Origin: a virus
IMG/VR virus record: IMGVR_UViG_3300031825_000042
Location: 1-39,489 of that record
Length of the DNA: 39,489 bases
Direction: 5' to 3' (one strand)
A model generated the notes under the pieces. The model was not told where the DNA came from, made no database searches, and saw nothing but the letters and a program-made list of their open reading frames with translations. A program made the translations under genes and the position numbers. This document shows, in pieces, positions 1-39,489 of this stretch. Position 1 is the stretch's first letter; every line of letters starts with the position of its first letter.

Positions 1-452
1 GTGATAGGACCACCCACACCAGCTGCGTGTAAGCCTCCACGGTGACCGCTGGTTCCCCAGGACTCTGCAGATTGGTTATTCCGGTCCACCTCAACCTCGA
101 AGACTCCGGTGTTGCTGGACAGTGTATCCCTAGCAATACGCGAGAATCCACGGCTCAGGTCAACGGAATAAGAGGCGAGTATGATTTCATCATCCGGATT
201 ACGGCCAATATGCCATGCTGGAAACTTACGGCTTACCCTTTCTGACTTACCGTGTCGTGGCGGCATAGTCACAATCAGTCGTTTAAGCTCGCCACTGGAC
301 ACCTTCATAAGCGCTTCGTCCAGCACATCCAGGTGCGTTCCATCTTTGTCCCGGTACTCACTGTCATAGTCTACAAAATAAGAAAAGTCAGCATAGGCGC
401 GGGCCTGTCTGACTTCTTCAAGCGTTGGCAGTCTTTGTAAGGATTTGCTCAA
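1..452 (-). CDS. terL: Terminase large subunit, N-terminal part (gene continues at 39243)
   Basis: This is the ATPase half of the packaging motor, which cuts concatemeric DNA and drives it through the portal. The frame begins at TTG 452, ten bases after an AAGGAG ribosome site inside terS, and runs off the left end without a stop. It continues in frame at 39243 and stops at 38232, giving 487 residues in all. Walker A is visible as MPPRHGKS (residues 63-70), a typical phage terminase form. The start overlaps the 3' end of terS by 35 bases, so the two are translationally coupled. Bases 60-119 differ at five positions from the copy at the right end: four are silent third-base changes and one is Ser/Thr at codon 112. 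The assignment is secure; the non-ATG start is inferred from the ribosome site. Confidence 0.93.
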   Translation of the reverse strand, partial: MSKSLQRLPTLEEVRQARAYADFSYFVDYDSEYRDKDGTHLDVLDEALMKVSSGELKRLIVTMPPRHGKSERVSRKFPAWHIGRNPDDEIILASYSVDLSRGFSRIARDTLSSNTGVFEVEVDRNNQSAESWGTSGHRGGLHAAGVGGPI

Positions 453-861
453 GGTCTGCCAGCTCCTTTGCGGTTAGGTTGCTTAAATCCGGTTTGGTTT
501 CGACTGTTGCCTGTACGTCTGCCTGTATACGGTCAACTGCTTTATAGCCTGCACGGTCCAATATATCTTTAGCTGCGGATATTTTTTCCTTCGGTGGTGT
601 TAAGGGGTCCTCCATGACTGAAACCAGCACCCCGTATGCCTTAACAGCGTCTTCAGCAAACATCATTCGCAAATCCTTGTTAATACTTTGTTGAGTATTG
701 TTAAGATATTGTTGAACTTCAACACTTTTTAGCAAACGACTTGCTTGACTGTATGCTGACTTCTCGCTGTATCCGGCAGCTATCGCGGCTTGTGTGCCAT
801 TACCACCATTCTTAATGAACTCCGTTACAAATAACATGATCTGTGGTCTCAAGTCTGCCAT
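418..861 (-). CDS. terS: Terminase small subunit
   Basis: This DNA-recognition subunit of the packaging motor has 147 residues. The N-terminal half contains the helix-turn-helix typical of the Terminase_2 family (FVTEFIKNGGNGTQAAIAAG, then YSEKSAYSQASRLL). A central helical stretch and an acidic C-terminus (LTAKELADLEQILTK) follow. ATG 861 is preferred over GTG 870 because the ribosome site AGGGAGG sits eight bases before ATG 861 and would overlap the GTG. It is the first gene of the late operon, directly downstream of the leader terminator at 1015-1044 and upstream of terL. Confidence 0.9.
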   Translation of the reverse strand: MADLRPQIMLFVTEFIKNGGNGTQAAIAAGYSEKSAYSQASRLLKSVEVQQYLNNTQQSINKDLRMMFAEDAVKAYGVLVSVMEDPLTPPKEKISAAKDILDRAGYKAVDRIQADVQATVETKPDLSNLTAKELADLEQILTKTANA

Positions 862-959
862 TGTGTTCACCTCCCTCTATGAATGTTGTAGGACCTCTAT
901 ATAAATCAATATCATAAATATGAGTGTTAGTGTTAAGTACCTCTCTGAATGCCTCACGG

Positions 960-990
960 CGGCCCCCGTTTCACTGGGATTATTCTGTCG
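960..990 (-). repeat. Dispersed 31-bp element, copy R1
   Basis: This is one of three copies (also 4776-4806 and 6561-6590), all in the same orientation. Read on the minus strand, all copies share GAATAA followed by a hairpin CCCAG-Y-GNA-R-CGGGG and then GCCG. In R1 the closing pair next to the GNA triloop is U-A, whereas in the other two it is C-G. That is a compensatory change in favour of an RNA or DNA hairpin. R1 lies between the leader terminator and terS and is not at the end of an intact gene, although it keeps the Ser-Thr-Glu-stop codons that end the gene before R3. Confidence 0.8.
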
Positions 991-1014
991 ATAGATGGCG
1001 GCTTTGCCGCAAAA

Positions 1015-1044
1015 CAAAAAAGGCAACGGAGTTAACCGTTACCT
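1015..1044 (-). terminator. Intrinsic terminator before the late operon
   Basis: The minus strand has an 8-bp stem (1043-1036 with 1029-1022, one G-U pair) with a 6-base loop, followed by T6-G-T4. It stands about 150 bases before terS and so would block late transcription from the upstream promoter unless bypassed. Confidence 0.85.
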
Positions 1045-1209
1045 CTTATGCGATATGGCCTATGGACTCTCACCATAGGATGAATTCTGCTTTTCCCTCA
1101 CAGTTGCAACTGTTAATGGACATTGTGACAGCTCATTGTGAATTCGGAGAGCGCTAAGCCCTGCGTCTTTGTTCCGCCACCATATCATGCGGTTACATAT
1201 GATCACCGC
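1015..1209 (-). ncRNA. Candidate late-operon leader RNA
   Basis: This is a non-coding transcript of about 195 nt bounded by a strong promoter (1216-1244) and an intrinsic terminator (1015-1044). Several pairings are visible: GATATGG (1186-1180) with CCATATC (1058-1052) would close the whole molecule; CCTATGG/CCATAGG (1079-1073 with 1065-1059) forms a 7-bp hairpin; and an ACAGTTG/CAACTGT palindrome sits at 1100-1113. No convincing reading frame exists. It lies between the sigma-like late regulator and terS. By analogy with the lambda pR' leader (6S RNA) it could be a short transcript that is extended into the late genes by antitermination. It could instead be an independent small RNA. Confidence 0.55.
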
Positions 1210-1215
1210 GCTGTA

Positions 1216-1244
1216 ATTGTAACATATATGCAAACCATCCCCAA
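1216..1244 (-). promoter_or_regulatory. Candidate late promoter
   Basis: TTGGGG-N17-TACAAT with an extended -10 (TGt before TACAAT), reading leftward; the start would be near 1209. A GCGC-attA-GCGC palindrome (1256-1267) is centred about 20 bp upstream of the -35, a plausible activator site for the late regulator encoded just upstream at 1411-1830. Confidence 0.7.
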
Positions 1245-1410
1245 CATCGAAGCGTGCGCATTAGCGCGTTATGGATGGGTGTTGCTAAAAGGTAGCGCCA
1301 ACATAAGTCAGCGCTGAGTAGGAAGACTGTCCAGTGAAGGAGTGATGAAGAATCAGCGATAGGGGCAGTTCGCGCGTCACTGATCGCCAATTCCTCATAC
1401 TACAATAATA

Positions 1411-1830
1411 TCACGAAGCCTTTGCACTTTCTGCATCCTTTTTGCATCCTCTTTTGTATAGATAATTGCGAATATGCGCCTCACTATACCCTAATTCAGC
1501 AGCGATTACCTTGTATGGCTTACCTTCGATGCGTTTGCACTGTATTACATTCGCCAGTCCGGTAAACTTCACCATCTCGGATTCCATATCATTCTTGATC
1601 TTCTGCAGCCGGTCCGTCTCGGCCTGCGCCTCCTCTAGCTCACTGACTACCGTTAAATACTTCTCTAGCCCTTTATCCAGAGGAATATGCACGTAGTCGC
1701 CAGAGGATGGCATCTTTCCTGAGAACAGGACATCATGAGCCAGTTCCACCCGCCGCCTAATCTCCATTTCATGAATCTGCACGATCCGCAGCTCACTGCA
1801 TATGTCGTTGTATGACTCCTTCCAGTTCAT
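1411..1830 (-). CDS. Late-gene transcription regulator, sigma-70 region 4-like (ArpU/RinA-like role)
   Basis: The protein has 139 residues. A helical N-terminal half (MNWKESYNDICSELRIVQIH) is followed by a coiled-coil stretch (ELEEAQAETDRLQKIKNDME) and a C-terminal helix-turn-helix, IEGKPYKVIAAELGYSEAHI, like sigma-70 region 4. In phages of Firmicutes a protein of this build commonly sits as the last early gene just before terS and switches on late transcription (ArpU, RinA and similar families). The position here fits: the next unit downstream is the candidate late promoter and leader. The start has the ribosome site GGGGGG before ATG. The role is inferred from HTH type and position, since sequence similarity to a named family could not be tested. 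Confidence 0.65.
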   Translation of the reverse strand: MNWKESYNDICSELRIVQIHEMEIRRRVELAHDVLFSGKMPSSGDYVHIPLDKGLEKYLTVVSELEEAQAETDRLQKIKNDMESEMVKFTGLANVIQCKRIEGKPYKVIAAELGYSEAHIRNYLYKRGCKKDAESAKAS

Positions 1831-1851
1831 GGTTATCCCCCCTATAGATAA

Positions 1852-2025
1852 TTACTCCTTAATCACTTCCCACTGCTTCATCGGTACCCATTCCCTGCCC
1901 ATACCGTTAAAAATCAAAACTTCTCCGCCAAATCCGTACCTCAGCACGTAGGTGATTTTAACATCAAGTACGCATGCCGTTACGGAATGATTATCCTTAC
2001 GCCTAATCTTGTCACCTTTTTCCAT
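1852..2025 (-). CDS. Small phage protein of unknown function (57 aa)
   Basis: A short frame (MEKGDKIRRKDNHSVTACVL...) follows closely after the coiled-coil gene, which stops at 2044, and ends 20 bases before the late regulator starts. It begins with one of two adjacent ATG codons (2028 or 2025); the ribosome site is weak, suggesting coupling to the upstream gene. It is basic at the N-terminus and beta-rich, and ends in WVPMKQWEVIKE. It resembles the small SH3-like phage proteins that begin with GDKVRHK-type motifs (compare the C-terminal part of the 4052-4522 protein), but no function is assigned. Confidence 0.6.
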   Translation of the reverse strand: MEKGDKIRRKDNHSVTACVLDVKITYVLRYGFGGEVLIFNGMGREWVPMKQWEVIKE

Positions 2026-2043
2026 CATGAGGAAAAGCAGCCG

Positions 2044-3108
2044 TTAGGCCGCTTCCCCTTTTACTTCACCGAATACTTTCAGCTCGAGCGCCTGGAGTCT
2101 TTCTTCAACAGTCTGTCCAACCACTGTTGGTGCCGTATCAGCCAGTCCACCGGTTGTGCTGTCTTCCTCTGTGTCACGAAAGGCCGGCGCTGTATAGTCG
2201 CTTACCTCGCCACCCACGGGAACAACGTCCGCATGATCTTCTTCATTAGCTGCGGCTGCGGCTCGAAACGAAGTCGCCTCTTCGCTGGTCACCACCCGAT
2301 ATTTCCCTTTCATGGTTGTTGGTTTTTCAATATCACCATCCATCGCGTAGTAAGGGAATTCAATGGTTTCATCTGTTTCTACCAGTTCAGCTAAATAGTG
2401 AGTGTGAGGCGCTTTTCCTGGCTCTTTCTCTTTCCACCGAATGTTGTAAATTAGCTGTTTGGCATCTTCTTCTTTCTGACGCTGTTCCAGCCATTTCTCA
2501 TGAGCTGACCGTAAATCTACTTCTTCTACCTTCGTGGCAGCTGCGGCGCCGATGGCGATTTCCTTGCGTAGGTCGTCCACTTGGCTATTCAGTCGTTTAA
2601 CCTCGGCCTTTTCTTCGTCCAGTAATCGGGTCGCATTTGCCAAACGTGCATTAAGGTCGCTAACTTCCAGGTTTTGAATGCTCAGGTCATGGGATAGTTC
2701 TTCTTTCTCCTGCTGCAGCTTGTCGCATTTTGCTTGCAGGGCATCATTTGCTGCTACAAGAGCGTTAGTGTTTGATAACTCTGCCTGCTTCATTTTAGAC
2801 ACCGCATTTTGAATCACGGCATTCACATAGTTGTAAGATGATTCCGCGCCATCCGCACTATAGTTCAGGAATAAATCTTGTGGATCCACTCCCTCGAAGT
2901 CCAGCGTGTCCATAAACTTAGCGACCTCAGTTGTTACCGTTGCTTCAATGGCTGCCTGGTTCTGATCTTCGATCTGTTTGTTAAGCACTGCTATTTGCGT
3001 TTCCAGGCTCTCAACCTTCGCTGCATCCTTCAACCCACCGCGCTGATTTTCGACGTTCAACTCATACTGCAACTGATCGATTTTCTCTTGCAATTCCGAT
3101 ATTTCCAC
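2044..3108 (-). CDS. Long coiled-coil protein of unknown function
   Basis: The 354-residue protein is dominated by two coiled-coil segments (about residues 1-55 and 115-190, rich in Leu heptads with Glu, Gln and Lys). A compact middle domain at about 215-280 (KQLIYNIRWKEKEPGKAPHT to GKYRVVTSEEA) follows. An acidic, low-complexity tail and a short terminal helix (VEERLQALELKVFGEVKG) close it. It has its own consensus -10 (3150-3155) and so may be expressed apart from the RusA cluster upstream. I do not recognise it as a named family. It is too early in the map to be an obvious structural protein; a scaffolding, DNA-binding or host-takeover role are all possible. Confidence 0.75.
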   Translation of the reverse strand: MEISELQEKIDQLQYELNVENQRGGLKDAAKVESLETQIAVLNKQIEDQNQAAIEATVTTEVAKFMDTLDFEGVDPQDLFLNYSADGAESSYNYVNAVIQNAVSKMKQAELSNTNALVAANDALQAKCDKLQQEKEELSHDLSIQNLEVSDLNARLANATRLLDEEKAEVKRLNSQVDDLRKEIAIGAAAATKVEEVDLRSAHEKWLEQRQKEEDAKQLIYNIRWKEKEPGKAPHTHYLAELVETDETIEFPYYAMDGDIEKPTTMKGKYRVVTSEEATSFRAAAAANEEDHADVVPVGGEVSDYTAPAFRDTEEDSTTGGLADTAPTVVGQTVEERLQALELKVFGEVKGEAA

Positions 3109-3149
3109 GAATACCCCTCTTTTCGTTCATATTCTTGACTATTACCTAT

Positions 3150-3178
3150 ATTATACACTATTTACCGCGACTATTGTA
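3150..3178 (-). promoter_or_regulatory. Internal promoter before the coiled-coil gene
   Basis: There is a perfect TATAAT -10 (minus strand 3155-3150) in an AT-rich gap of 109 bases; the matching -35 at 17 bp (TACAAT) is poor. The near-palindromic surroundings may be an operator. Confidence 0.5.
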
Positions 3179-3217
3179 CATTTATCTTAGGTTTTCTCTT
3201 GATTTCTCAATGTTTAA

Positions 3218-3415
3218 TCATGCCGTTTTGCGATTGATCAACCGTCTTTCTGCAAACTTATAACTGTCCGTTTTAAAGCCTATAGGAGGCTCATACAGCG
3301 CTCTTATGTTACGCTGATGTATTTGCTTGTCCAACGTGATAAGTGTTCCTCCACGGGCCCCGTATTCGCTCACAAGCTCGTAAGTTCCACCTAGGTTTAC
3401 CCATGCTGCTATCAT
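3218..3415 (-). CDS. Small phage protein of unknown function (65 aa)
   Basis: The start is ATG 3415, six bases after GGGAGGT and overlapping the stop of the RusA gene (ATGA). Sequence MIAAWVNLGGTYELVSEYGA, then a basic C-terminus ending RRLINRKTA. There is no recognised domain. It is last in the RusA transcription unit, before the AT-rich gap that carries the next promoter. Confidence 0.6.
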   Translation of the reverse strand: MIAAWVNLGGTYELVSEYGARGGTLITLDKQIHQRNIRALYEPPIGFKTDSYKFAERRLINRKTA

Positions 3416-3834
3416 GCGCTGACCTCCCAAATTGATATTTCAATTCTTGGCCTTGCACTGTATCGCTTTTTGACCGTGGCCTCGACCACTTGGCTGTCAT
3501 CAATCCACATAATATTTTTGAGTGCGTCTGTGATACCCTTCAGGTAATTGTCTGCGTCAGGCTTCGTGAGCGGCAGTATCTCTCCTTTCTCGGCTGCAGC
3601 AGCCTTTTTAAGCGACTTTTGCATGACTGAGGTTAGTGGTCGGTAAGCGATCACTTCAAGCCCTAACGCGCCTTGTAGAGGCTGTGGAGGTGCGTATTCA
3701 CGTGAGGCAAGTCGCACATAATCTTTATAGTCCCTTGACTTGGCTGGATCGTATAATTTCACGTTACCTTTTACTGTTGTTGCCCGGGGCCGGCCCTGAG
3801 CTACCGGTGCCCCGTATACCGTGAATTTGATCAT
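3412..3834 (-). CDS. rusA: RusA-type Holliday junction resolvase
   Basis: This 140-residue endodeoxyribonuclease resolves four-way junctions formed during phage recombination and replication. The family signatures are clear: GAPVAQGRPRAT near the N-terminus and KPDADNYLKGITDAL...WIDDSQV at residues 91-116, with the acidic residues Asp93, Asp95, Asp103 and Asp112/113 available as metal ligands. Length fits the family (about 120-140). It overlaps its neighbours on both sides by 4 bases, so it is part of a tightly coupled early operon that also carries the Sak4-like recombinase and SSB further upstream. Confidence 0.93.
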   Translation of the reverse strand: MIKFTVYGAPVAQGRPRATTVKGNVKLYDPAKSRDYKDYVRLASREYAPPQPLQGALGLEVIAYRPLTSVMQKSLKKAAAAEKGEILPLTKPDADNYLKGITDALKNIMWIDDSQVVEATVKKRYSARPRIEISIWEVSA

Positions 3835-4055
3835 GCGCCTTTCTTCCCTTTCTTACCGCTCATGTAGTGGCTTCTCGGTGCCTCCCGCAGCTTCATTTTC
3901 GGCGGCCCATACTTGGCGATCATGTCTGTGTACTCCTGCGGTGTCATTTGGCGAGTGATGCACTCACTGTGTACTGTTTCTCTGTTCGGTGGTGGGAAAC
4001 TGGATACTACCGGCATAGGGGAGATGCGGCGGTGTTTCTTTTGGGCGCTGCTCAT
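3831..4055 (-). CDS. Small basic phage protein (74 aa)
   Basis: The sequence starts MSSAQKKHRRISPMPVVSSF, has a central MTPQEYTDMIAKYGPPKMKL and ends with a Lys/Gly-rich tail (SGKKGKKGA). It overlaps rusA by four bases (ATGA). The basic ends suggest nucleic-acid contact, but no family is recognised. Confidence 0.55.
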   Translation of the reverse strand: MSSAQKKHRRISPMPVVSSFPPPNRETVHSECITRQMTPQEYTDMIAKYGPPKMKLREAPRSHYMSGKKGKKGA

Positions 4056-4522
4056 TTTATTACCTCCAGTTTGTCTAAACGGTAATAGGCTCTAGGTTCC
4101 CAGCTACTTCGCCGCCGATCATAATCAGGGAAGTTACAGTACGCACGTAGTCCACTTTTTGCAATTTCCTCAACGTTCCCAATTCCGAAATGCTTATGGT
4201 CCTTATGCCTAACTTTATCCCCCGGCTGGATGGCTGGCTGTACTGGTGTGGGGTCAGCTAGTTCATAGGTCAGTTCGAAGATATCCGGTTTGCATGGGTA
4301 AATTTCTCCTTTCACCCCTCGGATAATGTAGTCACCTGGACTTGCTTGCATTTCTCCTTCCAGTGTTCTTATCTGCATAAACGTTCCTCTTTCTTCAGTG
4401 TAAAACCAAACGTCACCTGACTTTATCTTTTCGATGATCCATTCCGGATCTTCTGTTTGATCTGGTCCGCCAGTCCATTTAAATGCTTCAACCTCTACTG
4501 GCTTCTTTCGGTATTTAAGCAT
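4052..4522 (-). CDS. PGDYG-type phage protein with C-terminal SH3-like segment
   Basis: The 156-residue protein starts MLKYRKKPVEVEAFKWTG and contains ASPGDYIIRGVKGEIYPCKP, the hallmark of a widespread small phage protein family with no established function. A C-terminal extension from about residue 100 (PGDKVRHKDHKHFGIGNVEE) looks like a separate SH3-like or WYL-like beta module, so this may be a two-domain fusion. ATG 4522 is chosen because GGGGAGG lies ten bases upstream; a longer frame from 4570 lacks such a site. Confidence 0.7.
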   Translation of the reverse strand: MLKYRKKPVEVEAFKWTGGPDQTEDPEWIIEKIKSGDVWFYTEERGTFMQIRTLEGEMQASPGDYIIRGVKGEIYPCKPDIFELTYELADPTPVQPAIQPGDKVRHKDHKHFGIGNVEEIAKSGLRAYCNFPDYDRRRSSWEPRAYYRLDKLEVIK

Positions 4523-4724
4523 TGTCTGTTTCCTCCCCTGGTAGGTTGATATGGGCATAGTGGGTGACACTGAAGTGCGTACCGGCGCCTCTTACTGCCC
4601 AGAATCCGAATTTCTCTTTCCAGTGTCCTTGCCTAATAAATGGGTCTCCGCACCAGTCCGTTAATATCAAATACTGACCATCTTCTGGCGGATTCGCCGG
4701 GTCATACTTTATCCATTTGATCAT
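4515..4724 (-). CDS. DUF551-like small phage protein
   Basis: The 69 residues begin MIKWIKYDPANPPEDGQYLI and end THFSVTHYAHINLPGEE, the pattern of DUF551 proteins (W-I...PEDGQYVLV...VTHW.PLP). These are common in phage early regions and of unknown function. It overlaps the next gene by 8 bases. The C-terminus of the 5839-6321 protein has a related segment. Confidence 0.65.
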   Translation of the reverse strand: MIKWIKYDPANPPEDGQYLILTDWCGDPFIRQGHWKEKFGFWAVRGAGTHFSVTHYAHINLPGEETDNA

Positions 4725-4775
4725 GTGGGTTGTTCCTTTCTTTATGGGGAGCCAGATGGATATTAAACCTTACCC

Positions 4776-4806
4776 CGGCCCCCGCTGCGCTGGGTTTATT
4801 CGGTCG
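4776..4806 (-). repeat. Dispersed 31-bp element, copy R2
   Basis: Same element as at 960-990 and 6561-6590. On the minus strand it includes the TAA stop (4798-4796) of the gene at 4796-5134 and, six bases on, the hairpin CCCAGC-GCA-GCGGGG. It is followed by an 80-base gap before the next gene. Confidence 0.85.
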
Positions 4807-5134
4807 CGTCTCGGAGACCTTCGGCCTGACCAACAACTTCTCGCACAATAAACTCCTTCAGGTTTACCAGTTCGACATTTTCAATAACAATTTCTGAAAA
4901 CATATCCTCAGCGTGAAAGCTTATGATTTCATTCACGAACTCATTGACCATCTGTTCCATTTCGTCAGCACATTCGGATGAGGATTGCCAAGCTTCTCGG
5001 TCAGCCCAATCCGTTACATCTTCTGGTCTAATCGTGAATTGCTTGACCTTGCTAGTTTTAATTTGTAGCAGCCTCTGTTCGCAGCATGAACAATGCGACT
5101 GTTTTGTTACGTAATTAACTATGATTTTGCTCAT
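4796..5134 (-). CDS. Small acidic phage protein, possible CxxC zinc site
   Basis: This 112-residue protein has a single N-terminal SHCSCCEQ cluster that could bind metal, followed by a mostly helical acidic body (SSSECADEMEQMVNEFVNEI). Its last codons (ATE-stop) and the hairpin after them are shared with the 3' end of the gene at 6580-6969, although the proteins themselves are unrelated. No family is recognised. Confidence 0.6.
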   Translation of the reverse strand: MSKIIVNYVTKQSHCSCCEQRLLQIKTSKVKQFTIRPEDVTDWADREAWQSSSECADEMEQMVNEFVNEIISFHAEDMFSEIVIENVELVNLKEFIVREVVGQAEGLRDATE

Positions 5135-5149
5135 ATCCTCTTCTCCCCC

Positions 5150-5551
5150 TTATACCTCTAGTAGTTCTGGATTCTCATAGATATTGCCCACTACTTCGCA
5201 TTCATCTGAAATGTATTGGTAATCCTCACACAATTGACTTCCGCTTAATCTCCAACCGTATTCTTCAAATTCGATTACGTCGGCGTGGTAAGTCGTGCTT
5301 GTATTTTCAGGAGTCTCGTAAAGGTCTGGCACCTGCAGTATGTCTCCGTCATATATCACCCTGCCATTTTTGTCCGGTAGTCCGGTACACTGCAGATTTG
5401 TTAATTGGGTATATTCGCCATTCGTAATCCGGAATATGACTAATTCTCCATATGATAAATAGGCTTGCAGATCATCACGGGATTCTATTTCATCACCTTC
5501 ATACATCACTTTTAGTTCTTCGTCCCACGCCTTCACCTTAATCTCTCTCAC
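5150..5551 (-). CDS. YopX family protein
   Basis: This 133-residue protein starts at GTG 5551 (REIKVKAWDEELKVMYEGDE) after GGGAGAGG. It carries the YopX pattern: an N-terminal REIKxxAWD, a central YTQLTNLQCTGLPDKNGRVI, YDGDI and a C-terminal EVVGNIYENPELL. YopX proteins are very common in Firmicutes phages and their role is unknown. A second, diverged YopX gene lies at 11835-12227. Confidence 0.85.
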   Translation of the reverse strand: MREIKVKAWDEELKVMYEGDEIESRDDLQAYLSYGELVIFRITNGEYTQLTNLQCTGLPDKNGRVIYDGDILQVPDLYETPENTSTTYHADVIEFEEYGWRLSGSQLCEDYQYISDECEVVGNIYENPELLEV

Positions 5552-5582
5552 GTGTATCCTCTCCCTTTGGGGTCTATGTCCC

Positions 5583-5804
5583 CTATTTATCAAGTGTGGA
5601 CTCGGTATATTCAATCTCTCCAGTCGGAGAAACCTGAACCATTTCATAAGCTTGATTGACGCTTGCATTCTTCTCCAGTGCTCCAAATTTGTTGCGCGCT
5701 TGATTCTCTTTGGTCAATACTGCCAATGGCCGTGTGCCTCGGAATGTGATGTTTCCGTTATGGTCGATCTCACGATAGAAGATTTGCCACGATCTTACGC
5801 CCAT
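5583..5804 (-). CDS. Small phage protein of unknown function (73 aa)
   Basis: MGVRSWQIFYREIDHNGNIT opens a beta-rich N-terminal half; the rest is polar. ATG 5804 follows AAGGGGGC at good spacing. It lies between the YopX gene and the 160-residue gene in the same operon. No homologue is recognised. Confidence 0.55.
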   Translation of the reverse strand: MGVRSWQIFYREIDHNGNITFRGTRPLAVLTKENQARNKFGALEKNASVNQAYEMVQVSPTGEIEYTESTLDK

Positions 5805-5838
5805 GTCTCTGCCCCCTTATAAGTTGTGTACAATCAAA

Positions 5839-6321
5839 CTACTCGTTATTGCCCTCCTTGGGTGCCGGGGCAACGGGGACTACAATTGCCGTCCAGTGCG
5901 TGTGATAGTCCGGCCAATCCACATCCAATGGTGATCCGCAGTACGGTGGCTCCTGAATCGGGAACGTCCACCAGAGTACATCTCCGTAATCTTCATGCCA
6001 ATCGTCAATTGGTCGCGCGGTAATCTCTGACGCAGGTGCTGCTGGTTGTGCTGGGATATCTGGGTAAAGGGTGCGCAAGGTGTGGCGTGCTGCATCTTCC
6101 GTAAATACATCCTCGGTAGCAGCTGCTATCCGTTCCAGTGTCTCTTTCAGTCGTTTTTCCCGTTCCTCTGCTGCGTCTGCACGGGCTTTCTCGGCCTGCA
6201 CCCATTTGAGGTATTCAAGGATATCATTCTGTATCGCTTGATGTGGTGCGCGCTCTACGTTCTCAATGTCAGTCCAGAATTTAAGTAAAGTGTTCATGGT
6301 CGCGTGTGGTGTTTGTGTCAT
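5839..6321 (-). CDS. Phage protein with helical N-terminus and DUF551-like tail
   Basis: The 160 residues consist of a helical, charged N-terminal part (LKWVQAEKARADAAEEREKR, probably coiled coil), a Pro/Ala linker and a C-terminal segment WHEDYGDVLWWTFPIQEPP...HTHWTAIVVPV reminiscent of DUF551. ATG 6321 lies after GGGGAGG and overlaps the stop of the gene upstream (ATGA). The role is unknown. Confidence 0.6.
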   Translation of the reverse strand: MTQTPHATMNTLLKFWTDIENVERAPHQAIQNDILEYLKWVQAEKARADAAEEREKRLKETLERIAAATEDVFTEDAARHTLRTLYPDIPAQPAAPASEITARPIDDWHEDYGDVLWWTFPIQEPPYCGSPLDVDWPDYHTHWTAIVVPVAPAPKEGNNE

Positions 6322-6503
6322 TGGGCTTCCTCCCCAACAGTTATAATTTCTAAAACTTTAACTGATGCTTTTTTGTTAGATTTCTTCACTTCTTCGATTA
6401 TTTTGCTCATTGCTCCTGATTCCGTTACTGCGCTCACTTCCATGTATCCGCTTTTCACTACTTTGTTTGCCCAAAGCATTTCATATTCGCCCAAGTAGTT
6501 CAT
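6318..6503 (-). CDS. Small phage protein of unknown function (61 aa)
   Basis: Sequence MNYLGEYEMLWANKVVKSGY, then a Lys-rich middle (VKKSNKKASVKVLEIITVGE). It follows repeat R3 and a hairpin GAGTAGG/CCTACTC that sits just before the ribosome site GGGAGG. That hairpin could modulate translation. No domain is recognised. Confidence 0.55.
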   Translation of the reverse strand: MNYLGEYEMLWANKVVKSGYMEVSAVTESGAMSKIIEEVKKSNKKASVKVLEIITVGEEAQ

Positions 6504-6560
6504 GCTTAGTTCCTCCCTGTGGGTGAGTAGGGTTACTCCTACTCCCTTAATGATCTGTTT

Positions 6561-6590
6561 CGGCCCCCGCTACGCTGGGTTATTCAGTCG
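6561..6590 (-). repeat. Dispersed 31-bp element, copy R3 (30 bp)
   Basis: It differs from R2 by three substitutions/indels and is oriented the same way. It includes the TAA stop (6582-6580) of the gene at 6580-6969 and then the hairpin CCCAGC-GTA-GCGGGG. Confidence 0.85.
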
Positions 6591-6969
6591 AATTGGTCGC
6601 CTCCGGCCGTGTTGCTCCCTGTATCGTGATATATGCCGCCTCTGCCCTCTCTCTGGGGCTGGCGCAGGCTATGTCCGCTGCCGTCGAATTACTCACTGAA
6701 CTATATAAAATCGGTGATTCCCCCCACTTTACAAGGACAATGTTGCGTATATATCCCTCTTTATCAATAGCACACGCTGCTGTCTGTACCTCTAGAGAGG
6801 CAGCAGGGTCAGTGCACGGGTCCCAATTCTCCGGCAGACGGAAACGATTTTCGTCAATCCACCAAACAAAGTCACGTTTCTTGTTCGGATCTCCGCCAGC
6901 CTTCCAGCCCATCAACACCGCCAGCGCCCGGTTAAGCTCCGGGTTGGTCATTGTCTGTACCTGTGTCAT
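6580..6969 (-). CDS. Phage ABA sandwich domain-like protein
   Basis: The 129 residues start MTQVQTMTNPELNRALAVLM, then MGWKAGGDPNKKRD...WWIDENRF...LPENWDPCTDPAAS. This is the pattern of the small phage proteins assigned to the Phage ABA sandwich domain, whose role is unknown. It overlaps the upstream gene by 4 bases. The coding sequence ends inside repeat R3. Confidence 0.65.
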   Translation of the reverse strand: MTQVQTMTNPELNRALAVLMGWKAGGDPNKKRDFVWWIDENRFRLPENWDPCTDPAASLEVQTAACAIDKEGYIRNIVLVKWGESPILYSSVSNSTAADIACASPRERAEAAYITIQGATRPEATNSTE

Positions 6970-7382
6970 GGCTGTGTCTCTCCTTCCTTCAGGGCTTCGC
7001 GGGCCTTATTAGCCAGCATCATGCTCCATACTGACACTTCGCCAGCTTTGTCATTCGCAATGGATGCAAGTGCCATCCTTAGTTTCGTAAGATCCCGATC
7101 AATCCCATGAATGATTTCACCCTGCCGGGCTATGGTCTGCTGTGCCTCTGCTAATAACCTTCCGTTTCTGACCTTCTCTTCGTTCTCCCGGAAATACTCT
7201 TCCTTGTATGCCTCTCGTTGTTGCTCTGCCTCTTCTAGAGCAGCCAGCAGCTCAATAGTCCATTCCACTTTCCGTTCGTCCATAATGTCCGCTGCGTTGT
7301 GAAATTCATCAATGCTGTATTGTTCTGGGTTGTGAAGCTTGTGGATGTATCCTTTGATCTCTTCTTTCCGTTCTGGTGTCAT
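6966..7382 (-). CDS. Coiled-coil phage protein (138 aa)
   Basis: A helical protein: a short N-terminal domain (MTPERKEEIKGYIHKLHNPE), then a long charged helix (LLAALEEAEQQREAYKEEYF) predicted to be coiled coil, and a final Ala-rich helix. ATG follows GAAGGAGAC at good spacing. Similar genes are frequent fillers of phage early operons; the function is unknown. Confidence 0.6.
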   Translation of the reverse strand: MTPERKEEIKGYIHKLHNPEQYSIDEFHNAADIMDERKVEWTIELLAALEEAEQQREAYKEEYFRENEEKVRNGRLLAEAQQTIARQGEIIHGIDRDLTKLRMALASIANDKAGEVSVWSMMLANKAREALKEGETQP

Positions 7383-7385
7383 GGT

Positions 7386-7652
7386 TTAGTCTCCTTCGGT
7401 GTTAGAGGATGTATTAAGGGCTTTACGGGCGATGAATTCAGGGTCTGGATATTCAGTATCATTATTCCAAAGGGGCTGACCATCGTATGTCTTCCAGTTA
7501 TTTTTGTCTGCCAGCACCTGTAGGGCTTTGTCCTTTTCTTCTAGGAGAGAAAGGAGGTTGCCTATGATGTGAGTTGATTCGTCATATACCATCCTTCTTT
7601 GGCATAGTTCCAAGTATTCTTTTGCCTTGTCTGTCTCTGTTAGTTTATTCAT
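7386..7652 (-). CDS. Small helical phage protein (88 aa)
   Basis: ATG 7652 (MNKLTETDKAKEYLELCQRR) overlaps the stop of the upstream gene by 8 bases and is probably translated by coupling. A longer frame from 7727 shares bases with the upstream gene and is not needed. C-terminus: WKTYDGQPLWNNDTEYPDPE. No family is recognised. Confidence 0.6.
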   Translation of the reverse strand: MNKLTETDKAKEYLELCQRRMVYDESTHIIGNLLSLLEEKDKALQVLADKNNWKTYDGQPLWNNDTEYPDPEFIARKALNTSSNTEGD

Positions 7653-7878
7653 GGGAACCCCCGATACGGCCCCCGGCTTGCGCCTGAGTGATTGCGGACG
7701 ACTCGATGGCCTGCGGCAAAACCTCAACCTTCACATCTTCAGTATTAAACGCTGTTTCTTTTCCGTTAGCATACTTAACACCCACATAGATGTTTTTTAC
7801 GTAGATACACTCACCATAAAATACTCGACCAGTTGGAGTAGTTATTTTTATATGTTTTCCTTCCATTCCCTTCACCAT
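7645..7878 (-). CDS. Small beta-rich phage protein (77 aa)
   Basis: MVKGMEGKHIKITTPTGRVF, then GECIYVKNIYVGVKYANGKE looks like a small SH3/Sm-like beta barrel. GAAGGTGAG precedes the ATG. There is a gap of about 100 bases upstream with no clear promoter. The function is unknown. Confidence 0.55.
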   Translation of the reverse strand: MVKGMEGKHIKITTPTGRVFYGECIYVKNIYVGVKYANGKETAFNTEDVKVEVLPQAIESSAITQAQAGGRIGGSHE

Positions 7879-7982
7879 CTCACCTTCTGTAAGCCCCGTA
7901 GAGCGATTAAAATATATTTGTGTATAAATTGCTTACCTTTGTGTTTGTTACTGTTGTATGAGGCTTGTATTAGGTGTGGTGG

Positions 7983-8165
7983 CTAATTATCATCGTTGAT
8001 AGGTTCGCAATGCTCCAACCCATACGTGCTATTTGCATCACACACTGCCTTTTTGCCTTTGAATAATGTTGTTCCACCTTCCCACCAACCCTTAGTTAGG
8101 ATATCTCCAACCTTCGAATCTGTTTCCCAGCCATCTGGTATGTCTTTAATGACCCTGTACTTCAT
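7983..8165 (-). CDS. Small phage protein of unknown function (60 aa)
   Basis: MKYRVIKDIPDGWETDSKVG then DILTKGWWEGGTTLFKGKKA. This matches a family of short phage proteins that open with KYRVIKDIP and is probably a small beta fold. It overlaps the 52-residue gene upstream by 4 bases. Confidence 0.6.
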   Translation of the reverse strand: MKYRVIKDIPDGWETDSKVGDILTKGWWEGGTTLFKGKKAVCDANSTYGLEHCEPINDDN

Positions 8166-8320
8166 CTCTTTTGCCTCCCTTGTCCCATATCCAAAATGTA
8201 TCGTTGCCCACCGATCAGCAGTACCGTTGGCAAGTGTACCTTCGCGTTGTACCGTTTTACTTCAGCCATGACTTCGATCCGTTGACCGATTTTTAGATCC
8301 AACTCTTTTATCTCTTTCAC
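8162..8320 (-). CDS. Small phage protein of unknown function (52 aa)
   Basis: GTG 8320 opens (M)KEIKELDLKIGQRIEVMAEV, continuing to KRYNAKVHLPTVLLIGGQRY and ending KR. The stop overlaps the next start (ATGA). It overlaps the 3' end of the gene at 8262-8561 by 59 bases in another frame, which is unusual but supported by the two couplings. It looks like a small OB or Sm-like beta barrel. Confidence 0.5.
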   Translation of the reverse strand: MKEIKELDLKIGQRIEVMAEVKRYNAKVHLPTVLLIGGQRYILDMGQGRQKR

Positions 8321-8561
8321 GTGCTTCACGCTCCTTTATGATTACTTGCATCATTTCGTCCAGGCGCTGTGCGACATATTCATCGTAGTATTCTTTACTG
8401 ACTCCCAGTGTGGCGGCTTCCCGGCGCATCATGGTGAGTAACATGTCCTGCGTTTCCAGGTTCTCTTTCAGCAGCCATTGGAAGGATTCGAACGTCTTTG
8501 GCATCTCGTAGAGGTTCTTTTGATTCTGCCGGTAGGCTGTGGTTAGTTTTGGAGTTGGCAT
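8262..8561 (-). CDS. Helical phage protein (99 aa)
   Basis: MPTPKLTTAYRQNQKNLYEM is followed by helical segments (KENLETQDMLLTMMRREAAT) and a very basic C-terminus (ERDKRVGSKNRSTDRSHG). ATG 8561 follows AAAGGAGTG. The last 19 codons overlap the next gene. No family is recognised. Confidence 0.55.
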   Translation of the reverse strand: MPTPKLTTAYRQNQKNLYEMPKTFESFQWLLKENLETQDMLLTMMRREAATLGVSKEYYDEYVAQRLDEMMQVIIKEREARERDKRVGSKNRSTDRSHG

Positions 8562-8573
8562 GTGTTCACTCCT

Positions 8574-8708
8574 TTAGGCTGCTTCGTTATGTTCCTTTTC
8601 CCATTCGTCTACAATGCTGGTGTCCATTCCAAAGGATTCTAGGCCCTTGCGCCACCATGCGGCGAAGTCTTTGTCGTATAGGTCGTAGTCGTCAATGTGT
8701 TTTTCCAT
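8574..8708 (-). CDS. Short acidic phage protein (44 aa)
   Basis: MEKHIDDYDLYDKDFAAWWR to EWEKEHNEAA. The ribosome site AAAGGTGA lies seven bases before ATG, and the frame fills the gap between its neighbours with a 17-base overlap upstream. It is too short for a domain call. Confidence 0.55.
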   Translation of the reverse strand: MEKHIDDYDLYDKDFAAWWRKGLESFGMDTSIVDEWEKEHNEAA

Positions 8709-8964
8709 CGACTTCACCTTTGAGCACCTGAATTTCAGTAGGTTCACCCATTCTTTCCGCAGCCTGCATATATCCGTTTGACATAGATTCCACTAGCATA
8801 ATCATCAAGTTGTCCCTATTTTCTTTAGGTGTCATGCAAACAAGTCCACCTACTGCACAACTAAGGACAAATAGCGTTTCTGTGAACTCCTTTCCTGTTT
8901 CGCAAACACTTAAGATTTCTTCGATTTTCTGTGTCATGAACTTCTCTTTTTGCATTTGGTTCAT
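8692..8964 (-). CDS. Small helical phage protein (90 aa)
   Basis: MNQMQKEKFMTQKIEEILSV, then a hydrophobic helix TLFVLSCAVGGLVC, which could be buried or membrane-associated, and a polar C-terminus. ATG 8964 is spaced nine bases from GAGAGG; ATG 8973 would touch it. It follows the DnaC-like gene directly. The function is unknown. Confidence 0.55.
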   Translation of the reverse strand: MNQMQKEKFMTQKIEEILSVCETGKEFTETLFVLSCAVGGLVCMTPKENRDNLMIMLVESMSNGYMQAAERMGEPTEIQVLKGEVDGKTH

Positions 8965-8977
8965 TTCATCCATCCTC

Positions 8978-9778
8978 TCAACTGATTGATTTAAGCCGAT
9001 AGTTCAGTTCAATTCCTCCGGTCAGTACCACCCGGTAGTTCTCACACATTTCATTGATCCGGCTGCCTATGCCCTCGTCTATCTCGCACAGCTGCATGAT
9101 TGAACGTTCCGAACTAATTAGCACCGGCTTTTTCTCCAAGTAACGGTAATTGATGATTGCGAAGAGTTGTTCCAGTTGGAAGTCTGTCGGCACCGCGCGG
9201 CCCTTGAACATGTCGTCGATGTACAGAACCTCTGCAGTCTGTAGACGTTTGATACGTTCATCCAGCATGTCGAAGTCATTTTTGATCTCGTTGAATCCTT
9301 CCACCCATGGGAAGTACACAACTCCGATCCCTTTCGCAAGGAGGTTATTACTAGTTGCCATGAGCAAGTGCGTCTTACCGCAGCCCGGGCGACCAAGTAG
9401 GCATATGCTGTTTGCACGCTGGTTTCTGATATCTTCAAAGTTCATCGTGTAGTTAAAGGCTGCTTCCCTTGCTTCCTTTACTTTGGCAGGCCGTCCAGTT
9501 AGGTTAAAATTGCGGAATGTCTTGCCCTGGAACTCGTCCGTGATCTTGCTGGACTTCATCAGGTTTTCAGCACGCCGGGATTTCTTGCATTCGCAGTCCC
9601 GGGCGTACTCGATCCCCTGTTCATTTCGGGTAAGTACCACCTCTTCATCCTTGCAGACGTTGCAACGATATTTCGTTTCAAGCCCCGGTTCTGTTTTGAT
9701 AGTCGAGGAAAGCATACTCGCTCTCTTTCTGATTTCCTCCAGATCGATTCCCTTCATGGCCTGTCGAATACTTTCCAC
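8978..9778 (-). CDS. DnaC/DnaI-like helicase loader ATPase
   Basis: This AAA+ ATPase loads the host replicative helicase at the phage origin. An N-terminal zinc-binding stretch (CNVC ... DCEC, residues about 40-65) is followed by Walker A GRPGCGKT (about 130-137), Walker B VLYIDD and the arginine-finger region GIGSRINEM near the C-terminus. GTG 9778 is preferred, eight bases after GGAAGG; GTG 9787 is an alternative. It starts about 100 bases inside the end of the DnaD-like initiator gene, a common pairing in Firmicutes phages (initiator then loader). No phage helicase or polymerase is present, so the phage probably recruits the host replisome. Confidence 0.9.
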   Translation of the reverse strand: MESIRQAMKGIDLEEIRKRASMLSSTIKTEPGLETKYRCNVCKDEEVVLTRNEQGIEYARDCECKKSRRAENLMKSSKITDEFQGKTFRNFNLTGRPAKVKEAREAAFNYTMNFEDIRNQRANSICLLGRPGCGKTHLLMATSNNLLAKGIGVVYFPWVEGFNEIKNDFDMLDERIKRLQTAEVLYIDDMFKGRAVPTDFQLEQLFAIINYRYLEKKPVLISSERSIMQLCEIDEGIGSRINEMCENYRVVLTGGIELNYRLKSIS

Positions 9779-10532
9779 GCTTATCACCTTCCTTTTTTTG
9801 TTTGGCTTCTTCTCGACTGTTTATGTTTTCATTGATCCACCGATCCCTAATACTTTCTAAGTATCGAAGGCTTGGTTTAGGACTAGTACATGACTCTGAA
9901 GCTTCAAGCAGCATTTCAATACAAAACTCTTCGGTTAACCCTTGATCCCTCATTTTCATGAAAAATTCACTCATTTGTCCTGTCATGCTGAATGTCCCGA
10001 ATACTTTCGTATAAATATCACCTAATGCCATTTTTTCATTTTCACCTGTAGTAGTAGATATATATAAAGGTGAAGGTGAAAAAGAAAGAGAAAAAGAAGC
10101 GGAGTTCTGCGGTGATGTTTGTTCTTCTTCGGTGATTTGCGGCGTTATGCGGTGTTCTTCGGTGTTTTCTGGTGGTCTAGGGAAATTCGATCCACTATCG
10201 TCCGTTCTTTTTGACTTGTTGATATAAGACTGGTGTTTAAACCATTTTTCATCCGGTACGAAAATACATTTCTTTCCTTCAACCTCGTATCTCGTCCATA
10301 AACCAGCTGCTGCTATTGAGTCCAAAGCCTGATCTACTTCTTTGCTTGATACATCCAAGGCCGGGCACACCAGAAGTTTGAACTGCCTTGGATCACCTGT
10401 TATACGGCCCCAATCATCCATGTGAGGAATTGACCAAGTGAACAGAAGCAAAGGGAGTAAACCTTGATCAGATAGTTCAGCTAATTTTGTATCCGTGCTT
10501 ATGTCTGTGCTGATGTAACGTTTACGGCTCAT
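9678..10532 (-). CDS. DnaD-like replication initiator containing the origin
   Basis: The 284-residue protein has an N-terminal winged-helix part (MSRKRYISTDISTDTKLAEL, PHMDDWGRITGDP, WFKHQSYINKSKRTD), a Ser/Thr/Pro/Gln linker (about 115-165) and a C-terminal DnaD-like helical domain ending YLESIRDRWINENI, then a basic tail. It should bind the origin and recruit the loader encoded next. The linker is encoded by the 10-bp iterons and the AT-rich tract described separately, the same arrangement as lambda ori inside gene O. Confidence 0.85.
   Translation of the reverse strand: MSRKRYISTDISTDTKLAELSDQGLLPLLLFTWSIPHMDDWGRITGDPRQFKLLVCPALDVSSKEVDQALDSIAAAGLWTRYEVEGKKCIFVPDEKWFKHQSYINKSKRTDDSGSNFPRPPENTEEHRITPQITEEEQTSPQNSASFSLSFSPSPLYISTTTGENEKMALGDIYTKVFGTFSMTGQMSEFFMKMRDQGLTEEFCIEMLLEASESCTSPKPSLRYLESIRDRWINENINSREEAKQKKEGDKRGKYSTGHEGNRSGGNQKESEYAFLDYQNRTGA
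10042..10176. other. Candidate origin of replication (iterons plus AT-rich tract)
   Basis: From 10101 to 10176 the plus strand is built of 10-bp units that mostly begin GGTG or GGCG (GGTGATTTGC, GGCGTTATGC, GGTGTTCTTC, GGTGTTTTCT) in exact 10-bp phase, broken once at 10121. Next to them at 10042-10100 lies a purine-rich, AT-rich stretch with an ATATATAT core, a plausible unwinding element. The position inside the initiator gene supports the call. Function is inferred. Confidence 0.6.
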
Positions 10533-10535
10533 CGT

Positions 10536-10688
10536 TTACACCGCCCACTTTTTCAGGTACTCTTGCACCGCCTTATCCAGCAACTGCTGCATCGGAATCC
10601 CACGCTCTACGCAGAATAGCTTCAACCGCTTATGCTCGTTAGGATCAAGACGGTAGGGGATGTTTTTTAACTTCTTCGTGTCTTCCAT
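10536..10688 (-). CDS. Ribbon-helix-helix-like small DNA-binding protein (50 aa)
   Basis: MEDTKKLKNIPYRLDPNEHK, RLKLFCVERGIPMQQLLDKA, then VQEYLKKW. This is the beta strand plus two helices of an Arc/CopG-type fold. GGGAGTGAG precedes the ATG. It is the first gene of the replication block and could autoregulate the promoter at 10719-10747 or help at the origin. Confidence 0.65.
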   Translation of the reverse strand: MEDTKKLKNIPYRLDPNEHKRLKLFCVERGIPMQQLLDKAVQEYLKKWAV

Positions 10689-10718
10689 ATTCTCACTCCC
10701 TCATGTTCCTTTGACGTC

Positions 10719-10747
10719 ATTGTATCATCATAGATACCATATTGCAA
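10719..10747 (-). promoter_or_regulatory. Replication-block promoter with operator palindrome
   Basis: TTGCAA-N17-TACAAT with extended -10 (TGa). The inverted repeat GTATC-N6-GATAC lies across the spacer and -10, an obvious site for repression by a divergent or first-gene product. Confidence 0.75.
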
Positions 10748-10775
10748 CTACATAAATGCAGTTTAGTGTGATTAT

Positions 10776-10805
10776 TTTACAATTTTGCATCGTGTATCGT
10801 ATAGT
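10776..10805 (+). promoter_or_regulatory. Rightward promoter for the plus-strand HTH gene
   Basis: TTTACA-N18-TATAGT; transcription would start inside the tandem 10-bp repeats at 10803-10842. Confidence 0.55.
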
Positions 10806-10842
10806 ACAAAGTAGGATAAAGTAGTACAAATTAGTTCAAATA
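10803..10842 (+). repeat. Four tandem 10-bp repeats (putative operator)
   Basis: Units AGTACAAAGT, AGGATAAAGT, AGTACAAATT, AGTTCAAATA follow one another at exactly one helical turn, covering the start region of the rightward promoter and ending just before the ribosome site of the HTH gene. They probably bind that protein (autoregulation) or the RHH protein. Confidence 0.7.
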
Positions 10843-10852
10843 GGTGAATATA

Positions 10853-11059
10853 ATGATAAATAGCAAACTACACATTCAGATGGGCACTAAGAAAATTAAG
10901 AGCATCCGGCAGTTATCAGAAGAAACTAAGTTAAGCCGGTTGTCTCTAACCAAACTGTATAATGGTGAAGCCAAGGGCATTGAGTTCAACACGCTCAATA
11001 CCCTTTGCAAATACTTCGAGTGCGATCTTTGTGATCTTCTGGAATATATCCCGGACTAA
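10853..11059 (+). CDS. XRE-family HTH regulator, antisense to the early operon
   Basis: The 68 residues from ATG 10853 (after AGGTG) make a compact Cro/C1-type helix-turn-helix: KKIKSIRQLSEETKLSRLSL then TKLYNGEAKG and LCKYFECDLCDLLEY, close to the YozG/HTH_26 type. It is the only rightward gene inside the leftward early region and stands divergent from the replication block, sharing a 164-base control region with it. It probably governs that block separately from the main CI/Cro switch. Its 3' end overlaps the converging gene at 11056 by 4 bases. Confidence 0.75.
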   Translation: MINSKLHIQMGTKKIKSIRQLSEETKLSRLSLTKLYNGEAKGIEFNTLNTLCKYFECDLCDLLEYIPD

Positions 11060-11250
11060 GCACTCTTTAACTCCTGCAGCTCAATACACAACGATGCAAT
11101 CTTATCCTTCGAAAACTGGATCATATGCTCGTTGTGCTGCTGTCCTCCGTAGTCGCCGTACCTGATCGACTCTGCTAAGGCTGAGGTATAGACAGCTACG
11201 GAGTCCTCCCATACGCCAATTTCGGCGGTGATGAGTTCTTTTCGTGTCAT
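11056..11250 (-). CDS. Small phage protein of unknown function (64 aa)
   Basis: MTRKELITAEIGVWEDSVAV, then helical, ending CIELQELKSA. GCGAGGTGAA precedes the ATG and the start overlaps the zinc-ribbon gene upstream (ATGA). It is the last gene before the converging HTH gene. Confidence 0.55.
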   Translation of the reverse strand: MTRKELITAEIGVWEDSVAVYTSALAESIRYGDYGGQQHNEHMIQFSKDKIASLCIELQELKSA

Positions 11251-11408
11251 GCCTGTTCACCTCGCTTATAAACGCGTACTTGTTCAAGTCCACACTTGTT
11301 GCATGCCATAACAACTAAGGTTGAACCATCTCTATATTCACAATAGTATTTCTTATCACAAAAGCAGTGAACATGCTTGATGTTGAATATGGCGTATACC
11401 CATTTCAT
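11247..11408 (-). CDS. Small zinc-ribbon-like protein (53 aa)
   Basis: MKWVYAIFNIKHVHCFCDKK opens it; later MACNKCGLEQV. The HxCxC and CxxC clusters could hold one zinc. It overlaps both neighbours by 4 bases. No specific function is recognised. Confidence 0.55.
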   Translation of the reverse strand: MKWVYAIFNIKHVHCFCDKKYYCEYRDGSTLVVMACNKCGLEQVRVYKRGEQA

Positions 11409-11620
11409 GCGCTCACCACCCCGAATAAATCAACTTGTCCCTCGTAGTCCTCTGCATCAACGATGTACTCACGCTCCAGCCATCCAGCCGGGGCGTTTTT
11501 GCCATATGGTGCAAATTGCTGCTCCACCGGAGCGCCCGGGATGCGGTCGGGATTCGCTGCTGCGGCTGTCTCTGTCCATACCCAGAATGTTTTTGCGGTA
11601 ACGCGTGGGCCTGTAGTCAT
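11405..11620 (-). CDS. Small phage protein of unknown function (71 aa)
   Basis: MTTGPRVTAKTFWVWTETAA ... WLEREYIVDAEDYEGQVDLF. AAAGGAGTG precedes the ATG; the start overlaps the upstream stop by 4 bases. It is acidic at the C-terminus. No family is recognised. Confidence 0.55.
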   Translation of the reverse strand: MTTGPRVTAKTFWVWTETAAAANPDRIPGAPVEQQFAPYGKNAPAGWLEREYIVDAEDYEGQVDLFGVVSA

Positions 11621-11838
11621 GCGCTCACTCCTTTCTTTTGCTTACGCCGCGCCCGGACTTCTGCGTCCAGATCCAATGCGAGGCGCTGCAACTTTTTGCC
11701 TGTATCGCATTTCTTGTGGCAATAGTGCTGGAACCGGTTGTGCTGGGTAGATAGGTATCCGGCTTTTTTCTTACGGTCACAGCTGCCGCAGACGGTAAGG
11801 AGCTTGTCCAACTCTTGTAGTGACTCTTTACGGTTCAT
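11617..11838 (-). CDS. Small zinc-finger protein (73 aa)
   Basis: MNRKESLQELDKLLTVCGSC then HYCHKKCDTGKKLQRLALDL. The CxxC ... CxxxC arrangement followed by a basic helix is that of the short zinc-finger proteins frequent in Bacillus-group phages. It probably binds nucleic acid; the specific role is unknown. Confidence 0.7.
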   Translation of the reverse strand: MNRKESLQELDKLLTVCGSCDRKKKAGYLSTQHNRFQHYCHKKCDTGKKLQRLALDLDAEVRARRKQKKGVSA

Positions 11839-12227
11839 GGGAGTAGCTCCGGGTTTTCGTAGATGTTACCGATTACTTCAATAAATTCTAGTGATGGATA
11901 CAGCATAGAAAGACCTGTGAACAATCCTGTCTCTTGCAGTTTAAATCCATCGTTTTGGAATACTACTTTTCTGATTGCTAAATTATTGGTTTCTTGAAAC
12001 TTACGATGTACGATATCCCCTTCGTATATCTCCCGACCGTTCCTATCTTTTAGTCCGGTGTATTCCCCGACTGTCTCTGGACGCACCTGGAAAGCAAACG
12101 GCAGTCCATCATCGTTAGAAATGTAATGGCCTTTTTGTAAATGGCGAATGTTCGCAGGTAATATTGCAAGGTTCCCGTAATGCCAATTTCCTTTAATGTC
12201 CATACCTCTGAACTTAATCTCTCTCAT
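11835..12227 (-). CDS. YopX family protein
   Basis: The second YopX protein (130 residues): MREIKFRGMDIKGNWHYGNL, then VGEYTGLKDRNGREIYEGDI and EVIGNIYENPELL. AAGGAGGG precedes the ATG. It is diverged from the copy at 5150-5551, so an old duplication or separate acquisition. The function of the family is unknown. Confidence 0.9.
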   Translation of the reverse strand: MREIKFRGMDIKGNWHYGNLAILPANIRHLQKGHYISNDDGLPFAFQVRPETVGEYTGLKDRNGREIYEGDIVHRKFQETNNLAIRKVVFQNDGFKLQETGLFTGLSMLYPSLEFIEVIGNIYENPELLP

Positions 12228-12557
12228 TTATGCACCCTCCTTTAGTTGTCGCTTGTAGCGAATTCCGTCCGGCGTTTCATCCAGCCAGTTATGACAAGCT
12301 ACACAAGCGTTTTTGAGGTCTTCTGCTGTTGTCTTATGTGTTAATTGCTTACGTCCTGTAATATGTGCCTGCTGAACCGCTAGAGATCCGTGGCAGCGTA
12401 TCCGCAATTCGCACATGCCGCCTGAACGTTCGCGGACCTCTTTGCGCACAGCGTCTGAGATATCGCCCATCTGCTTCTGAGTCAGTCCTCCGCGCTTGTG
12501 GTGGGAAAGGAGGCCCTGTTTCCAGGGCATCACTTCCTTTTTGGGCTTCTTTCGCAT
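12228..12557 (-). CDS. HNH-type nuclease
   Basis: The 109 residues include MCELRIRCHGSLAVQQAHIT, GRKQLTHKT and EDLKNACVACHNWLDETPDG. This is the HNH fold with a Cys-ligated zinc (C-x4-C and CxxCH) and the catalytic AHI motif. ATG 12557 lies after GGAGGTG. It sits between SSB and YopX rather than beside terS, so it is more likely a recombination/repair nuclease of the early module than a packaging nuclease. Confidence 0.85.
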   Translation of the reverse strand: MRKKPKKEVMPWKQGLLSHHKRGGLTQKQMGDISDAVRKEVRERSGGMCELRIRCHGSLAVQQAHITGRKQLTHKTTAEDLKNACVACHNWLDETPDGIRYKRQLKEGA

Positions 12558-12571
12558 GGTCACACCTCCGG

Positions 12572-12973
12572 TCAGAATGGAAGATCATCATCTGAAATGT
12601 CGATTGGTTTACCTTCACTTGAATATTCTTCAGTGTGACTCTGCTCCTGCTGCCCGTTCTGCTCTGCTTTCTCCAGGAACCGGACATTATCAGCCACGAC
12701 TTCAGTCACGTAGATTCTACGGCCCTCGTTGTTCTCATAGTTACGCGTCTGTATGCGGCCCTCAACGGCTGCTAGGCGACCTTTGCGTAAATAGTTAGCA
12801 CAGGCCTCGGCTGACTGTTTGAACGTCACTACGGGGATAAAGTCCGTCTCTTTCTCTCTACCAAAGCTACGATCAACCGCCAGTGTGAACACCGCCACTG
12901 CTGTACCAGTGGGGGAGTATCTTAGTTCAGGGTCACGAGTGAGTCGGCCTATCAAGATGATGCGGTTTAACAT
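12572..12973 (-). CDS. ssb: Single-stranded DNA-binding protein
   Basis: This 133-residue OB-fold protein opens [20 protein letters not shown] and has the core [20 protein letters not shown] and the acidic tail DISDDDLPF that recruits partner proteins. It lies directly after the Sak4-like gene, with which it probably works in single-strand annealing and replication. The length is a little short for bacterial SSB, as usual for phage versions. Confidence 0.95.
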
Positions 12974-12976
12974 GGG

Positions 12977-13903
12977 TTATGCTCCCTTCAGTTCGGCTGC
13001 TGCAGCCTGCTCTTTTTTGGCAGTTAGCTTTTCATTCAAGTTGTCAATGAACTCCGCTGCCTGCTTCTCGGTAATTCCCTTCAATGCTGATCCGTACAAT
13101 TTGTTCGTCTGTGGATCTATCAGTTCTGGCTGTAATCCGAGCTCAATCCACTTCGTGTTAATCTTGACGATAGATTCCTGAGAAATAAGCTTCTCGCCGG
13201 ATTCAAGCCACTCCATAAGCTGCTGCCCGCTCTCCACGCTTGGGATGAAGTATTGACCATCGAATAGTCCTGTACGGTCCTTAGAGACCGTTGCAACGTG
13301 GTCAGAGGTCAAATCCATAACCATTGTGAATTCGTACTCCAATCCGTCACGCTGCACCGGGGCCATCCCAACTTTACGTGGTACCTGCTTACCCTTGTCG
13401 TTTGCCTCCAGCACGTACTCTGTTTTTGAACGAATTGTAGTGAACACATGGCATTTCGCCTTAAGAATGGCCTCAACCATCTTGTTTTGCTTTGGTGTCA
13501 TTTCTGCCCACGCTGTGTAGCTGTTTTTCCCGCCCACCTTAGAGGCTTGATCCTTCTGTTCCAGCAGCCCACCTTCACCAGCCCATGCATGTGAAAGGGA
13601 ATCTATGATAATGACATCCACTCCGTATTCTTCAAATGCTTTGATAGCCTCGATGTACTTCTCAGTGGTGTAAGGTGGCTCTATGTCAATCTTCGGGAAC
13701 TCGGAAATATGCACCCCCGCCTTCATCGTCTCAGCGTATAGGTCAGCGCTGCGGTTTTCTGTGTCGATCAGGCCGATTTTGTCCCAATCGCCCACCATTC
13801 CATAGGCCATAAGTAGCGCTGAAAGTGTCTTACCTGAACCACTTGGTCCTGTCATGCCCACACGTGCCTTAGTGACTTTCCGTTGTGCTTTGCGAATTAA
13901 CAT
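12977..13903 (-). CDS. Sak4-like RecA-fold ATPase (recombination)
   Basis: The 308-residue single-domain P-loop ATPase has Walker A GMTGPSGSGKT (to residue 26), IGLIDTENRSADLY, Walker B VDVIIIDSLSHAW (about 95-107) and a C-terminal helical region. This architecture, next to ssb, is typical of phage Sak4-type recombinases, which bind single-stranded DNA and promote annealing or strand exchange with SSB. ATG 13903 follows GGAGGAAGA; the longer upstream frame overlaps the previous gene and is unnecessary. A general AAA protein of unknown role is the main alternative. Confidence 0.8.
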   Translation of the reverse strand: MLIRKAQRKVTKARVGMTGPSGSGKTLSALLMAYGMVGDWDKIGLIDTENRSADLYAETMKAGVHISEFPKIDIEPPYTTEKYIEAIKAFEEYGVDVIIIDSLSHAWAGEGGLLEQKDQASKVGGKNSYTAWAEMTPKQNKMVEAILKAKCHVFTTIRSKTEYVLEANDKGKQVPRKVGMAPVQRDGLEYEFTMVMDLTSDHVATVSKDRTGLFDGQYFIPSVESGQQLMEWLESGEKLISQESIVKINTKWIELGLQPELIDPQTNKLYGSALKGITEKQAAEFIDNLNEKLTAKKEQAAAAELKGA

Positions 13904-14120
13904 TTGCGTCTTCCTCCAATTCATATGTGATTCGTACCGGCTGCGCGTGGTAGTCCTCCGGGTTTTCAGGTGCATAGTGGCCCGTGAGAAACACGGCTGC
14001 TTCGTCCTCTGTGAGCCTCGATACCGCCATGAAATCGTCCTTGCGCTCACCTTTTACATTGATGAACCAGCCATTTTTGTGCTGTATGACATACCGGATA
14101 CGTTCGTCCCGGGTCTTCAT
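13869..14120 (-). CDS. Small phage protein of unknown function (83 aa)
   Basis: MKTRDERIRYVIQHKNGWFI, NVKGERKDDFMAVSRLTEDE, then EEDANVNSQSTTESH. It resembles short phage proteins with a YYIKN-x-G-x-W-like beta N-terminus. It overlaps the Sak4-like gene by 35 bases and starts by ATGA coupling. Confidence 0.6.
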   Translation of the reverse strand: MKTRDERIRYVIQHKNGWFINVKGERKDDFMAVSRLTEDEAAVFLTGHYAPENPEDYHAQPVRITYELEEDANVNSQSTTESH

Positions 14121-14242
14121 CTGTATTGATCCTCGTAGTGGTCAACCTCGCTCGTCAGTATGGCTACTTGCTTCAGTAAGTCCTCGTTCTCGGATTTGAG
14201 TTGTTGGATATAATCTCGTAACTGCTCCCATGATTCAGGCAT
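14117..14242 (-). CDS. Short coiled-coil peptide (41 aa)
   Basis: MPESWEQLRDYIQQLKSENE DLLKQ... is a single amphipathic helix with heptads. TAGGAGGAA precedes the ATG and the stop overlaps the next start. The function is unknown. Confidence 0.55.
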   Translation of the reverse strand: MPESWEQLRDYIQQLKSENEDLLKQVAILTSEVDHYEDQYR

Positions 14243-14281
14243 GTTCCATTCCTCCTAAAGTTTTGGTATACTATCCGTAAG

Positions 14282-14452
14282 TTAATTTTCAAACAGTCTT
14301 TCCCGGGTCGCTGTTGCTGCAGCGGCCTTTTTCTTTTGCTCCATGCGATATTGCTTGACTTTGTTCATCTTGTACACGCGCTTCAGTGTTCCTTCAAATG
14401 TTCCTCTTGCTTTGGCGATTTTGGCTAGTTCAAGTATTGGATCGGCGTACAT
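14282..14452 (-). CDS. Small basic helical protein (56 aa)
   Basis: MYADPILELAKIAKARGTFE, then Lys/Arg/Ala-rich (KQYRMEQKKKAAAATATRER). The start overlaps the upstream stop as TAATG. It is probably nucleic-acid associated, with no family recognised. Confidence 0.55.
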   Translation of the reverse strand: MYADPILELAKIAKARGTFEGTLKRVYKMNKVKQYRMEQKKKAAAATATRERLFEN

Positions 14453-14781
14453 TATTCTTTCCTCCTCATAATCTCGCGTGGATGCAACTTGTCTTTGATT
14501 TCTTCGTAAGCGTCTGTGCGGTCATATAGAGCATGGTAACGGTGAGTATTGTCTTTGGTCCCTGCCCCCGCATTGGCTGAGTAGAGGAACGCTGATGGAT
14601 GCTCATGCCCGTTGTCCAAGATCGGAACGCCTAACTCTTTACAGCGCGTTTTGCTCATCAGTACTGCGAATTCGTAAGTTTTACCGTTCCACTGTCCGGA
14701 TCGTGGGATAAAGTAAGGCAACCCACTGTCTAGTACTTCCTGACGATTGTAGCGACCTTGTTCATTTGGAATTTTCTTCAA
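14452..14781 (-). CDS. Phage protein of unknown function (about 109 aa)
   Basis: The reliable part is KKIPNEQGRYNRQEVLDSGL, PYFIPRSGQWNGKTYEFAVL, then HRYHALYDRTDAYEEI. The start is uncertain: TTG 14781 gives 18 bases of overlap with the zinc-ribbon gene. The frame stays open further upstream, but that part duplicates the neighbour in another frame. Confidence 0.5.
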   Translation of the reverse strand: MKKIPNEQGRYNRQEVLDSGLPYFIPRSGQWNGKTYEFAVLMSKTRCKELGVPILDNGHEHPSAFLYSANAGAGTKDNTHRYHALYDRTDAYEEIKDKLHPREIMRRKE

Positions 14782-14944
14782 CCTCTTCCCCGAAAAAGCA
14801 CGAATGACATGTTTCGAATTCTGGATATAGATCATCAATGTTATCTCCGCATTGCAGGCAGAACCTTGTGTCTGGATTAATGCCAAGCTTCCGCATCTTA
14901 TCTTCTTCGCGCCATTCATCATGGTGATTCTCGTATTTGTCCAT
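14762..14944 (-). CDS. Small zinc-ribbon protein (60 aa)
   Basis: MDKYENHHDEWREEDKMRKL, then CLQCGDNIDDLYPEFETCHS. Two CxxC pairs make a classic zinc ribbon. The ribosome site GGAGAGAG fits ATG 14944. This is preferred over the longer overlapping frame on the same strand. Confidence 0.65.
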   Translation of the reverse strand: MDKYENHHDEWREEDKMRKLGINPDTRFCLQCGDNIDDLYPEFETCHSCFFGEEVEENSK

Positions 14945-14987
14945 TTCACTCTCTCCTTTGTAATGTTTGATTATGTCAAGTACCGTC

Positions 14988-15185
14988 TTAAGCAGATTCT
15001 TTCAGCTCTCTTTCTAACTCTGTGCGGAATGCGGTGAGCTCGTTGTATTCAGTGAGTGGCATGATAAACTTCGCTTTGTATCCCCCGAAGTGAAGCGATT
15101 GTAGTAAGCTTTCGTAGTCCGGTGCCGACCATTGAAAGTGCCGTCCACAAGTGGTGTCAACGATCCATTGTTCATCAGCTGGCAT
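14988..15185 (-). CDS. Small phage protein of unknown function (65 aa)
   Basis: MPADEQWIVDTTCGRHFQWS, then FIMPLTEYNELTAFRTELER. ATG 15185 follows GGAGGG and overlaps the upstream gene by 11 bases. It resembles short phage proteins whose fold is unknown. Confidence 0.55.
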   Translation of the reverse strand: MPADEQWIVDTTCGRHFQWSAPDYESLLQSLHFGGYKAKFIMPLTEYNELTAFRTELERELKESA

Positions 15186-15417
15186 CGTCAAACCCTCCTA
15201 GGGGACGCACAAACGGCTTGATCTTGCTCGTCATTGCTTCCTGCATGCAGCTATCACAATGGGGCTGTAAGGTGTCGTAGACTTCCCACTCGGCTTCACG
15301 TTCCCCGCATCCACACATTGGTGTGAACGTACGGTACTGGTTATGCTTGGGCTTGTCCGGTTTGCGGAATGGAATCACCAGTGTCAGTTTCGCTAGGTCC
15401 TCGCGTCTTTTAGCCAC
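15175..15417 (-). CDS. Small zinc-binding phage protein (80 aa)
   Basis: It starts at GTG 15417. MAKRREDLAKLTLVIPFRKP, then MCGCGEREAEWEVYDTLQPH CDSC. CxC and CxxC suggest one zinc. It is coupled to its neighbours by overlaps. The function is unknown. Confidence 0.6.
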   Translation of the reverse strand: MAKRREDLAKLTLVIPFRKPDKPKHNQYRTFTPMCGCGEREAEWEVYDTLQPHCDSCMQEAMTSKIKPFVRPLGGFDDAS

Positions 15418-15541
15418 TCTTCTTCTCTCCCTTCAGCTTTGCTTGCTCGACTTGTTGCTTGATCTTCAGCAGTAACGCCGGTGATAAGTTGTTCACGTTG
15501 GGCTGTACCCGTTGTCCAGGCTGCATGTAGATGACGTTCAT
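15410..15541 (-). CDS. Short phage protein (43 aa)
   Basis: MNVIYMQPGQRVQPNVNNLS, then a basic helix (LKIKQQVEQAKLKGEKKSG). AAGGAGGC precedes the ATG; the end overlaps the next start by 8 bases. It is too short for an assignment. Confidence 0.55.
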   Translation of the reverse strand: MNVIYMQPGQRVQPNVNNLSPALLLKIKQQVEQAKLKGEKKSG

Positions 15542-15611
15542 GGTGTGCCTCCTTGTAAAAATATTCCTTTATAGTAGATTGGTGTCGGTGTAATATGGAT
15601 GAGGATGGTTA

Positions 15612-16361
15612 TTAAGATGCTTTATTGAGAAACTTATTTAAAAAGTAGATCTGTCCACGACCTGTAACTTTTGGAGTTGATTTTATTCTACTTCCGGTAT
15701 TTCCGTTTACCGTGAACTCTTTTACCTCAAATAATTTGAGTTCCATTCCTTTTTGTGTTGGAAGGTTGCGGCGCTCACCAGACTTACAAAGATAACCTTC
15801 TTCTCTGAGGTACTGGAACAACCGCGTTTGTCCGATATTAACGCCGTTTTGCTTCAGGTAAGTTGCAAGTTGACCGACTAGGATAGAATCATTAGAAGCA
15901 GATACTGCATCTGCGAAGATTGTTTTAGGCTTGTCCGCTTCGATTTGAAGCGACAACCGCTGATTATGTGCCTCAGCCTCTTGGTTTTTCTCAATCTCTG
16001 CAGCCAGCAGCCGAAGCGTTTCAGGCATTGTTTGTGGAAGAACATAACCGCCAGTTTTACGGATCATTGGGATGACTTCGTGAGTAATCCAACGTTTGAA
16101 CTGTTTGGCTTCTGGTTTGCGGCTACCGAGAATTAATGAGTAAAGGCCAGATTCGTTTACAATGGTCAAATTTTGTGTTCCTCCAAGGGTGTCAGTTGAA
16201 CTTACTCCCTTTTCGTCTTCGTCCAATCGTTCGACTGCCATGCGGCTATTCGTCAGTTCAAGAACATCACATACATCCTTAGCAACGAACCAGGGTTCTC
16301 CGTTAATCACTGTGCTGCGTACTTCTTGATTGCTGTACATGAATTTTTGAAGTTGGTTCAT
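15612..16361 (-). CDS. Phage antirepressor (BRO-N plus KilAC)
   Basis: The 249 residues consist of an N-terminal BRO domain (FMYSNQEVRSTVINGEPWFV, AKDVCDVL, VNESGLYSLILGSRKPEAKQ, FKRWITHEVIPMIRKTGGY), a short linker and a C-terminal KilAC/ANT domain (LVGQLATYLKQNGVNIGQTR, LFQYLREEGYL). Such proteins inactivate or compete with the phage repressor and favour the lytic cycle. It is the second gene of the leftward early operon, directly behind cro, and so is under the GACGAGT operators. The product may act on CI, which carries no RecA-cleavable domain. Confidence 0.92.
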   Translation of the reverse strand: MNQLQKFMYSNQEVRSTVINGEPWFVAKDVCDVLELTNSRMAVERLDEDEKGVSSTDTLGGTQNLTIVNESGLYSLILGSRKPEAKQFKRWITHEVIPMIRKTGGYVLPQTMPETLRLLAAEIEKNQEAEAHNQRLSLQIEADKPKTIFADAVSASNDSILVGQLATYLKQNGVNIGQTRLFQYLREEGYLCKSGERRNLPTQKGMELKLFEVKEFTVNGNTGSRIKSTPKVTGRGQIYFLNKFLNKAS

Positions 16362-16373
16362 ACATAATCCTCC

Positions 16374-16601
16374 TTATGCTGATTTAGGTTGTTTTTGACG
16401 AGTTACTCGTCCGTTTTGGGTAAAAAAAAGGGACATTTCGAACCCAAGTACATCTGCTATGCTTTTTGCAGTAGCGCCACCAGCATTAGCTGTGCCTCGT
16501 TCAATGTCGGCGTAGTAACTACGAGATATTCCACTAAGTTGGGCTACCTCGAATTGAGTCATGTTCTTTGCTTTTCTCATTTGTTTTAGCCAGTGTCTCA
16601 T
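16374..16601 (-). CDS. Cro-like repressor
   Basis: This 75-residue XRE protein (MRHWLKQMRKAKNMTQFEVA, QLSGISRSYYADIERGTANA, FEMSLFFTQNG) is the first gene of the leftward early operon. It is preceded by a near-perfect promoter that contains operator O2. ATG 16601 follows AAAGGA; TTG 16607 is an alternative. The palindrome O4 lies in its last codons. By position it is the Cro counterpart of the CI-like gene on the other strand. Confidence 0.85.
   Translation of the reverse strand: MRHWLKQMRKAKNMTQFEVAQLSGISRSYYADIERGTANAGGATAKSIADVLGFEMSLFFTQNGRVTRQKQPKSA
16397..16411. promoter_or_regulatory. Operator O4, inside the cro-like gene
   Basis: GACGAGT-t-ACTCGTC is the only perfectly symmetric copy of the operator family, about 240 bp from the promoters. 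It may serve looping or auxiliary binding. Confidence 0.7.
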
Positions 16602-16616
16602 ATTCAATTCCTTTCT

Positions 16617-16631
16617 GACGACTAACTCGTC
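16617..16631. promoter_or_regulatory. Operator O1
   Basis: GACGACT-a-ACTCGTC is just downstream of the leftward start site and before the cro ribosome site. Confidence 0.75.
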
Positions 16632-16646
16632 ACTTGGTATGAGATT

Positions 16647-16675
16647 AGTATATGACGATTAACTCGTCATGTCAA
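16647..16675 (-). promoter_or_regulatory. Main leftward early promoter
   Basis: TTGACA-N17-TATACT, one base from consensus, with operator O2 filling the spacer. Binding there must block RNA polymerase. It drives cro, the antirepressor and the early operon. Confidence 0.9.
16654..16668. promoter_or_regulatory. Operator O2
   Basis: GACGATT-a-ACTCGTC fits exactly between the -35 and -10 of the early promoter. Confidence 0.8.
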
Positions 16676-16720
16676 CACATAAATTACTATTATCTAGTCA
16701 AAAGATATATTTTGTTTTAT

Positions 16721-16735
16721 GTCGAGTATTTCGTC
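16721..16735. promoter_or_regulatory. Operator O3
   Basis: GTCGAGT-a-TTTCGTC is a weaker copy between the poor -35 and the -10 of the cI promoter. It is likely an autoregulatory site. Confidence 0.65.
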
Positions 16736-16737
16736 AC

Positions 16738-16743
16738 TATAAT
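16738..16743 (+). promoter_or_regulatory. -10 element of the cI promoter
   Basis: A consensus TATAAT without a recognisable -35, as expected of a maintenance promoter that is helped by bound repressor. The ribosome site GGAGG follows. Confidence 0.6.
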
Positions 16744-16765
16744 GATATAAGAAGGAGGAATTAAC

Positions 16766-17128
16766 TTGTTCTCAGAGAGATTGAAAGATCTGCGGAAGAA
16801 AAATGGACTCACTCAAGAGGAAGCTTCTAAAAGACTAGACATAGCTAGGACTACTTATTCGGGATACGAAAGAGGAACATCTGAACCAGATTTTAATACA
16901 TTGAATAAATTGGCAAAATTTTATGAAGTAGATTTGAATTGGCTATTAGAAGGAAAAAAAGAGAGCGAATATTCGCTCCCAGAGGAATTAATGTTGAAAA
17001 TCATTAAAGAGGCTGAAGCAGAATACAAGGTTAATTTACGTGATGATCCTGTCGTTGAGTCAGCTGTAAGAGATCTGATTCGGCATCTTGCAAAAATGAA
17101 GATGTCATCAAGTAAAGACCCTGAATAA
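16766..17128 (+). CDS. CI-like repressor without a self-cleavage domain
   Basis: The 120-residue XRE protein starts at TTG 16766 after GAAGGAGGA. The HTH is at residues 5-60 (LKDLRKKNGLTQEEASKRLD, IARTTYSGYERGTSEPDFNT), followed by a helical C-terminal segment. The protein is too short to hold an S24 peptidase domain, so RecA-stimulated self-cleavage cannot be the induction route. The LexA-box-like sites downstream and the antirepressor gene offer alternatives. It probably binds the GACGAGT operators. A 56-residue frame runs antisense into its last 98 bases. Confidence 0.85.
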   Translation: MFSERLKDLRKKNGLTQEEASKRLDIARTTYSGYERGTSEPDFNTLNKLAKFYEVDLNWLLEGKKESEYSLPEELMLKIIKEAEAEYKVNLRDDPVVESAVRDLIRHLAKMKMSSSKDPE

Positions 17129-17201
17129 GTGTATCTTCATTAATGTTTAATCCTTTCTTCTCTATTATTTTATTAGCCAACTGTTTAGCAAGATCATCCA
17201 T
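17031..17201 (-). CDS. Putative SOS-controlled 56-aa protein, antisense to the cI 3' end
   Basis: ATG 17201 follows AAGGGG by nine bases. The frame reads MDDLAKQLANKIIEKKGLNI, NEDTLIQGLYLMTSSFLQDA and stops at 17031, overlapping the last 98 bases of cI on the other strand. An extended -10 promoter (17245-17273) lies about 40 bases upstream with a LexA-box-like palindrome over its -35. Small LexA-controlled antirepressors are known in other temperate phages. The sequence shows a full expression signal set but no recognisable domain, so both the coding status and the role are tentative. Antisense interference with cI mRNA is an alternative. Confidence 0.45.
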   Translation of the reverse strand: MDDLAKQLANKIIEKKGLNINEDTLIQGLYLMTSSFLQDAESDLLQLTQRQDHHVN

Positions 17202-17244
17202 GTAAACCAACCCCTTAGAGTTTTGATGCAGTGATGCTTAATAA

Positions 17245-17273
17245 ATAATACCACATCACTGGAAGTAAAAGAA
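17245..17273 (-). promoter_or_regulatory. Extended -10 promoter for the 56-aa frame
   Basis: TTCTTT-N17-TATTAT with TGg immediately before the -10. The -35 overlaps the LexA-like box at 17271-17282. Confidence 0.55.
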
Positions 17274-17282
17274 CACTTGTTC
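17271..17282. promoter_or_regulatory. LexA (DinR)-box-like site 1
   Basis: GAAC-ACTT-GTTC, the core of the Gram-positive LexA box (CGAAC-N4-GTTCG) with different outer bases. It lies between the divergent 56-aa frame and the HTH gene at 17315. Confidence 0.55.
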
Positions 17283-17314
17283 TGTTTTTGATTAAAAAAA
17301 TATAAGGTGGCAGT

Positions 17315-17533
17315 ATGATGGAGTATGTACCCGTCAGCTGTCGCATTCCTTATTTGCTTAAAAGGATAGGTAAGAATCAACAATGGTTAGCAGACAGCAC
17401 AGGGTTAAGTAAGCAGCGTGTATCGGATATCGTACACTTGAGAATGGATAATATCACGATACAACGCGCCGCAATCATTGCTTACTATCTCAATTGTTCT
17501 CTTGATGATCTTTTTAAATGGGAATGGCGATAG
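17315..17533 (+). CDS. Second XRE-family regulator of the lysogeny region
   Basis: The 72 residues are MMEYVPVSCRIPYLLKRIGK, NQQWLADSTGLSKQRVSDIV, then a helix ending LDDLFKWEWR. This is a compact HTH of the HTH_26 type. AAGGTGG precedes the ATG. It shares its upstream region, including a LexA-like box, with the antisense frame at 17031-17201. It may modulate CI/Cro or the LytTR unit. Confidence 0.75.
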   Translation: MMEYVPVSCRIPYLLKRIGKNQQWLADSTGLSKQRVSDIVHLRMDNITIQRAAIIAYYLNCSLDDLFKWEWR

Positions 17534-17730
17534 CGGAGTGGCTTAGCCGCTCTCGGGTGAGAGTACCACTTAATTGGTACTTATACTTCCAAGTGTCTAT
17601 ATTGTGAAACACATCACCTTCTTTGTAAATAGTTTATGCGGTTAATATACCAGAAGAAAAAAGAAAACGCTGTCGAAAAGTGACGAACGAAAGTTCAGTT
17701 CACCACCACTATGGGGGTTGACTTTCGCAT
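17534..17730. other. Non-coding gap between converging HTH and LytTR genes
   Basis: It contains a second LexA-like box at 17685-17696, a GTACC/GGTAC hairpin near 17565 and an inverted repeat CGAAAGT...ACTTTCG around the end of the LytTR gene. A minus-strand TATATT with TGg before it near 17650 precedes a possible 32-codon GTG frame with a poorly spaced ribosome site. No gene is called. Confidence 0.5.
17685..17696. promoter_or_regulatory. LexA (DinR)-box-like site 2
   Basis: (C)GAAC-GAAA-GTTC, which keeps one of the outer C/G bases of the consensus. It is located just past the stop of the LytTR gene. Confidence 0.5.
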
Positions 17731-18066
17731 TCACACCTGCTTTGAAACATCCACATGCGTTCCATCTATAAAAACAATCGTAGATCCATTATGGTCCTTG
17801 GCTTTAATACTTTCTACTTTATTAATATTGATGCAATGTGACTTACCGGCGAGTTCAAAACCGTATTTTTCGCACACCCTTGCAATATCTGATAGTGTGG
17901 TTATTGCTAGATAAGATCCATGTGAAGTATGGAAAGCTAGTACTTTAGTAGAATTTTTATTTTTATACCATAGGTCAATATAGTTTACTTCATCTATCAA
18001 GTCGATTTCGACAAAATCAGAATCATCCCCGAACCTATTGAACATTTTCACTGTAAGTAATTTCAT
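17731..18066 (-). CDS. LytTR-domain DNA-binding regulator
   Basis: The 111-residue protein has a short beta-rich N-terminal part and a LytTR domain from about residue 40 (VLAFHTSHGSYLAITTLSDI, ARVCEKYGFELAGKSHCINI, NKVESIKAKDHNGSTIVFID, GTHVDVSKQV). No receiver domain is present. Free-standing LytTR regulators in streptococci (HdrR, BrsR) are held in check by a membrane protein encoded beside them. Here a four-helix membrane protein is divergent from it, and a 21-bp-spaced direct repeat, the spacing used by LytTR dimers, lies in the shared promoter region. ATG follows AAGGAGAC. Confidence 0.8.
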   Translation of the reverse strand: MKLLTVKMFNRFGDDSDFVEIDLIDEVNYIDLWYKNKNSTKVLAFHTSHGSYLAITTLSDIARVCEKYGFELAGKSHCININKVESIKAKDHNGSTIVFIDGTHVDVSKQV

Positions 18067-18092
18067 GATGTCTCCTTCTACCCATTACATAG

Positions 18093-18123
18093 GTAGTTAA
18101 ATCATACTTTATCGTAGTAAAGT
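18093..18123. promoter_or_regulatory. Putative LytTR binding site (direct repeat, 21-bp period)
   Basis: GTAGTTAAAT (18093) and GTAGTAAAGT (18114) match at 8 of 10 positions and start exactly 21 bp apart, as two half-sites of a LytTR target would. An overlapping 20-bp palindrome TACTTTA-N6-TAAAGTA covers 18105-18124. It ends six bases before the -35 of the rightward promoter and lies upstream of the LytTR start. Confidence 0.55.
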
Positions 18124-18128
18124 AGTCA

Positions 18129-18158
18129 TTGCGCAAAATATGACATGTGGATTATAGT
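18129..18158 (+). promoter_or_regulatory. Promoter of the membrane-protein gene
   Basis: TTGCGC-N18-TATAGT, about 75 bases before the gene. The -35 is weak, consistent with activation from the repeats at 18093-18123. Confidence 0.55.
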
Positions 18159-18232
18159 ATGTAAGTATTGGGAAATGACAGGAAATATAGCGAATCCCGC
18201 AGCCGATGTGGATAAATTAAGGGGAAATAGTT

Positions 18233-18679
18233 GTGTTTGAATATGGAAAGCTTCCTACTTGGGCCAGATGGGTTGGTTTTATACCTGTTTTGTTTTTATC
18301 AGCGGTGCTCATGTACTTTGTGATAAATATATGTTTGGAAGGATTATCAAGATACATACCAAATGACACTGTTTACTACATTATAAGTAGAATTGGATTT
18401 AATTTGATGGGTATATTCTTCTGTATTTTTTCAAGCATTTCGATGATCCCCAAAGGTAAAATAATCTTAGCATCAATTTATTTGGGAGTAATTATTTTAG
18501 CAATAGGTTTTACAGTTACGTCATTTTTACTATTAGGTGGCGAAGAATATAAGTTATGGCAGATAATATATGAAGCAATTTTAACAATAGCATCAGGAAT
18601 TATTTCTCTTGTTTATACAGTTATTTGGGAAAAAGATCAAAAATCAAAATTGAACAAAGTAACATATACCTATGAATAA
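18233..18679 (+). CDS. Four-helix membrane protein beside LytTR
   Basis: The 148 residues start at GTG 18233 after AAGGGGAAA. There are four hydrophobic segments: about 13-35 (WVGFIPVLFLSAVLMYFVIN), 47-72, 76-101 (IILASIYLGVIILAIGFTVT) and 108-132 (IIYEAILTIASGIISLVYTV), then a charged C-terminus (WEKDQKSKLNK). It could be the membrane partner that restrains the LytTR regulator, or a superinfection-exclusion protein expressed in the lysogen. It is followed by a terminator, so it is a single-gene unit. Confidence 0.7.
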   Translation: MFEYGKLPTWARWVGFIPVLFLSAVLMYFVINICLEGLSRYIPNDTVYYIISRIGFNLMGIFFCIFSSISMIPKGKIILASIYLGVIILAIGFTVTSFLLLGGEEYKLWQIIYEAILTIASGIISLVYTVIWEKDQKSKLNKVTYTYE

Positions 18680-18685
18680 TTAACA

Positions 18686-18716
18686 GGCCATACTCAAACC
18701 GGGTATGGTCTTTTTG
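18686..18716 (+). terminator. Terminator after the membrane-protein gene
   Basis: GGCCATACTC pairs with GGGTATGGTC (two G-U pairs), 5-base loop, then T5. It separates this gene from the integrase. Confidence 0.85.
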
Positions 18717-18754
18717 TTACCCCTATCCTACAATACAGACAAGGAGTGATATAG

Positions 18755-20200
18755 ATGAAGATAGACGGCACAACCAGCAGTGGTTTACGAGTTGCAATCT
18801 ATACCCGCGTTAGTACGGACCACCAGGCAGAGGAAGGGTTTTCGATGGAGGTCCAGCACGAAAAACTGATGGAATATATCAATCGTAACAAGCTAACGAT
18901 GTTCAAGTTTTATTCCGATCCTGGAGTAAGTGCAAAAAACCTAAATCGACCTGGAATTAAGGAACTGCTGCGGGACTTTGATGACGATCTATTTGACATC
19001 ATCCTTGTGCATAAACTGGACCGTCTGACACGTAATATCGGGGACCTGCATAATCTCGTTGAAATGATTAATGAGCGAAAAAAGAAACTGATTTCCTATA
19101 CTGAAGATATTGATACCTCTACCCCTGCCGGTCGCATGTTTGTGTATTTTTTGGGTGTTATCGCTCAAATGTACCGGGAGAATCTGGGGGAAGAAGTTAC
19201 CAAGGGTATGCGTAAGCGTGTTGAAAAGGGAATGCACAATGTAACCGTTGACCTTTATGGGTACACCAGAGACGCAAACGGGGATTTAGTGATAAAGGAT
19301 GATGAAGCTCAGTGGGTAAAATGGGCTTTTGAAAATTATGTGTCAGGAATGGGATCGACACAGTTATCAATCCATCTGAACAACATGGGGATTATTCGTA
19401 ATCGCGGGGGAAGATGGGAACAGAGCAATGTAATTAAAATGTTAGAAAACAAGCACTACATCGGAAAAGTGCACTGTAAATTCAAAAGAGATGATGAAAC
19501 AACAATTAGTGAAGGTAAACATGAGCAAATCATATCAGATGAGCTATTTAACAAGGCCCAGCGCGTCCTAGAACGGCGCAGAGAAGGCCTAATATCCATG
19601 AACTCATATGATTATATATTTGGTGGTATCGTGAAATGTGGAGCGTGTGGAGCGTCATATATCGGTAGGTATTCTGTTACTAGAAGCGCAAAAAGAACGA
19701 TAAATAGACAATATGTTTGTTCAAACCATGTGAAGCATAAGACATGTGATCAAGGCGGTATTTCCGAAATTAAATTAGCAAAACTTTTTTTCAAATCCAT
19801 AAAACTCATTGGTAAAAACTATACCAGAAAAGATATGCCAAAAAAGGAACGTAGTGAGTTTGAAGAAATCCAAAAAACAATTAAGGCCAGCGAAGAACGC
19901 CGAGAGCGTTGGCAACTGGCCTATGGTGATGGTAACATGCCTTATGAGGATTTCAGCAAGCGCATGCGCACCGAAATGGAACGAATACAGGAGTTAGAAA
20001 AAAAGTTGTCCACAATCCCCCAACAGGCTGTAAGTTTTCTTACTCCTGAAGATGCAATCAATCAAATCAATGAATTACAAAAAAATTGGAACTATCTAGA
20101 TCAATTGACTAAAAAGGAAGTTGTACAATCATTATTCCAACAGATCGTAATATTAAAGACTGGTGACTCATGGGAAATAGTCAAAACCATACTATCTTGA
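18755..20200 (+). CDS. int: Large serine integrase
   Basis: This 481-residue site-specific recombinase integrates and excises the genome. The N-terminal resolvase domain has AIYTRVSTDHQAEEGFSMEV with the catalytic Ser at residue 20, LVHKLDRLTRN and EDIDTSTPAGRMF. A recombinase domain follows (about 150-290), then a zinc ribbon (KCGACGASYIG ... YVCSN ... CDQGG) with an inserted coiled coil (about 365-420, ERIQELEKKLS). Length is at the short end for the family. ATG follows AAGGAGTG. No separate excision factor is evident. The attachment site is not recognisable by eye; the flanks at 18717-18754 and 20201-20264 are the natural candidates. Confidence 0.95.
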   Translation: MKIDGTTSSGLRVAIYTRVSTDHQAEEGFSMEVQHEKLMEYINRNKLTMFKFYSDPGVSAKNLNRPGIKELLRDFDDDLFDIILVHKLDRLTRNIGDLHNLVEMINERKKKLISYTEDIDTSTPAGRMFVYFLGVIAQMYRENLGEEVTKGMRKRVEKGMHNVTVDLYGYTRDANGDLVIKDDEAQWVKWAFENYVSGMGSTQLSIHLNNMGIIRNRGGRWEQSNVIKMLENKHYIGKVHCKFKRDDETTISEGKHEQIISDELFNKAQRVLERRREGLISMNSYDYIFGGIVKCGACGASYIGRYSVTRSAKRTINRQYVCSNHVKHKTCDQGGISEIKLAKLFFKSIKLIGKNYTRKDMPKKERSEFEEIQKTIKASEERRERWQLAYGDGNMPYEDFSKRMRTEMERIQELEKKLSTIPQQAVSFLTPEDAINQINELQKNWNYLDQLTKKEVVQSLFQQIVILKTGDSWEIVKTILS

Positions 20201-20264
20201 CTGTACTTGCGTAGTAACAAGCCAGCCTGTATAAACGTAGATACCGTTAATATGTCCGTTATAA

Positions 20265-20293
20265 CAAAAATAGCCCCCCAATAAAGGAGGGCT
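20265..20293 (-). terminator. Terminator of the late operon
   Basis: On the minus strand an 8-bp stem AGCCCTCC/GGGGGGCT (one G-U) with loop TTTATT is followed by A-T5. The end of the holin gene is six bases upstream. The opposite strand has a weaker T-run, so it may also stop integrase transcripts. Confidence 0.85.
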
Positions 20294-20298
20294 CTTCG

Positions 20299-20658
20299 TC
20301 ATGCTGATTTGTTCGGCTGGTTATAATCAAGCACCGCCTTTTCAATCGCGGATTTGATCTCCTGGGGCTCCACCTTTATGCCTGCGTTACCCAGCAGCCG
20401 GGAAGCATAGTTATAAGCCTCGCTGAGTTTCGTGGACCCGCCGTTATTCTTGAACTCCTTTTCTGCAAAAGCGTATGCCTCAGAGGCAATCTTATGGATT
20501 AGCTCACGCTCTGCCAGTGACGTTTTGCTATCGATCCATAGCTTAACTCTCTTTTGCAGCAGCGCCAGCATAGACAGGACGACAGTAGCTAATAGGCCCA
20601 CGACAGCAACAGCGATAGTGGCAACTTGTGGTTGTATCTGATCCCACACTTCATTCAT
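20299..20658 (-). CDS. Holin, LLH type
   Basis: The 119 residues have one N-terminal membrane segment (VATIAVAVVGLLATVVLSML, about 12-32) followed by a charged helical domain (LIHKIASEAYAFAEKEFKNN, LSEAYNYASRLL). This is the layout of the LLH holin family. It is the last late gene, 2 bases after the endolysin, as expected for a lysis cassette in which the holin sets the timing of endolysin release or activation. Confidence 0.85.
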   Translation of the reverse strand: MNEVWDQIQPQVATIAVAVVGLLATVVLSMLALLQKRVKLWIDSKTSLAERELIHKIASEAYAFAEKEFKNNGGSTKLSEAYNYASRLLGNAGIKVEPQEIKSAIEKAVLDYNQPNKSA

Positions 20659-20660
20659 GG

Positions 20661-21530
20661 TTAACCCTCCTTAGGATAGATAAGTACTCGCTTGGTATTC
20701 ACTGGGTCCGGGTCGAAGAATACACTCTTCACCAGTCCCAACGGCTGCAGATCTACGGATTTGATGTAACTGGTTCCGTCGATGATCTTCGTTTCTACTT
20801 GAGCTCCATTAATGACGATGAATTTCTTTTCGAACATCCACGTTTTCACACCGAGTGCAGTAAGCACCAACTTAGCCGGGACCCAGCTGCGGCCTTCAAT
20901 GACTATGCCATTAAACGTGGAATCACCGATCACGATGTTTACCAGGATCATACCTGTAGGCAGTGCTGGCTTTACTGGAGTGAGCTCATAAGGTACGCCA
21001 AGGTACTCACACGCTGCCCGAGCCACGGCTTCAGCATATTTAGGGATGAAGTCTGGAGATGTGATTATCAGTTCCTCTGCAGGGTTACTCAAAAAGCCCG
21101 GCTCTGCTAGAGCTGCGGCCATTTTTGTTTCTCTGGTAACTGCTAAGTTATCTTTCGTGATGCTCCTGTCTTTGAATCCCGTAGCCTGGACCAGATACTT
21201 TTGCAGGATGGTTGCAAGCGTCTCACTGTCGCCTGTGCGGGTATAGTACGTTCCGGTACCGGTGGATTCCGGTCTCCAACTGTTCACATGGATGGAGATA
21301 AACGCGTCAGCCTTGAGCTTGTTGGCGATCTTTGCGCGTTCGCTCAGGCCTATGAATACATCGGTATCCCGTGTAAGGGTGAGCTCAATGTTCGGATTAT
21401 CCTTTAGGAGCTCTCGTACCTTCAGTGCCGTTGCAAGGTTGATGTCCTTTTCCTTCACGCCCGTTACGCTGATTGCACCAGAGTCATGATCACCATGCCC
21501 GGCATCAATCACCAGTTTCTTTTTCGCCAT
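20661..21530 (-). CDS. Endolysin, N-acetylmuramoyl-L-alanine amidase
   Basis: This 289-residue cell-wall hydrolase has an amidase_3 domain at residues 1-175: KKLVIDAGHGDHDSGA (zinc His), AFISIHVNSW (zinc His) and AALAEPGFLSN (catalytic Glu). The C-terminal domain, about 200-289 (TFNGIVIEGRSWVPAKLVLT, ALGVKTWMFEKKFIVINGAQ), is like the copper-amine-oxidase N-terminal/stalk domains of Paenibacillus surface proteins and probably binds the wall. ATG 21530 has a strong AAGGAG site; the frame is open for 116 further codons upstream. Confidence 0.9.
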   Translation of the reverse strand: MAKKKLVIDAGHGDHDSGAISVTGVKEKDINLATALKVRELLKDNPNIELTLTRDTDVFIGLSERAKIANKLKADAFISIHVNSWRPESTGTGTYYTRTGDSETLATILQKYLVQATGFKDRSITKDNLAVTRETKMAAALAEPGFLSNPAEELIITSPDFIPKYAEAVARAACEYLGVPYELTPVKPALPTGMILVNIVIGDSTFNGIVIEGRSWVPAKLVLTALGVKTWMFEKKFIVINGAQVETKIIDGTSYIKSVDLQPLGLVKSVFFDPDPVNTKRVLIYPKEG

Positions 21531-21878
21531 CTGTAACACTCCTTCCGGGTCTATGCCCTCCTGTAATCTCGTTGAAGATAAATCGAAGCTCTTCGCTGGC
21601 AACTTCCTTGAACGCCCAGCACCACGGTATTCTCTTTGGGGTAGAAATGGCTCCCCGCCTACTCGTATGAGTTGTTTTGATACCCAGTTTCGCCATTGTG
21701 TATCTTCATCCTCCAAATGCTTGAAGTGCGTCACCATGAACTTGCGGAACATCTTCATGCCGCTGCGCTTGCCAAATAAATAAAGGGAGTACCCTATAAG
21801 GGCCTCCCATCGGAAATCTTTTAAGTTACGAAGTACGAAGTAAATCAGATCGTAGATTGTGTCTGCTGCTCCCCACAT
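21531..21878 (-). CDS. Upstream frame open into the endolysin; small late gene or fusion
   Basis: ATG 21878 opens MWGAADTIYDLIYFVLRNLK, DFRWEALIGYSLYLFGKRSG, MKMFRKFMVTHFKHLEDEDT and continues without a stop into the amidase, giving 405 residues in all. From 21696 a second frame (MAKLGIKTTHTSRRGAISTP ... NEITGGHRPGR) also looks coding and ends at 21505, just inside the endolysin. Either the endolysin has a long and a short form, or an old frameshift near 21700 joined this gene's frame to the endolysin's. The N-terminal 60 residues look genuine; the product is not recognised. Confidence 0.45.
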
Positions 21879-22008
21879 CTATGCTCACCGCCGGTGGATC
21901 AAGTATTTGCGCCATTTCTTCACCATACAGGTGTGTGATGAAGTCCAGCGCCCAGAAGTTTAAGCCGTCTTGGAATTCAGTTTCGTCATACTGGATGAGG
22001 TCCTTCAT
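21826..22008 (-). CDS. Small late protein of unknown function (60 aa)
   Basis: MKDLIQYDETEFQDGLNFWA, LDFITHLYGEEMAQILDPPA ... The start overlaps the stop of the 1543-residue gene (TGATG) and the end overlaps the next frame by 53 bases. It lies between the ejection proteins and lysis genes. No family is recognised. Confidence 0.55.
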   Translation of the reverse strand: MKDLIQYDETEFQDGLNFWALDFITHLYGEEMAQILDPPAVSIDVGSSRHNLRSDLLRTS

Positions 22009-25000
22009 CAGTTCACCTGCAATCCTAACTCTTCTTTTACCTCATCCATGTACTCCGAACGAACTTCGCTGTAGATGTCCTCTAGCTGTGTGATGAGTTC
22101 CTCATCTGTACCACCCTCAATCTCCATTACACGATTAATGATCTCGTTACCAATGTCTTCTTGAAGCTTCTCGTAGCGCTTTGGAGGTATAGAAATCGTC
22201 ACAGATTCGTCATTTTCGTTCTTGCCACGGACTTTTTTCTCAGGAGGTTTAGGCGCTATAGATGTATCACCGGTGCGTTCCATGAGATCTACAATAAACT
22301 GACCAGCCTGTGTGTATCGGGCAACTTCGGATTTGTACGGGTTAAGGTATTGGCCCTTAAACCCCGGTGCGTTCAGTTTGTTTTGGCCTAGTGTTGTCTT
22401 GTTGGCTGGCAGAGACTGTGATATACCCGGTGTGCGTGATTTATAATAGTCCTTCACATCTGCCACAAGTCCATCATTATAGGCTGTCTTGCGGACGATA
22501 GGATCTTGTCTGCGTGCTTCCTGTGCCAACATAGAAGGGCTGAATGATTTCAGGAACGATTCTCCTAAGCGTGTAGCCACGCCGGTCGCTTTCTCTCCCT
22601 GCGTACCGCCAAACTGAGGTTGAAATACATCCTGTACGCCTTTTAACGTAGACATTCCAAAAAGCGATCCAGCCGCGCCGGAGATAGTTCCTCCGATTTG
22701 GTTTGGTTTTCCTTTCAGCGTTCTCGCTTCTGCACCAATAGCAAGTGGAAACGCCAGCGGCTGCAGCTTATTGTAATCAAACTGTTTGTCGCCTTCTTGG
22801 TACTTGGCCGCCTTTGCTGCTGCATCCGCGCCTTTACCATCTAACAGCGCTGACACATACCGTTGTAACGCTGATGTATTGAACCGGTATTTTCCCTTAC
22901 CAACTTGCTCCCGGATGTTATCAACGTTCTTGTCTCCACTGTCGTTTGATCCGGTGATGATTCCAAGTTGGTTCAAATAATACCCGACTGCAGATAATCC
23001 GGTACCGGTCAGTCCAAGTGACATCGTACGTATCGCCTCACGCTGCGTTGCGTTCGATTTAGAGGACAGTTGAATTAGACCTTTGACAATTCCACCTGGT
23101 GTCAATGTGACCGCTGTAGAAGCGATATTAATCGGTGTACGAACGAATGGGAATACAGTACGCACAACTGGACTGACAACCTTTTGAACCTTACCAGAAC
23201 CACTATTGAGCCAGTTTGCAGTTTCTCCACCCAATGTATCATTACGCTGGAAAGTAGAGTTTTTCGCAATCCGGTCCGCCTGTTCTAGTGCTGCTTCCGG
23301 TGGATCATTGATAAACTTGCGGATGTGACGTTTAATTGCTTCTTTGTCACCACGTTTGATTCCGTTTTGCAAAGCATCCAAGAATCCTTGTTTCTCCATT
23401 TCACCCTTGTAGATAGCTGAATACGTTGCATAGTCAGCACCTTTTGCGACAGCACCCAAGGAACGTTCCAGATAACTAAGTGGATTATACTTCCCTTTAT
23501 ACGTAAGTCCGCGAATTTCATTAGCTCCCTGGATACCGGCAGGGTTCACACCTTCCCATCCTGCTTTCGCACCCGTTTTAAGCGCCTTAAAGTATTCAGC
23601 AGTGAACTTCACAGGATTCGCACCATAGAGCGTTGTGGTGCGCGGTGTCTTCATGATGGTTGAAAGTGAAGAATCAATCATCACGCCGAACATATCCGCA
23701 ACTCTTGCAGTAGTTGCCATTGCTGGTCCTGATAAAGCATTTATCAATTGTGTTCCTGAGTTGTAAAGCATCGCAATATAACGCACAGCGTTGATCTTGT
23801 CCATGATTGAGGACTTTTCATAGCTGTTTAGGATCTTCTGCATGGCCATATCTGCCTTAGTACGTTCCATACCCTGCAACTCCGTCAGGCTCTTGGACAG
23901 TTTGCGAAGAGTTTCTATATCCTTCGGTGTGACTTCAGGATTAGCAGCAACATATTTCTCAACAATTCTTTCCTGCTGGTTCATTGTAGACTTACCAGTG
24001 ATTCGCTTAAAGGCGTTGTCGGCCTTGATGAAATCACCTTCAATTGATCCCTTTGTGACGCTGCTGACAAGCTCCTGAGCCTTTTCAAATACCTGTCGAG
24101 CAATAGGACGAATATCCTCACCAAACAGTTTTACAAGGTCCTCAGCATACGTCTCAGCCTTTATGATCTCCTTACCAACCTTGGCGGCAATCAAAATGGA
24201 GTAGTCAATCCATTCGTCTACCGGCATGGAGTTTAAACGGCCCCGGCGCTTTTGAATCCGGGCTTTTGCTGCTTCCTCCTGTGCCTCCAAAAATGACACT
24301 ACTTTGTCACGTTTTCTCGTATCCTTTAACTCTTTTGGGAGTTTGTCCTTCACCGGTTTGGATTTTATCTTGCTTTCTGCACTCTTCAGGTAATCACCAA
24401 GCGCTTTTATGTCGTCCGCGTTAGCCCCGCCTTGCTCCAACCGGTTCAGAATGTCGGTGATGGCATTCTCTTCTTTGCCAGCGCCGGTAGTTTCCTGAAC
24501 CTTTTCAGCAAGTTGCTTAAACTTTACACTGTCCGCAACGTCAACTACCTTGCCATTCTTCTCGGCAGTACGAATGAGGTTAAGTAGCTGGCCTTCTGGC
24601 GATAACCTGGAGATCAACGATGCGGCCTGAACCGTCTGCCCAGCCTCTGTTAGGTCTTTAGCAAGCTTGTCAGCGATAGCCAAGGCGCGAGCATGTTCGC
24701 CAGCCTTATCAAGTTCCTGCATGGCTCTGTAACCGTTGCTGATGTGTTGTGCACCACTTTTACCGGATTGAAGAAAGTCTGACTCTACTTTTGCCAAGTC
24801 TTTAAGCGCAGCGTTTGAAGTAGCGATCACATCAGCGTTTTTGAGTGAGTGATATCTTTGGTCCAATTTAGCAATATTCCCTTTGAGTGTTGGCGAAATA
24901 GCTTTGCTGTCAGTCATCGTTTTAAAGTTTGCTCGGATCCCCGGCGTTTTCTTCTCTGGATTAGTGGACAGTTTGGATTCTTTTTTGACTTCAGTCACAA

Positions 25001-26639
25001 GTGTTTTCTTTGCTGCGGGTTTAACCGGTGGCTTTGGTTCCACTTTGGCCACTTCTGTTTTGATCTGACGCGGTTTAACGTAAGTTGATTCAGTTGGTGT
25101 AGCTTCCGGGAACAGCTTGCTTTGATCAAACTCAGGACTTTGGGCAAACTCAATGTCGGATTGTGTTAATGGTTGCTTCGCATTTACCTTGTTCAAAATC
25201 TCCTGTTCACGCGTTATCGTTTGAGGGTTACGAATAGTAGGTTCACCGGTGTAATAGGACTCGCCGTTAATCCGTGTATCCTTAAGTTTTTGTGTGGTCA
25301 GTTGTGCATCCGTAGGCCTACGCGCGTCTACGTTCTGACGAGCCTGTTCATATAGTTGCTTGTTGCTGACTTTCTTTGGTGATTCCTTCAGGCGCTTATA
25401 CTCGTCAATGACTTCCTGGGCGTACCTGGTGTTAAGTTCTACAGGGTCATAAGCCTGGGCTGCTCGGCGTGTTGCTGATGCTGCCTGTGTTTCTGGTGTG
25501 GCTGCATTTAATTGTGGCGTATATGGTGTGACAATCGGGTCACTGGACGATGTAGTCTTAATCTCTCCCGCCAACTGTTTGCGGACTGTTCGCGGGTTGG
25601 CTTCAGGCAGTGACAGCAATTCCGGCGCAATATCTGCAATTTCATCGTCAGCAATGCCACTCTGACGGAAACGGTTCAGAAGTGGTGCTAGTTTTTCACC
25701 TACATAAGCTCCAGCGCCGCCCAATATACCGCCGGCAGCAGTTCCTAACAGCGCGTTGCGGGCGATTTCGCTACCGCTGTCTTGTCCATCCTGAAGCCCG
25801 AAGCCAATACCCTGCATACCACCAGCAAGCGCTTCTGTAGCTGCTGTTTTAACTACGTTTTCAGATCCTGGAATGACCTTTCCTGCACCTCTTAATATGG
25901 CCTGTCCTGCCTTACCGCTCAAGGCTCTTCCGGTGGCATCATAAGTAGACCCGATGATTCCCTGCCCCAATGGAGCTCCTGTAGGCGTCATGAACGGTGT
26001 TACAAAGTTGTTCACAACGTCTGTGACCTTATCTACTACATTATTTCCGGTGGAGTCTCTGCGTGTAGCTCCAGAATTTCCTGCAAATGCTCTGGATGCT
26101 GCAACGCCTAACGGGTTTCCTTGCGTGATGTAGTTCATTATGTTGGCATAGGATTTCACAGCATCCGGTGCGTTATCGTTGGCAATTTCCTTTTTGTTGA
26201 TCTCATATTGTGAGATGCCCGGGATCTGTGAAGCGTTCTCCGGTCCTCTGCCTGTCTGTTGTACAAGATTAGCTGCTGGCACTTTGTTTTTGAGTGTGGA
26301 CTGTATCACTTGATTTGTCTGAAAAAGTGATGCAGCAGGAAGTTTACCAGCGAATGGAGATATTTGTTGATTTTGTTGTTGCGCTGCTTTGAAGTCTACG
26401 CCTGGTGCGGATGGAGTCTGTGGCTGAATTACCGGAGAAGGTGTACTCTTCGGCAATACACTATTCAATGTGTCTCCAAGTATAGTTTCTGTGCGCACTT
26501 GCTCTGGAGACTTCGCTAGTCCACGTAGTTCCTTCCGGCGACGCTCAATAAAAGAGAGAGCACTTTCTGTGCCCCCTCCGGTTTGTGTACTCAATTCTCT
26601 TCTGCGGCGTGCTATGAATGATTCTGCTGATTCTGCCAT
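22008..26639 (-). CDS. Large internal virion (ejection-type) protein
   Basis: The 1543-residue protein is the largest in the genome. Two short near-repeats lie at the N-terminus (ESFIARRRREL and LSFIERRRKEL). After them come a Pro/Gln-rich region, a Gly/Ala hydrophobic stretch (LLGTAAGGILGGAGAYVGEK), a long Lys/Glu helical middle, then MLYNSGTQLINALSGPAMAT and other hydrophobic helices, and a charged C-terminus. Proteins of this size following a lytic transglycosylase are ejected with the DNA in T7-, P22- and N4-like phages. ATG 26639 follows GGCGGTG and is 11 bases after the transglycosylase stop. The role is inferred from size, position and composition. Confidence 0.7.
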   Translation of the reverse strand: MAESAESFIARRRRELSTQTGGGTESALSFIERRRKELRGLAKSPEQVRTETILGDTLNSVLPKSTPSPVIQPQTPSAPGVDFKAAQQQNQQISPFAGKLPAASLFQTNQVIQSTLKNKVPAANLVQQTGRGPENASQIPGISQYEINKKEIANDNAPDAVKSYANIMNYITQGNPLGVAASRAFAGNSGATRRDSTGNNVVDKVTDVVNNFVTPFMTPTGAPLGQGIIGSTYDATGRALSGKAGQAILRGAGKVIPGSENVVKTAATEALAGGMQGIGFGLQDGQDSGSEIARNALLGTAAGGILGGAGAYVGEKLAPLLNRFRQSGIADDEIADIAPELLSLPEANPRTVRKQLAGEIKTTSSSDPIVTPYTPQLNAATPETQAASATRRAAQAYDPVELNTRYAQEVIDEYKRLKESPKKVSNKQLYEQARQNVDARRPTDAQLTTQKLKDTRINGESYYTGEPTIRNPQTITREQEILNKVNAKQPLTQSDIEFAQSPEFDQSKLFPEATPTESTYVKPRQIKTEVAKVEPKPPVKPAAKKTLVTEVKKESKLSTNPEKKTPGIRANFKTMTDSKAISPTLKGNIAKLDQRYHSLKNADVIATSNAALKDLAKVESDFLQSGKSGAQHISNGYRAMQELDKAGEHARALAIADKLAKDLTEAGQTVQAASLISRLSPEGQLLNLIRTAEKNGKVVDVADSVKFKQLAEKVQETTGAGKEENAITDILNRLEQGGANADDIKALGDYLKSAESKIKSKPVKDKLPKELKDTRKRDKVVSFLEAQEEAAKARIQKRRGRLNSMPVDEWIDYSILIAAKVGKEIIKAETYAEDLVKLFGEDIRPIARQVFEKAQELVSSVTKGSIEGDFIKADNAFKRITGKSTMNQQERIVEKYVAANPEVTPKDIETLRKLSKSLTELQGMERTKADMAMQKILNSYEKSSIMDKINAVRYIAMLYNSGTQLINALSGPAMATTARVADMFGVMIDSSLSTIMKTPRTTTLYGANPVKFTAEYFKALKTGAKAGWEGVNPAGIQGANEIRGLTYKGKYNPLSYLERSLGAVAKGADYATYSAIYKGEMEKQGFLDALQNGIKRGDKEAIKRHIRKFINDPPEAALEQADRIAKNSTFQRNDTLGGETANWLNSGSGKVQKVVSPVVRTVFPFVRTPINIASTAVTLTPGGIVKGLIQLSSKSNATQREAIRTMSLGLTGTGLSAVGYYLNQLGIITGSNDSGDKNVDNIREQVGKGKYRFNTSALQRYVSALLDGKGADAAAKAAKYQEGDKQFDYNKLQPLAFPLAIGAEARTLKGKPNQIGGTISGAAGSLFGMSTLKGVQDVFQPQFGGTQGEKATGVATRLGESFLKSFSPSMLAQEARRQDPIVRKTAYNDGLVADVKDYYKSRTPGISQSLPANKTTLGQNKLNAPGFKGQYLNPYKSEVARYTQAGQFIVDLMERTGDTSIAPKPPEKKVRGKNENDESVTISIPPKRYEKLQEDIGNEIINRVMEIEGGTDEELITQLEDIYSEVRSEYMDEVKEELGLQVN

Positions 26640-26650
26640 TATTTCACCGC

Positions 26651-27100
26651 CTACCCGCCTAATATTTTTTTGATATAATTTTTCGTTTCTTTTGGAGCAT
26701 ACTGTAGCCAATTACTTCCGTATTTTTTTACAGCCTTGTCTACGTTACCTCCGCCCCAGTTGTACGCAGCAAGCGTCTTCGATAAGTCATTTCCATACTT
26801 AGCCATGAGACCGTTCAGCATCTTTCCTGCTGCATCTACTGCTTGGCTTGGGTTAAATGGATCTATACCGTATCCCTGCGCTGTGGCTGGCATAAATTGC
26901 ATCATTCCAGATGCTCCACTTTTATTTTTTGCGTTCGGATCAAAACCAGATTCTGCATTGGCAACCGCAGATAATATTCCATCTGGCAGAAGAGTGTACT
27001 TGGATTGAGCCGACGAAAATAACCCGGCGTATGCTGTCGGCACCTTAACGGATGCTACGCCGGACGTTACTCCCCCGGTTTTGGTACCTCTCCATCCCAT
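26651..27100 (-). CDS. Lytic transglycosylase (SLT domain)
   Basis: The 149 residues carry the SLT/goose-lysozyme-like signatures: LLPDGILSAVANAESGFDP with the catalytic Glu, NKSGASGMMQFMPATAQGYG and LAAYNWGGGNVDKAVKKYG. It probably opens the peptidoglycan locally during DNA ejection. It stands alone here instead of being fused to the large protein that follows, as in T7 gp16. The start is uncertain: ATG 27100 overlaps the upstream gene by 34 bases and lacks a good ribosome site. Confidence 0.88.
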   Translation of the reverse strand: MGWRGTKTGGVTSGVASVKVPTAYAGLFSSAQSKYTLLPDGILSAVANAESGFDPNAKNKSGASGMMQFMPATAQGYGIDPFNPSQAVDAAGKMLNGLMAKYGNDLSKTLAAYNWGGGNVDKAVKKYGSNWLQYAPKETKNYIKKILGG

Positions 27101-28662
27101 TTAAGTCCATATACTCCATATGCTCGATACATTTCATAAGGTGATAGATCAGAATTTATAATGTAATCTTCAACGGTCTGAGGATTTGTTATAATACCTT
27201 TTTTATCTCTCTGTACTATTTTATCAACATTCGATTGGTAATCTTCGAATGTCTTAGGTGCAGCTGCCTTTGCTGCAGCTCCTGCGGAATATACCTCTCC
27301 TGGATTTACGCCATACGATTCCAAACCTGCTGGAGCTTTACCAGTTGCTTGCCATACATCCATCAATTGGCCAAATTGAGAATTTGCTATACTGGCGGTA
27401 TTACCAGCGCTGGACGAATCTGCATTCTGCTGACTGATTGCTACCTGTTGTTCCTGTAATGCATAGTCCAGACCATATCTCCGGGTGTCCTCTGTGAATT
27501 TAGCTAGGTCGAACTGGTTATTCCAATTCTGTTGACCTTCAGTGAAATTCTGCTGCCGTGTAGCAAACCCTTGGTTGAAGTTCTGCGCCTTGCTTGCCAG
27601 AGTCTGTTGACCGTTTGCAAATTGTCCTACAGCCTGACCATAGTTGAAACGGTTATCCCACTGCTGTTGTACGGCCTGTTGATCTACCTGTTGTCCTTGC
27701 AAGGTACGAATGGCTGGTGCAACTTGGCTGGCGGTGTTGTAGTTCGTATTCGCCCCAAGGTTGGTAATGTCTACGCCCATCTGTGAGAGCATCGCGCGGA
27801 TGCCGGTTGCTTGATTACTTAGTTTGTTTCGTTCGGCAGCGGTGATGCCTTTTGCTTCTGCTTGTTGTTTCAGGCCCATGAGCTGTGTATAAAGCTTCTG
27901 AGCATCTTCGCCACCTGGGAGGTATCCGGTCATATTGGCGCGGGTGTTGGTGTTGTCGATGCCGCGCTGATCTTCTCCCAGATAAGCATTTGCTACCGTT
28001 CCAAGGTTGCTGAACTGCTGCTGCTGTTGGTTCTGGCTGTCGATGTATTTCTGATATGCTTGCTGCATCAGTTGAGGGATTACGGTAGTTTCCACGTTAC
28101 CCATTTCCTGTGAAGCAATTTCACCCATACGGTCCGAAGTAATGGTGCTATTCAGGATACCACGGCGATTCATTTCGGCCTGCGCCTGTGAGTTTCCAGC
28201 GTCAATATTAGCTTTTGCCCGGGTAAGTGCTGCTTGATAGGCAGGATCAGAGTTGGGATCATAGCTAAATGGAGTGGACTGACGCTGTGCAATAGCGGCC
28301 ATCTGTGACATGTAGTCACTGCCCTGCTGCGCGTTACTCTTCGCTGCTGTGGTTGTTGCTGTGGTTGTATTTGGTTTTGGTTGTGTCGCTCCAGCGCCGT
28401 TCATTCCATAAGCAGCACCTGAGGCAGCACCTACCGGAGTAGGGGCTTTATATCCCAATTGCTGCGTTAAGTACTTCTGCTGTCCACTGGTGTCCATTCC
28501 CTGAGATTGGCGCTGTGCAATCACCTGTAAGGCGCGTTGTTGCTCGGAAGCTACATAGTTGGGATCTTTATTGATCTGCGCTTGATTGGCAATCATCTTC
28601 TTTTTTGCATCGAGTGCTGCGGTGTTGTAATCCACTACCCCATTGCCTAACGTAGTTGCCAT
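27067..28662 (-). CDS. Gln/Asn-rich internal virion protein
   Basis: The 531-residue protein starts at ATG 28662 after AAAGGAGG (the longer frame would include the ribosome site). It is rich in Gln, Asn, Ala and Thr with long helical stretches (ALTRAKANIDAGNSQAQAEM, QQVDQQAVQQQWDNRFNYGQ). The hydrophilic, low-complexity make-up and its position before the transglycosylase and the 1543-residue protein suggest the first of three ejection proteins. No catalytic motif is seen. Confidence 0.65.
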   Translation of the reverse strand: MATTLGNGVVDYNTAALDAKKKMIANQAQINKDPNYVASEQQRALQVIAQRQSQGMDTSGQQKYLTQQLGYKAPTPVGAASGAAYGMNGAGATQPKPNTTTATTTAAKSNAQQGSDYMSQMAAIAQRQSTPFSYDPNSDPAYQAALTRAKANIDAGNSQAQAEMNRRGILNSTITSDRMGEIASQEMGNVETTVIPQLMQQAYQKYIDSQNQQQQQFSNLGTVANAYLGEDQRGIDNTNTRANMTGYLPGGEDAQKLYTQLMGLKQQAEAKGITAAERNKLSNQATGIRAMLSQMGVDITNLGANTNYNTASQVAPAIRTLQGQQVDQQAVQQQWDNRFNYGQAVGQFANGQQTLASKAQNFNQGFATRQQNFTEGQQNWNNQFDLAKFTEDTRRYGLDYALQEQQVAISQQNADSSSAGNTASIANSQFGQLMDVWQATGKAPAGLESYGVNPGEVYSAGAAAKAAAPKTFEDYQSNVDKIVQRDKKGIITNPQTVEDYIINSDLSPYEMYRAYGVYGLKWDGEVPKPGE

Positions 28663-28683
28663 GTTGGACCTCCTTTGCAAATG

Positions 28684-28706
28684 AAAAAGGACCCCGATTG
28701 GAGTCC
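28684..28706 (-). terminator. Terminator of the toxin transcript
   Basis: Minus strand GGACTCC-aatc-GGGGTCC (one G-U) followed by T5, 22 bases before the next start codon. Confidence 0.8.
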
Positions 28707-28776
28707 TCTGGCCGTTCTGTTATTTATTTCAGTGTAGCAGGTGTAGGCAATACCTTTTGATTATTTTTGTATCACA

Positions 28777-28805
28777 TTGCCGTATAAAAACCGATATGCT
28801 AAGAT
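28777..28805 (+). promoter_or_regulatory. Promoter of the antisense RNA
   Basis: TTGCCG-N17-TAAGAT with extended -10 (TGc), directed against the late operon; start near 28812. Confidence 0.8.
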
Positions 28806-28811
28806 ACAATT

Positions 28812-28931
28812 AAAGAAGGAGCCGTGCGCTAACACGACTCCCACGTACAATCCGCTATAAGAGCGGTCGGCTTTCGGAAAAAGCGTCAGAATAGACCGTT
28901 ATCCTTCCACGGGGCGGTCTATTTCTTTTTG
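28812..28931 (+). ncRNA. Antisense RNA, putative type I antitoxin
   Basis: This transcript of about 120 nt lies between a near-consensus promoter and a terminator. Its hairpins are GGAGcCGTG/CACGaCTCC (28818-28841), CCGCT-ataag-AGCGG (28852-28866) and the terminator stem. It is complementary to the 3' untranslated part and last codons of the toxin mRNA, the converging layout of txpA/RatA in Bacillus. The RNA is predicted only from signals and context. Confidence 0.65.
28890..28931 (+). terminator. Terminator of the antisense RNA
   Basis: Perfect 9-bp inverted repeat AATAGACCG/CGGTCTATT with a 16-base loop, then TCTTTTTG. The right arm includes the toxin stop codon. Confidence 0.8.
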
Positions 28932-29008
28932 TTGAAGGAGAGAATAAGAATCACCAGTGTTGAGAATTGAATCATCAACAGTAGCGCATCTTTCACTTCC
29001 ACAGGCAT
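28919..29008 (-). CDS. Holin-like toxin peptide (type I toxin, 27-29 aa)
   Basis: MPVEVKDALLLMIQFSTLVI LILSFNKKK is a single membrane helix with a Lys tail. This is the pattern of the short holin-like toxins (TxpA/BsrG-like group) carried by Firmicutes phages. GTG 29002 may be the real start, six bases from GGGAGGTG. That ribosome site is the 3' arm of a hairpin CTCCC-ggaa-GGGAG (29025-29012). The 5' leader element at 29040-29029 can pair with the 3' region at 28872-28861 over 12 bases. An extended -10 promoter lies at 29061-29069. Confidence 0.75.
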   Translation of the reverse strand: MPVEVKDALLLMIQFSTLVILILSFNKKK

Positions 29009-29060
29009 CACCTCCCTTCCGGGAGATTAGCCGACCGCCCTTATGCCATTGTACTGGATA

Positions 29061-29069
29061 ATTATATCA
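29061..29069 (-). promoter_or_regulatory. Extended -10 of the toxin promoter
   Basis: TGaTATAAT with no good -35; start near 29054, giving a leader of about 45-50 bases. Confidence 0.65.
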
Positions 29070-29097
29070 GACTGCACTCTACTGGAGTACGGTCTTT

Positions 29098-29310
29098 TTA
29101 CTGTGCTTGAATATTTTGATTTTTAATTTCCATCCATCCGTTATTAGTCGTAAATATTTGTGTTTTATCCGTTATAACATTGTGTTTTACAGGAAATGTT
29201 GTTCCGTCTCTAGTGAATTCCATATATCTGTACGGAGTCGGGTAAATCAGGAACGCAAATGCCACCATAAGAATCAGCCCACTGACAACAACGATTGCAG
29301 CTTTTTTCAT
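29098..29310 (-). CDS. Small membrane-anchored protein (70 aa)
   Basis: KKAAIVVVSGLILMVAFAFL forms an N-terminal membrane anchor or uncleaved signal. The exterior part (MEFTRDGTTFPVKHNVITDK, TQIFTTNNGWMEI) looks like a small beta domain. It overlaps the secreted coiled-coil gene by 4 bases and so forms a two-gene unit with it. It may be a lysogenic-conversion gene. The function is unknown. Confidence 0.65.
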   Translation of the reverse strand: MKKAAIVVVSGLILMVAFAFLIYPTPYRYMEFTRDGTTFPVKHNVITDKTQIFTTNNGWMEIKNQNIQAQ

Positions 29311-29909
29311 GGATTTTGCAACGTAGCCAGTTGGGCTTCAAGATCCGCAAGTTCAGCTTTCCATATTGGAAGATTAGCTTCTGCATCGGATAATAATTTT
29401 TTGGTGAGCGCAATTTGATCTTCATACTGTTTAATCCTGCTTTCATCATATAAAGGAGATCTATCATCTTTATATAACTTTTGAAGATCTATCATTTCAT
29501 TTGCGAATTTTATACTATTATTAGCAGCCTCTTCATTTTCCAATACCGATGTAGCTTCATTAATTTTCACTTTCAAATTTCCAATTTTAGTTCTCAACTC
29601 GTCTTTTTTAAAGGTAACCGCATCAGAATCATCAACAGCGCCAGTAGACGATGTTAGGTTTACTTCCGTACTATTCACGCTTACCTCCATCCCCAAGGCA
29701 GTTGCTGTTGAACGCAAAGGAACGTACGTTGTACTGTTTATTACAGCGCCTTGGTCTATTTTTTTCCCATTCAGTTTTACTGATATTTCCTTGTCAACTT
29801 TCAAACCTACAAGTTTTGTTCCAGCTCCGTATATTTCTGGACTAAACGATAAACCAACACCAATGATAATACCGGCAAATACTAGGGATACACTGCGTAT
29901 TTTTTTCAT
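29307..29909 (-). CDS. Secreted copper-amine-oxidase-like stalk domain protein
   Basis: The 200-residue protein has a signal peptide (MKKIRSVSLVFAGIIIGVGL, cleavage near residues 25-30) and a stalk domain at about 35-85 (SVKLNGKKIDQGAVINSTTY, VPLRSTATALGMEVSVN) as found in many Paenibacillus wall proteins. A long coiled coil to the C-terminus follows (LRTKIGNLKVKINEATSVLE ... ANLPIWKAELADLEAQLATL). It is not a virion-gene type and has its own promoter (29940-29948), so it is probably expressed from the prophage and acts at the host surface. ATG 29909 follows GAGGTG. Confidence 0.75.
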   Translation of the reverse strand: MKKIRSVSLVFAGIIIGVGLSFSPEIYGAGTKLVGLKVDKEISVKLNGKKIDQGAVINSTTYVPLRSTATALGMEVSVNSTEVNLTSSTGAVDDSDAVTFKKDELRTKIGNLKVKINEATSVLENEEAANNSIKFANEMIDLQKLYKDDRSPLYDESRIKQYEDQIALTKKLLSDAEANLPIWKAELADLEAQLATLQNP

Positions 29910-29939
29910 TTTCCGCACCTCGTGTCATTATTTGCCATC

Positions 29940-29948
29940 AGTATATCA
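29940..29948 (-). promoter_or_regulatory. Extended -10 before the secreted-protein gene
   Basis: TGaTATACT without a clear -35, in the 40-base gap after the fibre gene; it would allow expression independent of the late promoter. Confidence 0.5.
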
Positions 29949-29949
29949 T

Positions 29950-30675
29950 TTAATTTTGTGTATGGCTATGTGTAGGAATGCCTGTCCATGTTACAAAACC
30001 ACCTCCATTGACTGCCAATTGTGTTCCTATTGGTATACCGCCGTTTGCAGATCCGGATAAACTAGTAGACACACCTGCCGAAGCTTTTCCAGAGAGTTTA
30101 GTTTGTAATGTTTGATTTGTGTCTGTATCCCATAATTTACTGAATGGAGTTTTTGCATAATAAGAAGCACCGACTCCAGGGGAAATAATAATGTCTTTAC
30201 CTGATTCTAAGTATAAGTCAGCTCCCGTTGTGCTTAAATGCGCTATTGTACCTAACAAGAACATTGTAATGTTAGCTAGTCCATTGCTTGAAATTAACTG
30301 CGGAGAACCACCTGCTCCCAATGCATTGATAAGAAGGTAACTAGCAGCAGTTGCATACGCCCCAAACAAATTGTCATCGGGGTTCATTTCTACACGTGGA
30401 TATTCATCACTACTTTTAATCGTCGCCCCGGTCATGGTGACTTTACCGTCAATATCAGCCTGAAATGTCACATCTGTTCCATCGGTAATTGTAATACCCT
30501 CATCATTGATCGTTACCGCGGCCCCGCCATTGAGTTGTATGTTGAGCTCATTGATGTTCTTCCAGTCCAGATTCTGCATCAGCCACGTGAGTTCCTTCGC
30601 CATTTTACCCACGGCGTTCTTCAATTCATCCATTGAGCTCATACCCTCAACGTTCGGCAAACTAAATGAAGCCAT
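29950..30675 (-). CDS. Tail fibre or needle protein
   Basis: The 241 residues begin with a helical N-terminus (MASFSLPNVEGMSSMDELKN ... LTWLMQNLDWKNINELNIQL), then repetitive beta-rich sequence with Gly/Thr/Asp turns (VTINDEGITITDGTDVTFQA, DIDGKVTMTGATIKSSDEYP) typical of trimeric fibres. It ends GGFVTWTGIPTHSHTQN, a His-containing fibre tip pattern. It is directly coupled (TAATG) to the tail hub gene. It is probably a receptor-binding or baseplate fibre. Confidence 0.7.
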   Translation of the reverse strand: MASFSLPNVEGMSSMDELKNAVGKMAKELTWLMQNLDWKNINELNIQLNGGAAVTINDEGITITDGTDVTFQADIDGKVTMTGATIKSSDEYPRVEMNPDDNLFGAYATAASYLLINALGAGGSPQLISSNGLANITMFLLGTIAHLSTTGADLYLESGKDIIISPGVGASYYAKTPFSKLWDTDTNQTLQTKLSGKASAGVSTSLSGSANGGIPIGTQLAVNGGGFVTWTGIPTHSHTQN

Positions 30676-32065
30676 TATGCATTCCTCCCTGAGATTTCGC
30701 GTACTACGCGGTGTATTTTAACTTTTCCGGTGCCGTATAGCTTCAGTCGGTACCAGGTTTGGGGTGCGTTAACAATGACCGGGATACGGATGCTTTGGAT
30801 GGCGCCGGTTCCGTTGGTAGTAGAGTTAACCACGTTCCAAGCGCCGCCCTCTGTACCTCCCGCATAAGCCACATATAACGAAGACCCCGGCTCAATATCA
30901 CCTATGATCCAAATGCGGTTTATGGTCTTACGAACCGTTTCGTCACCTTCGCTGAATGGTTTGGTTTCAATGGACCAGTTGATAGCCGCGCCGTTGTCTG
31001 TTGTCCCGCCCATTTGCAGCACCTGACCGCCTGACGTGCCGATATAGAGCGTTTGTCCGTCCAGGTAATACGATGTAGCCACGAAGCTACAAGGCCACCA
31101 GCGACCTCCCTGGAGGTCAAATTTAAGCGTGATGTTTGGAAGTGTATTTCCCCCGGTCACCAGTGACAGGTAAAGAAAACGCCCATCAGTTCCGGCCACG
31201 CAGTGTTTCGCGTAAGCTTGGTTGATGGACGCAATGTAATTTTTGATGGGATCGCTTATTTTTACAGGCGCGGCCCCTCCAGAGTAGGAATATACTCCGT
31301 CAGGGCCTAGCCAAAAAGCGCCGAATTGGTTGGAACGATGGTGCGGTCTGAGATACAACCAACCCCGTAAGGGTTTTGCATCTGGAAGTTTGTACTGTCT
31401 TCGCCATATAGCTCATGCAGCGTGTACTTTTTGAAGAGGATCACATGATCGGCGTAAGCAATAAGGCCGGTTGGCTTCTCTCCGTCCGGTGTTTCTACAG
31501 TGATTTTACCGGTTCCGGTATACTTATTTGTTGATGTCCAATCATCCGCAAGCCGAAGACCGGAGAAGCTTAGCAGATTGTCGTTACGATTAGCCAAGTA
31601 GAACCGGTTCGCGTGTGTCGTAAGGAATGCACTTGCTGCCGGCGCACTGCCAAGTGTGGTCAGTGTTGTACCGTCCCATTGCCGCAGTTGCAAGGAGCCA
31701 TCGAGAAAGTATAACTTACTACCATCGAAAAACATAGCTGCATCCCACAATCGGTCATTGTTGGTGTCACCATATTCATACACAGCCGCCCACGCTGACC
31801 CTGTGTACAGATACAGGCCTTTCCCGTTGCCGCAGTACCAAACACCCAGGAACTTAAACAGGCGGTTAATATAGCCCATAGGTGTGCTGTGTAGTGCGTA
31901 ACCGTCGCGCACCTGAAGCGTGGGATAAATAAAAGAGTCCACGTTGAGTGCATCGGTGCATTGCCCGTCTGCAATCTCTATGGACTCCACGGATTGATTT
32001 AAACCATCGGCCAGTGTAACAATGACCGGTTTTGATTTAGTTGGTGAAGATGTCCAGGGTTGCAT
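30675..32065 (-). CDS. Tail hub/stabilisation protein split by a -1 shift (two frames)
   Basis: The first frame runs from ATG 32065 (MQPWTSSPTKSKPVIVTLAD) to a stop near 31307. The second continues the same protein from about 31325 to 30675. The joint is at a run of five Ts (minus strand 31317-31313): TNSALF in frame one and WLGPDGVYSYSGG in the other join smoothly if one base is re-read or one T is missing. The combined product is about 463 residues of repeated beta strands (WDGTTLTTLGSAPAASAFLT, YLANRNDNLLSFSG), a propeller-like tail protein found beside the connector in podoviruses of this type. It is either programmed frameshifting, a mutation or a sequencing error in the homopolymer. Confidence 0.75.
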
Positions 32066-32088
32066 GAAGCTCCTCCTTTCTTATGGAC

Positions 32089-33459
32089 CTATAAAGAATT
32101 CAAAAAGTCCAATATTTTGTCTGCTAATGTCACGTGTCCGTTATCGTTAGGATGTAAACCATCTGGAAGTGCATACGTGCGGTAATTCGCATCCCACGCG
32201 TATACATTTCCTTTTCTGTACAAATCCAGAACAGGCACAGAATACCTTGCGCACACTTTGATAATGGCATCAGTAATTTGTTCCAGAGTTACACCCGTTG
32301 ATGATGTACCCCAACTGTTGTTGCGAGGTATAGGCGTAAACACTGCTATGGTTTTGGTAGGGAACATAGTTACCAGCTGTCTAATTGTGTAGTCAACCGC
32401 CCCATAGAAGGTTAGCGCAGGGTCAGTGTCACCGAAACTACCCAGCACAAGAGTCTTACCTGTCTCTCCCCAATCGTTTGTACCTCCAAACACTGTAATC
32501 AGATCCGCGTTTGATGCCAGCGCAACGAGTCGGTTATAAAAAGCAGCGTTGCCACCCCATGGTGTAAACCATCCCGTGCCACTTAATCCGTAGTTATTCA
32601 CCGTGCAACTTATCTTACTTGCAATATAGTCCTGATAGTTTTTTGTCGTTTTGTCATTATGCTCCGTGATACTATCGCCGATTACATTCCATATCTTTCC
32701 CGTCCATTTAGATGTCGTGGCAATACTACTACTTATGACATTTTTAAATTCTGCATCCGTGATCTCAATATGATAACCAAACCCCAGGTAAGAGGACGGC
32801 AACGTACCTAATACAAACATGGCTGTAGCTAAAGCAGCATTGCTAAAGGTAATGCGAATATAAGCTGCTCCCGCTGGGGCGGTGATAGTTATCGGTGCGC
32901 CAGCCGATGAAAACCCGCTGATGAATACATGACTTGCATTGAAATAAGCACAGTCAAAACATGCAGTTATGTTATAAACTTTTGTAGGCGTAACCTCAAT
33001 ATAGTCACTTGCGGAGTAGCTGCTATTGGCGACAATTACACCAGTTGCCCCAGAGATTATCCCAGAAGTAACGGTGGTCTTATTAAATAAATTCTGTACG
33101 GATCTCATGAACGTTGTCTTGTTGGGCGTAATGCTCGCGTCCGCAGGAACCGCATTGATTGGAGCAGTTCCGGCAATTTGCTGTTTAAGTTCATCCGTGA
33201 GATACGTCTGATCTATCAAACCAGCATTTTTACTTATTTGACTAACCGTTATTGTTCCGGTCTTGTCTAACTTATTGTCCAGTTGAGTGACTTGTGAGGG
33301 GCTCATAAGACCGCCTATGGATGCATTAGCATATGAAATCGGATCAGATCCATTAGGCAAATGCTTGGCTGCATGATTTCCAGGCGCTTGTGCATTCAGT
33401 ACAGAAGGTACGACACCTCCATCAATAAATTGCTGTGCGATCAATTCTGATGAACTCAT
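32089..33459 (-). CDS. Tail protein with SGNH/GDSL hydrolase domain
   Basis: The 456-residue protein has an N-terminal attachment part (LIAQQFIDGGVVPSVLNAQA ... ASIGGLMSPSQVTQLDNKLD), a central beta-sandwich (about 125-235) and a C-terminal SGNH hydrolase. The hydrolase has block I GDSIT (Ser263), GLSGTG, block III GGTNDW (Asn328) and block V DGLHPNDNGH (Asp433, His436). It probably removes acyl groups from surface polysaccharide during adsorption. The start overlaps the connector gene by 4 bases. Confidence 0.88.
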   Translation of the reverse strand: MSSSELIAQQFIDGGVVPSVLNAQAPGNHAAKHLPNGSDPISYANASIGGLMSPSQVTQLDNKLDKTGTITVSQISKNAGLIDQTYLTDELKQQIAGTAPINAVPADASITPNKTTFMRSVQNLFNKTTVTSGIISGATGVIVANSSYSASDYIEVTPTKVYNITACFDCAYFNASHVFISGFSSAGAPITITAPAGAAYIRITFSNAALATAMFVLGTLPSSYLGFGYHIEITDAEFKNVISSSIATTSKWTGKIWNVIGDSITEHNDKTTKNYQDYIASKISCTVNNYGLSGTGWFTPWGGNAAFYNRLVALASNADLITVFGGTNDWGETGKTLVLGSFGDTDPALTFYGAVDYTIRQLVTMFPTKTIAVFTPIPRNNSWGTSSTGVTLEQITDAIIKVCARYSVPVLDLYRKGNVYAWDANYRTYALPDGLHPNDNGHVTLADKILDFLNSL

Positions 33460-34040
33460 AACAACCCCCCCATGACATCTTCAATAACAAGGTAATCCGG
33501 TGTTTCGTCATTGGATTTATGGAATTCATCCAGCAGCCCATTGTATTTACCTGTGTAGTTGTTAACCATAGCCACATCATTAAAGGCTTCGCATATCTGC
33601 ACCAATGCCCCATACACTAACAACATATGGAAATCCGCATCCAGTTCAGGGGTTGAAGTAAGGATTGCAGATACCAACGGTGTTGGCGAAATGTAGTACC
33701 ACATGGATATTCCATTTTCAACATCTTCTTCAGGTGTTGGATATATGCCAATGCCATTCGAGCCCACGAAGTAATAAAACGGGACGTTTGGATCGTGTTT
33801 CGTGTCTTGGTAGGTGTATTCCCTGCCTTGTATCACCACACTAAGAAGTGATGAACGCGGAAACGGCAATACATATGCAAATACATCCTTTTGCAAATTG
33901 AATATCGCCATCGACTTTACGCGGCATGTCGTTCGGAAAAGCTCATTTTGAATTTGGTTAATCTTACGGATCACACTATCATTGGACAGGCCATGAGGGT
34001 ACTTCTCTGCGATTTCGTCCAGTATTTCCTGTAATGTCAC
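33456..34040 (-). CDS. Head-tail adaptor protein
   Basis: The 194 residues start at GTG 34040 after AAGGGG. TLQEILDEIAEKYPHGLSND, VIRKINQIQNELFRTTCRVK, later DADFHMLLVYGALVQICEAF and NNYTGKYNGLLDEFHKSNDE. This is the mostly helical layout of phage adaptor proteins (P22 gp4-like role) that bind beneath the portal. The position between capsid and tail genes supports this. The name rests on position and general pattern. Confidence 0.65.
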   Translation of the reverse strand: MTLQEILDEIAEKYPHGLSNDSVIRKINQIQNELFRTTCRVKSMAIFNLQKDVFAYVLPFPRSSLLSVVIQGREYTYQDTKHDPNVPFYYFVGSNGIGIYPTPEEDVENGISMWYYISPTPLVSAILTSTPELDADFHMLLVYGALVQICEAFNDVAMVNNYTGKYNGLLDEFHKSNDETPDYLVIEDVMGGLL

Positions 34041-34060
34041 GGTATCACCCCTTAATAGAC

Positions 34061-34083
34061 AAAAAGGCCCCATTGCGGGGCCC
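34061..34083 (-). terminator. Terminator between the small head gene and the adaptor gene
   Basis: Minus strand GGCCCC-gcaat-GGGGCC followed by T5, directly after the stop at 34087 and 20 bases before the next start. Confidence 0.85.
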
Positions 34084-34086
34084 TTG

Positions 34087-34377
34087 TCACATCACTTTGA
34101 TTTCTTGGCTGGTGCTTTTTTCAATACGCTGATTGACCGCGCGTGTGCGTTCATAAGAATCCTGCCAGATTTCAGCAATGACCTGCGGCACTTCTACGGT
34201 GACTCCCCGGGGGATTGTGTAGATCACACCGTTGAATCCAACCGGAACAACCTTATCAGAAGGGTTCTGCGGATCGTCAGGGATGATAATTTTCACTTTT
34301 GGCATTTCCTGCAGCTGCTGCGCTGCGCTCTTTTCTGCTTCTGCTGCTTGTTTTTCAAGTGATTTTTCTGTTGCCAT
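34087..34377 (-). CDS. Small head-region protein (96 aa)
   Basis: MATEKSLEKQAAEAEKSAAQ opens a helical, charged N-terminus. A small beta domain follows (KIIIPDDPQNPSDKVVPVGF, NGVIYTIPRGVTVEVPQVIA, EIWQDS). Proteins with this NGxxYxIPRG pattern occur next to N4-gp56-type capsid genes; the role is unknown but may be capsid decoration or connector-related. It is isolated by terminators on both sides. Confidence 0.7.
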   Translation of the reverse strand: MATEKSLEKQAAEAEKSAAQQLQEMPKVKIIIPDDPQNPSDKVVPVGFNGVIYTIPRGVTVEVPQVIAEIWQDSYERTRAVNQRIEKSTSQEIKVM

Positions 34378-34392
34378 GGTATTTTCCTCCTC

Positions 34393-34419
34393 AAATTAAA
34401 AGGGAGCCGTTAGGCCCCC
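34393..34419 (-). terminator. Terminator after the capsid gene
   Basis: Minus strand GGGGGCC-taac-GGCTCCC (one G-U) followed by TTTTAATTT. Confidence 0.8.
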
Positions 34420-34432
34420 TCATTCAGTGATG

Positions 34433-35395
34433 TTATACAGATGCGCCGGATTCGTAACGGATGATTGCCAGTTCCTGCAGCCGAACAGCTGTGAACGCGC
34501 ATTTCCATGCAATGGTGTTGAATTGGTTCAGTGGGTCAGCAGATCCAGCAGATCCAGCAGGGTGAACGATGATTTCAGGTTTCATAGAACCGCCAATGTC
34601 AGGCAGGCCATAAGCACCGCGGCCTAGGAAGATGGTACCGTAGATATCCGCAGACGATGCACCAGCACCAGCGAATTTTACACCGTTGTCCACTTCCATG
34701 AAGTAGATGCCGTACATTTTGCCGAGGATCCCTTCCTCACGGTTCTTGGTATCAACATAGGTGTTTTGATCCTTCCACTCCTGTGTCTGCATAAGGTCCA
34801 TAGCCACAAAAGGATGTACCAAAGCCACGAATCCAGAGCCACCACCGGGAAGCTTTATTTCCTTGACCTTGTTGTTTTTCATCGTCCGGCGTACCTTCAG
34901 GATATCAGCAGCGGTAATCTTGTCCGTTGCAGCTGTAAGTACACGGGAAGCTTTACCATTGGCATAGATTACGTTTGTTCCAGCGGCTACAATGTCGCGC
35001 ACAATGGTGTCGATGGATTCACCTGCATTTTCACCCATAAGGCCGGATGCTTCCTGCAAGAGTGGATCGTATCCAGTCATATTAATGAATTCAGAAATCT
35101 TGGTCCAGCTGCCGTATTCGGCTACTGTTGCCGTGATAGCCACGATATCCAAGTTTACGCCATCTGGAGTAACACCCTCAGTCAGTGCCGTAGTGGATAC
35201 AGCCAGCGAATTCAACCGCCGGAAGTTGGTTGTCGCGCCTTTGCGGTTTGGAATGGTCTTCTTTTCACCGAACTGTGTCCATTTAAGCTCTGGCAGCAGT
35301 CTTTCAAGCAATTCGTCCTGGAAATAAGTATGTTGTTCTGCTGTAAGTGCGTTAACTCCGGCTGTTGCGTTATACCCTTGTACTGATGTTGCCAT
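34433..35395 (-). CDS. Major capsid protein, N4-gp56 family
   Basis: The 320 residues start MATSVQGYNATAGVNALTAE, then FQDELLERLLPELKWTQFGE KKTIPNRKGATTNFRRLNSL, YGSWTKISEFINMTGYDPLL and GFVALVHPFVAMDLMQTQEW. The order of N-arm, long spine helix and A-domain is that of HK97-fold capsids of the N4-gp56 family. ATG follows AAGGGGATG. It is flanked by scaffold upstream and a terminator downstream, which may set capsid mRNA levels. Confidence 0.92.
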   Translation of the reverse strand: MATSVQGYNATAGVNALTAEQHTYFQDELLERLLPELKWTQFGEKKTIPNRKGATTNFRRLNSLAVSTTALTEGVTPDGVNLDIVAITATVAEYGSWTKISEFINMTGYDPLLQEASGLMGENAGESIDTIVRDIVAAGTNVIYANGKASRVLTAATDKITAADILKVRRTMKNNKVKEIKLPGGGSGFVALVHPFVAMDLMQTQEWKDQNTYVDTKNREEGILGKMYGIYFMEVDNGVKFAGAGASSADIYGTIFLGRGAYGLPDIGGSMKPEIIVHPAGSAGSADPLNQFNTIAWKCAFTAVRLQELAIIRYESGASV

Positions 35396-35409
35396 GGTAA
35401 TTCATCCCC

Positions 35410-36186
35410 TTAGTATGGTTGTCCGCGCTTAATGGCCTCACGGTACGCTTTTCGCTCTGCTGGAGACATTGCCATGTATCCTGTGGCTTGCTCTGGTGCG
35501 TCAGCGCCCAATGCGCCTGTCGAGCTGTCGGCGTTTTGTTGCAGTCTTCGTATGGCCTCCTGCTGGGCCTGTTGCGATGCTGTAGTAACCCGCGTGTCGT
35601 AAGTAAGAATCTTGTAGGCATCTTCCAAGCTGTAGCCTTTGGCTGCGGCAAGGTTGATTACGTCCATCTTGTGCTGTGCGAAGTCTGGATAGTTGGCGGT
35701 ATCGCTCTCCATGCTGGAGATTTGCGCTTCCACCTTCTGAAGTGCGTCTTGTTCGGCTCTCTGCTGGTCGCGCTGCTTAAGTTGATCAAGCTCACTCTTC
35801 AGCGGCTGCACGTATTCGCGGATTACATCCTCTGGAACGCCCAAACGCTCGGCTTCTTCCTGGATGCGTCGGTCTGTTTCAGCCTGTTCTAGTGCGGTCA
35901 TGTATTCTTCATGATTGCTGAACCCGTAGAACTTAGCAGTTCGTTCAAGCATTTGTTGATATCGCTCAGCATCCTTGGCTTTTGTTCCATATTCCTGCTC
36001 GTACTTCTGCTTAATTGCGGAGATGCGTTTTTCCCAAGCAACATTTTCTACTGGTGCTGCATCGTCGGACCCGGCTTCGGTCTGTGTTTCAACGCCCGTA
36101 TCGACGGTTTCTGTTGCTGGTGCGGATTGCTCTGATTGCAGGGCGGCTTCCCCTGCCACTTCAACGCCCGTTTGTACTTCTTCCAT
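35410..36186 (-). CDS. Scaffolding-like protein
   Basis: The 258-residue, very acidic, Gln/Glu-rich protein has a disordered N-terminus (Val/Thr/Glu repeats), a long helical middle (ISAIKQKYEQEYGTKAKDAE, QPLKSELDQLKQRDQQRAEQ) and a basic end (ERKAYREAIKRGQPY). Composition and position between portal and capsid are typical of scaffolding proteins that guide procapsid assembly and then leave. Two short direct repeats encoding TGVE lie in its 5' part. Confidence 0.8.
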   Translation of the reverse strand: MEEVQTGVEVAGEAALQSEQSAPATETVDTGVETQTEAGSDDAAPVENVAWEKRISAIKQKYEQEYGTKAKDAERYQQMLERTAKFYGFSNHEEYMTALEQAETDRRIQEEAERLGVPEDVIREYVQPLKSELDQLKQRDQQRAEQDALQKVEAQISSMESDTANYPDFAQHKMDVINLAAAKGYSLEDAYKILTYDTRVTTASQQAQQEAIRRLQQNADSSTGALGADAPEQATGYMAMSPAERKAYREAIKRGQPY

Positions 36187-36250
36187 GGTAAAACCCTCCT
36201 AAAGATGTGTTGTGCGGCTTCCACAACGATTCAACGCCCGATTTTGTATA

Positions 36251-36284
36251 TAGAAAGGGACCAACGCTGCTCTGCGAAGGTCCC
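36251..36284 (-). terminator. Terminator after the portal gene
   Basis: Minus strand GGGACC/GGTCCC with an inner CGC/GCG stem, followed by TTTCTA. Weaker T-run than the others. Confidence 0.6.
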
Positions 36285-36290
36285 ATTGTT

Positions 36291-38039
36291 TTACATGCCT
36301 GATGCTATAGGTGGATTCGGTACGGCTTGCGATGCCTGCTGAGCTAAAAGGTTCTGCTGCAGGAACATAAACTGTTGCTCAGGCGGCATGGTATCGAACA
36401 CTTGCTTTTCCTCCGGCTGCATCGAAGCGACCAGCTGTTCCATTTGCCCGATGATTCCCTTTTTCTCCTCCAGTTCCTTCATAAGCCTGTCGCGGAACGG
36501 CACAACTGCATGCGGTGCATACTTGAGATACTGCATGTAATCGATGTCCCCGCGGTCTAGAGCCTTGTCCAAGCTCGACAGCATGAGCGATTCGGAGTAA
36601 GTGGAGGAAGGGCCTACATCAATTTTGAGTGACATAGGTACATCCTGGTACTGTGAACCATCGAACATGGCTGGATATTCTTCGCCATCATCATCCTTAA
36701 GCGTCACTTGGCGCGGAAGATTGTATTTCACCTTCCAGATGTCTTCCCAAATGCGGCCAATGTCCTCGATAAATGAGTAGAAACGGCGCTTGATAGACTC
36801 AATTGGGATAGCCGAAGCCTTTTGTAGCAGCATGATTGCTGTAGCATTAAGGTCCGATGATGGTGCAGATCCTGTTGCAGCTTCGTCAGCCCCGGTCATT
36901 TGGCGGGTGTAGGTCAATATGGCTTCTACCAAGTTTCCGGCTACCGCGCTGATGTTGCCGGGTGTGAGGTACTTGGCCCCGTCACCCTGTCCCACAGGCA
37001 GGTGATCCTCAATCATTTCACCAGGTGCGTTGGTGATCTTGCTCGGGTCAATCGCACCCTTTTTGTACAGCAGCTTAGGCCAGCCTGTGAGCTGTACAGA
37101 GAGGATCTGCATAGCCACCAGTGTATTGATGGCCTTTTGGTTCGGGATCAGGCCCTCAGTGTCACCAATGCCTATAATTGACTTCTTACGTCTATCCCAC
37201 TGCATAACAGCGATAGGGTATAAACTCAGCATGGTATCTGTTGGCTTTTTGATGGTTATGCCGCATGCAGATTTAGCAAACATCACCGTTCCGTTCTCTT
37301 TCCAGTACTTTGTCAGCGTCACTACCTTATCTGCATCGTCGACTTCAGTTTTTGCCATATCATAACCTTGATCCTGTGTGTCCTTGTCGGCTTTGATCAA
37401 GGTAAGGTTTGCCTCGGACATTCCGTTCCTTTTGGCAAATTCCCTCACACTCTTCACTGTTTCACGGCCAGATATGATGATTCCGGGTTGCAGTTGCACA
37501 TTACGTTGCTGCGGATTCTCAAAGAAAACATTGATTGGATCCAATACCTCACCGCACATCTTACCGATGTAAGGCGTCTTCACCCCGCCTTTAATGCTGG
37601 TGTCATAGTAATAATGCATAATAGCAGTTCCGGTATTAGCAGCCACGTCTAAAGCCTCTTCGTTGAGATCATCCTGCTTGATGTCTTCCCATGTCGCTGC
37701 GGCCAACCGGCTAAACATTGCTCCAGGGTCACCTTCTGTGTCTGCCTGAACCTGGCTAGCGTCTTCTTTTTCCTCTAGGCTGAACATCATATTGATTTGT
37801 TCACTCATGACGTTTGCTACTTTGTGTTTCTCAATCATCTTGATGATGTTGAACACTGGCCTCGGCAGTCCTTTTGTTCGCGGCGTTACTGCTGGCCACT
37901 GATCATCTGCTTTGAACCTTTCATACTCTGGCCATTTGTCCAAATAGCCCATTTTGCGGTAATATGATAGGCCATTCTTGTACTCTTTGTTCAGTTGTGA
38001 AGCTAGTTTGTCAGCTGCTTCTATTGCGACTTTTGCCAT
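36291..38039 (-). CDS. Portal protein, P22-like
   Basis: The 582-residue dodecameric ring protein sits at the packaging vertex. Features include LSYYRKMGYLDKWPEYERFK, PVFNIIKMIEKHKVANVMSE, AANTGTAIMHYYYDTSIKGG, VLDPINVFFENPQQRNVQ, MTGADEAATGSAPSSDLNAT and a Gln-rich helical C-terminus (MPPEQQFMFLQQNLLAQQAS). The pattern is that of P22-like portals of podoviruses. AAGGAGGTGAG precedes ATG 38039. Confidence 0.9.
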   Translation of the reverse strand: MAKVAIEAADKLASQLNKEYKNGLSYYRKMGYLDKWPEYERFKADDQWPAVTPRTKGLPRPVFNIIKMIEKHKVANVMSEQINMMFSLEEKEDASQVQADTEGDPGAMFSRLAAATWEDIKQDDLNEEALDVAANTGTAIMHYYYDTSIKGGVKTPYIGKMCGEVLDPINVFFENPQQRNVQLQPGIIISGRETVKSVREFAKRNGMSEANLTLIKADKDTQDQGYDMAKTEVDDADKVVTLTKYWKENGTVMFAKSACGITIKKPTDTMLSLYPIAVMQWDRRKKSIIGIGDTEGLIPNQKAINTLVAMQILSVQLTGWPKLLYKKGAIDPSKITNAPGEMIEDHLPVGQGDGAKYLTPGNISAVAGNLVEAILTYTRQMTGADEAATGSAPSSDLNATAIMLLQKASAIPIESIKRRFYSFIEDIGRIWEDIWKVKYNLPRQVTLKDDDGEEYPAMFDGSQYQDVPMSLKIDVGPSSTYSESLMLSSLDKALDRGDIDYMQYLKYAPHAVVPFRDRLMKELEEKKGIIGQMEQLVASMQPEEKQVFDTMPPEQQFMFLQQNLLAQQASQAVPNPPIASGM

Positions 38040-38043
38040 CTAT

Positions 38044-38238
38044 CTACTCACCTCCTTGCTTTGCGGCTCCATGAAGATACTCCATCATCAAGCTTTGCAC
38101 TTCTTGCTCAACTACTTGCGGTGTCGGCTTCACTTCACCTATGAATTCGCGCATCTTCGCATTGATTAGCGCGGTGGTCTCTTGCTCCAAGAGTGGGAGC
38201 TTAAGCAATTCCCCAAGCTCTGCTGCTTGCTCTACCAT
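38044..38238 (-). CDS. Small protein between terminase and portal (64 aa)
   Basis: MVEQAAELGELLKLPLLEQE, TTALINAKMREFIGEVKPTP, then acidic/Gln-rich. GGAGGTGAT precedes the ATG, which overlaps the end of terL. It is helical, and a packaging or portal accessory role can only be guessed. Confidence 0.6.
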   Translation of the reverse strand: MVEQAAELGELLKLPLLEQETTALINAKMREFIGEVKPTPQVVEQEVQSLMMEYLHGAAKQGGE

Positions 38239-39489
38239 GCTAAGTAATCACCTCCGGTGGGTTCGTCTGTACGGAATGGGAATGGCGTGACCTTCTTATC
38301 TTCCTGCGGCAGTATGCCATTAAAATAAATAAAGCGATGGAGCGCTTGGCTCATCGCGTCAACTTGATCATCATGTTTACCGTTCGGGAAACTCGCTGCC
38401 TCTTCCACAAAGTCCTGTATCCAGGTTGAGCGTGGTAAGAATACGTTACCAGACTCGATATAAGCGGATACCGCATTAACCCGGGCAACTTTACCGCCTT
38501 CTGGATTAATCGCCACTATGCCGCCAATCTCTCGGTGTAGCGTAGCAATGATAGCTGATCCATTGGCCTTGTCCTCCACCAGTTTCCAATGTGCATCTGG
38601 ATACTTCTTGGTGATGTTACGAATGGTCTGTATGGTAGCAGGAAAGTTCATTTTTGCTCTCACCTGATCCACCAAGTACATATTGGCTTGAACCTTACCC
38701 CATACCTGGATAACAACATAGTCACTGGTGTCCTCGTCCTTGAACGCGGCATCCACACTTATCAGCATAGAAGCAAATGGCGGCGGAGCATCGTAGTACC
38801 TCCACCAATCACGCTTAAGCATGTTTCCGTCAGCTGCTGATGGTCTTTGCTGGTACAGTGCATTGAATACCCGGGAGCCCACATCAATCTTGATCTGCTG
38901 CATCCGTTCCTTATCAAAGCCCTGTTCTGGCCAAAGTGGTTCGCCCTCTGGTCGATGAAGGTAATCATCCTTCTCAGCAAGTGCCGGGAAGTTTATCACC
39001 GTCCATCGTTCGCCCTTGTGAACGCCCTCCTTGATCTCGTCAGCCTCTTTCTTAAGTAGCCTTCCTACCAGATCATCTTCATGCCAGCGTGTCATTACAA
39101 CGACAATACGGCCGTCAGGAGTTAAGCGAGTGTATAGGGTGGATGTGTACCACTCCCATATTTTCTCTCGCATCGTCTCACTGTCAGCCTCTTCGGAGTT
39201 CTTCACCGGATCATCAATGATTGCTATTCGAGCACCCTTACCTGTGATAGGACCACCCACACCAGCTGCGTGTAAGCCTCCACGGTGACCGCTGGTTCCC
39301 CATGACTCTGCGGATTGGTTATTCCGATCCACCTCAACCTCGAATACTCCGGTGTTGCTGGTCAGTGTATCCCTAGCAATACGCGAGAATCCACGGCTCA
39401 GGTCAACGGAATAAGAGGCGAGTATGATTTCATCATCCGGATTACGGCCAATATGCCATGCTGGAAACTTACGGCTTACCCTTTCTGAC
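38232..39489 (-). CDS. terL: Terminase large subunit, C-terminal part (continues from position 1)
   Basis: The frame enters from the right end and contains Walker B ARIAIIDDPVKNSEEAD, the coupling motif VVVMTRWHEDDLVGR and a C-terminal RNase H-like nuclease (LISVDAAFKDEDTSDYVVIQ, VEDKANGSAII, KHDDQVDAMSQALHRF) that cuts the DNA at packaging ends. Bases 39244-39489 are the second copy of 1-246. Joined with the part at 1-452 it gives 487 residues, a normal size. Confidence 0.93.
   Translation of the reverse strand, partial: SERVSRKFPAWHIGRNPDDEIILASYSVDLSRGFSRIARDTLTSNTGVFEVEVDRNNQSAESWGTSGHRGGLHAAGVGGPITGKGARIAIIDDPVKNSEEADSETMREKIWEWYTSTLYTRLTPDGRIVVVMTRWHEDDLVGRLLKKEADEIKEGVHKGERWTVINFPALAEKDDYLHRPEGEPLWPEQGFDKERMQQIKIDVGSRVFNALYQQRPSAADGNMLKRDWWRYYDAPPPFASMLISVDAAFKDEDTSDYVVIQVWGKVQANMYLVDQVRAKMNFPATIQTIRNITKKYPDAHWKLVEDKANGSAIIATLHREIGGIVAINPEGGKVARVNAVSAYIESGNVFLPRSTWIQDFVEEAASFPNGKHDDQVDAMSQALHRFIYFNGILPQEDKKVTPFPFRTDEPTGGDYLAW
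39244..39489. repeat. End overlap with bases 1-246 (241 of 246 identical)
   Basis: This terminal repeat of the window reflects circular permutation or closure of the map. The copies are identical at 1-59 and 120-246 and differ at 60, 69, 84, 102 and 119. Confidence 0.95.

Follow-up and report, generated by a model that had tools for sequence, protein, structure and literature searches.

The window, a 39,489-base viral record, carries a cI repressor gene on the plus strand (16766–17128) whose 120-aa product has an HTH N-terminal half and a short C-terminal half, for which two helices are predicted. CI carries no peptidase domain beside its HTH, which bears out the view of the initial annotation that a protein of this size leaves no room for self-cleavage. 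An ImmR/ImmA system would be expected to include an M78 (ImmA-type) peptidase; a scan of the 39,489-base record, which is possibly a fragment, matched none at E ≤ 1, and on these grounds we set aside an ImmA-type protease route. Two GACGANTNACTCGTC palindromes between cro and cI (16617–16668, starting at 16617 and 16654) are probable CI/Cro operators, as is, likewise, a third exact copy at 16397, at the end of cro. On the other side of cI lies HTH72 (17315–17533, plus strand), which encodes a 72-aa HTH protein and is the neighbour gene by which relatives were found; it has relatives, too, in SPbeta-group Bacillus phages, where they are annotated yotL and YokH. A small LytTR-domain protein (17731–18066, minus strand), which adjoins HTH72 in several relatives too, matches a PHROG that carries the label peptidase.

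Convergent with cI is a leftward frame of 56 codons, p56 (17201–17031, minus strand), which starts with an ATG at 17201 and shares 98 nt with the 3′ end of cI. A ribosome binding site, AAGGGG (17216–17211), stands 9 nt before this ATG. The predicted leftward promoter (17245–17273, minus strand) consists of an extended -10, TGG-TATTAT (17253–17245), and a -35 region at about 17273–17268 that is overlapped by a GAAC-N4-GTTC palindrome, GAACACTTGTTC (17271–17282); transcription is predicted to start at ~17238. The promoter, the palindrome over its -35, the ribosome site and the frame are all as the initial annotation had described them. Since no match to GACGANTNACTCGTC within two mismatches, and hence no operator of the CI type, is present at the p56 promoter, CI itself is probably not its controller. 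Leftward promoters in the relatives follow one of two layouts, with the -10 either about 18–21 bp after the box, where it is usually of the extended kind seen in the window, or only 1–3 bp after it, in which case the promoter spacer is occupied by the box; a few relatives fit neither. An A run at 17289–17300, read as T on the minus strand, hardly varies among relatives, where it lies 12–18 bp from the box and one column is 100% T; it is a candidate UP element, translation enhancer or other element.

The p56 unit is predicted to end at an intrinsic terminator inside the linker codons of cI (16980–16954, minus strand; stem 16980–16961, T run to 16954). The stem begins 51 nt beyond the p56 stop, within the KKESEYSLP codons, giving a predicted transcript of ~285 nt. 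Of 17 class A loci, 14 have a terminator hairpin at the equivalent place; L028, L032 and L051 do not. Across these 14 sequences, 99% of the hairpin pair cells hold standard pairs, compared with 45–87% after sliding one arm, and in three sequences a pair switches from C-G to U-A, at the same position, although part of the conservation of the hairpin can come from the codons of CI. Because this conserved terminator sits inside cI, read-through of an SOS transcript into cro is unlikely.

Exact matches to GAAC-N4-GTTC occur three times in the 39.5-kb window, at 16287–16298, 17271–17282 and 17685–17696. The expected number is 0.47, and one of 100 shuffles reached three; hence, counts alone are only mildly unusual. 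The initial annotation had placed two of the palindromes correctly, at 17271 and 17685, but its argument that two such sites in 430 bp are unlikely by chance is weakened by these statistics. Nor do the relatives compared have any box corresponding to the palindrome at 17685, which had been proposed as a second part of the switch and is probably, judging from this comparison, a chance occurrence. The palindrome at 16287, which the annotation had overlooked, lies within the coding sequence of ant (GEPWF) and has a counterpart, in variant form, only in L011 among the relatives compared; we rejected it as a part of the switch.

The palindrome at 17271 is convincing because its position is conserved in relatives, and not because a second site lies nearby. 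Relatives were gathered by a CI search of viral contigs and by an HTH72-alignment search of viral contigs and bacterial genomes; the close relatives among named genome records are Paenibacillus. Counting distinct loci with the HTH gene, and leaving out duplicates and the distant loci L054–L058, we found an exact GAAC-N4-GTTC 40–74 bp upstream of the HTH gene in 32 of 38, a box with one mismatch in three (L003, L037 and L047) and no LexA box in three (L050, L052 and L069). In 33 non-redundant loci the arms hold 1.67–2.0 bits of information per column and the four central bases 0.23–1.05. In all nine Paenibacillus genomes examined, GAAC-N4-GTTC lies shortly upstream of the lexA start, and a one-mismatch form, GAAT-N4-GTTC, lies 88–108 bp upstream of recA (9/9). 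The p56 promoter thus carries the same motif as host lexA and, with one mismatch, host recA. From these sequence comparisons, in related loci and in Paenibacillus lexA and recA, we conclude that the palindrome is a true LexA box, of the type used by the host, and LexA would be expected to bind at 17271–17282. Near the place of the missing LexA box, L050, L052 and L069 have a perfect palindrome, CTAATCGATTAG, ~50 bp upstream of the HTH72 start. The small genes of L052 and L069 resemble that of L034, a locus with a LexA box. In L098, the box, small gene and HTH72 adjoin a longer HTH protein of another kind that replaces the class A CI.

As the initial annotation had proposed, we looked at whether the frame is conserved in relatives, and it is: a leftward frame with a ribosome site, mostly of 36–63 codons, is present at the loci analysed. 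Outside the overlap with cI, pN/pS for the small gene is 0.42, 0.34, 0.27, 0.55, 0.89, 0.43 and 0.65 in seven groups, these being uncorrected ratios from protein-guided alignments in which within-group pairs are not independent. In all seven groups, the ratio in the small-gene frame is below that in the other two forward frames. We conclude that, by this measure, purifying selection acts on the part of the small gene beyond the overlap, and that p56 is a small protein-coding gene under a predicted LexA promoter. The AlphaFold2 model of p56 is a two-helix hairpin (pLDDT 88) with no confident structural match. Searches of Pfam, PHROGs and NCBIfam gave no convincing match for any member of the small-protein set; the lowest E-value in these family libraries, 0.0053, came from a single member and an antitoxin model. 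In 100 Paenibacillus genomes there were four matches to the class A small protein, and no relative of known function was found for p56. We conclude that the window is from a Paenibacillus phage, and that related phages keep the arrangement of a small gene opposite the end of the repressor gene.

The type of small gene follows the type of CI C-terminal domain. Small-gene classes match CI C-terminal classes in the three best-filled classes, except in L020 and L037, with the small classes holding too few loci for agreement to be judged. With the DNA-binding half of CI and HTH72 held constant, the partial rank correlation between the small gene and the CI C-terminal domain is 0.49, a value matched by none of 499 permutations; the corresponding correlations of the small gene are 0.29 with the DNA-binding half of CI and 0.13 with HTH72. 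With positions counted from the box, L011 and L048 share 96% identity only between -320, which falls in the linker of cI where the terminator lies, and +34; L003 and L043 are 87% identical from the left edge of the stretch that was compared up to +33, diverging rightward. Co-inheritance is partly forced, because the two genes overlap in most loci. Mimicry of the CI C-terminal sequence by p56 was rejected, since the mean z was 0.20 for a small protein against its own domain and 0.21 against other classes, with L012 alone standing out; a profile comparison of p56 with the CI C-terminal domain gave a probability of 0.1. More tentatively, the CI C-terminal domain and its antagonist, on opposite strands between the terminator and the LexA promoter, may together be an exchangeable cassette through which differing repressors become SOS-inducible, with an input that could be changed by operator replacement (mostly a LexA box, the non-LexA palindrome in L050, L052 and L069); we hold this idea to be possible, though somewhat short of an even chance.

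We consider p56 likely to be an antirepressor that is induced by SOS and acts on CI. In a lysogen, host LexA would occupy the box over the p56 promoter. DNA damage would lead to cleavage of LexA and to synthesis of the transcript, which would start at ~17238 and stop at the terminator within the linker of cI. As a small two-helix protein, p56 would then bind the CI C-terminal domain, whose oligomerisation surface would be the simplest contact site, whereupon CI would leave the cro/cI operators and cro and ant would be expressed. The comparisons described above support the box and promoter, the gene and its terminator, and the joint inheritance of p56 and the C-terminal domain of CI; we infer CI as the target, its C-terminal domain as the contact site and the loss of repression. 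Conservation of the box, promoter, frame and terminator, together with the host lexA/recA boxes, gives strong support to the main proposal of the initial annotation, that a small unit under LexA control converges on a CI that is not cleavable, except for the role that the annotation gave to the palindrome at 17685. Counting against the antirepressor reading, L050, L052 and L069 keep the small leftward gene without a LexA box.

The unit might instead act mainly as an antisense RNA, through pairing of the SOS transcript with the 3′ part of the cI mRNA or through interference of its transcription with that of cI. The transcript would cover ~170 nt of cI, and OOP of phage lambda, a transcript antisense to the 3′ end of cII with a LexA site at its promoter (PMC5869508), provides a precedent: the p56 transcript, too, would run antisense to the 3′ end of a gene for a phage regulator and has a predicted LexA site at its promoter. 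However, OOP is a small regulatory RNA, whereas p56 is a coding frame whose codons outside the overlap are under purifying selection, which argues against a non-coding transcript of the OOP type. Moreover, the small genes of L004, L039 and L042 finish before the cI stop, ribosome sites are kept at the small genes of the relatives, and even in lambda, CII activity after SOS induction was not restored by mutation of OOP (PMC2327240). We therefore regard a mainly antisense action as improbable; by these sequence patterns a pure antisense-RNA mechanism is less likely, and an antisense effect may occur in addition to that of the protein.

A protein product need not act on CI, and p56 could be an SOS-induced protein with another target in the host or the phage. 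It has no known relatives, and its tie to the CI C-terminal domain may reflect mere overlap and linkage. Nevertheless, CI lacks a peptidase domain, no ImmA-type peptidase was found in the window, and the small-gene type tracks the CI C-terminal type more than it does other neighbours, so we view another target as unlikely, though less so than antisense action. It is far less probable that the box governs the rightward HTH72 gene, with p56 incidental or a second target. The distance from box to HTH72 is nearly constant, mostly 44–54 bp, and the box could also serve HTH72, but a rightward -10 would coincide with the HTH72 ribosome site, and leftward promoter elements are kept around the box. Furthermore, L015 has the box without HTH72, and L018 keeps the box, leftward promoter and small gene with an integrase in place of the HTH gene, indicating that the box belongs to the leftward unit.

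The p56 arrangement, with p56 as an antirepressor, probably lets a prophage with a repressor that does not cleave itself wake on host DNA damage. If so, it would explain the DNA-damage response of a group of Gram-positive prophages whose repressors are too short for self-cleavage, would add several small protein families that have no annotation in the libraries searched, and would provide a natural repressor-antagonist pair whose parts could be tested through simple domain swaps. A literature search, incomplete in coverage, found no paper describing a LexA-box arrangement antisense to cI. A short HTH repressor with a small partner recalls SinR and SinI of Bacillus subtilis, SinI being a 57-aa antagonist. 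The CI model aligns with SinR from the SinR/SinI complex over 94 residues (rmsd 5.8), mostly in the HTH half. None of 16 small-protein members matched the SinI family in Pfam at E ≤ 1, and Foldseek gave no match of p56 to a SinI-like fold, which excludes nothing. Positions 4–107 of the CI profile match the repressor of phage Phi106, solved in complex with AimX (PDB 9sf2, 9iaq); the p56 profile (A6) had no match at E ≤ 10 among PDB sequences, including the AimX chains, and AimX is under the arbitrium system, whereas p56 is under a predicted LexA box. In the TF-smORF modules of linear plasmid-like phages, small proteins without homologues inactivate their own CI without proteolysis (PMC10432266), but their switch is a phage transcription factor that works independently of SOS. 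LexA-controlled antirepressors whose repressors are not cleaved include Tum of coliphage 186, AntC of N15 and GfoA/GftA of the Gifsy prophages (PMC3121763), and by analogy p56 would share both features, an antirepressor under LexA and an uncleaved repressor. Unlike the antirepressor genes of Gifsy, which are located outside the immunity region, p56 is antisense to the end of cI and has its terminator inside cI.
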